Assembly: GCA_023362775.1 (NCBI GenBank)
Contig: JALMGJ010000014.1
Coordinates: 4,055,501 to 4,119,500, forward strand
Origin: Charina bottae
Taxonomy: Eukaryota > Chordata > Lepidosauria > Squamata > Charinaidae
Length of the DNA: 64,000 bases
Reading direction: 5' to 3'
Positions 1-64,000 of this stretch are shown here, one piece after another (positions within the stretch are counted from its first letter, which is position 1; each line of letters opens with the position of its first letter). The notes under the pieces were generated by a model that saw only the letters and a program-made list of their open reading frames with translations, searched no databases and had not been told where the DNA came from. Position numbers and translations under genes: made by a program.

Positions 1-893
1 TCACCCTGCTTATTTAACTTATATGCAGAGTACATCTTGAGAAATGCCGGGCTGGATGAATCACAAGCCAGAGTTAAGTTTGACGGGAGAAATATCAACA
101 ACCTCAGATATGCAGACGATACCACCCTAATGGCAGAAAGTGAAGAGGAACTAAAGAGCCTCTTGATGAGGGTGAAAGAGGAAAGTGCAAAAGCTCGCTT
201 GAAACTCAATATTAAAAAAACTCAGATCATGGCATCTGGTCCCATCACTTCCTGGCAAATAGAAGGGGAAGAAATGGAAGCAGTGACAGATTTTATTTTC
301 TTGGGCTCCAAGATCACCGCAGACAGTGACTGCAGCCATGAAATTAAAAGACGCTTGCTCCTTGGGAGGAAAGCTATGGCAAACCTAGACAGCATATTAA
401 AAAGCAGAGACATCACCTTGCCGACAAAGGTCCGTATAGTTAAAGCTATGGTCTTCCCAGTAGTAATGTATGGCTTTGAGAGTTGGACCATAAGGAAGGC
501 TGAGCGCCGAAGAATTGATGCTTTCGAACTGTGGTGCTGGAGAAGACTCTTGAGAGTCCCTTGGACTGCAAGGAGGTCAAATCAGTCAATCCTAAAGGAA
601 ATCAACCCTGACTGCTCATTGGAAGGACAGATGCTGAAGCTGAAGCTCAAATACTTTGGCCACCTAATGTGAAGAGAGGACTCACTGGAAAAAACCCTGA
701 TGCTGGGAAAGACTGAAGGCAAAAGGAGAAGGGGACGGCAGAGGATGAGATGGTTAGATAGCATCACCGGTGTAACGAACATGAATTTGAGTAAACTCCG
801 GGAGACAGTGGAGGACAGGAAGGCCTGGCGTGCTATGGTCCATGAGGTCACGAAGAGTCGGACACGACTAAACGAATGAACAACAACAATATC
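1..893 (+). mobile_element. BovB (RTE-clade) LINE, C-terminal reverse transcriptase end and 3' tail
   Basis: The reading frame from base 1 is open to a TGA at 877-879 except for one in-frame TGA at 670-672. It encodes the reverse-transcriptase palm with the YADD motif (near bases 100-115), the FLGSKI segment, and the thumb/C-terminal region with WCWRRLLRVPW, typical of BovB LINEs. The internal TGA stands where an arginine is expected after the FGHLM stretch, so it is probably a CGA-to-TGA decay event. The 3' end carries the tail gagtcggacacgact followed by an acaacaac-type run, the same tail block used by the Sauria SINEs in this window. The element runs off the left edge, so the endonuclease domain is not visible. 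The RTE/BovB assignment rests on recalled family motifs. Confidence 0.93.
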
Positions 894-899
894 TTGAAA

Positions 900-1605
900 G
901 ACCAGGGATGACCCTCTCAAGAATGGCAAAGCTACGGAGTTGACACAAGGTCAGCAAGTGGCTGAACTTAATTCTTCCTTTATTTGTACTGCAATTTCCT
1001 TAATTGCTGCATTTCCACATTATTCATCCATAATGCTTCCTGCTGGGTAGTTCCACTAATAGGTAAGCTATTGATAGGACCATCTTGCAGAGGAGGGAAC
1101 AGAGCCGAAAGTGCTAGGGATTAAAAATGAATGGAGTGTTTACCTGTACATCATTTTAATGGATAGCAAAATCCATTCTCATGATAGACCCATAAATGTC
1201 ACTTTCAGTCAGCCACAGCAAAATTCATGTGTAATGGATGATACGCTATGGTAATGCTCAACCAGAAGTTTTTCAAGGAAGCCTGACTTGCATCCATCAC
1301 ACTGATAAGCCAAAAGATCAGCCTATGGAAAGAGAGAAAGTAAATCCTCTTCGAATACATGCATACAGACCTCGGGGCAGAGGTGAGATAGACAGCTGGA
1401 AAGATGGATGCCAGTAGTGTTACAGCCCCCTGCATTCATCTTCAGGACATGAGGAGGAGCCCCAGAGATCTGAGAGACTAATGGAGGCCCATGGTCGGGG
1501 CCCATCAGGATAAGTGGGGAAGAGCTACTGTAGCTGCGGTCATCAAGATATCTGCAGCGTTAGATCCTGTTTGGAACTTACTGATTTAAAAATTAAACAT
1601 TTTTT
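900..1605. other. Stretch without recognised gene or repeat
   Basis: AT-rich unique-looking DNA between the BovB tail and an L2/CR1-like LINE end. Only short chance ORFs are present, with no splice-site-bounded coding segment or RNA gene that I can recognise. Confidence 0.6.
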
Positions 1606-1610
1606 AAAAG

Positions 1611-2048
1611 GTTACCTGAGGAACCGTCTTGTCCCAATTACATCGACCCATCCCACCCAGTCCGGCAGGAAGGGCATGTTACGGACCCCATCGGCTAAAG
1701 AATTTCGACTGGCAGGGTCTAGGAGGAGAGCCTTTTCTGCCGTTGCTCCGCCCTATGGAATATCTTGCCCCCTGAGATGAGGTTGACCCCCACTCTCCTG
1801 GCCTTCTGGAAGAGCGTTAAGACCTGGCTCTGCCAACTAGCTTGGAGATCCAATAATGGTAGGCAGCCCTGGGGGTGGTTGGTGGCTTGAGGATGCTCTC
1901 TCCACCTTTTAGCTTTCCTCTTTTAACTTTGCATTTTTGTACTTTTTATAATGGTCTTTTATGACCTTTTATTTGTAAGCTGCCCAGAGTCACTTGCACG
2001 GTGAGATGGGCAGTGTAGAAATTTGATAAAATGAATAAATAAAATAAT
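1611..2048 (+). mobile_element. L2/CR1-like LINE, 3' end of ORF2 and 3' UTR
   Basis: Bases 1640-1780 translate to SGRKGMLRTPSAKEF and AFSAVAPP, matching the C-terminal end of L2/CR1-type ORF2 proteins. They are followed by a short 3' UTR with the motif gagtcacttgcacggtgagatgggcag and an AATAAA-rich tail. The copy is 5'-truncated. The same architecture recurs at 27290-28031 and, on the other strand, at 9505-9910. Clade assignment within L2/CR1 is by recall and could shift. Confidence 0.75.
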
Positions 2049-2384
2049 AAACCACCTTCAACCTGAAAGGTGCAGAAGCAAAAGACTGAAATGAAAGATT
2101 TCTGGGGATAAATGATCTACTCCAGAGTCACTGTGCTTCTGAGTAGACCAGCAGTCAGAAATGAGCCAGTGTAATGCAGCTGGTTTAGGGCAGCTTTGAA
2201 GCCTATGATAGAAAGCTGGCCAGTTGGAGGTGTGCTATTGCTGGACATAATGTCATTAACCTATAGATGGCATGAGCCTTGCTTTGTTATCTAGGACTGA
2301 CCACTTCCACACAGACTTGGGAGGCACTGTGACCCTTTAGGTTTACAACTTGCTTGTTAATTTGGTCAACCCTAAACTCTTCTT

Positions 2385-2827
2385 GAGAGCCAGTTTGGTG
2401 TAGTGGTGAAGGCATCAGGCTAGAAACCAGGAGACTGAGCGTTCTAGTCCCACCTGAGGCATGAAAGCCGGCTGGGTGACCTTGGGCCAGTCATTCCCTC
2501 TCAGCCCTAGGAAGGAGGCAATGGCAAACCAGGAGACTGAGAGTTCTAGTCCCGCCTTAGGCATGAAATCCGGCTGGGTGACCTTGGGCCAGTCCCTGTC
2601 TCTCAGCCCTAGGAAGGAGCCAATGGCAAACCAGGAGACTGAGAGTTCTAGTCCCGCCTTAGGCATGAAATCCGGCTGGGTGACCTTGGGCCAGTCCCTG
2701 TCTCTCAGCCCTAGGAAGGAGGCAATGGCAAACCACTTCTGAAAAACCTTTCCAAGAAAACTGCAGGGACTTCTCCAGGCAGTCTCCGAGAATCGGACAC
2801 AATTGAATGGATTAAAAAAAAAAAAAG
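2385..2827 (+). mobile_element. tRNA-derived SINE with triplicated body and BovB-like tail
   Basis: The element opens with a tRNA-like head (gtgtagtggtgaaggc) and continues into a body with ccggctgggtgaccttgg. That body is repeated three times at a 102-bp period. The tail (cgagaatcggacacaattg, about 2789-2807) resembles the BovB 3' end, followed by an A-rich run. A 9-bp TSD, actcttctt, flanks it at 2376-2384 and 2828-2836. Other copies of the same body lie at 5962, 43972 (minus) and 53924 (minus). Confidence 0.85.
2461..2739 (+). repeat. 102-bp tandem triplication inside the SINE
   Basis: Units start at 2461, 2563 and 2665 (the third is partial before the tail). Each unit junction joins tggcaaacca to the upstream aaaccaggagac, so the repeats are fused at a shared AAACCA. 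Because 102 is divisible by three and the body happens to lack stops, both strands show open frames here; these are not genes. Confidence 0.9.
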
Positions 2828-2839
2828 ACTCTTCTTAGG

Positions 2840-5800
2840 CTTAATCTCTGCTTAGTTCCCTTGCTGGATGTTAGGCTAGGAAGAAGGCTTAGCAAATTCT
2901 GTCTGCCTGCCAAGCACAGAGACCCTTCTAGGGGAACAGAATAAGTAGGCCAAATAAGTCATTAGCAGCTGCTCCAGCTACAAAAACAAAGTCCTTTGGT
3001 TGAATTTGTTTCTATTCCAAAAGCTCTCATACTAATGCTAAACATATCCTAATCCAATTTAAGCAATGGGAGAGAAACCACTAAGGCTGGGTAACAGCTG
3101 GTCTAAATTATTTATCTGTTGATGGAGCATGGAAGAGAGATCTCTGGTGCCTCCTGGTGTGTCCTTTAGCCTCATAATCATGGCCCACCTTTTGGGGCAT
3201 TCTGAAGTCAAGCTTCCCTAACCTTAGGAAGGACCATGCAAGCTGGTAGAAGCATGGGAGGGATTATCCAACAGGAATTTCCTCCTTCCATGTCCAAAGA
3301 CTTGTTTCAGTGATGTTGTGCCAAGGGCTGAAGGAATACAATCTAAAATTGGAGAAATGGCTTGCAACACATGTGATTATTAGGCAAAAGTATATGTAAA
3401 ATACATATATTTAGAGAAATGCTCATGAATATGCAGAGAAAGTTGCATGCAGTCCTTAACAATGTGCAAACTGGGGAGAAACAGGAGAGAATAATGGAAA
3501 CCTGAGAAACTGGAATCCTCAGGTTGGGCTATTCCTATTAGAAAATGTACGCCTAATATGTTCATGTTTAATGCACTTGATTATGATTCGGTATGACATA
3601 AATATATTATGCATAATGGTTTGCATTGCCATCAATAGAAAGACAGCTGTCAATAATAAACCTATCAAGCTTAAATAATTATATTGTGAGATGGGGTGGC
3701 TGGGAATGGTGCTGTTTAGTCCTTACAAGCTCAGGATTATTTGCTTAATTCTGCTTTTGCTGTCATGCCAAACACCCTTGAAGTTGGTTCTTTTCTCCTT
3801 TACAGAGAAGAATTCACTGCAAGGCTTTCAGTAAATCACAGCACATTATTTATTTATTTGACTTGTATCTTATACTGTCCCTAAGGCTCCCCCTGTTTTC
3901 TACTTTTAAAGAGGAAAAAATTATGGAGAAGAGAAGGAGCTAAGAGCTAATACTTTCCTGTAAGAATTTCTCCAGTCTCAGGCATTTAACAGTTTCCTCA
4001 AGAACGGGAGGTTGGCAGTTTCACGTACAGAAAGATTGAGCTAGATCCCAGCTGTGGTGAGTCCTTGCTCTGTGCGTTTGGGTCAAACCAACTTTTTTCA
4101 ATCTTCCTATGTGGAGTTAAACCAGTGTTTATCTGGGAAAGGCAATGGATTAGGTGGATGAAATGGAACAAGGAGAATAAAGCGAAGTTCATGTAAGAGC
4201 TACAAGTAAGTACTAGGGGTAGGCTGAGATGGCCAGCATTTTTCCACCCAGTCATCAGGAATGGAGCCCAACTTAGTGGTAACTGACGAACCATTTAGCT
4301 CAATAGGGTTTACTCAAAAATAATTCCCAACCCCCCTAGGAGATCTTGAACCTGGAGCTATCTACATTCCCTATCTGCATTACACTTGACTCTAATGTTG
4401 GAAGACATGGGATAGCTGTAGGCCTCCATCTGACTCAGGTCTTAATATAGAATAATGTTCAGGTTAGATTATAAATTTCAAACCAGAAGAAACATCAATA
4501 TCATTGACCTAACATACCAGAGAAATCTCTGCATATGTTATGTGATACATTCAAGGCCTAGCTACAAACAACCACAGATTCTCTTGGATCCATCAATGAA
4601 CTTGGCATAAATACCTGGTTCTAAATCTGACTTGGTAGATTTAGAAATGGAGATTCAGTGATGTCTCTATAAACAGCCAACATAATCCGCATCACATATT
4701 TCATCTTTGAGTCAGACATTCAGCCCGGGAATACTCAACAGACTGATTTTAGACATCCTTTGTTTCAACTTCTCCACTTGGTGATCTATCCATGAGTAAA
4801 GGCTCCACTTCCCAGAAAGAGAGAATTAGTTCTCATATAGTCAGTAAAAAACAATACAATGGCACATCTGACCACTGCAAAAACAAAGAAGACATAGAAA
4901 CAAGCCAGCACACTCAAAAGAGGGACCAAGTAAGGAAGGAAACAAAATGCAAGAGGGTTTGACATTATTTTGATATATAGGGCTTGTTTTTGAATCACAG
5001 CAATTGCTGAAATTCTTTGTTCATAGCTTCTATTTTTCTTCAATAAATATTTATCTGAAGTCCTTGGATATCTTGTGAGCTTTTCTGTGTAATTCATTCC
5101 TGGCAGTGGAGTGAACCCTAACACTAGCACTCCCAGAGAATTTTGGGACTTTTAATCTTAGTAGCATAACAGGTTGAGGAATTTATCTTTTATTCAAATG
5201 TTAAAGAACAGGCAGATGGACTATTGCCCCGAACACCAACTTCTGCTCTCATTTGTAGAAAATAAATTCAGATGGGTTGGGGGGGGGGGATGCCTAAATT
5301 ATTAGTGTGCAAACTGGTTTAAGAACGGGAGCCATATTAGTCATTCCATAAATAGTAGTGGAACCCCTAGAGGAGTTTTTACAAGATTACAGTTATTAAC
5401 CTTCTTCAGCCGACTAATTGCTTATTATCTCGTCCAACTCGGTTGGCACCTTTCCATCCTTGTCTTTCTGTCTTGGTGTCACCATTTCAAGAGATGGGGG
5501 AGGGGAGCGGCTGGGAGGAGATGGTAGAACAAAGTCAACAATTCAGATTCAGTCATCTTGAGCAGCTTCTGAACCGAGGCCCATCTGCCCGAAATGCTAA
5601 CAATGAAGAGGATTCCAAAGGTGTGGCAGCTTTACCCATCATGGGAAAGCTACTTTTTGAATCTGCCCCCCCCACACACACACACACACCTTTACAAGAT
5701 AAACAACACAAAGATGCAATTTGAATAGGAATTCGTTTTATGCCAGTTTTTCGCTCTTGGACAGATTCCCCACCACCACACTTTTTTTAAAAAAAAATCC

Positions 5801-5960
5801 CAGCTATTAACATTCATTTGGTAGGCTTTAAATCAAGGGCCTTATGCCTTCAAAACACAAGTTATAGCCCCTTTCTTGATCTCTCTAATTCTCTATGGTG
5901 TTTAAGTACATGTAGGAGAAGACAGGAGCTGATCTTCAGGAACCAAAGAGAAAGATGGCA
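2840..5960. other. Long gene-free stretch
   Basis: Mostly unique AT-rich DNA with scattered short ORFs that lack family similarity. Small simple repeats occur: a G tract near 5278-5290 and a (CA)n of about nine units at 5672-5689. No exon, RNA gene or full transposon was recognised. Confidence 0.55.
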
Positions 5961-5961
5961 C

Positions 5962-6311
5962 CCAACAGTGTAGTTAATGGTTAAGGTGCTGGGCTAGAAA
6001 CCAGGAGACAGTGAGTTCTAATCCCGCCTTAGGTATGAAAGCCGGCTGGGTGACCTTGGGCCAGGTCCTGTCTCTCAGCCCTAGGAAGGAGCCAATGGCA
6101 AACCAGGAGACTGAGAGTTCTAGTTCCTCCTTAGGCGTGAAAGCCGGCTGGGTGACCTTGGGCCAGTCACTCTCTCTCAGCCCAACTCACCTCACAGGGT
6201 TGCTGTTGTGGGGAAAAGAAGAGGAGGAAGGCGTATTAGGTATGTTTACTACCTTGAGTTATTTATACAAATAATAAAGGTGGGATAAAAATTAAATAAA
6301 TAAATAAATAA
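5962..6311 (+). mobile_element. tRNA-derived SINE, duplicated body with a LINE-like tail of a different type
   Basis: It has the same head and body as the 2385 element, with the body present twice (units start at 6035 and 6137, again 102 bp apart, again fused at AAACCA). After the second body the sequence runs into cacctcacagggttgctg, then aataataaaggtgggat and an (AATA)n tail. That tail is unlike the BovB-type tail of the 2385 copy and looks L2/CR1-like. I found no clear TSD. Confidence 0.8.
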
Positions 6312-7525
6312 GTCATAGGGAAGTTAACAAAAAACAGATTCTGAATTCATGTGCAGTCATTATGTTCATACAGATGTTGACTGGCAGGAGAGTCACATGT
6401 TTCTGCCCAACCTCTGCATGTCCTGTTCCATGTGGCAGGTGGTTCCTATTTCCAGAAGATTGGAATCCTTAGAATTAGACAAAACTGTGGATGCTGAAAC
6501 TCTGAGCCCTACAGCCCCTTGCAGGATTGATCCAGTGTCCACTGGGGTCTCTGTGCCCTTTGCAGGTCATAGAGAACATCTTTACCACTTCCCATTCTGG
6601 TTTATTTGTGGCTATCTCTTCTCCTTTCAAACAGTCTAGGGGCATTTAACAAGGCCAGTGCTAGTCTGAATTTTAGTGGGTTTGGAGACTCAAGCTTCTC
6701 ATTCAAATGTTGAGAACATCTGTTGCTTCAGGAGATGCCAGGAGTTGGATTAGAACATATGGCAATTAATGGTCTCCTTGGTGGAGATAATTCTGAAGGT
6801 ATTCTCTGTTGGCATCTGTTTTCTTTTTCTGAGACATTGCATGGAAGCTTTTAATCCTAATACCCCTGTTCTCCCATCTGACTGGCTCTCTGAGCAGTTG
6901 TTGTAGGAGAAAAATGATAATCCTGTAACCCTGTTATATACCCTTGTTATATACTCTTAAAAGCTGAAATCATAGAAGGAAAGACTGTATGCATGCACAC
7001 ACACTGGGGAATAATCCTGCCAGGTAAGCATTAAAGGCATAAGGTTATCCTAATGCAAGAAGCAGTCCAATTTGCCAATCAGGGGACAGACATTTTATGA
7101 AGATGGTATCAGTGGCTTATAATAACTGTTTTCTCTCTTGCCCTTGAAATGCTTAACCAGGAAACACAGCATCCCGGCATGAAAAGTGCTACTTGCCAAT
7201 TACAGGATCTTCTTCCCACCAGCCTCTTGCTTCCCCGCCTTCCTATATTTCAGAACAGAGCAGACATGAGGCCTAAGAACCAAAAGCTGCATCCTCAAGT
7301 TAATGTGAGTTTCAGAAGAGCAGAGGAAACAAAGGTTGCCATCAGTCCTGGCCAGTGCAAGTTCCTTCTAGTTTCAGTTGATGGTGTAGTATGCTAGTCT
7401 TCACTTCCTAAGCTACTTGTTGATATTGGAGAGGGACCAATTGCATTTTGGGGTGAGATGCATTAATTTTTTAAGTACCCCCCAAGATGGGCTTGGCTCA
7501 TCTGGAGATGCAGGCTCAATAAATG
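6312..7525. other. Gene-free stretch
   Basis: No convincing exon or repeat family recognised. Several short ORFs are present but none has recognisable motifs. Confidence 0.55.
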
Positions 7526-7625
7526 CCTAGTTCATACGTATTGTCGAAGGCTTTCACGGCCGGAGTTCGATGGCTGTTGTGGGTCTTCCGGGCTGTGTGG
7601 CTGTGTTCTGGAAGTTGTGGTTCCT

Positions 7626-7660
7626 AACGTTTCGCCAGCATCTGTGGCCGGCATCTTCAG
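7626..7660 (-). ncRNA. Hammerhead ribozyme core, intact (left arm)
   Basis: Reading the minus strand gives CTGAAGA (7654-7660), then a GC-rich stem-loop (tgccggc / gctggcg around a short loop), then GAAAC (7629-7633) and GTT. This is the order CUGANGA, stem II, GAAA and a GUH cleavage triplet found in type I hammerheads. Short complementarity (CCT/AGG) next to the core could form the start of stem I. Activity is untested, and stem III would be very short, so cleavage might need a dimer. Confidence 0.7.
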
Positions 7661-7740
7661 AGGGCAGGAGCACAGACAGAAGCGAAATCTCTGTGCCTAC
7701 CTGGGCACAGAGATTTCGCTTCTGTCTGTGCTCCTGCCCT

Positions 7741-7776
7741 CTGAAGATGCTGGCCACAGATGCTGGCAAAACGTTA
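7741..7776 (+). ncRNA. Hammerhead-like core, damaged (right arm)
   Basis: This is the mirror copy of the 7626-7660 core. CTGAAGA is present at 7741-7747 and stem II can still form with two wobble pairs. The conserved G of GAAAC is A at 7768, giving CAAAAC. Loss of that invariant G would be expected to abolish or strongly reduce cleavage. Confidence 0.65.
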
Positions 7777-8151
7777 GGAACCACAACTTCCAGAACACGG
7801 CCACACAGCCCGGAAGACCCACAACAGCTAGTTCATACACTTGGCCAGAGGCATTTGATAATGTTCCTTCTTGGAAACAGGAAGCTGGATTGGATGAGAC
7901 TCAGCTCTGTTCTTGCAAGGAATTCTTAGGAGGGTAGAGAAATGTGGCAGGAAATGTGGCAGGGGGTGGTCTGCTTCTGTAAAAGGGTGCTCTCAGCAAT
8001 GTTGAAAATGTCCCCCCGCCCCCGCCCCTTCATGTCCTTCTCCACAGCCCAAACCCTCAATTCTCTGGCCCCACCACAGTCGTCTTAGACTAATCAAGTT
8101 TATGGAATTCAATTAAAAGGGGAGAAGAGGCAAACTCAACATCATCTGGCA

Positions 8152-8233
8152 AGGTTGCCTTCCTTCCTTCCTTCCTTCCTTCCTTCCTTCCTTCCTTCCT
8201 TCCTTCCTTCCTTCCTTCCTTCCTTCCTTCCTT
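8152..8233 (+). repeat. (CCTT)n microsatellite
   Basis: About 19-20 perfect tetranucleotide units form a polypyrimidine tract. Overlapping long ORFs on the minus strand are produced by the repeat. Confidence 0.97.
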
Positions 8234-8940
8234 TTTTTCTCTTCCAAAATGAAATACTTGCTTGCACAGGCTCTGTCCTGGCCAATTTTGGTTCCTCATA
8301 AGAAGGAGCATTGATGTGTGCCTCCGAGAATGCTCAGGGCAGCTGTTGGCATGCCTCCCTCCACCTGTTTTAACAACTTTCTGGAACAAAGTGATAGATC
8401 GGATCTGCATAATCCCAAGAACGTAGAATTGAGAGGGAGCCAAACTCTTAATAGGCAATAAAGCGACAGCACTAACATACACCCCCCATCAAGCACCTAG
8501 TTAATTACACATATAGCTGTGCAAAAGGAAGGAACCCACCTAACCTACACACAGCAGCAGCTGCTCAGAGGGTGTCCGTGTTTTGGTGAGCAGCTGGTGG
8601 GTGGTTCTAGCTAGAACATAGCAAGATACAGTTGGTTCACTTCAGGTTATTATTTGCAAGCAGGGTCATCAGTCTCTGACATGGCACCTTCCCTCTGGAA
8701 TAACATCCCCCCAGAGGTTTGGACTACCCAGACCCTGCAAATCTTTAGATGATTTTTAAAAACTTGGATTTTCCCCCAAGCTCTGGATAAATCAGTGTTG
8801 CACCCATTTTATGTATAGTCTACCTTGGTAAGATGTTCCCCCTGTTATGTTTGGCTCTATTTCATGTTGCCTTATTTGATTTTTAGGTACTGTATTGGCT
8901 TTAATTTTATGCCACCCAAAATCTGTGCTGGGTTGGGCAG

Positions 8941-8992
<52 letters not shown>

Positions 8993-9053
8993 GGATGGAT
9001 GGATGGATGGATGGATGGATGGATGGATGGATGGATGGATGGATGGACGGACG

Positions 9054-9092
<39 letters not shown>
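8941..9092 (+). repeat. Compound (AGAT)(GGAT)(GGAC)(AGAC) microsatellite
   Basis: Four consecutive tetranucleotide blocks occur at about 8941-8991 (AGAT), 8992-9044 (GGAT), 9045-9060 (GGAC) and 9061-9092 (AGAC). Each block differs from the previous one by a single base, and the blocks are almost uninterrupted. Confidence 0.97.
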
Positions 9093-9093
<1 letters not shown>

Positions 9094-9504
9094 CCCTTTA
9101 TACACTTTTTACTGGAAAGGATCTTTGATTTCTTCCTTAAAAAGAATGGCTAACCAAGTTGTAGGAGTATGTTTTGTTGTCCAGAAAAACTTCATATCTA
9201 AAAAGTAAATCTGATGCAGAATTCAATTCTCATTGGAAATCATTTCTGGACTATAATTTAATACACAGATTTGTTCCACACCTCAAATCTGGCTTTTCTA
9301 CATTTAGATTCTATAACTCAATTTTATGGAAAATTAGATTTCTAGTACTGACCTAATTTATTGTAGCTTGTAGTCCTAGTTGGTGACATCTCCTGTGTTA
9401 TTCTGGTAGCTTTAGCTTAAAATTAATAGGGATTCTCAATTTCTTCTTCAAAAAGTGATAGGATGTATTTTGCAATTTCATAATTAATGAATATTGAAAA
9501 TTGT
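9093..9504. other. Gene-free stretch
   Basis: AT-rich DNA between the compound microsatellite and a LINE 3' end; nothing recognised. Confidence 0.5.
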
Positions 9505-9910
9505 ATTTTTTAAAATCTAATTTATATAGCCGCCCATCTCACTTTTACAAGCAATTCTGGCTGGCTTACAACAAGCTGAAACAACAATAAATACCTAAAA
9601 CCACTGTAAGTATGCACAATTAAAAAACATCAAAACTATAAAAACAACTGAGCTAAAACAGAAAGGTGAAGGAATGTTAATAATAACGGAGCCACCTCAC
9701 TAGCTCACCTCTCCCCTCTGAGTCCCCAGGCCTGCTGACACAACCAGGTCTTGAGGGACCTTCAGAAGCTCAGAAGCGATGAGGCCAACTCATCTCAGGG
9801 GGAGGAAGATTCCACGATGTGGGCACCACCACAGAAAAGGCCCACTGCCTAGTGCCTGCTAAATGTAGCTCCCTAGACGACAGAACCCATAACATGCCCC
9901 CTCTGCCGGA
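9505..9910 (-). mobile_element. L2/CR1-like LINE 3' end
   Basis: On the minus strand the sequence reads through gtgggccttttctgtggtgg and ccccctgagatgag. This parallels the AFSAVAPP...CPLR region of the 1611-2048 copy. It ends with aagtgagatgggcggctatataaatt, the same 3' terminal motif. The reading frame is broken and the copy is diverged. Confidence 0.65.
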
Positions 9911-10279
9911 ACTGGTGGGATCTATGACAAATTAGATCCTTTGTTCGCTATCTCTATCCTGCTCTTTTATTCATTTGACATACCTTTTATTCCTTCTTAT
10001 ACATCTTTCTTTAAAATGTTTAATTAAAAAAGATAGTTGTCCAATTGCCTTTGAACCACACATGTTTCCGTATGACGAAGGAGATAAATTTTTCATCCTC
10101 TGAGCCCACAAACAAGGTTGCCAGCTGACCCTACTCCACCTGAAAAAATTCCAAACTGACCTGCTGCTTTTTTTCCCTTTTCAGGATCTGGGAAGTAGAC
10201 AAAATCACCTCTGTGGCCATTGCCTCGGTGGTTAAAGGAGTAGTTCCAAAGCTGTAGGAGCTAGTTTCAAAGTTGGTAA

Positions 10280-10693
10280 AAGGTAAAGGTAAAGGTTCCC
10301 CCCGCACATTTGTGCAGTCGTGTCTGACTCTAGGGGCCGGTGCTCATCTCCGTTTGTTAGCTGAAGAGCCAGCGTTGTCCGAAGACGCTTCTGCGGTCAT
10401 GTGGCCAGCATGACCCGAGTCATGACGAGTTCCCCGTCGGGGGAGATGGGCGGTTATATAAATTAAATAAATAAATAATAAATAAATGACGCACGTGGAA
10501 CGCTGTTACCTACCCACCAAAGTGGTACCTATTCATCTACTTGCATTTGCATGCTTTCGAATTGCTAGGTTGGCAAGAGCTGGGGCGAGTGCGGGAGCTC
10601 ACTCCGTCACGCGGGGCCAGGGATTCGAACCTCTGAACTTGCAATCTTCCGATCAACAAGCCTGGCATCTTACCCGCTGAGCCACCGCGCCCC
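10280..10693 (-). mobile_element. Sauria-type SINE with nested insertion
   Basis: On the minus strand it has the tRNA-like head ggtggctcagcgggtaag, a B box in the region of 10619-10629, the conserved body and the BovB-like tail gagtcagacacgact, ending in acctttaccttt. The direct repeat tttcaaagytggtaa flanks it (10265-10279 and 10694-10708, 14 of 15 matching). The body is interrupted at 10415-10485 by a LINE tail. Removing that insert restores a body co-linear with the 62553 copy. Confidence 0.92.
10415..10485 (+). mobile_element. LINE 3' tail nested inside the Sauria SINE
   Basis: The insert reads gggggagatgggcggttatat followed by AAATAAAT repeats, the terminal motif of the L2/CR1-like LINE copies in this window. 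The 5-bp direct repeat atgac flanks it at 10410-10414 and 10486-10490. It is a severely 5'-truncated retrotransposition event that postdates the SINE. Confidence 0.8.
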
Positions 10694-10708
10694 TTTCAAA
10701 GCTGGTAA

Positions 10709-11791
10709 CCCTACCACAAATGATCCCTGGGACCCTTTGATTTTTAAAACTGCACCGTGTTCCCCATCATATCTTTCTTCTAAGCTTTCTTTGTCCTCCA
10801 AAGGACTAGGAATAGTTTGTTTGAACTAAAGAAATTGAGGTTTTCAGGGCACCAAGTTCCAAGCCAAACACAAAATGCCATGCTTGAGTAGATTACTCAG
10901 CGCCTTCCCAATAAAAGAAAATATAATTTATCCCAGAGGAAAAATTCACAGACAAAACATAAATTTACTAGCCTGCATCCCTCAGAGATCATGTCCTACT
11001 TCATCCCTCCTTGTGGAATGCTTACCAAAGGTTGGTTTGGGGGTGGGGAGAAATTAATGATTAATAAGTTACTTTCATGCTCTCACTCTTTTTAATGGTT
11101 GGATTTTAAAGAGGGGGGGGAGAGAAATGTTTTTCAGGAGAAACACCATATGCATATTTCATGAAATAATTTCCCTGTCTAGTTAATTGTGATCTTTCTT
11201 TCCTAGTCTGTGAGATGCTAACTGCTCCTCATTAAGTAATTTGAGCTGACGAACTGGGAGTGTTCTCTTTTTTTTAAATGTTCCAGCTTTCCTTGGCTTC
11301 AGCTGCTGCAGCTCAGAGGTGTCCAGTGCTATTATAAAAAGGCCCATGGCTTTCAGGGATGACCCTAATATGAAATAAATCCCTAAAAACAAAGGCCATG
11401 GGCCCATGACACGTTTCTTATTCATAGGGATGCATTACCTCTTCACCAAAACAGGTTTCCGTTGGCTTCATCAATTAGGTGTTTTCACACCTAGTTTGCA
11501 ATTATAACCCTAAAGGAGCAGCTTAAAGTAGGAAGATACAGATTTTTCTGGTTTTGGAGTGCTGTCTCAGGAGCTACACTGTAACAGGGTCAGGACAGAG
11601 CTAAATTTGGTCTAGTTTAATGCACAGGAATATTTAATTAAATCTAATTTCATTAAAGGCAGTGAATAGGATTGCTCCCTATGTGTTTAATAATTCTGTC
11701 CCCTTAAGTAATATTTTTTTAAAAATGTGGGTCCAACTGAGGTGTGCCCAAGGATTTGGGGGCACAAGCTGCATGCCCATGTTTTAAACTA
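10709..11791. other. Gene-free stretch
   Basis: No exon or repeat family recognised; several short ORFs only. Confidence 0.5.
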
Positions 11792-12206
11792 CAGGTAGTC
11801 CCTCACTTAACAACCATTCATTTAGTGACCGTTCAGACTTACAGTACAGCAGTGCTGGAAAAAATGACTTACATCCGGTCCTCACACTTACGACCGTTAT
11901 AGCATCCCCACGGTCACATGATCATGATTTGGGCACTTGGCAACTGGTTCGCATTTATGACTTTCACAGCATCCCGTGGTCATGAGATCTCCATTTTCTA
12001 CCTTTCCAGACAGCTTCTGGCAAACAAAATCAATGGGAACAGCATGATTCGCTTAACAATCACATGGTTAACTTCACACCTGCAGTGATTCGCTTAAAGA
12101 CCATTGCAAAAAAGGTCATAAAATTGGGTCAGTTTCACTTAATGACCACTTCGCTTAGCAACCAAAATTCCAGGCTCAGTTGTGGTTGTTAAGCGAGGAC
12201 TACCTG
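11792..12206 (-). mobile_element. Tigger/pogo-like MITE with TA duplication
   Basis: The element begins caggtagtccctcacttaac and ends with the inverted copy gcgaggactacctg, a terminal inverted repeat of about 24 bp. TA dinucleotides directly flank both ends (11790-11791 and 12207-12208), the signature of Tc1/mariner-superfamily insertion. The interior consists of repeated 'cttaa' / 'gtcataa' motifs and has no transposase. A second copy in the opposite orientation is at 52595-52967. The strand is assigned relative to that copy. Confidence 0.85.
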
Positions 12207-12208
12207 TA

Positions 12209-13048
12209 TAAGATGTGAAAATGTAGGTATCCTGCAACATACCTGCAACACTCAGCTAACTGCCTCAATTAAAAGGTGGTTGGTAAAATCAAGTCTTGAG
12301 GGTCCATTTAAAACAGACAGCAAAAGCTGCAAACTTCCTATCACAGTTGTACCACAGTCTCACAGGAATTCCTGGTGGTGTAAGTTCTCATAGATAACAG
12401 GGCTTTAAAAGAAATGTGCTGCAGATTTCCATGGTAGCAACATGATGCAATCTGCTAAAACAGATCAAGGCATGAATGCATCAGACTTACTTGAGCCGAC
12501 GTAAAGAGTAAGACTGTCACTTTGTAGAGTAGAGATAAACTAACATGTCGACTCTGATTTTGCTTAGATTCTCCTTTTCCAAGTCTTAAGTTTGGTTTAT
12601 CTCATTTCCATGTTACTTTCAGAACAATACCTAAAACATTCCCATGAAAAATGCGTGTACTCTCTTTATGTGGATTTGTCCCACCATACACATTTTTTGC
12701 ATGACAGCTTCTCTAATGTATGCATCTGGGCCAGAATTCATCCTACATAATATATTTGGCATTTTGTTTTTCAGCATTACATACATATTTTTTGTTTCCC
12801 CAATATGCTCATTATGATATACATTCCTTGTTTGCTAAATTCAAAGACATGCACATTTTCAAAGGACAAGTGTGTTGTTGTTTGTGCGTTGGTTCCAAAG
12901 TGCAAAATTAAGCTTGTTTTCATTAAAATGCAAAATGAGTGAATTTCACACCCATCTCTAAATGCAACCTGTTCATTTTGTCTTTTTTTTTAATCAGTCA
13001 GTTCCTGACTACCAGGATTCTGGCAAGATGTATAAAGACAGTGGTAGT
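12209..13048. other. Gene-free stretch
   Basis: AT-rich sequence with no recognisable family members or exons. Confidence 0.5.
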
Positions 13049-13049
13049 T

Positions 13050-13118
<69 letters not shown>

Positions 13119-13196
13119 TTTCTCTCTCTCTCTCTCTCTCTTTTTTTCTCTTTCTCTTTCTTTCTTTCTTTCTTTCATTCATTCATTCATTCATTC
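13049..13196 (+). repeat. Compound (TTTC)n (TC)n (ATTC)n microsatellite
   Basis: A polypyrimidine tract of TTTC units changes to a TC dinucleotide block, a T run, further TTTC units and finally ATTC units. It creates artefactual open frames on both strands. Confidence 0.95.
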
Positions 13197-13199
13197 GTT

Positions 13200-14999
13200 T
13201 AAAAATGCATTTGATTTAAACATACAAACTGCCTACACTTATAATTTTGCAATTTTTCAATGGCCTATGAAGCTTTTTCCAGTCCAGTCTGAGAAATATA
13301 TTCCCATTATTGCAAGGATCAGAATAATGATTGAGAAAAAAAAGGGAGGAAGGGAGGAAGAGATGATAGATAATCTCTCTGTGTATCTGAGGTAATATCC
13401 TTCTATATACAAGGAAGTTACTGACTCATTGTGGGCTTAAAAACGCTTAAGCTCCCAACAGTCCATGCAAGCATATGTATCTCATCCTCGGGATCTTATT
13501 ATCCTTGAATTCATCTATAAGGGTAAAGCCTCCATTATCTGGGATATGGGAGGTCCGTTGTTCAGAGCAAAAGATTAAAATATAGAAAGCTTGAAATGGC
13601 CATTGGTCTGCAGAATTTAATTCTGTAAAATTATAATTGACATGGTCGTTTTATTTTCATCTTTCTTATTTCATTCTTTTCCTGAAATAAAGTTAAATTT
13701 ATGGTAGGTACTAGAATTTTTTTCTGCTTATATTTTATTTTGTGATCAGTGTGAAATGGGTCATGCTGTATAATATTTTATTGGTGGTTATGTTTGAAAA
13801 ACTACTTCCAGGGTGGAAAAACTCAGGAATTCTCCATCCAGCAAGAGATTTCAATGCTGTGGCCTGAAGATTATCCCAATATTTGAAAATAGAGAATGTG
13901 GTTTCCTTGGTACCACCACTTAATTTTAAACTCATACATAGATCGACCGAAGTTAATAATCCACATGAGTCTGCTTTTCTGCCCCAAACCTATTAGTGTA
14001 AGTCAGTTATGGTGTGTCAGCAGTCTGAAAAAATAGGTTTCTCCTGTTCTGTGTTACTCACTCTTTTTCTTTCTGTTTTCTTTTTAATTTCCTTGTGTGT
14101 TCACCTTGAGGTGAATCTGTGAATCTGATGCATCACAGACAAGAGTTTGAAAGATTTCATATAAGCAGTGGAAAACATGTATTCTGAGTCCTAAAATTTC
14201 AAAAAAGGCACACCATACAATAAAGAGAATTTCACAAAATATTGGGAAGGGCTGGCTGATGGTTTTACTCTTTGATCATGGAACGGATGGACACAGAGGA
14301 TGTTGGGTTCTCTTCATGTGCAGTTTTTAAGCAGAGAATGGATGGCTGTCAACCAGGGCTGCTCTTAGGCCAAATTCCTGAAATTACATGAATTGGACTT
14401 TTGAAGTCCTTTCTAATTCTTGGACTGCATGAGTCCCACTGGCTATCTTCACTACTGCTTTATCTTGATCTGCTTAGTGTCATCCATCTAAGTGTTAAAG
14501 GTGTAAGGCAAAGTTAAGCCAAATCTACCACAACTTCTTACAGCTCTAAGCACAATTCTTGGCAGAACCTGAATGGGATTGAAGCTCAAGGAGGTTGAAT
14601 GTCCTCTTTGGGTGTTTCTCCTATGCAGAGGAAAACCATGGTTGAAAGGGCAACAAGACTGTGAATTTAACTCCATTTCCAAAATACTATGCTGCCTCAA
14701 TCATCCCCACCATAGTCACTAGGCTCAGCCCATGTCCTGGAAACCTCTAGATTTTGAAAGCTTTTCTTCCTGCAGTTTGTCCTTCTCTGTTGTGCCCTCC
14801 ATATTACAAAATGCTTTGCCTCCAGAGGTGTGCCTGTGATCCTCTTCATTAGCCTTCTGCAAGCTGATGAAGACTGATTTATCTGAGTGGACATTTAGAT
14901 GTCGGTGGGTGGATACTTCTGTGGGCACCTTTCTGTTCTTGGAGGTCTATTGTATTACATTTATAGTTGGGGAAAACTGTCAATTGTCAATTTGAGTTG
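13200..14999. other. Gene-free stretch
   Basis: Unique-looking AT-rich DNA. No gene, RNA or transposon recognised. Confidence 0.5.
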
Positions 15000-15000
15000 G

Positions 15001-15110
15001 GAAGGAAGGGAGGGAGGGAGGGAGGGAGGGAGGGAGGGAGGGAGGGAGGGAGGGAGGAAGGAAGGAAGGAAGGAAGGAAGGAAGGAAGGAAGGAAGGAAG
15101 GAAGGAAGGA
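15001..15110 (+). repeat. Compound (GGGA)n (GGAA)n purine microsatellite
   Basis: About 55 bases of GGGA units are followed by about 55 bases of GGAA units, a one-base change in the repeat unit. The strand is purine-only throughout. Confidence 0.96.
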
Positions 15111-16063
15111 CATTACTATTCCATTACTTATGAATGGACTTTTTTGTTGTTGTTGTTTTAGTTTATTCAGTTTTGATTTGTTTTGTGTTTTGCAGTTGTC
15201 TTCCTGATTCCTTCCTCCATGTTTTTGGAGATCTCAGTACAAGCAAATTCTTCTGTCAAACACTTTTTCATTTGTATTAGTGTGAAATATATTTGCAGTG
15301 CTGGAGCCTTGATCCGAAGTGATATTGCACCACTCAACTTGTTTTGAAAAACCAAAGGGTGCATGGTGCCAAGCTGGAGATATTGCACTGGGTTGAGATC
15401 GAAGCTTAACCCTAATTTATCCTCCCTGCAATAATGAAGATAAAATTGTTTTCAGGCTGTACCACTTGATTAATGGAAGTAGAGTCAAAGAACAATGTTA
15501 TTTCCCCATGGTGGATAGAATAATTGTGTACTGACAAAGTTAAAAAAAATTCTGATTACTTTATAAAGATTTCTATGCTACACCCCAGAAATAGAGAAAA
15601 TTCTACCCAACATGTCTGACAGCCCACTAGAAAAACAGCTAATTTTATGCCATAAAAACTGCATTAAAACTGCATTAAAATTCCATAAAAATTAATAAGG
15701 AGAAGAGCAGCAAAACATGACAAAGTAATAAAACGTCGACCCAAGCCAAACACAGAATGAGCAAAATTTAACTGACAGAACAAAGCACAGTCCAAAACCA
15801 AGGAAAACAACATCTTCAGGACACCTCTAAGAAGAAGCCAAGAAGTGGCCAGATGGAGGGAAGTATTACTCTCCTCTTAAGCATCAATGTGCGGGGAGGT
15901 TTAGCACATTCACTCACCCGCAGTCTGTAATGGTACAGTCCAGCTCATCTGGCATGTCTCTTAATTGACATTCCTCTGAAGGCATTTTTCATCCAGTTTA
16001 GACTACTTTAAACATCAAGAAGGACCATGTAAAAAAAATGACTGGAGAACCAGATTAAGCAGG
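15111..16063. other. Gene-free stretch
   Basis: Nothing recognised apart from short A-rich imperfect repeats near 15640-15700 (aaaactgcattaaaa). Confidence 0.5.
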
Positions 16064-16076
16064 CATTTCTGTCCCT

Positions 16077-16236
16077 TTTTTGTTGTTGTTTATTCGTTCA
16101 GTCGCTTCCAACTCTTCGTGACTTCATGGACCAGCCCACGCCAGAGCTTCCTGTCGGCCGTCGCCATCCCCAGCTCCCCCACGGTTGAGTCCGTCACCTC
16201 CAGAATATCATCCATCCATCTTGCCCTTGGTCGGCC
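16077..16236 (-). mobile_element. Short RTE-clade LINE 3' end with 13-bp TSD
   Basis: On the minus strand it encodes GRPRARWMDDILEVT and then WRGLVHEVTKSWKRLNE followed by a stop, the conserved end of RTE/BovB ORF2. It ends with aataaacaacaaca. The protein end parallels that of the 1-893 element but is clearly diverged, so it is a different subfamily. Perfect 13-bp repeats, catttctgtccct, at 16064-16076 and 16237-16249 define the insertion. Confidence 0.9.
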
Positions 16237-16326
16237 CATTTCTGTCCCTCTGCAATGCTAATTTGCATTGTTTCTACTACCTGAATTAGATAAGTCATTT
16301 TGAAATTTGTATCAGTACAGATGGAA

Positions 16327-16386
16327 ATATGGATGGATGGATGGATGGATGGATGGATGGATGGATGGATGGATGGATGGATGGAT
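16327..16386 (+). repeat. (ATGG)n microsatellite
   Basis: About 15 near-perfect tetranucleotide units. Confidence 0.96.
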
Positions 16387-16389
16387 ATT

Positions 16390-17367
16390 GCAGATTTCAG
16401 GTAAAACTATTATACAGTATTTCATGCTTTTTGTAGAGGCATTTTAGTCCCTGTGTGTCTGTGTACAGTATATGCCTACTTTTTCGTCCAGGAAAAATAA
16501 TTCACTGTTTGTCCAAACCAATCTTGAGTTTTCTGCCTGGAGTATTAACCTTTTTAATATAGGAAGTAGGAATATTCCCACTGCCATGATGGTATTCAAA
16601 CATATGGTAATGTATGAATGTATCAGCAATCTTTAGTAGTAGAGTCAAGGGAAATCTTTTTCATTTCACTGCACTGAAGGTATTGTTATGTCTTAACAGT
16701 AACCTTAAATCTCCAGGAGATCTCCAGTGATCTCCTTCCATAAAGAACTGAACTTGGATTAATACTACAGGTCCACCATTTGGATAGTGAGTTCTGCTTC
16801 TCTCAGACCCAAATATTGCCTACAATTCTATATGCCTTATAGATGGAAGTGCCAAAGAAGGAGGGAACCAAAAGAGAAGATGACTGCAGCTCAGTGGGTA
16901 TGGTCTGGTTCTTTTGGCCCTGATCCCTTAAGCTTTCCCATCATTAGAAATAATAACTTCTTGGTGAGAATAACTCTGACATTTTTCAAAATAGGCCTCT
17001 CCCCAAATTGTTTTCCCTGGATGAAATGTATCATTTTAGAATGCATTTGGGGACTGCTGGTAGTTGAAGAGCTCAAAAGTGGTGAGAGTAGACCAAAATA
17101 GCTAAGCAAGAAGAAAAAACAGAAAGAAAGAAATGCAGTCTGAAAAATAGGTAAGTAGTATCTTAATGATCCAAGAAAGTTCAGAAGTTCTTCTCAGCTA
17201 TGCCAAGACTTGGAGGCAGAATTAGTTGGCAAGGAATTTTAGGTGGAAATTTCATTGGGGGAAAAAAAAACAGCACAGAACTGCTATCAACAGCTCAGTT
17301 ATTTATGCATTATGTTTCTTGCTAAATGTAGAATGTTTAAGTTCAGCCTAGATTGAAGTGATCTTCT
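16390..17367. other. Gene-free stretch
   Basis: No exon or repeat recognised. Overlapping 104-aa (+) and 72-aa (-) ORFs at 16787-17109 have no recognisable motif. Confidence 0.5.
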
Positions 17368-17375
17368 GTCTAGAT

Positions 17376-17683
17376 CAGGGTTTCTCAACCAGGGTTCCGT
17401 GGCACCCTAGGGTTCTGCGAGAGATCACTAGGGGTTCCCTGGGAGATCACAATTTATATAAAAAATATTTCAAATTCAGGCAACTTCACATTAAAGAGGT
17501 AAGTGTCATTCTTTATTTTTAGTTTAAGAACACTGTTAGTGCATCTATACAGGCCTACCCATGAAACGAATATAATAATTTTGTAAGTTCTGGCCTATAT
17601 TTGAGCCTGAATGGGCAGGGGTTCCCCGAGGCCTGAAAAATATTTCAAGGGTTCCTCCAGGGTCAAAAAGTTGAGAAAGGCTG
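17376..17683 (+). mobile_element. hAT non-autonomous element, 308 bp
   Basis: The termini are cagggtttctcaacc and the imperfect inverse gttgagaaaggctg, a hAT-type inverted repeat. The 8-bp TSD is gtctagat / gtctagac (17368-17375, 17684-17691; 7 of 8). The interior has no transposase. A closely related copy is at 29878-30180. Confidence 0.88.
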
Positions 17684-17691
17684 GTCTAGAC

Positions 17692-18785
17692 TGTGCAAAA
17701 GTGCTGTCTTTCATGGTCCAATCCTCTCTTTGGCCATTCTGCAGCCTCTGTGGCTTCCCACACTTCCATTCAATCCCAAGGGAATCATTTGAAGGCAACC
17801 ACCACCACTACAGGAGACTCATGGGATTGAGCAACTAATGGAGAATTTCTGCAGGAGAAATCATGAATCCAGTTTCTCTGCCCACAAACATGGTGAAGAA
17901 CTTTGAAAGGCCATTGGAGCACAGGTATTCAAATTGCAGGGCAGCTGACTCCACCCTGAGGAATGTCTTCCCTGTTTAGCCACCTGAAGCTCCCTTAGAT
18001 ATGTCATTATCTTACAATCTAGCCTACATTATAAGTTGCTGTGAAAAGAAAACAGGGAGGAGATGCTAAACTGCCTTGAATGCCCTGGAGAAAAAATGGG
18101 ATAAAGAACAAATATACTATCCTAACACTTTGTCGCAACATCCAGGATCCTGTCGGTCTCTTTCCCTCTACTCAGTCTACTGTTTTATTTCATCCCTCCC
18201 GATCCCCACAATTTCCAGCTGACATTATTGCAAAATAATAGAAATGGCATTTAGAATATGAACATCCTTAAGATCTGCTAGAGCAAAACTGCTCCTTGAA
18301 GGACTAAAAGTGTTGGCTGTTACAAAGCAGGTGTAAGAATTTGTAAGCAGAAGCACAGAGTTGTCAAAGATTAATTCTGGCAAGCAATAGCGTTGCCATC
18401 CATCAGCACTTCAGGGGATCCAAAGAGAATCCACTGCTTAGAAGGAGTGAAAATGGAACTAACAGCCAAGCCTGCCTGAAATGCAGCTGGGAATCTGACT
18501 ATATAAGAATGAACGTCTTGGGGCCTGGTGAGATGCATAAAATGGTCCAAAAGTTGCTTTCTTCCCAGGGACAGGCAATTTCTGAAGATGGAGGGTGAAC
18601 ACTAAATAATCAGTTAACAGCCTACCATTCCCAGGATTCTCTGAATGAATCCATCATGAATCAAAACGGTAGGGGGAAATGAAGCCTGGTTCTGCCCTTA
18701 CAATCTCAGCTTGCAGACCATGGGCATCACCTCTGCTGAAAAGCTGAAGCCACATTTTGGTGTGCTCAAAATGCAACCCCAATTA
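17692..18785. other. Gene-free stretch
   Basis: Nothing recognised with confidence. Confidence 0.45.
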
Positions 18786-18789
18786 CAGT

Positions 18790-18905
18790 GGCAATGAAGG
18801 CACTGTTGGAAGACCTGAAAGACCAGGTTAGAGACAGACTGTCATAGAGAAAATCTATCTAAGTGGTCGCTCCGAGTCAAAAATAACTTGATGGCACATC
18901 ATCAA
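18790..18905 (+). mobile_element. Possible SINE/RTE-type retroposon tail
   Basis: The stretch ggtcgctccgagtcaaaaat followed by acttgatggcac near 18867-18897 resembles the conserved tail of several amniote tRNA- and 5S-derived SINEs and their partner LINEs. The upstream boundary and any TSD are unclear. Confidence 0.4.
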
Positions 18906-21900
18906 AATGCAACATGGCCTGCAGCATGCCAAAAACAATTGTGGACTTGGCATCAGAGACATCCTTGCCAATACAGGACTTTACAAAAAGCTAGAACGTA
19001 TACACAATGCAGAAGAAATCTGGACCTGGGTCAAGAAATGGTGGATGGTCATAATGGCTTACAGTTCTAATTTCAGAAACCTTTGGCTGTCCTACGCTCA
19101 GTAATTATGAAAGAATGACATTACATAGGCATTTTTAAAATGGGAGGTTCAACATGCATCTGATCCTTGATAATTCAATTGATGTTAGTTGCTCAGAAAA
19201 TTAGATTTCACAGCCAGATGGCAACCAGATGTGTTGGACTACTATTTCCAGCCTCCACCAGTCAGCATAGCTATAGAAGCTGAAGTCCAGCTGATTTAGG
19301 AGGGTGCTAAGTTGGGAAGATTATTCAGGTGATAGATCAACAGGGAAATAGAGGGGTTGGCATCATTTAACACAATAAAAGCAGAAGGTCATTTATGAAT
19401 TAAGAATAAATTCAAGGAGGACTGGTGGCTAACTATGACAACTAAATGGAACTTCCATATATAAGAACAGTTTTTAGTCTCCTTGTAACCCTCTTTGAGA
19501 GCATTTGACAATAAGACCAGGGTCTCAGAGCTTTAAATACAATAGAGCTGCAATGAAAGGAAAAAAGAAGGGGGTTAGTTTCATAATTCACAGTCTTCTT
19601 GTAATGTTCATTTATTGGCGTGAAAAATGCACACTCACTCAAGGTACCTTCACTTCGATCCAGCAGGACACCTCTGCCATTTTTGGATCATGAAATTTTT
19701 GAATTATGCAATAACCCTCTTCTGGCAATTGATTGTTGCCTGTACTTCAGCTTTATCTTTAAAGCCATATGACAGACCTGGGGATGCTTCATGCAGCTAC
19801 GTTCTTTGACTTGCTCTGAAATGCTACCAGTTTCAAAGGGAGTTGCAAGTGTCACCTGGCCCTGAATAGGAATGCTGCCACTTAGCTCAAAATAGATGAA
19901 GTCACCTGTAATAGCCGAGTTGATAAAATAACTTATTAGAGGCTCACTGTTTGCTGCTATTGGGCTACAAGCTATTCACTGGGTATCTTCTATGGTTAAT
20001 TTAAAAGAAAAATCAATGGTGAGAAGCTAACACAAGCAAAATAGAAATAAGTCTAGGATCTGATCAGGCCACAGCATATATCTATTGTAGACACCTTGGC
20101 CTATTTCATTAGAGAGAAGCAGTCATAAAAAATTTCCCAGACATTACTACTAGGAAATGTATACCACTGGTATAGCCTGAGTGCATGTATAGGGAGTTAA
20201 ATCAGTGCAATGGGACATCTTCATGGAGGTTTTCAGCCGTTGTTAAATCTTTCCTGCCTTATTTACTTTCAGCTCACCTAAAACATCTATCACCTAATTG
20301 ATAGCCAGGCAGGTATGAGAAGAACTCAGATGGAGGCCAGTCTATCAAACAGGAATATAATTCTGGATCATCTCAAGAACTGAACCGTGGTTATTTCTAA
20401 GCAATGACAGCTTGATTCGAACAGAAGAGGAAAAGCTCTCCTCTCTCTTGTCTTCCCCCATGAAAAGAAAAGAAAAGAAAAGAAGAGGGGAACCCCTGCA
20501 GACCCATTGGCTTCCCCACATTCTAGCTCTCTTTGGGATGTCCAACAGCCCAAGATGCTGATAATGCTCAGAACCCACAAATAAGAGCCAAAAGGAGGTA
20601 GCCGAGAAGCTGTCGTAAACCTTGGACTGGGCACCCACATAAATCATCTCCAATTTTTATAGCACCATGGTTTAAAGACAATCACATGCACAGTTCCCTG
20701 AATGGGAATAAAACTACTTCACCTCCAAGTCAGTTCTGAGATAATAGGGAATAATATTCCTTTAAGTTAAGCACTGGTTTTCCCAGAGAGGAATCCTTTA
20801 AAGTAGCATGAGTGGGTCGGTAGAAATCCCAGACCTCTAGTTTGCAGCCCCAGTTAGCCATTGCTCCATTCTTTTATTAACCAGTATTAGGGTCTGAGGG
20901 CCCCAGAGCTGATGGAAATTTGCTTTGCATAAAACAAAACCCAGGTCCAGCTTTTCTAGTTATAAACTTCTCATGTATAATGTGGTGAGCTCAGATGAAA
21001 GCCATTACATTCGGTGAAGGACTCAAATGCATTTCTCCCTCCTCACCTTGATTCTTTGAAAAATGACTTAGAGGATCAACTAGAATCCACTGGCTCTTTA
21101 AAAATTCTCTTAACATTTTAAGCAGCCTAGATTTCTTTCTAACCTTCCACGGCAATTTGCCTGTTAATTATTCACAAGTTGACTTTAGACATATTTTCGT
21201 ACAAGGTCTAGCTATGGAGACGGAAAGAAATTAGTTGCAGATGAGCATCCAAGAAGTCTGGTCTACAAGTGAGTGGTAGGGTTTTGGCTTTGGTTTTTAA
21301 ATCAACGTAGTAATGGATTTGAAGATGGACATGATGGGCTTTTCTTTCCTAGCCTAGTTGGGTTCTGCTCTGGCAGTATTAGTGTAGTCTTTCTCAGTTT
21401 GGTAGTACAGCTCCTATAATCTTCCCCGCCCAGGCAACTTGATGGTTGTCTCACTGAGTTCTGAGCTCTTCCAAGTCCAAATCAAATCCATTTAACCTGG
21501 CCATTTCTGCCCCTCTCAACAATTATCTAGTTCTACCCAGTGAATTCCAGTGTTGACATTCCTGAAACTGAGAATGGGTAAATCTCACTACAATCACAGT
21601 TATAAGAAAATCAGGAACTTTCTGCAAACTTTCAATATGGAAGGAGCCAAAGTACTTGTGACCACCAGTTCTTGACACTATCTAATAACCTTTCTTGATG
21701 CCCAGAGCACCTTGAACAATACTGTTCATGGAAAAGTGGGCTATCCGTGCAATAGCTAAATAAAAATAAATTTAAAAAGTTCAAATCCATATGTTTTCAT
21801 TGCAAAATACATTCATTGACTCATTATTGATGATAGTGACACACACACAAGAATAACCTCTGATGCACAGATCTATTGGAAGAGTTTTAAGGAGTTGGCT

Positions 21901-24672
21901 TTTATCCCCCAGGGTGTATGTACTAGGAGAATCTAATTTTCTCCCGTAGTTAATAACCGATACTCTTTTCTGGGTGTCCTTTATAAACTGCTGTCTGAAT
22001 TCTTCACTCAGTGTTTTGTTTCTTTTTCTAAACAGTGTGTGTGTGTGTGTGTGTGTATGAGAGATATTCTCTTGTTCCTTTATTAGACTTTATTATAGAC
22101 TTCACTCCAAAACACATACCCACCATGAGAAGCAGAGGGAATGTGAACATGGCACAAAAGGAAACCACCACCACCTCAGCATGTGGGCTTTTATTGTGGT
22201 CAGCATGTTGGAAAACCTGAGGGATAGCTTTGGCACATAACTGCTACCTTCAGAAGAATGGAGAACTGCCAAGAGCATTCATGAAATGACGCATTGACGC
22301 TTTCAAATGCCTCTGTTTCCAAAATAATGCATAGCTAATAACTACAAAGAAGAGAGATGGAAAAGTGATTAGCAAAGGCTATTAAGTGTGGAAGGGTCTA
22401 GTGGCCAAAAGCAGGATTAGAAGTTCTGCACTGGGAAGGATAGAGTTTAATGGCAAAGGTGAGTGGCTGCCACAATTACGTTTTTGAACACTGAACACCT
22501 GTAATGAGGATGCAGATGGTCCAAATTGTGGGGACAAATTTTCCTTTCCATGTATTCTCCAGATAAAATATTAGACTGTTGATTACAACCAAGGGATTAA
22601 CTTTAGAAATGGTGGTAAGTAGCCTGCTAAAGATTTATTTTACATCAAAATGTGTATGCTCCCCAAAGTGGGCTCCAACAAGACGTGGATAAAGCTGCTG
22701 CAGTCTTTTGTCTTCTGCTAGAAGCATTCATAAAAAGCCAGCATGCCTTTAGGAAGGTTATGTAAAATTCAGCACATATTTTGGAAAGCTGCTTTAAAAC
22801 AAACAACAAAAAAAGCATATTAAGGTGGGATTGTGTTTAAACACAGCAAGAATTAGGAAAGTCATTAGAGAAAAGCATATATTAAAGGTAGCTGCATAAT
22901 AAAAATATGTATTGGGGTTGTCACATAAATTGTAAAAAAAAGTATGTAAATTGGAGAATAAATACATAGAAAATGTGCAGAAAAGCAGCTGCAGATTTAC
23001 ATAGTTGTTATGACACTAAACAATTGGTTGCAGAATGCTTGGAAGCAAGAACATCCTAACATGGGACATTTGCATGATAGAAAAGAAAAGCTAATGCAAG
23101 GTAGCCATCCTGTTTCTGCAACGCTTGAAATAAATGCAGAGACCCATAATCTGGTACAATCCCATAGCTTCTCCAAAGATTGCCCCTGAATTATAATTTT
23201 AAATCTGCAGCAATGTGCAGTGATTATCATTTTTGTCCTGGTTCTACCTGATTTTTTTTCATACTTTGCCACCTTGGGGGGAAATAACTCCAGAGTTCCA
23301 TTCCAAGCACAGGTGCAGCCCTCTGCACGTAAATATCTTGCCCCCCCTCAACTCTAATATCAAGCATCTGGATTGTGTAAGAACAGCTAAAATAAACCAC
23401 ATGTGAAATCTTGTGAATGCTCTCAAAATATAAACAGATCATCCTTCTTTAGCTTGATGTCCTTCAGATGGCTTCAGCCTTCAGAATTCTCAGCAAACAA
23501 CTATACCGCAGCAAAGAGATGCAGAAAATCCTTTGCACCCATCTACTGGTCATCCATATTTTTGTAGCCAACAGTTGGAGGCTCTGCTTTCAGCTGGGAG
23601 ATTGTAGGACTTGAAGTCCACAGATTTAGCCTCCAGGTGGGAGAAAGCTTCTTTAGACACTGATGGGTTTGACAGAGAAGACAGCATATTGGCACACTAT
23701 TCACAAAAGCATAGGAATATGTAGATTTGCAGAGAGGTGAATTGCCAATGGACCACATCTGGAGCACATTTCTATTATGCAATCCACCCTTCTAGAAGTC
23801 TCCATTTGCCTGGGCACACTCACCTATGAAAGCTTGCTTCTAATCCTACTTCTGTAAAGCTTCTGCTTCTGGATTGTATCCTGTGAGTCTGAAACTTTTG
23901 TAACACCAAAGTCTTTTATCTGTTGCTCAGCAGACTCTTCTTTGAGTTAGCTTTTGAAATCCAGTGTGTAGCTGAGGAACTCTGTCTGCCAAACCTTTGC
24001 AATCCTATCAAAACAGAGGGAAGTAGAGTCCCCAGGTTTCTTCTTTACCTCTGATGTTGCAGTATCTACACCAGTGGTGTACTCTTGCTAAAACCTACCA
24101 TGGAAATATTTCTAGCTTAGTGAGGTCCACATTATGACAGATTCACTTGCCTGCCTAGTCCACAATCTGGGAGAGAGGAGAGGATTGAAGATGGCAGTAA
24201 AAATATCAGCAAACTGGCCAAGCTGATGATGCAGCCTGCATATTAAGATAACATTGATGGCTGGTAAGATTATTTGGCATTTCAGAAAAAGAAATGCATG
24301 GATAAAGCTCACCATCCACTTTCTCAGAGATAAAGTTCTTAATCAGTGAATGCATGCCGTGGCATTCTTAGCATCCCTAGGAAGCAGAGCCAATATGAAG
24401 GATGCTGGAACCCTCTGGAGGGTCATAAGTTTCCTATCCATGTTCTAAGCTGCAGTCTCACAGGAACTACCCTTGCAGGCTAAAAGTCAACTCCAGGCTG
24501 ACTTTATTCATTATTCTCATAATAGCAAGAATTCTTCCCAGAGCAGATGCAAAACATGGAGCTAGGAAGATGTCAACAGTGAGTTGATTAACAGATTAAG
24601 GGGGGAGGGGCAACGTTTTATTAGTGGGCACTGCATCTTGTTTCCATTTTGTTGACATCTGAAAGCCGTAAG
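18906..24672. other. Long gene-free stretch
   Basis: Mostly unique AT-rich DNA. Only small simple repeats stand out: (AAAAG)n at 20461-20484 and (TG)n at 22034-22057. None of the short ORFs shows a recognisable domain or paired splice sites. Confidence 0.5.
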
Positions 24673-24688
24673 AAGTATGAAGATGATG

Positions 24689-25095
24689 ATGGAACTTGCA
24701 GAGATGGCCAAATTGACATCTTCCATTAGAGAAAAGACATTATCTAAGATTATGGTTGACTGGGAACCCCTTATAGATTTTTTGTGTGAAACAGAAAAAG
24801 ATGAACTTATGACTTATGGTTTTGATTGTTTAAAAAAAAAAGATTATAGAAAAAATGAAAATCATGATGCAACCATAGAGTAAGAGGTAAATTTATATTT
24901 ATAACTCCTGTAAAGAAAATCAGAAGCTGCTTCTTTATATTTTGTTTCTTTTTCTTATTTTCTGCAATTTTGGCTTTGTTCCCTCTTTTCTCCTTCTTTT
25001 CCCCCCTTTCTTTATTCGATATATTAGTTTCTGTTGGTTTTTATCTTTCTTTATAAAAATTTTAAGAAAGTTTTATATATATATAAAAAAGTATG
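24689..25095 (+). mobile_element. L1-like LINE, last codons of ORF2 and 3' UTR
   Basis: A 5'-truncated copy encodes MAKLTSSIREKTL...WEPLIDFLCE and stops at about 24881. This is the kind of C-terminal sequence that ends ORF2 of squamate L1 elements, by recall. A pyrimidine-rich 3' UTR follows. The 16-bp perfect direct repeat aagtatgaagatgatg lies at 24673-24688 and 25096-25111. The TSD firmly supports retrotransposition; the L1 family label is less certain. Confidence 0.78.
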
Positions 25096-25159
25096 AAGTA
25101 TGAAGATGATGTCTGATATCAAACAAAGGGCAGGTCCCACAGATTATGGAAGCATAATC

Positions 25160-25202
25160 TTCCTTCCTCCCTCCCTCCCTCCCTCCCTCCCTCCCTCCCT
25201 CC
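25160..25202 (+). repeat. (CTCC)n microsatellite
   Basis: A run of CTTCC/CTCC units, pyrimidine-only on this strand. Confidence 0.93.
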
Positions 25203-25440
25203 GACCACAAATTCACACAGACAATCAAAGTGCTCTTATTTGACGATGATTTTGCCACCTAATTCAACAATACAATTGCAAGATTCTCCAGGGAGAGCCA
25301 AAAGAAGCAAGAAAAAGGTTGGGGGAGGAGGCTGCATAGTACAGGGGCCACAGGTTGACAGCCCATGATGGAACAGACCCAGCATCACCAAATATTGGCC
25401 AGGTTCTGTTTACGATCGCCATCATTCCCCCTGGAAAAGA

Positions 25441-25531
25441 GAAGAAGAAGAAGAAGAAGAAGAAGAAGAAGAAGAAGAAGAAGAAGAAGAAGAAGAAGAA
25501 GAAGAAGAAGAAGAAGAAGAAGAAGAAGAAG
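25441..25531 (+). repeat. (GAA)n trinucleotide array, about 30 units
   Basis: An uninterrupted GAA/TTC array of about 91 bases. Uninterrupted GAA arrays of this size can form triplex or sticky DNA and are prone to length change. The poly-K, poly-R and poly-F ORFs across it are artefacts. Confidence 0.98.
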
Positions 25532-25539
25532 CCATTTTG

Positions 25540-26478
25540 CCTTGTTTTCATGGCAACTTTGTTGTCAAAGCAAAAATAAGAGCTTAGTGTAATTAAAGAC
25601 TGAACTGAAAGATGTTTGCTAAGGAGTTGCTGAGCTGCTGAAGCCACAAGGGGCACAATTAACTGATAAGAGTAAACTAATTGTTATTCATATTAAATTA
25701 GAGCACAGGTGATTTGGAAAATCCATAGACCCTCCCATACGGTTGGTGATTTTTGTTTTGTTTTGCTTTGTTTTGTTTAATTTTTATCTTTCTTTGCACG
25801 GCAGATTACAGCTCTACAAGGCTGTCCCGGGATTCAGGTTATAAAACTGGGCAGAGAAATCTATGTGAAGACACACTTTCCTTGAATAATTGAGTGATAA
25901 AATCATAAATGAGGTATAAGAGGATTTAATCTCTAGTTATTGCGTATGAGTTGTCTTATTATTAACTGCTAGGAGCTGTTGGGGTTACGAGGGAAGTGAT
26001 TTGCATTAGCGTCAGTGACAGAGATGCCGCTTAAGAGAAATGTTCCATGTGTAATAAGTCTTACGATCACTTTCAGACAGCTGCAGGAAACCTTCCGAGG
26101 ATGTGGAGATACTGAAGGAAGAGCTGGGGAACAGCTTGTTCCTTCTCTATTTTGAAGTGGGGGGGGGGGGGGGACTAAAGATCAGAATTTGACAGTGGGA
26201 TTCCTGCTCCCATCCCAGCCTTCCAGCCCTCCCTAACATTAAACCATGTGCACTCTCTGCAGCTAATTGACTCTTCCTGGGCTTCTGAATGTCAAGGAAT
26301 GTCAGCACGTTCTACGGAATTTAGTCTGTGATGAGAAGCCACAGTAAATAAACAGTCCAGTGTGGAACTGGCAACAATGAAGACCTTGGGTGAGTTTTTC
26401 CTCTTAATCCTCAATAGTTCTTAGCCTGATTTTAAAAATATAGACATATACACAAAACACAGACACAGACACACAGAG
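25540..26478. other. Gene-free stretch with G tract
   Basis: No gene recognised. A run of 15 G residues sits at 26159-26173. Confidence 0.5.
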
Positions 26479-26480
26479 AG

Positions 26481-26599
<119 letters not shown>

Positions 26600-26603
26600 G
26601 GAC

Positions 26604-27237
26604 CCGAGGTGCAGATTGTGTAGAGAGGCCTCAGAGACAGTCCAACAGATAGTGGCAGGGTGTAAGATGCAGGCAGGAACAGCATACACTGAACGGCACA
26701 AACCAAGTAGCTGGCATTGCGTACAGGAACATCTGCACAGTGTATGGCTAGACCCTCCAAAGTCCGATGGGAGATTCCACAGAAGGTCGTGGAGAATGAC
26801 AGGGGCTAAGATACTGTGGGACTTCCAGATCCAGACAGACAGACAGGTCCTGGCCAATCAACCAGACATTGTGGTAGTAGACAAGGACCAGAAAGAGACG
26901 GGTGGTGGTGATAGATGTAGCGGTGCCAAGTGACAGCAACATCAGGAAGGAGTATGAGAAGCTGGAGAAGTACCAGCACCTGAAGGAGGAACTAGAGAGG
27001 ATGTGGAAAGTGAAGGCCAAAGTAGTCCCAGTGGTGGTAGGGGCACTCGAGGCTGTGACTCCTAAGCTGGGAGAGCGGCTCCAACAGATCCCAGGAGCAA
27101 CATCAGAGCTCTCTGTCCAGAAGAGTGCAGTGCTAGAAACAGCTAAGTTACTGCGCAGAAACCCTCAAACTCCCAGGCCTCTGGTTCAGACCTGAGGTTT
27201 AGGAAGACACATACCACCCATAGGGGTGAGAAGGGTA
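26604..27237 (+). mobile_element. R4/Dong-like LINE, C-terminal endonuclease region (frameshifted)
   Basis: From 26608 the frame gives [19 protein letters not shown], a zinc-finger-like CxxC...C cluster in which Q stands where I expect the histidine. Next comes FQIQTD...NQPDIVVVDKD, then, after a frame change near 26890-26903, VVIDVAVPSDSNIRK and SVQKSAVL. A CCHC-like finger followed by a PD...D/K restriction-like endonuclease is the C-terminal layout of the R2/R4/Dong/NeSL group of LINEs. The frameshift and truncation make it a pseudogene copy. Confidence 0.85.
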
Positions 27238-27289
27238 TTTTTTTTAATGTACTGTATATGTATAAACCGCTCCAGTCAAGGCAACGTTA

Positions 27290-28031
27290 AGCAGTGTACA
27301 AAAGCCATAGCTACAATCAATGCTGCAATACAATGTGAGGCTCTGCTCACAGTTACTCATGCCTGATCACCTCCTGTATGGATTATTGTAATACGCTCTA
27401 CATGGGTCTTACCCTTGAAGAGTATCCAGAAGCTGCAGCTGGTACGAAATGGTGCATGGCAGTTATGTGTGCCCCTAAGAGGACACACATTACACCTCTG
27501 CTTCGTGAGCTGCATTGTTACCAGTTTGCTTCTGGGTCCAACTCAAGGTGCTGGTTTTGACCTTTAAAGCCCTACATGGCATGGGGCCAAGTTATCTGAG
27601 GGACCACCTCTCTTCCCAATTACATCTACCTGTCCCATCGGGTCCAGCAGGAGAGGCATGCTGCAGATCCCATCTGCAAAGGAGTTCCATCTGATGGGAC
27701 CCAGGACATGAGCCTTTACCGCTGTGACACCCGCCCTCTAGAACATCATCCCTCCCGAGGTGAGGTTAGCCCCAACTTTCATGGCCTTCTGGAAAGTGGT
27801 TAAAACATGGCTTTTTCAGCAAGTGTGGGGATCCCCTGGTAATAGGGAGCCCACGTGTTGACTATATTATGTGTAATATTCTCCTGCTTGTGGTTTTGTT
27901 TTTATCTTCGTTTACTGTTTTAATTGGTTTTGTAGTAGGTTTCTAATAGTAGGTTTTATTGTACACCATCCAGAGTCACTTTGTGTGAGATGGGCAGCCA
28001 TGCAAATGTGACAAATAAATAAATAAAAATG
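27290..28031 (+). mobile_element. L2/CR1-like LINE, ORF2 C-terminus and 3' UTR
   Basis: The fragments MDYCNTLYMGL, KRTHITPLLRELH and then KALHGMGPSYLRDHL (read across frameshifts) match the conserved ORF2 tail of L2/CR1-like LINEs. The 3' UTR ends with gagtcactttgtgtgagatgggcag and AAATAAAT. It is the longest copy of the family that also gave 1611-2048 and 9505-9910. Several frameshifts make it non-functional. Confidence 0.82.
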
Positions 28032-28051
28032 CAAAATGCCAATAACATATA

Positions 28052-28309
28052 AAAAGGCAAAGGTTCCCCCGCACAGTCGTGTCCAATTCTAGGGGCTGGT
28101 GCTCATCTCCGTTTCTTAGCTGAAGAGCCAGCGTTGTCCGAAGACGCTTCCGCGGTTCATGTGGCTGGCATGACGCGCGCAGAACGCTGTTACCTTCCCA
28201 CCGAAGTGGTACCTATTCATCTACTTGCATTTACATGCTTTCAAATTGCTTGGTTGGCAAGAGCTGGGCGGAGTGCGGGGAGCTCACTCCGTCACACGGG
28301 GCTAGGGTC
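28052..28309 (-). mobile_element. Sauria-type SINE, 5'-truncated
   Basis: The minus strand shows the SINE body and the BovB-like tail, but the tRNA-like head is missing: the copy stops at the ctagcccc just inside the B-box region. The 7-bp direct repeat acatata flanks it at 28045-28051 and 28310-28316. Confidence 0.85.
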
Positions 28310-28520
28310 ACATATACAATGTACAATACCAGAAATGCAATGTATAATTACAGTTTTAAAAAAACCATACAGTTGATATAATATTCTTAACACCAGGAGT
28401 TTCTTACAGTACCCAAGTCCCAAAGACCTAGAGCAGCTAAGTTTTTATGAGCTTCTGGAAGCTCAGGAGATTGGGAGTTATCCTGGAAGTTGGGCAGCAT
28501 ATCAATTTAATATATTATTA

Positions 28521-28681
28521 TTATGGTTGGTCGCACAGTCAGCCATATGTTTAGACTGGATTTGGCATTTTGTCCACCTATCAAGTCCTTCCCAAGACCT
28601 GGGATAGGCAGATTTGTTGTTTAATAATATTAAAGGTATCATCACAGGATGTAAGCTGTTCCAAGTGAAGTGAAGCTGCTG

Positions 28682-28682
<1 letters not shown>
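28521..28682 (+). mobile_element. Possible R4/Dong-type segment inserted in an ATT array
   Basis: About 160 bases of non-repetitive sequence (ggttggtcgcacagtcagcc ... ) have ATT-type repeats on both sides (28508-28520 and 28684-28744). Dong-type LINEs are known to insert into TAA repeats, and the gtcgcacagtcagcc block feels familiar from such elements, but no coding motif is present. Orientation is uncertain. Confidence 0.4.

Positions 28683-28683
<1 letters not shown>

Positions 28684-28744
<61 letters not shown>
28684..28744 (+). repeat. (ATT)n array, about 20 units
   Basis: A perfect trinucleotide array. The poly-N ORF on the minus strand is an artefact of it. Confidence 0.97.
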
Positions 28745-28944
28745 TTGAGGGTAGGCTGTTCCTATTTTTGATCCCCTCCTGTCATACCTCCTGATAGGTG
28801 GGAGACCTTCAGCAGGTTTTCCTCCTTTTCCAAATAAAATCCCATTACTTTGCTTCCCTGCCGGTCCTGATTTCCCATTCATTTTTGTACATGCTGATTG
28901 AATCACAGGTGGAGATCTGCAAAGAAAAAAAGAAAACATCATGG

Positions 28945-29869
28945 TAAAAACAGTAGCAAACCTCTTGCCCCATAAGCCCGTAGAAGAGTCCAGCTGGGTT
29001 AGGTCAAAGGATCAACTAATCTAGGCAGACTATTATGTCTCATTGCCAGCAGCTGCAAGCTTTTTCATAGAAGGAGAACACTTCTGAGAACTTCATGGCA
29101 AATTTGAGCCCAGCATTAGTATATATCCATTACAACCTGGATAATCAATCTTCCCCTTTTACTAAAATAAGATTGGTTGCCTTGGTCCATCAACAAGATT
29201 GGAGCTCAAAAATCTTTGAATGTGGCCTCAGGAAAACTCTGATTGAGGCTAAACTACTTAATGCATCTATTACGTACGGGAGGATACAGGGTCATTTTTA
29301 CCTTTATCCATTTGGGGCTAATGATCCATTGCTACCTGAGCAAATTCTGGCAAACGTCTGCAAACAAGTAGTTTGCGAAGTCGCTGAGAGCCGGCAGGAG
29401 TGATTCAATAACCGCTGGACTCTCCGTCCACAGCCATAGCTTCTCTCTGATCACTACCTTGGCTAAAGGCCAGGATGGAGATTGTTCAGGGACTACAGTC
29501 TCCTGGTGAGCAGTAAATCACACGCCTTTATAAAGTGTCCTCAGTGGGATTTTAATTCAGTGCCAAGCAAGACTCACCCAAAATAAACCCACAAGCAAAA
29601 AACAATACTCTGTCTTACTCTGTGGTGTGCTATAGCAAAAACCAGTTGCACAACCAACATGTATGTCTTTCCCTGGACTGGAAGGCTTCGGGCATGCTAC
29701 CCTAATCAACGGCCAAGCAAAAGGAGAATGAAGATGCTGTATTCACACAGAAAGCTGGAAGGAAGACAAAACAAAACAAAACCAGCTCCCTGTCAGCTTC
29801 AAGCTAGAACACATGTTTTGCACATAGAAAGGCACGAGGCTTATTTCTAGTACCTCCAGACAGGGATTA
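28945..29869. other. Gene-free stretch with one unrecognised ORF
   Basis: A 102-aa ORF (29095-29403, +) has ordinary amino-acid composition but no motif I recognise and no strong splice context. I do not call it a gene. Confidence 0.45.
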
Positions 29870-29877
29870 CACTAGAC

Positions 29878-30180
29878 CAGGGTTTCTCAGCCAGGGTTCC
29901 GTGGCACCCTAGGGTTCCACGAGAGGTCACTAGGGGTTCCCTGGGAGATCATTTTATTTAAAAAAATATTTCAAATTCAGGCAACTTCATATTAAAGAGG
30001 TAAGTTTCATGCTTTATTTTTAGTTTAGGAACACTGTTAATGCATCTTATAGGCCTACCCATGAACGAATATAGTTTTGTAATTTTCTGGCCTCTATTTG
30101 AGCCTGAATGTGCAGGGGTTCCCCCAGGCCTGGAAAATATTTCAAGGGTTCCTCCAGGGTCAAAAGGTTGAGAGAGGCTG
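29878..30180 (+). mobile_element. hAT non-autonomous element with perfect 8-bp TSD
   Basis: It starts cagggtttctcagcc and ends ggttgagagaggctg. The direct repeat cactagac lies at 29870-29877 and 30181-30188 (8 of 8). It is the same family as 17376-17683, with colinear interiors (ccgtggcaccctagggttc, aaatatttcaaattcaggc and others) and small indels. Confidence 0.92.
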
Positions 30181-30188
30181 CACTAGAC

Positions 30189-30607
30189 TAATGGTCCAAA
30201 GGTTTGAAAGCCACTTGCTATACCCCTGATGGGTCCATTTGCCATCTATGAGAGATGCATTTGTGGGATGGTGCCTCAATCATGTCACACCCTCCCCATC
30301 CATCTGTGGGCCAGATTAGGCCAACAGGTGTTCATGCAGAGAAAACATATTAGAGGTTGTGCTTTCTGGGCAAAGTGACTAGTGATGATGGGGTTGATCA
30401 TGGGGTATAAGAGAGAGAAAGAGAGATGTGAATGTTAAGTTCTCTTTTGGCATATACCTTAGCCCATTTACATAAATCATCTGAAGTGTGAGGTATCTTT
30501 TGAAGAAGGGCTATTGCTCACTGGAAGAGGATGTGCTTTGGGTGGAGAAGTTGCCAAGTTCAGTTTCTCTGTTCTCCAGGTGGGGCTGGAAAGACGTCTA
30601 TCTGAAC
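30189..30607. other. Gene-free stretch
   Basis: Nothing recognised. Confidence 0.5.
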
Positions 30608-30615
30608 CTCTAGAA

Positions 30616-30684
30616 CAGTGTTTCTCAACCTTGGGAATTTCAAGATGTGTGGACTTCAACTCCCAGAATTCCCCAGAAACACTG
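30616..30684 (+). mobile_element. 69-bp hAT mini-element
   Basis: It begins cagtgtttctcaacc and ends gaaacactg, with 8-bp TSD ctctagaa / ctctagag (30608-30615, 30685-30692). The interior acttcaactcccagaattcc matches the left half of the palindromic MITE at 57044-57178, so it looks like an internal-deletion derivative of that family. Confidence 0.85.
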
Positions 30685-30700
30685 CTCTAGAGAGTTGCTG

Positions 30701-31639
30701 CCAAAATTGTTAATAATAATCTTTGAAATGTCCTCTCCAAAAAGGTCCACTGGTGCTCTCCTTATTGTCTGTCTTCTGCCCAAAACAAAGACATTTTGAT
30801 TAACCCCATTTCTCTTTTATAGCTGCTTTTTCTTTCTGATATAATTTGACTGTTGGCTTACTTCATTTTATACTTTCTATGATGTTTTAATGCATGCCTT
30901 TCTCAGTTGTTTTAGTCAGCTGTTTTCATTGTAAACATTTTTGAGATACTTTTTAAAAATGGGAAGTGATCTACAATAAATAAATAAACAAGCAAGCCAG
31001 CCAGCCAGCCAGCCAGCCATGCTGGTTCAGATGAACCAATGCTCCAATTTCCTATATTCCATTACTGATGCAGCATAACACTGATTCAGTGGAATTGGTG
31101 TGGTGGTTGGAGATACATATGTTCCAAAGGATTTTGGGTTCTGGAAGAATCGCTGTGAGATGCCGATAGTGCATGGTATCTTATTGAATGTGATGGCCCA
31201 ACACTTGAGTATTCCCATTCATTTTTATAACTTCCATCAGTTCTTGACCAGTCTCAGCTTCATAGTCTTCTGACACCTCTTGTCTCTTCTCTATTTGACT
31301 GCCTCATCCAGCTGACATGGGAACCGTCTTTTATTTTGGGAACCACATTTTGTTGTGAGAACCATCTTCTTCTTTGAAAATAATTTCATTCGGGACCTGA
31401 TTGCTTGTCTGTGGGTTCCCTCATCTTGCTCAACCACAAACTGTCATATCCTATTGTGGCCTGGTTTACCATGTGAAAATTCAGCCTGACTGTCACCCAT
31501 GTCTAGCTCAACCCCCATAATTTTCAGAATCCAAATTCTTGGAGCTGTTCCTTGGTACAGTCTCCTGGGAGATCTTTTACTCCAAAAACTTGCTTCTCAG
31601 CAATCCATTGAACTTCCTAGGAAAGACAAGTTTTATTGT
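30701..31639. other. Gene-free stretch with small simple repeats
   Basis: An AATA/AAGC/CAGC simple repeat is at about 30978-31019, possibly the tail of an unidentified LINE. No gene recognised. Confidence 0.45.
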
Positions 31640-31769
31640 CTTCCTACTGTTTGTTCCAGTCCTTCCTGACCACGCTGTGCCTGATTTCTCAACTACATAG
31701 TAAGGATGGGTTGGTACAATATTAAGGCGAAGGCTACCATACAGTATCTGGGCTGTAAGGTCCAGATGA
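31640..31769 (+). repeat. Left arm of an inverted repeat pair
   Basis: This 130-base segment (starting cttcctactgtttgttccag, ending gtccagatga) is about 88-90% identical by eye to the reverse complement of 33817-33942. It is either the terminal inverted repeat of a 2.3-kb element or one of two opposite insertions of a short repeat. Confidence 0.8.
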
Positions 31770-33816
31770 TCTGGACCAATGTCTATTGTTTAGCTTTCCA
31801 CCATATGATACTTCTGAACCATCAGTTCGGCAAATAAGAAGTATGGTGGCAAGGAGGGGGGTGGAGCTGGCTGTGGCCTTTCCATTTACCTTTGCATAAA
31901 GGTGTCCCCAAGAAAAAGTGCTAGCATGGCCTGAAAGGCATCCTTATGCAAGTGTTCTTTATTTCTCTTCCCAATTACCCCTCCAGATCGTTCTCTCTTG
32001 CTCCACTTCTGAAACTACAGCTATTAAGAAGCAAAAGAAGATAACCCTTTTGCTCTGTGTTGAGCTCCAGCTGGCTTGTGGGCAGAGACCCTCTGGAGAT
32101 GGTGAGTCACATTCCATGGGAAAAAAGAGAGGATGAATGTATGAAGAGCAGTTTTGTCTACTCCTAGGAAAACCAGTGAAGGCAGGATTACTGGAACTTT
32201 TGTCCAGAGAGTTATTAGCTTCAGAAAGAGGAGTACAAGCATCCTGAAGAATTTTTCTTGAATTGGAAGACTAATTTTTCCATCTGACAGAAATTTCCCT
32301 AAATGGCAGACAGGAATTAGTTCTCATTGCTTGTAAGTGTCATAGAATCAACCTGCAAGCTTTTGCTTCTGCAAGCAATTGGCCTCTGCAATGCTCTCAC
32401 CATTGCCTCTTCTCCTCAGAATCCAGAATAATGCCTGTGCCTTCAAAGATCTCTGTGGCTTACCTTCTATTAACAGTAATTAATCTTCTTCTTCACCTTT
32501 ATGTTTGAAGCTCCATTTCGGAAAACATGTGACTCTGCTGTTCACTCACCTTTCAAGAATATTGTAATTCCTTGCACATAGAAAGTTAACATGTCAGAAG
32601 GGTTCCTTTCTCTCCAGCATAGAAGCAGGAATCTTTTCTTCTCTCTCCATCCTGTAAATCTTCACCTACCATCTGATGCATTATCAAAAGTGTAATGCAG
32701 GTATAGCTATATTATTTTACTTAGGAGAACTTGGTGAGGAATTCAGCCAGGGTCTAGTCTCTTCATGTCGATGTGAAAAGGAAAGCCATCATCACAATGA
32801 GCAAAAAACAAACAAACCCCACCTCGCTCCATAATAGATAACTATTTTTTTAAAAAAAGAGGTCAATAATCAATGAAATATGACCCTGATAAGAACATGG
32901 AATTGCCATCAAACTGGCAAGGGAGGAAAAATGAATATTCCACCTTTCCCCCCCCCCCCTCATTTCCCAGGACTTAAAAAAATGCATTCCCTCTCATTGA
33001 AAGCACATTGAAATAACTGCCTATGTCACTTTGTAGAGCAGAAGACATTCTGGATTGTCGCTTGGATGTCAAGAAGACTACCTAGACCTCTGGCTTCACT
33101 TTCCTGCAACACATTTCTACCTTGACTCCTTTTTCTCACTGGAATTTGCTTGTGTTCCCCTGACCCAGTCGTACTTAGTTTTGGAGAGAATCTTGCACGG
33201 CATCCTCGCCACTGAAAAGACTGCACCCTGTCTTGTAACCAAGGTCCGTGCTCTATTGAAAAGTTATTTCTGCAGATGCGGAATACAGAAAGACATGTAT
33301 GTTGGATTCAATGCTCAAACCCAAAGCACTACCACATTGTCATAGCAGTAGCATTACAAGACAACCATCTGCTCTTAAAACCCTTGACTGCTTGGACAAT
33401 CTGTGGACCCTCTTCCTGTTTCTGTCCATGGTCCTGCAACTTGGAGAACCTCCATAAACTTCTTCCCTAACTTGTGTTCCACTCTCACCACTTATAAAGC
33501 TACTCTTCAGCTCCACCTTCTGGTTCCCAGATTCAACTATGGAAGGCAAAATAGGTGGACCTGGGGTGTATGTGAAAACCAGCAATTATCCTATCCACTG
33601 CAAACAGGAAGAAATAATTTTGGAATGGCTATCATGGTCATGCTTGATATCAGGGGTCAGCATTAAGATAATGGCTATCCTTTTACATGAAAAGCAGAGT
33701 TGGAAGTTTGAAGATCTCCTAAGAAGGGTATTATCGGTGAACTTCAATAATCTGGATGATTACCAAATGGAAGAAGAGGGTTAGGTTTCTGCATCTCTTC
33801 GCTGCCATCTAGTGGT
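31770..33816. other. Interior between the inverted arms
   Basis: About 2 kb without a recognisable transposase, reverse transcriptase or host exon. ORFs of 60-100 aa (for example 33055-33345 and 33539-33784, +) have no motif I know. A run of C residues is near 32947-32960. Confidence 0.45.
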
Positions 33817-33942
33817 CATCTGGACTTTTACAGCCCAGATATGGTAGCCTTAGCCCTTAATATTGTACCAACCCATCCTTGCTATGTAGTTGAGAGGTCA
33901 GGCACAGTGGGGTCGGGAAGGACTGGAACAAACAGTAGGAAG
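33817..33942 (-). repeat. Right arm of the inverted repeat pair
   Basis: Reverse-complement partner of 31640-31769, with the same outer and inner end points. Confidence 0.8.
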
Positions 33943-34849
33943 ATTTATACAATGAGAGTGATAATCTCTTGCAAAAAATGAAGAGTGGGGGTCACAATGA
34001 TTCGGGGCTTCCGAAGAGTCAATGTCTGAAGCGTCAGCTGTGCCAACTGCAACTGAAAGAGAGAGATTTGTTAGCCATGAACTTTGCTAACCCCAGAGAG
34101 CTTTCTGAGCTGGTGTCCAACCTCCTACTTCCCCCTGCCCCCAAGCCCAGAATTTCCCCCATGACCCTTCCTATCTTGTGCCCAGTCATGTTGCTGTTGC
34201 CATTATGGTAGTTGTTCATACTGATTTCGGTTAGCATTTCCTACAGACTCCAGCAGCATTAAGGTCAGCAAGAGATGCTGTGACAAATCGGCAGAGCAGA
34301 AACCAATTTGGCGAGGGGACCTCAGGGAGGCTGGCGTGGTTTTCCTTCCCTTCTGGAGGAGAACTGCCCCCCCTGCTTAAGTGGAATAAATTGGTACAGG
34401 CCATTATCAGCACCCGAAGTCCTCCTCTCTCTTACTCTCCAAGGGGTGGGGGCCAGGGCTTCGGAAGAGAGAAACCCATCACAAATGTGAAGCCAGACTG
34501 CCTCTTTTCCCCCGCTCCCTCCCACTGCCCTTCCCCCCCCCTTCCTCATTCATTCTCTCTTTCTCTTTCTCTCCTTCTCTTACTCGCTCCTCTGTTCTTT
34601 CCTTCTCTCCGAGGCTGCTCTTTTTTCTCCCAGGCAAAGCCATGGTCCTTCAAAGAAGACGGCAAAGCATGCAGAGGAGAGAAACTGTTGTGCTGTGATT
34701 TTTTTTTAAAAAAAAAAATCATCATCCTGATTATTGCTCGGAGGAGGAAGGGGAAACGGATGGGAGATTGCTTGGATTTTTTTTTTCCTGGGAAAAAAAA
34801 AGCAAGCAATGGGAAGCAGTTTGGAAGAACCTCGTGCAAGGAGATGTTT

Positions 34850-34936
34850 TGAATTGTGCCTCTGTTTCCAAGGATTAAAGGATGAATAGGCGCTGCTGCG
34901 ATGAAGAGAGAAGGCAATTCAAGCTCACAGAATAAG
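34850..34936 (+). other. Candidate distal 5' exon ending in a strong splice donor
   Basis: The sequence aataag|gtacgt at 34936/34937 is a near-consensus 5' splice site. It follows a repeat-free, pyrimidine-rich then GC-richer block (34400-35100) with several upstream ATGs: a 17-codon ORF opening MNRRCCDEERR, and an ATG-initiated frame that is still open at the donor. Joined to the 60512 exon, neither frame enters the B3GAT1 coding frame, so it would be 5' UTR. It may be a first exon of B3GAT1 or of an unrelated transcript. The exon start is not defined; 34850 is only a working limit. Confidence 0.4.
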
Positions 34937-34942
34937 GTACGT

Positions 34943-36780
34943 CTCTCTTTTCCCCCTCTCCCCCCCCCCCCCCTTATTTCTTTTGCAGAACTAGACACAG
35001 ATCCTTTATGCTCGGGGAATCAGTCTCTGGGGTGAGAGAGGCAGGAGCAGCGAATATGCTTCTCTGAGATTTAAAAGATGCCGTGGGTTCCCAGTGACCC
35101 AGGTTTGGGGGAAAGGGCAGAAGGTTTCGGGGCGCTGCTGCTGAGCTCTCGGAGATATCAGGGAGTTGCTATGGAAGGTGGGGGTGAAGTAAACGGTGTC
35201 TTTGTTGTTGGGTTAAAACCCTTTCCCTTTGTGGCCCCTTGGTAACCAGACCATATTTCCTCCTGCTCCTTCCTTTCTCTGTCTCACATTTGGCATGGTC
35301 TTTTTCCCTTTGACAACACGTTGCTAGTCTCCCCCCCCCAAAAAATAATAATAATAATAATTGTCTCGTTGTGGACAACCATTATAGATGTGCTATGGAC
35401 AAAGCACTGCAGCCTTTTGACACCTCCCCCCATCCTGCCAAGCACCGGCACAACACACCAACACAACACACCAACACACATGGATACAAGCATGTAAATC
35501 GTGATGGCAAGGGAGAAATGAAAAGAGTGTTTGGCCCACTTTTTTCTACTGGTTTGCTTCTTGGTGGAGAATAAATGTTTCCTTCTTGCATTTATTCTTC
35601 TTGCTTCCTTCTTGCCATCTAACCAACTTCTGGACCAATTTAAAGGGGAAGCTTATCTCTTTGCAAAGAGGGGTATGTGGTAAAGGGGGGCAGGAAGTCT
35701 TATTTTGGGGTGTGGGGAGGTATAGAAAGAGACATGTTTTTCTTGCTGCAAATAATACTTTTATGGCTGGGCCTCTGTTTGGGATTTCCTTTCTCCTGGA
35801 ATCTGTGTCTCAGAAAGAGGAGAAAACTTAACCAGAAAGAATAATGGGGAGCGTTTAGATTCTGATGCAGATTTGGAGGAATGAAAGATACAAGTCTCTT
35901 TTATTCATGAATCTTTGCCCACCCAAGCCCTCTATTTTGCCAATGTATCTGAGGTCTCTCAAGCCAGTGGAATAGCTAAAGTTACTCTATGTGTGTGTTC
36001 ATGTGTTAAGCAAGAAAACTGAACCCCTTGACTTTTGGAGGAAAAAACGGTTTAATTTCTCAGTCCAGGAAATGCACAACTGAGGCTATCACCTTTGGGG
36101 ACCTATCCCCAGCGGTTAGCAACCACCCTGGTAATTAACAGAGAGGCATTTGCCTGTGGATCCTATTTTCTTGCATGTGTAGTTTTGCTGAGCATTTCAA
36201 TCATTGGCAGATATCAAAATAGCCCAACCCAAGGGACTAGATGTGTTTTTTGAAGAACTCCATTGTCATTTGGATGTTAGGAGGATAAAACTTTGTTTGT
36301 AAGAGGATATTCTGGTGCATCAGTAAGGAAAAAATGCAGTGAAAATATCTCTGGACATCTGGGTTGTAATGGAATTGGGAAGGATTGTGGGTTTAACACA
36401 TGTTTGGGGCCTCTCATGCAAAAAGATACCAGTTCGATCTTTGGTATTTTCAGAGGGAGGCCTGAAAAAGAAAATTGGTTGGAACCCAAGCAGAAGAGAG
36501 CATCTTGAGTTAGGTGGCCAAAGTTCTGATTTAATCCTTCACATCCCCTTTCTATGAAAAAATGAGAAGCTTTCTTTACCCAAGAATAGAGTCTGTCCAA
36601 TAGGTAACATCTTAATTATATTGCTCTTTAAAGACAGGAAGATATAAAATCAATAAATGTTACTGTCTCTTATTGGACTGGCTTGTACGAGAAGGGCAAT
36701 AGGGAAACTTGTCCGTTTCCCAAGTTATTCATTAGATGAAATCTTGGTTGCTCACAGTCAAGACAATGAAAAATGTGGGA
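34943..36780. other. Stretch without recognised gene
   Basis: The first part is relatively GC-rich and low in repeats, compatible with promoter-proximal intron, then AT-rich. No further exon identified. A CAACACAC-type imperfect repeat is near 35450-35480. Confidence 0.45.
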
Positions 36781-36784
36781 TTTT

Positions 36785-36918
36785 TGTGGGATGCGGGAGC
36801 CAATTGCACAGACAGGGGCGGGATTTGCAGGCGGGAGCCAATCGTGCAGGCCACCACCACTCACCTGCTGTGCGGCCCACTTCCTAACAGGCTGCGGCCC
36901 ACAGGTTGGGGACCCCTG
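36785..36918 (-). mobile_element. hAT-type transposon fragment (terminal part)
   Basis: On the minus strand it begins caggggtccccaacc, then ggcctgttaggaagtgg and gccgcacagcaggtgag, a terminus familiar from hAT elements in other vertebrates. The flanking octamer ggctacag (36919-36926) fits nnnTAnnn. The other end was not found. Confidence 0.72.
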
Positions 36919-36926
36919 GGCTACAG

Positions 36927-39575
36927 TATCTGTTTTGAAGTTTGCCCACCGGCTGAGCATGAAACCTGGGAGGGAGGGCTTTAAAAAGGCCCCCAGCCCT
37001 CTCTTGCTGCCATGTTTCCCCTCCCAGAAAGCATCAGTCGCTGGCTGGAGAGGCAACCGTTGCTGTCCTTATTGGGTGGTGGGGAAGGATAGGCGGTGTG
37101 GATTTGTGGAGACCAGCGATGATATAGATAAACGAGCTGAAGATGAAGGTCCTAAATGGAACAGAGGGCATATAAGTATCAAGAGACATAAGCAACAAAT
37201 CATGTCTCCCCTCGGTCTTCCAATGCACAGCACCTAGGGGAGAAGCGCAAGCATTCCCCGCTGTACGTTTTGGGGTATTTTCAAACATAAACCTATGTTT
37301 TGAAAAGTGTGTTCAATAACTGACACATTTGTATTTTGGGCTTCAATGATCAATGCCTAAAGTTCGAAATACCTGGAGCAAAGCAACTGATGGTGACTCT
37401 GATTACCAACACTTCCCAATGCGAGCAAAACCAAGAGCTATGCAATAATTCTGATGGTTTCTGTTGCCTGCTTTTTGGAGCAGGATTTCTGAATTGGAAA
37501 GGGGGGAAAAATGCTTGAAAACGGGAGGAAGGAGGGATGGGTGAGGATGGGTGTGCTTGTTAAACTCACACAATGGCTGCAAGCCTGGAGCTCAGCCAAA
37601 TTACAGCATCTCCTAAAAATAGGGATTCTTCTAATTAAATGCTTCCAGCCAGTCCAACATAACCCTTTGAACTAGAACGGAGAAGTTTTCTAATGATCAG
37701 ACTGCTGACCCAGAGATTTCTGGATGGCAGAATGTGACAATCGGTCTATGAGCTCTAGGAACACAGCCTCAGCCACTAACTTTTGGGGTGGTGCTGCTCC
37801 AACTACATTTTCTAGCTGAAACCACTTGGGAAACAATTATGAAACACTGTCCTCTGTACTTCAGCAGTCTGTTGGGCATGACTTTGAGTTTTACTGATGG
37901 AACTTGATAGATAGCAATTTTCCCTCTGCGACCTCAGTTCCTTCAAATGGGTTGGATTTCAACTCCCTTGATTTTCAACATCCATGGCCTTTGGCAGCAA
38001 GACATCCAAATTCTGTTCTTTGCTATGGTTCAATCCACCAGCTGGACTTCTTTGATCCGAAATTTATCCTGCTCTATGTAATTTCTGGCACTTGACCCAA
38101 ACCTCCTCTTCATCCACCTTCTCTGTAATAACTCTGAAGGTTCATTGTGGACTGTTTGGGGAGAGAATACGTGTTACAAAATTCAGCTTCTATCAATAAG
38201 GCTTAAAAAGGACTGAGACTGCCATCAGATTTGACAGAAACTCAAATATAAGCTGAACAGGCAAATTCCCATCCAGGACAAACTATATGGAGATTTTGAG
38301 GGAAGCAAATCTTTCCTTTAAAAAAAATAGAGATGGAATTAACAACTTATCTTAGAGTGGTTTCAGATATCGCATAAGTCACAAAAAATTACCAGACAAG
38401 GTTGTGGAATTTTACTTAGACAATTCTGTAGAATTCTGAGGGAAAGTTAATAGCTTTAAACATGAGATTTAAACACTTTTTTTCATATCATATGAATGTG
38501 AATAATTGAAAAAAAAATTGTTTTTTTTAAAATGAAGATAGGATTTATACAATGGGGAGTTTTTGATGGCTTTCATATTAATCTTCTGCAGCCAACGTAT
38601 AAAAAGACAACGGCTTTTCTTTGGCTGGTTGGCAGCCCAAAAGAAATTTCTAGAAGGCTGAACCAGCAGGTGACCTGTTGGCCCCTTGAAGCTATAAAAG
38701 GAAAATTTTGATTTGCCATCATTTAATGGCGCCTGCAAATCTAACATCTCGGGCAACCGTCTCAGTTTAGGTGAGAACAAGCTCAGCCTTGTGAGAGAGT
38801 TGAAGGGTTGGTCAAGGACCCAAGCAAAGCAGCTTCCTTCTGAGGAACCGGACTCTTGTAATCTCAATAGTTAACAAGCAGTTGAACATACAGAGTTAAT
38901 CTACCATTTCAATTCATGCAGAGAAGAAACTGCAATTTTAACTAGTGGGTGGTAATCCCTGTGGTGCCATCCAAGCAAAATGAAAGGGTATTGTAGAAGG
39001 GGCTGACTGGAACTTCACTGGCTCTGTCTATTGTTTCACTTCAACCCCTGCTCCCATCTTCCCACTTCTTCCTGGCAAGCATTTTTGGGGTCACAACATA
39101 AGCTCTCCTACCATCTTCTGTAGGGTTCGTGGATATGTACAGTGTGGCATTAAGTGTTATTACTTATGACAGGTAACAGTTAGATAGGCAAAAGCTGATG
39201 CTGGTATAATCTCCAATGAAAATAGCCAGAAATTATATTGGAATTGTATGCCTATAAACCAAAGGAAAGTGGGAAATAGTTTTTCCCCATATCATTGTGT
39301 TGGGAAGAGACCACTATTCAAGGATAAAACAGATTGCTTTTGAAAAGAGGGGCAGAGATCTTCTCTTTTCCACATCACCCCCCCCCCAAAAAAAAAAAAG
39401 CTTTCCACAAATTATCTTCTTATGAAACTAGCAAAGCACCCTCAGAAACCTAAAGGCAGTGGAAGGAATGATGTGAGCTTCTCATCCAGGACAATCTGTA
39501 CCAGATAGAATTATACCTTTTCAGACATCTAATGGGAAATGCCATTCTTATGCCCCCTCAGGTCGTTAAAAAAAA
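36927..39575. other. Gene-free stretch
   Basis: No exon or family recognised. Short A-rich and C-rich runs occur near 39380-39400. Confidence 0.5.
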
Positions 39576-39579
39576 TTGG

Positions 39580-39673
39580 TTCCCTTACCAACTTTGCTCA
39601 GACTGAAGAAGCTCCTTGGATAAGGAGCGAAACGTTTCCACTGAGAAAATAGAAATCCAGTTGACATGATTCA
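39580..39673 (+). mobile_element. Solo 94-bp Penelope-like fragment carrying a hammerhead
   Basis: These 94 bases match 59125-59218 base for base, and also the reverse complement of 58542-58635. The segment spans the complete hammerhead core with about 23 bases before it and about 37 after. I see no TSD and no surrounding palindrome. Confidence 0.88.
39603..39636 (+). ncRNA. Hammerhead ribozyme core, intact
   Basis: CTGAAGA (39603-39609), then stem II gctcctt-gga-taaggagc with near-perfect pairing, then GAAAC (39629-39633) and GTT as candidate cleavage triplet. Flanks ctcag and ctgag can pair as an outer stem I with an internal loop. The arrangement fits type I hammerheads of Penelope-like elements. 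Confidence 0.75.
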
Positions 39674-42600
39674 GTACTTGTTTAGTGTTCAAAGGGACAA
39701 TGTTATTTTTCATCGCCCACCCACCCCCGTGTTCCTTAAAAGGAAAAATAATGCAAGACAAAATTAATATGTCAGGAAAGCTTTAATACCTGCTGAAGCA
39801 GTGTGCTATTTGATTACTAACTTAGGTTATATACATGAGCATTCAGAAATGACCATAAGTCAGAAAGAGTATAGAGCATTTCTTAGATTTCTACCCACTT
39901 CCATTCATGCTGTCCAACAGTGATTCCCAGTTCATACAGCTCCATGATACACACCAAACCAAAATCTGGTTAGTTTCAAGGGTGCAGCATAGACATTTTA
40001 ATACATTTTCATTTCATCCCTGAAAGTCTCCTGGCCATTGATAAAACAGATTTAGGTGCCAGAACAAAGATCTACCAGTATTTGGTGTCCAGCAAGGACA
40101 GGAGGTAATATTTCACAATGGTTTCTCCCCAGGTAGTGTCCACCAGATCTATGCTAGGACTTGTAGTCCAAGACAGCTTGAAGGCTCCAACAGTTTGTAG
40201 ACCACAAAGCTGTTCTAGAGATTCACAACCTAGTCCTCATAGCTGCTATTCTGTGGTAGACTGCCTCTGCAATTAGTTAGCATGGCTAACCAATTGATCT
40301 TCCCTCATTTATTTCATCGCCTTTAAAGCTATTTAAACCAATGGGTAGTCCTACATAACCTAATATTGTTCAGGTCCAGCAGCATCTTGCAGATTTGAAG
40401 AAAATGAACTCTCGGGAATGTCTAACCTTGCCCTGATTGCTGATCTTTTCCTGCAGAAGCTAGAAGAAAGAGGGTGTGGAAAAGGAACAGGGTTTTGGAG
40501 CAGAGGTGACAGCCAAGACTGCTGTTCCAGTACCCTGTTTGCCTTTCTGTTCTGTCCTTGGTGATTTGTAACTGTTCCACACAGAGGACTGGAATTGCTT
40601 CCTCTCTGCCTGCAATTGAGTTTCAAGGAAATGAACCGTAACCTGGCGTAGAGCGGGAATGGTTTTAGCCAAACAAGAGCGATTAATTCTAAATGGATAA
40701 GAATCACATCTGTCTCCTTAAGCCAATAGGAAATGGGTGAATACCCAGAGAATCCACCAAATATTCACTTGTTTATGCTGTCTTGCTATAAGCTAAGTTT
40801 TCATTGTCACGGGTGATGGTTCCTGCTGACTGAAAGCCTAGCTACACGATCCGTGGAACTGGGTGGGGTGTCTCTTTTTTGGACTGTGCCGTTCAGACAA
40901 CCGGTGGGGATTACATGTTTAACACCCCCACAGGAGTACAAGAATAATCAAAAGCCAGTAAAAATCATATATCACAATTCTGCTAATAGCGGCTTGAGGT
41001 TCCTAAGGTTTGCACTTCTTGCAAATTACTTTTGTTCTTTGCATCTCCCCTTAGTTCTAGAATCATGCTCAATAAGGAATTTTCCTCTCTCCTCTTCTGC
41101 TTCTCTCTCCAATGCACTTCAGCAATGTAGTTAATATTCTACATCCACCTGCACTGGAACGAAGCCCACAAACCCACAGGTTTTGTTGGCAATAGCCTGT
41201 ACTCCTTTCTCCCTCAATAGTCAATAACCAGTGTAAATTTCCTTCCACTGCACACAGAAAGGAGGGAGTCAAATGCAAGAAGCAATAACATCGTTCCAAA
41301 GTTGTCTATCAAATCTCCTATCCGATTGGCAGAAGCAAACACAGGTGACTACAGGGTGGTTGGCAAAGTGACTGCCTTTCTTTAAAGCAAACCAAACATT
41401 TGTCATGGAATGAAAAGGATTCCAAAACGCAAGCTGTGGCAGATGTTCGTCGAAAACTGGCAACTGTCCCAAGTCTTCCTGAGCAATAGATTCTGATAAT
41501 GCAGTTTGCATGGGCTGTTGATATCTAATGACTGGGCACCTGGAAAAAGCTGGCATGGATTTCCCTGGATGCTTGGAACAAGGGGGAAGGCATTGGGTCA
41601 TTTCAGGTTACCCAGAGAAAGGATCTTGCAAAAATCAGAAGCAGCAGTGACTGAAAATAGAATCTCACAACTTTGGACTTCACTGCCAGCTGGGGATGCA
41701 TCATCAACCCTTATGGGAGATGCATGCCAAACTCATGTACTCCAACAATTAAAATCCTGCAAAGCAGGGATGCAAAATATGCATATGTTCTCCAGGTTTT
41801 GATGTGGCCCGCAGATCTCTCCCAAAAGTCACTGCTAAACAGTATATATTTCAGAAGAGAGAAAGGAGCCATTATGAAGTACATGGGGAGTGATGAGCTT
41901 AATTCGTGTAATTTGGTTTTGGTTAAATCAAAAAGGAAATTAAATCCAGTTCAGTTTCATTCTTGCCCCATCTAGTTTTGGGGACAGGGACCTCCAGCAC
42001 ACCCCTCAAAAGCCAAGTGTGGCTCTTCTCCTGGAAAAGATTCCAAAGCTCTTCAATAGAGGGAGAGTCTACCTTCTATCTCCAGCCAACCAAAATTGAG
42101 GTTCCAGAGAAAAGAAAGTCTGGACCAGCCCAGGAATGCTGGCTGGGAATTCTTGTAACTGCAATCCAAAAATTTCTGGAAGGTCCTAGGTTGAAAAAGA
42201 CTGGGCTAGTAGGATTTTGTACTTGGCCTCAGTCCTTTTAGCTATCTTCCTGCTCAAGGGCATACTCTTGTCCTTGAAGGGTCTTCAGTTAGGCTGCATA
42301 ACTCTGGTGTGTTGTGTAGTATTTTAGGGCCCATTCACCAACCAAATTTGTTCGCTGAGAAAGAGAGTTGTGTGAATTCTGAAATCAAAATGGCCTGGCT
42401 TTCATGTGTATGAAGCATCTCTGTGATTGCTTTCTTCAAGAACTGGTATGCACAATCAAGAAAGCCAAATTATGCACCCAGGTGGCACTGTTCAGACCCC
42501 ATTTGGGGCTGTGGTTTGGTTTTAATTCTACTTTATATATTTTTTTTTTCAGTAATAAAAATATAGGATATAGAAGGTGGCTTGTGATTTGCTAGCTTTA

Positions 42601-42937
42601 TGCAAGAAAGGGGACGGTTAAATTAATATATAAGACCTCTCCACCTGGGGTTGGAGAGGTGACAACCCAAAAAAAGCTATGTGCATTATTCTCTTGCTCC
42701 ACTGTACAACTCAACTCATGTTTGTGGTGCTTCACGTCCATTGGTTTTGCAACACCTTCGCTCTATCAATGTCAGGTTGGTTCAGAAGCTAGCAACAAGG
42801 TGAAGCCATCATAATGGATTTCAGCATGTCTTGAGAATTATCTTGATTCAACAGATATACTGGATGAATCAGTTTGATTGTATGATGGAGTCTCAGTTAA
42901 GCCTGCATCACACCCTCTTCCAACATACAGCAGTATC
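39674..42937. other. Long gene-free stretch
   Basis: No exon, RNA gene or repeat family recognised. Several ORFs of 90-115 aa on either strand lack motifs and overlap each other in other frames. Confidence 0.5.
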
Positions 42938-42999
42938 ATTTATTTTATTTTATTTTATTTTATTTTATTTTATTTTATTTTATTTTATTTATTTATTAG
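42938..42999 (+). repeat. (TTTTA)n pentanucleotide array
   Basis: About 12 units, directly adjoining the reverse-oriented LINE tail, so it is probably the expanded poly(TAAAA) tail of that insertion. Confidence 0.93.
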
Positions 43000-43045
43000 A
43001 CTTCTCTACCGCCCAACTCGTACAAGATGACTCTGGGCGGTTATC
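43000..43045 (-). mobile_element. L2/CR1-like LINE tail fragment
   Basis: On the minus strand ataaccgcccagagtcatct leads to gttgggcggtagagaagtct and an AATAAA-rich run, matching the terminal motif of the other L2/CR1-like copies. Only about 45 bases of element survive, a severely 5'-truncated insertion. Confidence 0.7.
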
Positions 43046-43049
43046 ATAG

Positions 43050-43960
43050 GATGATATTCTGTATAAAGAATACAGTATGTCCATATTTTTTTACACCTCT
43101 CATCTACTGTAAGAAAAGCTGAGATAAATCCTACATATCTTCAGATCCCAGAAATATCTTCCCAAATGCTCTGGTCATTTTTTTTTGGGGGGGGGGGGGC
43201 TTATCTTGGAAGCTCCTGGCAATTCATAAGAAAGATTTGTCTGGTTACATACTGATGTCCTTCTAGACCAAGCTAAAAAATTTCAGGCATTTTAATGGTT
43301 TTCTGTATTATTTTAACCAACATCCAAAATGAGTAAGTGGATCTCAGGGTAGAGATATCACTCAGCATCAAGGCCATGAAACACAGGACAAAGAGTGCAG
43401 TGAAACATGGAAAAGACAGGAAGAATATGAGGGGAAATGCATTCTCGTATTGAGAGTTCAATATGGCATAATTTAAATTTCAATAAATATTCTTATCTAA
43501 CTATGTCAGCCATATCATGAGTTTGAGAGATTTCCACTGATCCCAACCTAACAGCCAAGTGGTAAAACTTTGATCACCACTCCCAACCATCGATTTCTCT
43601 GCATCACACTTCAAGAGGACCGTTCTTGAAATCTACCTAGAGTGCAGACTTCCAACTCTGTGGGCTAGAACAAAACTGTCAGTGTTTGCCTCCACCTCCC
43701 CCATCTCAAGCTTTGTACATAAGCCAGACAACATCCAGCTATATCTATATTCAGCTCTTGTAAGATACCTGTGGGGTACTTTCCTGGACTAAGAAGGTAT
43801 ACCTGCTTCAGCTGGAGATGACCGTAGCTGAACCTATGATCTTCTGCTTGCCAAATGTGTTTTGCAATGGAGTCATAATTTTCCCCTTCCCAGACTGTTC
43901 TCCAAATTTTCCTTCTTTTGGATAACAGTTTTGGCATTCTGCTTGACTCCCTACCACATC
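43050..43960. other. Gene-free stretch
   Basis: A G tract of about 12 at 43187-43199; no gene recognised. Confidence 0.5.
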
Positions 43961-43971
43961 CTCCCATCCAT

Positions 43972-44208
43972 TTCTTTTGTTTCTGTGTGTGTGTCTTCAA
44001 GTCAGTGTTGACTCCTGATGACTAATCCCTGCAGTTTTCTTGGCAAGATTTTCAGAAGTGGTTTGCCATTGCTTCCTTCCTAGGGCTGAGAGGGTGTGAC
44101 TGGCCCAAGGTCACCCAGCTGGCTTTGTGCCTCAGGCAGGACTAGAACTCATGGTCTCCCAGTTTCTAGCCTGATGCCTTAACCCCTGTACCAGACTGGC
44201 TGCCCCCT
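43972..44208 (-). mobile_element. tRNA-derived SINE, single body, third tail type
   Basis: On the minus strand: tRNA-like head (acaggggttaaggcatc), one copy of the 102-bp body, then ctgcagggattagtcatcag and gagtcaacactgacttgaag with a (GACACA) end. This tail differs from both the 2385 and 5962 copies. The TSD tcccatccat lies at 43962-43971 and 44209-44218 (10 of 10). Confidence 0.88.
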
Positions 44209-44218
44209 TCCCATCCAT

Positions 44219-46086
44219 AGGTGTAGGAATCGAAGACAAAGACAGCATAATTTCCCTGAAATGTGACCTTCCCTTATCCACATTCCATTCCCAGAGTGAT
44301 AGCCATTTATGGCAAGCTGGTGAAGGCATTCCTTGTTGTCCTGGAACTGTCTCTCCTGTCCTTACAATACATTTGCAGTACAGGCAGGTATTTGCAGAAG
44401 TCATTAATAAAAGTGTCTTATGAGTGCATGATTAATTTAATAATTCATTTAATATATCTGTGAGAGGATTAGCAATTCTGACTGGCTGTTGTTAGCAGTC
44501 GTGTTTGATAATCTCATGAAGTTAAGTCTTCCCTCTTCTCCACTTGTCAGGTAAAACAACTGGGATTGAGTCGGCATGTTTGCCTGCAGTTGTCCATTCA
44601 ATGATCCATGAAAACATACAGAAAAACATGAGAGTCCTTCTTGTAATTGTACACAGGGCAACGAAACATCTAAACCCGTACAGTGCCATGTGTTTGTAAT
44701 TCAGGACCAGTTTGCACAATTGGCATAATGGCAGGGGTGAGGTTTTCTCTTGATTGCAAAAGAAAATGTGACAGCTCTGAGTTGGAATGTTCAAATGTTT
44801 CTCCTACCAAAGGAATAAAATATCCAGAAACACAATATTAATTCCAAGGTTTTTTTTCCTGACAAGCATGAATTGTTGCTTATCTGGGGAAGCACTGAAA
44901 GGGCAATGTAGTAGAAAACAGTTCAAGCTTTGCCACATGACCTTATGAAGGTGCTTAAAGATTCCATATGCGTCTTATGTGGTGGTGTAATGGTGTGTGG
45001 GAATGACCTTGGGAGACAGGAGGAAGAGCCGCAGGCTGGACAACCAGTGTGTAAAAAATATCTCAGTCGAGAGAAGGAGAGAGGGAGTAGGAAATGTTTC
45101 AGAAGGTACCCTCCCAAGTTTTCTGGAGAGTAAAAGGAAAGGAGAGGAGAATTACTTTCAGTCTTGCAAGATTCGGTTAATGTAACCTTCTAATACAGAT
45201 AGAGTTAGTACTGTTGAGCTTCTTGTTCGGACTACCTCACAAAGCTAACAGGTGGAGAACGGAGTGATTTTTCATGTTTGGGATCCATCTGACGGACATG
45301 AGGCTTTTGCACGTGCAAGACCTTCTTACCAATGGTCAAAATCATGTTATCTGACTTGAGAATCAGACCCAGAGCATTAAAATGTCATCCTTAACAGCGC
45401 TGGTCTTGGGATTCTGTCCATTTTTCCTGCTACCAAACTGTGCAAAGCCAAATCCGGGCATTAAGCATTGGCTGTAATGGAATGGTCTCCATAAATGTTT
45501 AATAGGCCTGGCCTCTGGCAGTGTTAAAATAGAATTCACAGCTTCAGATTTTTAATTGGGGGACTTTCTCCATTATAGGTCAAGCATCTTTGCAGAGAAA
45601 GGTGCATTTGCAAAGGCTAAGCTCTCCGTTAAAATATACACATTTAACGCTCTCCAGCTTTTCTCTGGAAAACCGGAAGTGGCAGCTGCTCAGCTCCCAG
45701 GTGGCTTTGCCCAGGGCTGGGCTAAAAATATCAGGCCGATGTTCAAGCACTTTAGCTGAAATCCTTGATTTCCTCTTTGCCCCATCTGCTTTTCTCCAGC
45801 AAACCCTGAAGGAGAAGATAAGCCCACAAGAAAGCGTAAGTGACTCAAAAGACAAGGGAATGAAAATGAGGTTGGGAGCAGGATCTCATTCATATTATGG
45901 CAGAAGGATCTAGCCCTTGGGGGAAAATTGAGTTCCAGGAGCTTCTGCAATTTTGTACCAGAAAACCCTTTTGGCTCATACCAGCAATCTTATACAATGA
46001 AGAAGAGGAAGATTTCTCTCTGTTTTATACAAAATATCCCATAAAAGCTAAAATTATGGCTACAGTGGAGAGTAGAAGAAACACAC
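44219..46086. other. Gene-free stretch
   Basis: No exon or repeat recognised. ORFs of 86-107 aa around 45580-45950 overlap one another on both strands without motifs. Confidence 0.5.
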
Positions 46087-46141
46087 AATATGTATTTTGG
46101 AGTCCTTGGTGCTCTCTGAGCTTGGTGGTTTGCTTGCAGAC

Positions 46142-46172
46142 ATTTTATTACCCGACTAGGTAACATCATCAG
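46142..46172 (-). ncRNA. Hammerhead-like core, damaged (left arm)
   Basis: On the minus strand CTGATGA (46166-46172) and a stem II (ttacc...gggtaa) are present, but the GAAAC box has become AAAAT (46142-46146). Confidence 0.6.
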
Positions 46173-46183
46173 ATCATCATCAG

Positions 46184-46211
46184 ATGTTACCTAGTCGGGT
46201 AATGAAACGTC
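46184..46211 (+). ncRNA. Hammerhead-like core, 5' part missing (right arm)
   Basis: Stem II and GAAACGTC (GAAAC at 46204-46208 plus a GTC triplet) are intact, but the palindrome spacer replaces the CTGATGA box that should precede atgttacc. Confidence 0.6.
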
Positions 46212-46558
46212 TGCAAGCAAACCACCAAGCTCAGAGAGCACCAAGAACTCCACAGTTCAACCCTGAGCTACAGAGATTCTCTTCTATTGGAATATGTATT
46301 TTGACTATGCAAAGTTAAGCTTTTCCTTACTGTCATTCTTCAAAGGGGCTAAGTCATAGTCATATACTAGTTTCCTGATAAGCACATCTTCACTGCTTTG
46401 TAACATTTTTTAGGGCTCTTCTCTCTTCTTTGCATTTGGTGTGTTCTGCCTCCTTTTTTTTTTTTACTTCTGGTATTTTTAAGCATTAATAGCGAAGGGA
46501 GTTAGAGAAGGTATCCTCAACCGGATGGTTTCTTATGCTCATTGCATAAAATAAATTA

Positions 46559-46874
46559 AAAAGGTAAAGGTTTTCCCCTGCACAGTAGTGTCCGACTCTA
46601 GGGGGTGGTGCTCATCTCCGTTTCTTAGCTGAAGAGCCAGCGCTGTCCGAAGACGCTTCCGTGGTCATGTGGCTGGCATGACGCACACGGAATGCTGTTA
46701 CCATCCCACCGCAGTGGTACCTATTTATCTATTTGCATGCTTTCGAATTGCTAGGTTGGCAAGAGCTGGGGCGAGTGCGGGAGCTCATTCTGTCACACGG
46801 CGCTTGGGTCTCGAACTGCTGACCTTCCGATTGACAAGCCTGGCATCTTAACCACTGAGCCTTTGCACCCCTAT
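46559..46874 (-). mobile_element. Sauria-type SINE, near full length
   Basis: The minus strand has the tRNA-like head with A and B box remnants (the B box is degraded to gttcgagaccc), the body and the tail gagtcggacactact, ending in acctttacctttt. A 12-bp perfect TSD, taaaataaatta, lies at 46547-46558 and 46875-46886. Confidence 0.92.
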
Positions 46875-46886
46875 TAAAATAAATTA

Positions 46887-49800
46887 GATCATCGTTATTG
46901 TAAAAGGGGAACATGAACTTTCATTTAACAAAAGATAGTGAAGGAAGCATGTCATTATATGTTCATAACACCCTCCACTCAGGTTACTCAGGTCAACCTA
47001 TGACAGACCTGTTTCACCATGCTAAGCCATTATTAGCTTGAATATGGCTTGTTGTATATGCCACAAGGGATTGCGCTCACAGATTGTAGTATGTCATATA
47101 CCCTGGTTTTGCAAACTGTGTCATAATCACAGATGTCCAATAGTAGTCACAGTGTTGTCAAGATTTGAAAGGAAATGTTCACCTCTGTGTTCCCATAATG
47201 TCAACCATCATGGAGATCCAAGCTGATTTGTTTTCAGCTCAGCTGCCTTGTAGCTGAAACTGTTGGAAAGCTAAACTTTTGCTTTATTTACTTTTTTGGC
47301 TCCATTTCTCCAGGGAAGTTCTTGCTCCATCCTTCATGTCAGATTCTGAGACAGAGGTCCTATAAGGGGAATGCTAGCTTCACAGCTCTGCAGCTCCGCT
47401 TCAGTAGCCAGAGAAAAAAAGCTGGGGTAAAATTGGCCAGGGTTTTGTCTCTTCAGCACAGAGGGGAATCCTGGCTAATTTTTTCCCCTTCCTTTCCATT
47501 TTGCGTGGAGCAGAGGTGAGGGGATTTTTGTCACTGCAGTAAAATTTGGCTGGGGCACAATGACAGATCCAAACAATTCTGGTTCTGACGCCACGCAGAG
47601 AGCTTTCCCTGACTGAATGTTCCAGCACAGTAGAGAGATCCTCACATGACTGCACATTGAAAATCAGCATGCCTGGCCTTTTCCTACTGACAGCTGCCCA
47701 GCCTTTTTGCAGTGCTTACACGCAGCTGTATGAATTTTGTTCTTTTGTGACCTCTCATATTTCTTCTTCATTTCCCAATGTAAGAGAATGTGAAGAGCTG
47801 CAGCTAAACCAAACCAAAAGGAGTGCAGGACTTTGTGGGGCTTGTGAGCAACCAGACAAGGCTCCACTACAACTATTATTCAGGCACATTAACTAGATGA
47901 TAAGGTTGAGATTTGCAGGGGTTGTTAATTCTCATCCATCATCATAACAGAGCTGTAAAATGAGCCATTAATATTGGAACCTCAGTAAGGGGAATGCCAC
48001 CAACGGATCAGGACAAAGAACATCAGGATTTTGGGGTCCACCCAAAGGAAAACAGCAACTGAGTTTACAATAGCACCTTTTAGCAAGTTAAAGATTTATG
48101 GTAGTGGTACAATGTGTTAAGCTTGGCTATGAGTAGCTTCATCTGTTATGCAGATCCGAGCTATCAGTTAGTCTATGCTTCAGTGCATCATGCAAACTCA
48201 GAAAACAGATCCATTAATGATCCATCGAATAAATTGTGTGAAGACAGGCATAATATTTGCCCAGCACCAAAACTTATTTGGAAGCCCTTCTCACTCCCCA
48301 GCACCACAATCAATTTCATGTGCCTCTCTAGCATAGAGATGGATAAATCCATATTTTTCAGTTCCTGTGATGTTCAGTTGTTTCTAATATAGCTTTATGC
48401 TGTTCCATTTCTGCATTTGTGGCAAATGTTCCTTTTGAAAGTTCGAATGAAAACTCACATGCGTTTACACATTTTTGCAAGCAATTTCCTACAATAAAAA
48501 GCCCTTTTTAATGCAATTTTCTCTAATATATGTTTTTTTATATAACATTTCCCTAATGGATACATTTTCTATGCCCAATTTAAAGGGAGAACTGCATCGC
48601 AAAATTGTGAGAACTGTGAAACTCAGAATGTTTATTTTATTTGTAAAACTTATTACCCATTTTTTTCCCCTCTGAACTTGGGGATTGCAAAATAGATTAG
48701 CATTCATTAAAATGCAAAATGATTCCATTTTAATTCAGGAAGTGCAACTTTGTCCTGAAATTTCATGTTTGCAAAATATTTGAGCATTCATGACGGCTTG
48801 AACTGAGCATCTGACAAACCCACCCCTTTCTGGAGACTAATGATAATCTTTTATTCAAACTTGCCTCAAAACCCCTCAAGTCTAGGCTTTCTATGATTCT
48901 TACATTCCATGAGTGGAGCTGGGAAAATCTGTAGCTGAGGGCTTGGAAAACCACTTTCAGCCAAAGCAGACAAACCTGAGTTCATATCACATGCTTAACC
49001 TGGTCAGTTACAAACTGGAAGCTTCATTCACTCAACATGCTTGGTCAATGTTAAGCTTGTTTAAGTGTGTGTTTGTGTGTGTGTGTGTGTGTGTGTACCC
49101 AACCTGTTGGTTAGTTTCTGATGCAATGTACTGTGCAAATTCAGAAAATGGATTAATTCAGTAACCAGGTTTTAGTGTGCTTATAAACTCAGCCAACCTA
49201 TTTCAGCTTAAGGCAGCTTTGGATAGTATTTATCTGTGATGGAAATGTACTGATTTCTCACAAAACCCCCATGGCCTGAGCTGACAGCCGCAAAGCCTTG
49301 GCTGAGCATGGATTTGTTACAACATTCCAAAGCCTTCAACCCATCTAACCTCAACAATTTATCTTTTAATAACCCTGCCAATATTATTTCTCATTTCAGC
49401 TTCATGCAGTGTTCTCAGATCACACTTTGCTCATCAGTCCCTTTCTTGTCTCACCCACCTTATTCTCATGACAACACTGTAATAGAAGGAGACACCCTGT
49501 GCTGCGGTTATTAACTGACGGTGGAGATTGAAAGCATCCTTGATTCATGCAAATGTACAAATCATTTGGCATGCTAAGCTCTGTCCTAACAGCTGGAATT
49601 AGGGGTGTGCTCAGTTCCCCCACCCAAACCCTAGAAGGTAGCTGAGTGGCATTCAGGGACTTCTTTTCTTCCTATCAATATCTTGGAGTTACTTCTCTTA
49701 AGTGGGAGTCTTCAAACTGATTTCAACCTTTGGCCTGGGGAGGACTTAGAGACTTCTGTAGACCAACATCTTGCCACCTTTGCACGTCAGAATTTCTACA

Positions 49801-50885
49801 CCAGGTCAGGTTTCTGATAGGCTGCAGCAGTGTCCACGTATTTAAAAAAGAACATACTGGTGAAGACAGCAGATGAGGTGGTGGATGGGCTGGAGCCACA
49901 GGCAAGAGGTGAGGTCGCATGTAGGCTGAAGATCAGATATAAGGGAATGGAAGAAAGATTGCATTGCTATTTAGTCAAAAGATCTGGCGTGTCTGGCTTT
50001 ATGAGACCTGATATATGTCCATTGGACTGTGAAATTAGTTAACTTTCTTCAGGTTCTGGAGTCAGTTGACAATTCTTAGGATAATGCTACATTTTAAATA
50101 TAATGTTTGGCAGGATAGTTGAAGGTCTGGAGCACTGGTGGGACAATAACGAAGACTTAGTCTTTGGAAAGACACATAAGGACATTTCTTGACATCCTAA
50201 AAACAGCCCTGGAATAGTGTTGGTGGAAGATAGCTATTACATTGTTAGACACAGCTTGACTAATAAAAATGCAGTGTGTTTTCAATGGATACCTGATTGG
50301 GATGTACACAACTGCCATCACGTTTGGCCTAGACTAAAAATCAATGTTGTTCAGTGAAATCCCTCAGATCTTCTTCGGTGCCTCTGCACTCATTTCAAAA
50401 TTCTGCTCTAGACAAAAATGTCATCACAGTGGATCTAGCTGAAATCTTCCTTCTGTCCTAATAGAGAAGCATGGTCTGTGCTTCAAAGCATACCACAAAG
50501 CATACTCTAGAATTAATCTTAGGGGCTGTTACATCACTAGTATTTCCACCAACCTGTCTACAAGGATAGCAAGGCCCATGATAACATCCATTTAGCTTTG
50601 TTTGCTAAGAATCCAGCAAGCATTTCTGATTTTCATTACAGCAATAAAATGGGTGCATTTGCAACTAAGAATAAATATCTTCAGCGCTGCAATGTTTCTG
50701 GAACAATCCACTTTGGGGAAGAAAAGCACTTAATGCTTGTAGTGCAATTTTTGGAAAGATTAGTGGAGTGGCTTATGTACCTGTTCATTTGTTTTAAATA
50801 ATGATATCTTGCCATTCTTTAAAGGAGTTGCTTAAGTGCCTTTATCAGGCAGAAAACAAAATCCCATTTTCTCTCTGGAGGTGAG
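46887..50885. other. Long gene-free stretch
   Basis: Mostly unique-looking DNA with a (TG)n at 49068-49096. Segments near 48110-48230 and 49110-49180 share a loosely similar 'gttagt..atgca...caaa.tcagaaaa' pattern that may be an old dispersed repeat. No gene recognised. Confidence 0.45.
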
Positions 50886-50889
50886 ATCA

Positions 50890-51345
50890 TGGAAGGAGTT
50901 GGACAGGGCTATTGAGGCCAGGGAATCCAAGCCTTCCTTCTCAGGGCAGGAATCCAAACACAGACATCCCTGACAGATGGCTGTCCAGCATGTGTTTGAA
51001 AACTTGTAATGAAAACCTGTTCACCATTGCTCTGGGTCATTGGTTCCAATGTCAGACTGTTCTCAGGACCGGCCTTCCTTTAACTTAAATCCTTTACTCC
51101 ACTCTGGAACCATGACCACACTCTTGAGCTTCTTTTGTGCGGCATCCTTCAAGATACTTGAAGAGTGCTATCATATTCTGCCCTTAAGGCTTTTCTGAAG
51201 GCTCCACATACGCAGATCTGTCAGCCTTTCTCCATAGGATCTAGGGTCTTGTGCTTTGAACCTCCTGCTAGTTGTTCTCTGATCCTGTTCCAGTTTCTCT
51301 TAAAGCGAGGTACCCAGAGTTGGACCCAAACTCAAGGAGATGGAT
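50890..51345 (-). mobile_element. CR1 LINE 3' region
   Basis: The plus strand shows the familiar reverse complement of amniote CR1 3' sequence: ggctgtccagcatgtgtttg, gaagagtgctatcatattct, ctttctccataggatct and gttccagtttctcttaaagc. It is strongly diverged and without an open frame. Confidence 0.72.
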
Positions 51346-52362
51346 CCAACCAAAGCAAATTGGGGGAATTTTACTTTTGTGGGCTACTGTGTTCTAAACC
51401 AGAGTTAGACATCCTGGTGTCCTTCAAATATTTTGAACCACAATGGTTATAAATCCACCCCACATGGAAGATGTAGTCCAATATATCAGGAGTAGGTGCC
51501 AAACTGATTATCCTTCTTCTAAAGACTGTGTCTCTTGATGCTTATGTAATGACCCATCTTCTTTCGCTGCCAGAATGGTAGTGACAGCTGTAATAATAGC
51601 AATAAAATTTGCTGGGTTGATTTGAAATGTGCTGTAATTACTGCATGATTACCGTATTCTTACTGCAACCTATACCAACAAAAACAACAACAACAAATCC
51701 TCTACCATCATTTACAGCTCCCTGCAAGGGATCATCTTGTGTGTGCTCTGTGCCACCTTGAGGAGCTTGTCTGCAGCAGCATCGGCTGTCTTTCAGCTGT
51801 GATGATGTTTGCCAGACACATTCCAGATTGCTTCTGGGTACCACACAGTGTGTCTCATGCCTTCAGCACATAAAAAGCAGAGCACCTCTCTGCTTCGTCA
51901 ATGAAAGTTTCACTTAGCCCAGTTCTCTGTCTCAGTTAGGGTCCCGTGATTTTATAGGCAGGTGAAAGATCGTTCCTTTATTTCATGGGGTATCCCTGCT
52001 GTCCTGTAACCAATATGGCTTTGTGGAGATAGCGGGTCATGTGAAAAATAGTTCAGCAGTATGGGTGATGCAAAGGATTCTTAGGTGCATCCTGTGGCCA
52101 TTATTACCCAATCCAGTATGTTTGTAACTTCACATTGAATTTTCCACCCTCAGAAAGAGAGAGCTCTCTGAATTGGTTGCAGGACTGGTTTCTGTACTGC
52201 GGCTGCCTCTATGTATGATGGACACAGAAGCCTCAGCATTCCTGGGGTGGCTGGGAATAATGAGAATTGTAATCCAATACATTTGGAGAAGGGATATTGA
52301 GGAAAGCTAGTCCAAGGGGCAAATCTTGAATCAGACCTCAAATTACACATCTAATCAAATCT
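51346..52362. other. Gene-free stretch
   Basis: Nothing recognised. Confidence 0.5.
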
Positions 52363-52404
52363 CTGTGTGTGTGTGTGTGTCTCTCTCTCACACACACACA
52401 CACC
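52363..52404 (+). repeat. (TG)n(TC)n(AC)n compound repeat, self-complementary
   Basis: A GT run is followed by about eight bases of CT and then a CA run, so the outer blocks can pair with the CT block as loop. Confidence 0.95.
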
Positions 52405-52594
52405 TTGTTGTTCTGGTTTGGTTTGGTTTTTTCATAGAGTTCAAGAAAATAGCTGTTCCCTGTTGACTTCTCACCCCAATTACACACATGGAACCCCCTT
52501 TTGAGTACGAGGGGGCTTTTGGAAAAGAAGCTTTTTCCATGTATGGGGATTCAATTGCTTTTTCGTAGTCTTGTCTTATTCTATGGATTTAGTA

Positions 52595-52967
52595 CAGGTA
52601 GTCCTCAACTTACAACCACAATTGGGACCGGAACTAAGCGAGGCAATCATTAAGTGAGTCACACCCAATTTTATGACCTTTTTTGATGCGGTCATTAAGC
52701 AAACCACCATGGTTATTAAGTGAATCATGTGGTCGTTAAGTGAATCCAGATTCCCCCATTGACTTTGCTTGTTGGAAGCCAGCTGGAAAGGTCACAAATG
52801 GTGATCACATGACCCCAGGATGCTGCAACTGTCATAAATACATGCTGGTTGCCAAGTGCCTGAATTTTGATCTTGTGACCGTAAGTGCAAGGATCAGTCG
52901 TAAGTTACTTTTTTCAGCGCCGTTATAACGGTCACTAAACGAATGGTCGTAAGTCGAGGACTGCCTG
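52595..52967 (+). mobile_element. Tigger/pogo-like MITE
   Basis: Starts caggtagtcctcaacttac and ends gtcgtaagtcgaggactgcctg. TA flanks the left end (52593-52594) while the right flank is GA, so that side has mutated. The interior is colinear with the reverse complement of 11792-12206, including aattttatgacctttttt and atgaccc-type motifs. No transposase. Confidence 0.85.
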
Positions 52968-52968
52968 G

Positions 52969-53913
52969 ACTGCAAAACAGTTTTTGAAGAACATAGGAAA
53001 GAACCTGCATCCATCGTAAAGAGTAATACATGTATTACTGCCTCATAGATTCTCAGTTCTTGTTCATCATTCCACAGTCACTTACCGTAATGCATCAGAA
53101 GATTCTTTTGTTGTTTTGGCTACAACCAGAACAAGATATGCCAAGATATATTTACTAAATCAGTACAAAGTTTTGTTTCCAGGTTTTAGCAACATGACCT
53201 CAAGGTGCTGGATCCACAAGCCTGATTCCTAGGGGCTGCATGCATATGCCAAGAGTGGAAGATGTTTGTGCTGGGATGGATGATGATGAAAATCGATAAA
53301 TTATTGAGTCATTTCCTTCTGGGGTCTCCCTTCCTGCTTTACTATGAATGAGATAACACTTTTCCCCTCTCTTATTTCCATAATATTAGAAAGAAACCTG
53401 GTCCAGGCCCTCTTAAAATTTTGACCATACCTTCAGTTTAACAAATCAAATGTAAAGATGAAGATGTCTACTGCTGCTATAGTGCCACGCTCACAGCGTT
53501 CCCAGTCGGAAAGTATTTGCTTTATGAATAAGCAATTTACCTTCATCATTCATTATGTCAGATTACAATTAACAACTAGAGCTCTGCCATGTTCTCAAAT
53601 ACCTGACAACTGATATTAATTCTGGTGGTTTCCAAAGTTACTCAGCGAAATCTGTAAATTCCAATTACGAGCAAGTTGTTCAACACCAGCAGAAAGCTTA
53701 TCAAACGGGAAAATTATATCCAAGTGGTATTATATAAACCAGTTTGGATCTGCTTAGCAATTTTACAAAACAAACCAATTCTTTGTTCCAACAGTATAAT
53801 TTAACTGAAAGGGTTGGACCCTTTAAATGAACAGTTTAATCCTATGCATGTTAGAAGTAAGCTCTAGTGCATTCAGTGCTCCTTACTCTCAAGATAAGTG
53901 TATATAAAAATGT
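52969..53913. other. Gene-free stretch
   Basis: No gene or repeat recognised. Confidence 0.5.
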
Positions 53914-53923
53914 AACTTAAAAT

Positions 53924-54148
53924 GTATGTATGTAAATTTCCATTCAATCGTGTCCGATTCTTGGAGACTGCCTGGACAAGTCCCTGCAGTTTTCTTGGCA
54001 AGATTTTCAGAAGTGGTTTGCCATTGCCTCCTTCCTAGGGCTGAGAGAGAGTGACTGGCCCAAGGTCACCCAGCTGGCTTCATGCCTAAGGCGGGACTAG
54101 AACTCACGGTCTCCCGGTTCCTAGCCCGGTGCCTTAACCACTACACCA
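53924..54148 (-). mobile_element. tRNA-derived SINE, single body, BovB-like tail
   Basis: On the minus strand: tRNA-like head (gtgtagtggttaaggcacc), a single copy of the body and the tail ccaagaatcggacacgattg, then a (CATA)-type end. The 10-bp perfect TSD aacttaaaat lies at 53914-53923 and 54149-54158. It is the cleanest monomer of the family and serves as the reference for the duplicated copies. Confidence 0.92.
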
Positions 54149-54158
54149 AACTTAAAAT

Positions 54159-55600
54159 AGTGATGGCAAATTTCCAGTGACTTCAGTGGGACATAAAGCA
54201 TCTCTGAGTTCTTTCATTAATTTCCGTGGAACTCAGTGCAAATAATAAATAACTTTGGCTTCAAGGACCAAAAGACCAAACACAATTTGTGTGCTGGAGC
54301 TGTGGAGAGAAGCTATGCAACTCTGGAAAAGATACAACTGTTTTAAGGAGTTGCCAATGTGTAAGATCTGTTGGGATCCTTGACCAGGACTCAGAAGGAA
54401 ATCACAGGTTCTTGATTTAGACTGGACTAAGACTCCCCAGAAGTGAAACAGACACAGTTCAGCTAAATAAGAACAGTAAGCCCCACTGCAGTCAAAAGGG
54501 TTAAATCCCAGATTCTTTTGGTCCAGTGGCCACTTCTGGAATGTTGGAGCATGTGGTAGGTGCCATGATACAAAGGTTGCCCCAAAGAGGTGCTTGCCCA
54601 CAAAATGGCTGTGGTAGAAGGCATGCCCGGTAACCCATCATACAGGCAAAATGCTGGTAAACATCCTTGCTTCCTTGAACCCAGCCTAGATGTCGTTCAG
54701 CTTCAGTACTCACAGAGTACTGCTGTCCTGATTTTGCATGAAACAAACCCTGATGGCTGAAGAAAGGTTAATAACAAGCCCTGTTTGCTTTCTAAGGGAT
54801 TTCTCAACTGATCACTTTGAGTGGACGTATAGATGCACATCCAAAATAAAGGTGCCTTCCCCCCCCCCCCCACTTTGAGATATTAAAGGAAATGTCAAAT
54901 CATGGAATACAAAAGAACCTCTAGTTATTATTCCTGGAAGCTCTCTTTTTAGAATTTCAACGCACCATCACCTCTCTTGGCAGTATTCTGGGAACACAGC
55001 CCTGCGTTATTTTTATTTACTTATTTATTTATTTTAATTTCAGAACTGGAATTCTGCCTTATAGCTGATGGCAATATTTTGCAGGCTCTCCTAAAGCTTA
55101 AGTCACTGCAGCTCCATCTCTTTTCCAATTTCTCCAGCTCCTGGCCTGCCTTGAGGAATCCAGATGCATTAAATCAGTAGGCATCCTATTATAAATGTCG
55201 ATTGCCAGTTATTAGGGAATGGAGTTTTGTCCAGACTGGAGCTGGCTGAAGGGTTTTTAAGGATATGTTCAATTGCAATGTTTTTCTTAAAAGAAAACAA
55301 AAAACTCTTTTTTTTCCCCCTCAAGCAGCCTAAGAGAAGTATATACTGAAAAATACTAGAAACATACAGTAATAAACTAAGTTTTACCAAGCCAGAATGC
55401 AAATCATTTGCTCTTGGCTTAGTTTGTTATATGAAGCTAATTATTTCAGTATGTAATTTATAGTTTGAGGCTTACTGTTAGGTATGAACCAGGACACTGT
55501 AATTAGCTCAGCAAATCATGGCTGAAACAAATCATGGCTTAGCACAAGATATGAGCCAATCTAGATGTCTTGTTACAAATCAGTCCCACTGAGCCAAACA
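54159..55600. other. Gene-free stretch
   Basis: Contains a C run near 54860-54871; no exon recognised. Confidence 0.5.
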
Positions 55601-55609
55601 GGGTATATA

Positions 55610-55700
55610 CTCAAATTGGCATTTGGCTTAGCGTGATGTGCAAATCTAGCCAATTATAGTTTATTCAATAAACCATAGCTAAACCTACCAATGGCTTAAA
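55610..55700 (+). repeat. Dispersed repeat copy (agccaattatagtttattc family)
   Basis: Shares the core gccaattatagtttattcaa plus an upstream gcttagcgtgatgtg with related segments at 56640-56700 and 61440-61560. Boundaries and class are unknown. Confidence 0.6.
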
Positions 55701-56579
55701 GTGACGTGCAGAACAAGTCACTGACGTAGGCAGCCAAACAGCTTGAACCCTTCTTAACTACATCTCCAAGTTACAGTTAGCAAAATGCAAGCAAGCAAGT
55801 TCAGTCTAGGCTTGACACTCACTCCTTGTCTTTGCATTAAGAAAACATACGATTTGTTATTCCTGGAGTTATTAATAAACATTTAAAAGAGACCAAGAGA
55901 GGCTGTGCAGGTTCCCCTCCCCGTGCATTTGTTAAGCTTCCATAATTAAAAATAAATCTTGACAGCTGGTAATAGCACTCTGCCGTGCAAGAGAATGTGA
56001 AGAAGCTGCGGTGGGGCAGAGAACCTCTTGCATCTAAGGCAGACAGGAGAAAGAGTTCTCCATAGGAAAAAACCGGGGGGGGGGGCAATGGGGGGGAGAA
56101 GGAAAACAGTGAGACTTTACAGACAATTAAGGGGGAAAGCCCCAGAGCTGTAGCCCAGAATAAAAACTAAGCTTTTATGAGACTGATACCCCACAATGCC
56201 CCAGTCTCTCCTACTAAGCATTACTGTGGGGCATTGTGGGAAGTTTAAAATGGTAGCTTTCCAGAGACTAGGAACCAGTGTAGCTGTTCATAGTCCCTCC
56301 TATCAGGGGCACGGGAGGGGGGGGTGTCAAAAAAAATGAAGACGGTGGTCAGGGTTGCACAATTGACACATGTAAAAAAGGGGGTGATTGTGCATCGGGG
56401 GTTTCATCTTGACTTTTTTACCTCTCCTGCAGATGTTACTCCCTCCTACAGCCCTTGGATGCTCAATTATCTAGAAATATTAAGAGCTGGTGCTGAATTG
56501 TATGATTTCTAGCTCATTTTGTGATTTTTAGCATTTATAAACAAGCTTGGGGCTAAAGCTATGGGTAGATGCCATCCTA
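55701..56579. other. Gene-free stretch
   Basis: Contains G-rich runs near 56067-56095 and 56305-56325 and an inverted pair, ccccacaatgccccag / tggggcattgtggg (56190-56240). No gene recognised. Confidence 0.5.
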
Positions 56580-56589
56580 ACCCACGAAG

Positions 56590-56710
56590 TAATTGCTTTG
56601 GTTTGGGCTTAGCAAGTCATTGTGGGTTTTAAATCATGGTTCTCGGTTAGCACATTTTATGAATCCAGTCAATTATAGTTTGTTCAATAACTCATGCTTG
56701 TGGGAGCCAT
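56590..56710 (+). repeat. Dispersed repeat copy, diverged
   Basis: Second member of the family at 55610, with gtcaattatagtttgttcaa and a preceding ggtttgggcttagc. Confidence 0.5.
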
Positions 56711-57043
56711 TGAGCAGGCGGTGCAAGCTGAATCCATCCCATTGGACAGAATGAAATCTAAATGGAGGATGGTGTAGCTTGGGTCGTAGGTGGGAAATGG
56801 CCTTTTTGAATGGTGCTCCTGCTAAGAAAAGATACATTGGGGATCTTGGGTCAAAATGTTCTAGCCCAGCTCGTTGCTTGTCCTGATAGTTTCCTACTTG
56901 CAGATAATTGTTCGTACATGTGATTTAAGTATGGAGGGATTTGAAAACGTACTCCCTCTGCCATCTGAGATGGATAAGTCTCTTCTGCCACTTTATCAGC
57001 AGGAGTCTGGAAGCACCTTTTCAATGAATGAATTCTCTTAAAA

Positions 57044-57178
57044 CAGTGTTTTTCAAGCTTGGCAACTTTAAGATGTGTGGACTTTAACTCCCAGAATTCC
57101 CCAGCCAGCTATGCTGGCTGGGGAATTCTGGAAGTTGAAGTCCACACATCTTAAAGTTGCCAAGCTTGAAAAGCACTG
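57044..57178. mobile_element. Palindromic hAT MITE, 135 bp
   Basis: The two halves are near-perfect inverse copies (cagtgtttttcaagcttggc ... gccaagcttgaaaagcactg) joined at agctatgctgg. The TSD is tcttaaaa / ccttaaaa (57036-57043, 57179-57186; 7 of 8). No coding capacity. Relatives: the 69-bp derivative at 30616 and the left-half fragment at 58438. Confidence 0.9.
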
Positions 57179-57186
57179 CCTTAAAA

Positions 57187-57515
57187 GCGTGGTGGCTCAG
57201 TGGGTAAGACGCCAGGCTTGTCGATCGGAAGATTGCAAGTTCGGAGGTTCGAATCCCTAGCCCTGCGTGCGGAGTGAGCTCCCGCACTAGCTCCAGCTCT
57301 TGCCAACCTAGCAATTCGAAAGCATGCAAATGCAAGTAGATGAATAGGTACCACTTCGGTGGGAAGGTAACAGCGTTCCGCGTGCGTCATGCGGCCACAT
57401 GACCGTGGAAGCGTCTTTGGACAACGCTGGCTCTTCGGCTAACAAACGGAGATGAGCACCGGCCCCTAGAGTCGGACACGACTGCAGAACTGTGCGGGGG
57501 GAACCTTTACCTTTA
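57187..57515 (+). mobile_element. Sauria-type SINE, full length
   Basis: The best-preserved copy: tRNA-like head, body (agcattcgaattgctagg-type region in reverse order to the minus copies) and tail gagtcggacacgact, ending in acctttaccttt. It begins directly after the hAT TSD, and ttaaaa / ctaaaa may be a short TSD of its own. Transcription would run toward B3GAT1. Confidence 0.93.
57193..57256 (+). promoter_or_regulatory. Internal RNA polymerase III promoter (A and B boxes) of the SINE
   Basis: The A box TGGCTCAGTGGG (57193-57204) and B box GGTTCGAATCC (57246-57256) both match tRNA-type consensus at normal spacing. This copy is therefore the most likely in the window to be transcribable. Confidence 0.85.
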
Positions 57516-58058
57516 CTAAAAGATATAAACTTCCATGAGCTGCAGTCCAGAAAAGCTTATGCCTTTTAATAACATTTGTTAGTCAGAAAACGTGCTCTCA
57601 GACTTCTGATCTTTTGCCACCATAGACTAACACGGCTCTCCTTCCACAATGTCTTCGGCCACTTTAGTCATCCACCACTTGATTTTGCAGCAAGGTGCTG
57701 TGAAGGAGGTGGAGGAGAATACCCTGTCCAGTGGGGTTTGGAAGGGGGGGCATCCATTGGATGGAACAGCAGCCATGGATGAGTCCAAGAAGGCCTGGAG
57801 GGTGGTCTGCAGACATCCTTCCTTGTTGTTGGGTGAGAACAGAATTAAGCCAGGCAGAAAAGTGATTACTGGGGGCTTTGATTGGGTTCCCCCATTCTCT
57901 TCCCTATAATAACTGCACAGTAATTAGTTTCACAATTTTGCTGCTATAGTTTATAATAGCCTCCATTAAAGTTATGGGTTTTTTAAGGCAGTAATGGCTT
58001 ACAGAGTAATTAATGAGGATGAGCTTTATTGCTACTTTTATTTTGGGGAGTTTCACCC

Positions 58059-58060
<2 letters not shown>
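57516..58060. other. Gene-free stretch
   Basis: No exon recognised; two overlapping ORFs of 68 and 86 aa lack motifs. Confidence 0.45.

Positions 58061-58061
<1 letters not shown>

Positions 58062-58139
<78 letters not shown>
58062..58139 (+). repeat. (CT)n(CA)n compound dinucleotide repeat
   Basis: About 20 CT units followed by about 18 CA units: a polypyrimidine tract adjoining a Z-DNA-prone tract. Confidence 0.96.
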
Positions 58140-58142
<3 letters not shown>

Positions 58143-58305
58143 GCCTTTGCCAACGTTTCTTCCTCCAACTGAAAGTTCTTAGCTCCTTTCCCATAATTAA
58201 GCTTCCCTCTTCCACTAACATCCCCCCAAAATGGTAGCTTATGAAAGGATGAACAGGGAGAAGTTTTCCTCCCCCACCCATAATACTAGAACCTTCCAAC
58301 GAAAT

Positions 58306-58437
58306 GGGCTAGTAGAAGATTTGATAGAAGGAAATATTTCTTCACACAGCATGAAATCCATATGTGAAACTTGCTGGCACAAGATTTGGTGTTGGCTAGG
58401 TTAGATAGCTTCAAAAGAGGACTAGGCCAGTGTTTCT
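58306..58437 (+). mobile_element. CR1/L3-like LINE 3' fragment
   Basis: Contains gaaatatttcttcacacagc followed by tgctggcacaagatttggtg and gatagcttcaaaagaggact, which parallels the 3' end of CR1/L3-like LINEs. Diverged and short. Confidence 0.55.
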
Positions 58438-58475
58438 CAACTTTGGCAACTTTAAGATGTGTGGGGGCTTCTTCA
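58438..58475 (+). mobile_element. hAT MITE left-end fragment
   Basis: cagtgtttctcaactttggc and aactttaagatgtgtgg match the left half of the 57044 MITE; the right half is absent. The preceding octamer gactaggc fits nnnTAnnn. Confidence 0.8.
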
Positions 58476-58578
58476 GTAGAACGACTATTGTCCTTATGTC
58501 TATGAAGGTTCTCAGTCATCCAGGTGGAATTGTCTGTAGCTTGAATCATGTCAACTGGATTTCTATTTTCTCAGTGGA

Positions 58579-58612
58579 AACGTTTCGCTCCTTATCCAAG
58601 GAGCTTCTTCAG
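58579..58612 (-). ncRNA. Hammerhead ribozyme core, left arm
   Basis: On the minus strand CTGAAGA (58606-58612), stem II and GAAAC (58582-58586) followed by GTT are identical to the 39603 copy. Confidence 0.75.
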
Positions 58613-59147
58613 TCTGAGCAAAGTTGGTAAGGGAATCCTAAATATGTTTCTAGGTAGCTGTGTGACCTTACACCTGGGGTCATGGTTATATTGAGATGTT
58701 ATTTTAAGTCCTTTTGTTATCTAAAGGAGGATCGTTAAGATCACCATGCTGCTGTTCAGCTTGTGAAATGGTCTTAATCTTCCTAGGCACAGAAGACAGA
58801 GCCGGGAGAAAGATGGGAGAAAGATTGTGCCATTTATAAATAAATAAAGATTGTGCCATTTATAAAATAAATCCATTTATGCCAACTTGGAAAATCCTTC
58901 CTTGAATAGAGGTGGGGGCCTCAGGCACAATCTATCTCCCATCTATCTCCCGACTTTGTCTTCTGTGCCTAGGAAGATTAAGACCATTTCACAAGCTCAA
59001 CAGCAGCATGGTGATCTTAACGATCCTCCTTTAGATAACAAAAGGACTTAAAATAACATCTCAATATAACCATGACCTAGCCCCAGGTGTAAGGTCACAC
59101 AGCTACCTAGAAACATATTTAGGATTCCCTTACCAACTTTGCTCAGA

Positions 59148-59181
59148 CTGAAGAAGCTCCTTGGATAAGGAGCGAAACGTT
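59148..59181 (+). ncRNA. Hammerhead ribozyme core, right arm
   Basis: CTGAAGA at 59148-59154, stem II gctccttggataaggagc, GAAAC at 59174-59178 and GTT. Mirror image of the left-arm core about position 58880. Confidence 0.75.
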
Positions 59182-59238
59182 TCCACTGAGAAAATAGAAA
59201 TCCAGTTGACATGATTCAAGCTACAGACTATTGTCCTT

Positions 59239-59505
59239 GCTTAGAGGAAATCTTATCTTCCCCTGGAGAAATTTGGTGAAATCGTTCAGCTGAGTTTCTC
59301 AGCTCATCAGTTTGGTGAAGAATTTTGCAAGATCCTTCATGCCTATCTCTAAAATAAGTATCTCACTCTTCAGAAGAACAAACAAAAAATCCAGACTGTC
59401 CTTGATTTTAAAAAGGACAATTTGAATGGATCCACTTTACAGAGCCCTGGCATGCAACTGTGCACATTTGTTCATTGTCTTTCTACACTTACCACAGCAG
59501 ATGGC
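59239..59505. other. Short gene-free stretch
   Basis: Nothing recognised between the PLE palindrome and the 5S-derived SINE. Confidence 0.5.
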
Positions 59506-59509
59506 AGCA

Positions 59510-59740
59510 CCTGGGCGACCTGGTCTGATCTCAGAAGCTAAGCAGGGATTGGCCTGGGTACTATCTGGATGGGGAACAGTCAGGAATACCAGATTTGTAG
59601 ATTGGACTGGGAAGTCCAATTAAGTAAAAAAGGATCCCAGAAGAAGCCACAGCAAACTACTTTGGTATTGTTGCCGGCAAAACTACATGGATGCCTCCAT
59701 GAATTAACCAGGAGTGAAGCTTGACTTTTCCCTCCATCCC
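59510..59740 (+). mobile_element. 5S rRNA-derived SINE
   Basis: Bases 59510-59603 follow 5S rRNA (ggtctgatctcagaagctaa, gcaggg, ctggatggggaac, ggaatacc), covering the internal A-box, intermediate and C-box regions with substitutions. After the 5S part comes a non-5S body (cagcaaactactttggtatt, gccggcaaaactacatgga) and the tail aggagtgaagcttgacttt, so this is a SINE3-like composite and not a simple 5S pseudogene. No clear TSD. Confidence 0.75.
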
Positions 59741-60261
59741 TGCAATTGTTTGTTGAGACCAAAGCCATCCCTGGAGTTGTTTCCTGGCCTCTGCATGATG
59801 ACACTGACCCCACACATCAGGATTGCCCCTCTTTGCCTGCACTGCGGTGCTTTAATCAGCCAGGCAGTGTCTCTTTCTTTGTCCCCCAGCGAGCAAGCTG
59901 AACTGCTTCCTCATGTCTGCAAATTATCCCACCCCGTACATCGCCATCTAAGTGATATACGGTGCTTGCCAAGATAACCCCTTGATAAAATATGGCCTGC
60001 TTAAATCTTGTCTGTGTTCCCATTAGAATCCGAGCTAAACACAGTATATTAAGCTGTGTGTCAGCTTCACTTAATATACTCCCAGACTTGGACATTTTGG
60101 GAAGGAGAAGCAGTAGGAGGTGGGAAAGAGGTTGTGTGCAATCTGGGGACAATCAAAGAGTTCTCCTGGTGGAAATCTTTTCTGCAGTACAAATGTGGAA
60201 TGAACACCGGACCCATCCATCCTTTGGTGCCTACCCGTATTTGCTTTGCTTTGCTTTGCAG
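59741..60261. other. Upstream region of the probable B3GAT1 exon
   Basis: No repeat family recognised. The end is a pyrimidine-rich TTTGC repeat (60238-60260) that forms the putative 3' splice site. Confidence 0.45.
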
Positions 60262-60405
60262 GCCTCCTTCCAAAAGGGATCCTGAAGTCCTGGCCACTGA
60301 AATCACCCAGAGAAGCATCTTCCCTGCTGGGGCAAACCTGGCCCCCCCGGTGGCAGCTGCTGCCTCTGCAAACCTGCTTGTGCAATGGGTGGGTTGTGAG
60401 CGCTG
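60262..60405 (+). other. B3GAT1: Probable B3GAT1 5' exon (untranslated or alternative N-terminus)
   Basis: A good acceptor (ctttgctttgcag, AG at 60260-60261) and donor (gctg|gtaaga at 60405/60406) bound 144 bases just 106 bases upstream of the coding exon. Inside, the ATG at 60385 is followed by a second possible donor, atgg|gtgggt (60388/60389). Splicing from there to 60512 creates an N-terminal extension MGNEELWVPSALE in frame with B3GAT1, resembling the known longer mammalian isoform. With the 60406 donor the ATG meets a stop after four codons and the exon is 5' UTR. Confidence 0.55.
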
Positions 60406-60511
60406 GTAAGACCCTGTGAGCCGCACGGCCTTTGCAACTGCCTTCTGGTCCCTTCTTGCCAGTTGATCTCCATGTGCTCTCCTGTTCTGTCTCTGGGGTT
60501 TCTGCTGTCAG

Positions 60512-60658
60512 GTAATGAGGAGCTGTGGGTCCCATCAGCCTTGGAGATGCCGAAGCGACGAGACATCTTGGCGATTGTGCTGATTGTGCTGCCCTGGACG
60601 CTGCTTATCACCGTTTGGCATCAGAGCGCCATTGCTCCCCTGCTTGCAGTGCATAAGG
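60512..60658 (+). other. B3GAT1: B3GAT1 exon containing the standard start codon
   Basis: The acceptor is ttctgctgtcag (AG at 60510-60511). The donor is aagg|gtgagg at 60658/60659, giving phase 1, which fits the Asp codon that follows VHK in mammals. The first 35 bases are 5' UTR in the standard isoform and coding in the extended one. The 106-base distance to the upstream donor would be a very short intron. Confidence 0.88.
60547..60658 (+). CDS. B3GAT1: B3GAT1, galactosylgalactosylxylosylprotein 3-beta-glucuronosyltransferase 1, N-terminal exon (partial)
   Basis: The 37 visible codons begin MPKRRDILAIVL and end APLLAVHK, nearly identical to mammalian B3GAT1 as I recall it, with Ala-Ile where human has Thr-Leu just before APLLAVHK. 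The enzyme (GlcAT-P) is a Golgi type II membrane protein that transfers glucuronic acid to N-acetyllactosamine on glycoproteins, the step before sulfation in making the HNK-1 (CD57) epitope on neural adhesion molecules. The basic MPKRRD is the cytoplasmic tail. Residues about 7-24 are the hydrophobic signal anchor, and the stem region starts after HQS. The catalytic GT43 domain with its DxD motif is in later exons outside the window. This ATG is chosen because family proteins start here; an upstream-extended start is discussed at 60262-60405. Confidence 0.93.
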
Positions 60659-62542
60659 GTGAGGAGAAAGCAATAGGCCCAGGCCAGCTCTGACCATCAT
60701 TGGTCCCATCACCCACCACCACCACCACCACAACTCATCACCATCCTTCCCACTGTCGTACTCATTTCACCACCCAGTCTCCCGTAAGTTATTTTCCTTC
60801 CAGGATTCTGAACCCAAAGCATCTTAGAGATCTTTGAGCTTGTTTCTTATTTAGTTTGCACATAGGAAAGTACAAACTGAAATCTGAAATTTCCTTATTA
60901 GCCACGATCAAAGGTCCATCTTGCCCAAGAGTCTGTGGCTGATGAAGAAGTTTCTACAAGCTCAGGAGGAGTTCAGCTATGGTTCTTCAAGAGTTAAGCT
61001 TAATGGAATGCCACCTTCCCATTCTATATCTCCTCAGACGATTCCTTGCCCAGAAGAAGAGAGAGGACCTTTATTGAAATTTCCAGCCAGCTATCCATTT
61101 AACCTATGAAAACCCATAAAAATATCATGTTATGTGTTTGTTTGTTTGTTTGTTTGTTTGTTTGTTTTACTATGTCCAATGCATATTCAAAGATACAGCA
61201 CCCCTTTCCATGAAGATTCTAAGCAGTTCCATGGTTATTATTTTCTCTGAGTCACCTTAATGGGTGTCCAGAATTCTATTTCCTATCATGGCCAGTCCTG
61301 CAAGCTTCCAAACAGGCTGCAGAGGAGTTTAACATCATTTAAGGCTCAGTGCAGAGAAACTTGCCATCACTCCCCTTACTATGTTGTATTTCTATGTGGT
61401 CCTCTTGCTTACAAGCTATGGATAGGCTGGGTTTACACATTGTGCTAAGCCATAATATGGTTTGTTTAGTGAGATGTGTGAATACAGCCAATTGTAGCTT
61501 ATTCAACAAACCATGGTTAACCAAACCATAGCATAGCACAGGCTTACAGTGTAATGTATGACACTGGTCATACACATTTTCTCCATCACATCTTCTTCCC
61601 TCTACTACCTTATTGATCAGGATTACATTTCCATCTTGCCTAGTATTCTTTTTCCAACTGCTAGCAGATAACCATGGGCCAACAAAGTACAAAAATAATG
61701 CCTTCCTTCTTCTGATGTCTTAAGCCCCAAGTATTTGATATTCAGGCACTACTCAGCAACCTTCCATGAATGACAGTGGACTTGAACTTGTGTCTCCCAG
61801 GTCCTATGCCAACACCTTAACCAGTACAGCACACTAGGTGCGAAGACAGTAGCAGTCAGAAAAAAATCCTTATACCGTATTTTACAGTATGGAAAAATTT
61901 GTACAGGAGCAGATGAAGCTTGGAAAATAAACCCCAAGGAAGCAATAATATTTAAGGGCAAAACTCTTCTCTTGGAACCCTGAGTAGCTATTTCTTTGTC
62001 TTTCTTGATTACGTTGAATCAAAATTGGTAGGGTTACTGAGGTTCAGATCAAAAGAGTTCCATAAATCATTTCATCATTTCTGTTATGTACCTTGGAAGG
62101 AATAAATGTATTGCCTGTGTGTGCTTTAAAAAAATATTGACCTTTAAAAATGAACAGACTTGCGGGGCTATTAAACACTCATCTTTTATGAATGACCTTT
62201 CAATTTGGGTGTGTCACATGTTAGCTAATTGTTTGCAACTACAAGGACGTTCCAATCTTGTCATTCTTCCACTTCTTCCTTGAAGGATTATAGATGATGA
62301 TGATGATGATGATGATTGATATGGGTATTGTATTTCTTAAATATTCTAAGGTAACTGTTCCACACATTTCATAACTTCTGGAATAGATGGGTCCTTGGCT
62401 CTGAGTTGCTTAGAAATGTATTCTGCTTGCTACCTTTTTGCTAGGATATAGATAAAATATTTATCTCACATTGGCTTTTGTAGCAATGGTCTGATATCCA
62501 AAGTCCATTTTCCCCCATATTTTTCTTTTACCGCTTGTCCTG
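60659..62542. other. B3GAT1 intron, first part
   Basis: Starts with the donor GTGAGG. Contains (CAC)n at 60713-60733, (TTTG)n at 61136-61167 and (ATG)n at 62295-62317. No further coding exon seen. Confidence 0.6.
61440..61560 (+). repeat. Dispersed repeat copy (agccaattgtagcttattc family)
   Basis: The clearest member: gtgctaagcc, gatgtgtgaatacagccaat, tattcaacaaaccatggtt. Related to 55610-55700 and 56590-56710. Confidence 0.6.
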
Positions 62543-62552
62543 GCCATTACTT

Positions 62553-62885
62553 TAAAAAAAAGGTAAAGGTACCCCCCGCACATTTGTGCAGTCGTGTCTG
62601 ACTCGAGGGGCCGGTGCTCATCTCCGTTTGTTAGCCGAAGAGCCAGCGTTGTCCGAAGATGCTTCCACGGTCATGTGGCCGCATGACACGCGCGGAACGC
62701 TGTTACCATCCCACGGAAGTGGTACCTATTGATATACTTGCATTTGCATGCTTTCAAATTGCTAGGTTGGCAAGAGCTGGGGCGAGTGCGGGAGCTCACT
62801 CCGTCACGCGGGGCTAGGGATTCGAACCTCCGAACTTGCGATCTTCCGATCGACAAGCCTGGCGTCTTACCCGCTGAGCCACCAC
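62553..62885 (-). mobile_element. Sauria-type SINE, full length
   Basis: The minus strand carries the head ggtggctcagcgggtaag, B box ggttcgaatcc, body and tail gagtcagacacgact, then acctttacctttttt. The 10-bp perfect TSD gccattactt lies at 62543-62552 and 62886-62895. It lies antisense within the B3GAT1 intron. Confidence 0.94.
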
Positions 62886-62938
62886 GCCATTACTTATAAA
62901 GCATTAATTAAGGGATGTTCCACTACAGCAGGGGTAGT

Positions 62939-63000
62939 CAATTGTTTTGGTCTGAGAGATGCTGGCTAGAGGCCACACATCCTTAAATACCACCGTCATG
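62939..63000 (+). mobile_element. hAT left-terminal fragment
   Basis: Begins caggggtagtcaattgtttt, a hAT-type terminus, preceded by the octamer cactacag (nnnTAnnn). The right end is not found. Confidence 0.5.
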
Positions 63001-64000
63001 GCTCAAGGCCAAGAAGTCTCAGAAATTAGGCTTCTAGTCTAAGCAACTCTGAAGAGGCATCATTGCTAACTTCAGGTCCTTCTGGACTGGAGATGCCACA
63101 TATGGACTCCATTGTCCACAACAGATGCCACTGCTTTCTGACTCCAACAGGTGAAGCAGATCCATCTCACTGATCAACAGGAAAACCCTAGGGAGCATTT
63201 CCCAACCTGTCTCCTTAGTCTCCAACCCTCACTGTTCAAAGAGCCAGCTTCTACCCAGAACAAAACGTCGTCTTTTTTACAATCAACTGCAACACTTTGG
63301 GGGAGGTGAGAACTTCCAACAAGTCCATGCTGGTCTGGTCATTAAATCCAGCCACTTGTTCTAGTCCTGCACTGCTCTATTCAATATTCGAGCCATAACA
63401 TTGCTCTCCATGGTCCTGAAGTCAAAAGAACTAGCTTGGTACCTAGAACTTTCCATTTTCCTTTTTCCTAGACCTATTCCAACTAGCTGCCTCTTTTTAA
63501 CCTTTTTATATTGAGAAAAGTACATTCCACTTTCCAATCCATATTAGATGGATGTCAACTCCAGCAGACAACCCCTACACTCACACCTGTTTCCCCATCC
63601 TTCTTTATTTTCCACTCTTTTGGCGACCATGCAGCCAGCTTGCAAATTGCTGGTTTCCTACTGCAGCAGATATTGTATTGTATGCTACTGTATTACAGTA
63701 GCTTGTAATACAGCTGGCTGGGAGGAATGAGGTGACTGCTTTGCTTCTGATCATAGTAGGAAAGAAAGACAAGATTCCCCAGGGCTTCCCTTTTGCAGAC
63801 ATAGGTCATATTTTTGAGTCCAACTAATACTTGGTGGGTGCAACTGGGTTGTATTTCTGAAAGCACTGGATTATTCTCATCTCCCTAAAGAGTTGTGAGA
63901 AGTATAATAATAATCAGGGTGCTCTTCTAGAGACTTCAGCTGATCCTACATCTAACCCTTGTCAAACGGCAGTTGCCAGGATTTCCTGGTAGGAAAACAA
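63001..64000. other. B3GAT1 intron, continuing beyond the window
   Basis: No exon recognised. A perfect 8-bp stem, gctactgt / acagtagc with a 3-base loop, sits at 63684-63702. Confidence 0.5.

Follow-up and report, generated by a model that had tools for sequence, protein, structure and literature searches.

One tailed and one tailless arm: a palindromic Penelope-like element insertion in Charina bottae, probably primed on both target strands

The window, meaning the whole 64,000-nt stretch of Charina bottae DNA that was analysed, contains a 730-nt insertion at 58496-59225 with a perfect 13-bp direct repeat on both sides (Table 1), as the initial annotation had reported. The right boundary can be placed only to within 3 nt, because the GAC that opens the right copy of this target-site duplication (TSD) is also element sequence. 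The insertion is built from two arms arranged head to head. Inverted pairing extends over 58528-58679/59081-59232 (152 nt, 99% complementary) and 58678-58831/58924-59077 (154 nt, 97% complementary), and the left and right arms differ by five mismatches and one gap in 298 aligned bases, which is far beyond chance. The initial description of two inverted arms of about 300 bases holds for their orientation and complementarity, but the arms are not equivalent: only the left arm carries an extra tail of about 36 nt, and the right arm extends 54 nt further inward. Coding sequence, stated to be absent, is present at the inner end of the right arm, which includes the end of the open reading frame (ORF) of a Penelope-like element (PLE). 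The head-to-head junction lies inside a 26-nt direct repeat (58820-58872) that re-employs the inner end of the left arm, and thus looks like templated filler.

Table 1. Features of the insertion and its borders, in window positions.
Feature	Position	Strand	Remarks
Left TSD copy	58483-58495	.	13 bp, GACTATTGTCCTT
Tail	58496-58531	-	about 36 nt past the tailless end, ...AATTCCACCTGGATGACTGAGAACCTTCATAGACAT; equated with the 30-40-nt PLE tail described in the available text of PMC11167929
Left arm, tailed	58496-58831	-	PLE 3'-terminal stretch up to -303 (element frame)
Left-arm hammerhead-like region	58570-58620	-	CTGAAGA 58612-58606, GAAA 58586-58583; predicted cut between 58579 and 58578
Shorter piece of PLE ORF end, left arm	58743-58829	-	tblastn
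Head-to-head junction	58832-58869	.	38 nt, inside a 26-nt direct repeat
Right arm, tailless	58870-59225	+	PLE 3'-terminal stretch up to -357
PLE ORF end, right arm	58872-59051	+	last 59 codons and stop, end of GIY-YIG polyprotein
Right-arm hammerhead-like region	59140-59190	+	CTGAAGA 59148-59154, stem II 59156-59162/59167-59173
Right-arm hammerhead boxes, continued		+	GAAA 59174-59177; predicted cut after 59181
Right TSD copy	59226-59238	.	13 bp, GACTATTGTCCTT

Several further features were noted in the window. A second PLE piece at 39580-39673 (94 nt, 100% identity to the reference arm) covers the hammerhead region only; it has no tail, and no common flanking word of at least 7 nt was found around it. 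Just outside the left TSD copy, 14 nt at 58464-58477 match the hammerhead core and stem II in 13 of 14 positions, a likeness that may be due to chance. Two arrays at 2424-2735 and 5998-6183, about 3.3 kb apart, consist of nearly the same 102-bp tandem unit. The segment 59494-59600 resembles 5S rRNA (tctgatctcagaagctaagcag) and is possibly a 5S-derived SINE; no Rfam match was obtained for it at the gathering score.

The identity of the element follows from its copies elsewhere in the genome. At other loci the arms run into a body encoding an RVT_1 and a GIY-YIG domain, the scores for the body at locus L027 being E=2.6e-11 and E=3.8e-05, respectively. Homologous proteins number 1984, and those of fish and Xenopus, with about 63-71% identity, are among the best listed. 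From this body and these homologues the element is assigned to the EN+ PLEs, so that the link to Penelope made by the initial annotation is borne out: both arms represent the 3' terminus of an element encoding reverse transcriptase (RT) and GIY-YIG, and in the window they contain the end of the ORF only. A search of solved structures returned nothing below E=0.3. In L067, L068, L070, L071, and L073 a same-strand pseudo-LTR lies upstream, with the tail continuing into the body, which is the usual PLE arrangement. The pseudo-LTR with an optional 3' tail of 30-40 nt known from PLEs is represented here by a tail of 36-39 nt on one arm, and the variable-length TSD with 5' truncation by TSDs at 28 of 30 loci and by arms cut at different points. 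Judged by sequence, the window unit is a 5'-truncated EN+ PLE insertion of the Penelope/Poseidon type. A metazoan non-LTR retrozyme was considered and rejected, as the two copies are opposed, an ORF end is present, and a canonical hammerhead match is absent.

CTGAAGA, a 7-bp stem II, GAAAC, and GTT are found in each arm (59148-59181 on the plus strand, 58612-58579 on the minus strand). The opposed hammerhead boxes named in the initial annotation are thus in place, but the cores are not full: helix III consists of C-G/A-U only, without a loop, and an extra A separates CTGAAGA from stem II. The suggested covariance check went against them, since Rfam 15 gave no hammerhead match for the whole window or for 58400-59300, either at the gathering score or at E<=10. 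The best Rfam matches were miRNA models on the long inverted repeat, which scored below the gathering scores and were taken as spurious. All features of minimal PLE hammerheads are present, namely CUGANGA, GAAA, stem II, a reduced helix III, and a GUH site. According to the available text of two papers (PMC7761336, PMC7229834), PLE hammerheads have CUGANGA...GAAA boxes located in the pseudo-LTRs and a nearly absent helix III. The window boxes are like these minimal type I forms, and differ from the published arrangement in that the two copies are opposed. The window hammerheads are accordingly classed as the minimal PLE form and as predicted ribozymes; by the criterion of an Rfam match they are not canonical type I hammerheads.

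After removal of seven partial matches, 62 full-length copies remained, 57 of them with CTGAAGA and GAAAC intact. RNA folding favours stem II together with a CUCAG/CUGAG pairing, and is modestly better than in shuffled sequences (z -1.4 to -2.8). In a young subfamily comprising at least 20 of the 62 copies, a G to A change at position -39 breaks a pair of the CUCAG/CUGAG stem. As the window copies are opposed, neither strand contains a tandem hammerhead pair. Furthermore, in a transcript the one sense copy would face about 300 nt of its own antisense, so that cleavage appears less likely here. The title of a paper cited by reviews reportedly says that PLE hammerheads cleave as dimers, and Cervera and de la Pena 2014 and Lunse et al. 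2017 are said to be the primary papers on the minimal type I PLE hammerheads.

The element is abundant. In the genome assembly (1.80 Gb, 278 contigs) the window unit gives 534 first-look candidates and a 1945-nt tailed arm used as query gives 2796, 40 being scored in each case; on this first look, hundreds to thousands of candidate copies exist. From the 40 scored of the 534 candidates, sample 1 was formed; it comprises 37 distinct loci, including the window, and each of these loci was fetched. Two extra insertions were found within the fetched stretches (L039 1863-2753 and L046), giving a total of 39; the small PLE pieces L030 1-372 and L024 8496-8545 were left outside the classes. Two head-to-head arms, both of which end at the canonical 3' sites or no more than a few bases away, are present in 29 of the 39 insertions, a proportion that may be inflated, as the sample was drawn with a two-arm query. 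These 29 are L009-L012, L015, L017, L019-L026, L028, L029, L031-L035, L038, L039, L040-L042, L044, L046, and the window. L012 was counted although its right end sits past about 0.8 kb of other DNA, and the left end of L044 lies in L045. L013, L016, L027, and L039b each consist of one tailed arm, its truncated end bounded by a TSD. L037 combines a tailed arm with a second arm (2099-2631), whose start at -73 lies immediately 5' of the hammerhead core; a 13-nt TSD word is present. The insertions L014, L018, L030, L036, and L043 fall outside both classes because an end is missing or no TSD is present.

L044 together with L045 forms a nearly symmetric palindrome with arms of more than 2 kb and one difference in 1394 positions compared. 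Two variants are common to both of its arms and absent from the other sampled loci that cover those positions.

In 28 of 30 loci the two flanks have a word of 12-19 nt in common, with no more than one mismatch; the word is partly formed by bases that also belong to the element ends. A TSD score of at least 8 was reached in the same proportion of loci (28/30), whereas only 2 of 300 pairings reached it when flanks of different loci were combined at random. For L044 and L046 the TSDs were identified by eye. Library preparation can create long palindromes, and an assembly artefact or a chance fold-back chimera was therefore considered. We give this explanation next to no credence in view of the TSDs, the tail asymmetry, and the different junction at each locus.

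All 28 tabulated two-arm insertions have distinct pairs of inner truncation points. TSD-bounded copies sharing their outer 3' ends are numerous, as the initial annotation expected, whereas its proposal of a non-autonomous form that is copied as a palindrome fails on the inner junctions. As only the outer 3' ends are common and the inner points differ, each palindrome was made anew. Long inverted arms within a TSD would also suit a foldback or MITE-type DNA transposon. This candidate was rejected: the termini are unlike, with a tail on one side only, the arms are part of a coding retroelement, and the inner junctions do not recur. A palindromic family of either kind is considered very improbable.

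Among 27 junctions compared (L037 and L030 included, L024, L039, L044, and L046 left out), ten show an overlap of 1-10 nt, of which overlaps of 1-2 nt can be chance, two are flush, ten have 1-10 extra bases, and five have 18-644. Such junctions look like the end joining of two cDNAs. The longest filler, the 644 nt between the arms of L017 (3024-3667), includes 68 nt that were copied from another part of the PLE. The tailless arm is the longer one in 19 of 28 insertions and the tailed arm in 9 (p = 0.09).

The most regular feature of the two-arm insertions is the distribution of the tail. In sample 1, exactly one end is tailed in all 29 two-arm insertions (left 17, right 12). Sample 2, drawn with the 1945-nt tailed arm, yielded nine new loci with both arms among 40 scored, all nine with one tailed and one tailless end; the common flank word is 13-16 nt long in eight of them and 8 nt in one. 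Of the 23 remaining single-match places in sample 2, ten were extended, L067, L068, and L069 being left out of the counts. A tailless second arm with a TSD emerged in L065, L073, and L074, and a single tailed arm with a TSD in L070, L071, and probably L066. As sample 2 was selected for tailed arms, it tests only whether the partner is also tailed, and none of the resolved partners is. Altogether, the 41 two-arm insertions whose two outer ends were resolved at canonical sites (29 + 9 + 3) all have one tailed and one tailless arm. The tailless ends fall short of the usual site by 7-17 nt in three of the 41 (L031, L055, and L064; two sample-2 ends, by 12 and 17 nt). A further listed pair, C201:73805128/73805486, likewise with one tailed and one tailless arm, stands outside the count.

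The second arm of L072 (471-501) ends at -43, the predicted hammerhead cut (CGAAACGTTT), with TTT also present in the target. In this single case the end looks as if the template had begun at the 3' end of a cleaved RNA.

How often tailed arms occur was estimated from a tail-blind sample. A tailless query gave 241 candidates; apart from the place of the query itself, the 20 best comprise 9 tailed and 11 tailless arms. With about half of the arms tailed, an independent choice at each end would give about half mixed pairs, and the probability of 41 in 41 would be 0.5^41 = 5e-13. Among the 40 scored candidates of this query a second arm was listed at three; together with the two-arm query behind sample 1, this indicates that two-arm insertions may be the minority.

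The tail also bears on the idea that the palindrome arises by fold-back, in which a cDNA primes itself on a single (antisense) template. Arkhipova and colleagues 2013 proposed such self-priming for bdelloid Penelope elements (PMC3846280, available text), and it would yield the head-to-head orientation, the near-identical arms of young loci, and a long, nearly symmetric palindrome such as that of L044. However, an arm copied from its partner cannot gain a tail that the partner lacks, or lose it at the same site each time, and all 41 resolved insertions are asymmetric. Differences between the arms of the window, L009, and L010 at several positions, described below, add to the difficulty, the corresponding signal in L011 being confined to 2 of 20 positions. 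Fold-back is therefore held to be improbable.

Arms lacking a tail were examined for a tailed partner with an exact pattern combining the arm's own target word and the reversed tail; five of the 11 tailless arms were tried. For L087, which had been chosen beforehand, a tailed partner was found 2.3 kb away (C24:6026737-6026761) in the predicted orientation and with the same target duplication; the two other matches to its pattern lie on other contigs. At L085, L104, L092, and L101 the exact-pattern search revealed no tailed partner nearby, and a search for a tailless partner at L092, L085, and L104 was likewise negative (0/3). Applied to 27 known pairs, the method recovered 14-22, depending on the offset. 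About three to four partners in five would thus have been expected, as against the one found, and single tailless arms therefore probably exist; L018 is perhaps one of them. The generalisation that single arms are always tailed, suggested by four of four TSD-bounded single arms in sample 1, by L070 and L071, and probably by L066, was dropped after these partner tests, from which it also cannot be claimed that the tailed cDNA always comes first.

The differences between the two arms provide information on their templates. For this comparison, differences at position -1 were ignored, as they are an artefact of frame joining. In the window, five of six difference events affect positions at which other loci show both states, and they include a 5-nt deletion that is also present in the right arms of L009, L010, and L029. 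The arms of L009 differ by four such both-state events and at one private position, those of L010 by eight both-state events and at six private positions. The signal in L011 is weak (both-state differences at 2 of 20 positions), and L017, L033, L037, and L042 have 2-6 both-state positions; many of these differences are transitions, which could arise repeatedly. Each window arm also has a closer match in an arm at another locus than in its sister arm. Private mutations alone can produce this nearest-neighbour pattern, and the two-template claim therefore rests on the both-state positions. These point to an origin of the arms of the window, L009, and L010 from different template variants. The arm-to-arm conversion offered by the initial annotation for the likeness of the window arms was rejected on account of the discordant variants.

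Elsewhere the arms agree. The G/A state at position -39 is concordant between arms at 26 of 26 loci (16 GG, 10 AA), and in L044, L017, L022, and L011 both arms have variants seen at no other locus. Both arms thus usually stem from one source, possibly one RNA, and sometimes apparently from two. This concordance is what would be expected if one RNA were copied twice, by two RTs in line that start at the proximal and the distal site on different target strands, and if later ectopic conversion made some arms differ. The steric order of the two enzymes would explain the rule of one start of each kind, and the greater length of most tailless arms would follow. Yet the trailing, tailed cDNA should not be the longer one, as it is in 9 of 28 insertions, and the discordant variants of the window, L009, and L010 require extra conversion events. 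We consider this course rather unlikely.

The reading we prefer, and regard as probable, is that the palindrome is a single EN+ PLE insertion in which both cut strands were primed, at two start sites divided between them, and the cDNAs were joined. It sets out from the observed anatomy, the TSDs, the one-tail rule of the resolved two-arm insertions, and the mixed templates at some loci; a dimeric protein, the timing of the steps, and the pathway of joining are conjectural. The PLE protein, probably as a dimer, would cut both strands about 13 bp apart. Each 3'-OH would then prime reverse transcription, usually on an RNA of its own, from a start that lies downstream of the hammerhead core by about 110 nt in one case and by about 72 nt in the other. 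Both cDNAs would extend until they stop and be linked head to head by end joining, resulting in the palindrome. If only one cDNA were made, a single-arm, LINE-like insertion would arise. The hammerhead would be a passenger, as part of the pseudo-LTR. A stricter version, whose chances we put just short of even, assumes an asymmetric RNP with two RNAs acting on both strands. In that case the start sites would be obligatorily one per strand whenever both cDNAs are made, the head-to-head palindrome would be a regular product, and the "optional tail" would mark the start site.

The two-strand reading can be compared with L1 twin priming, in which the second target strand also primes on the element RNA and an inversion inside the TSD results. 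What is inverted in twin priming is the 5' portion of a single RNA copy, whereas both PLE arms copy the same 3' end.

The closest system studied in vitro is PAc of Anolis carolinensis, a Poseidon-type element (Frangieh et al. 2024, PMC11167929), which like the present one has an ORF for RT and GIY-YIG and a hammerhead pseudo-LTR. According to the available text of that paper, the anole protein cleaves and extends both target strands, is predicted to be dimeric, and initiates reverse transcription internally, at two adjacent sites between which the tail lies. By the published positions, RT starts at 111-118 in PAc, compared with tailed ends at about +110 from the base after CTGAAGA here; the predicted cut lies 26 nt downstream from the same base, and 26 is also reported for PAc. 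No difference in start site between the strands was seen in vitro (PMC11167929), which is a point against a division of one per strand. Furthermore, PAc is described there with a tandem organisation and an optional tail, whereas the resolved two-arm insertions here contain one start of each kind.

The Penelope elements of Adineta vaga, as far as described in the available text of PMC3846280, share the inverted head-to-head pseudo-LTRs, the TSD (8-10 bp), and truncated derivatives, and have a 31-bp tail optionally on one pseudo-LTR. They differ in their much lower copy number and in the explanation given, self-priming on antisense RNA. Priming of this kind fails to explain a tail that is present on one arm and missing from its partner.

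Head-to-head pseudo-LTRs, the optional 30-40-nt tail, and minimal hammerheads have already been described for PLEs, and the window palindrome is a well-preserved, ordinary example of a class already known. The one-tail regularity of the two-arm insertions looks new. Among open PubMed Central papers, no earlier description of a two-strand or two-template PLE model was found.

Among eukaryotic retrotransposons, PLEs make up the third class, and a tested explanation of their inverted pseudo-LTRs and optional tails has so far been lacking. The one-tail rule, together with two templates at some loci, leads to a concrete model that is testable in the existing in-vitro system. With this rule, many copies in the genome can also be interpreted as pairs of primed cDNAs whose starts are known.
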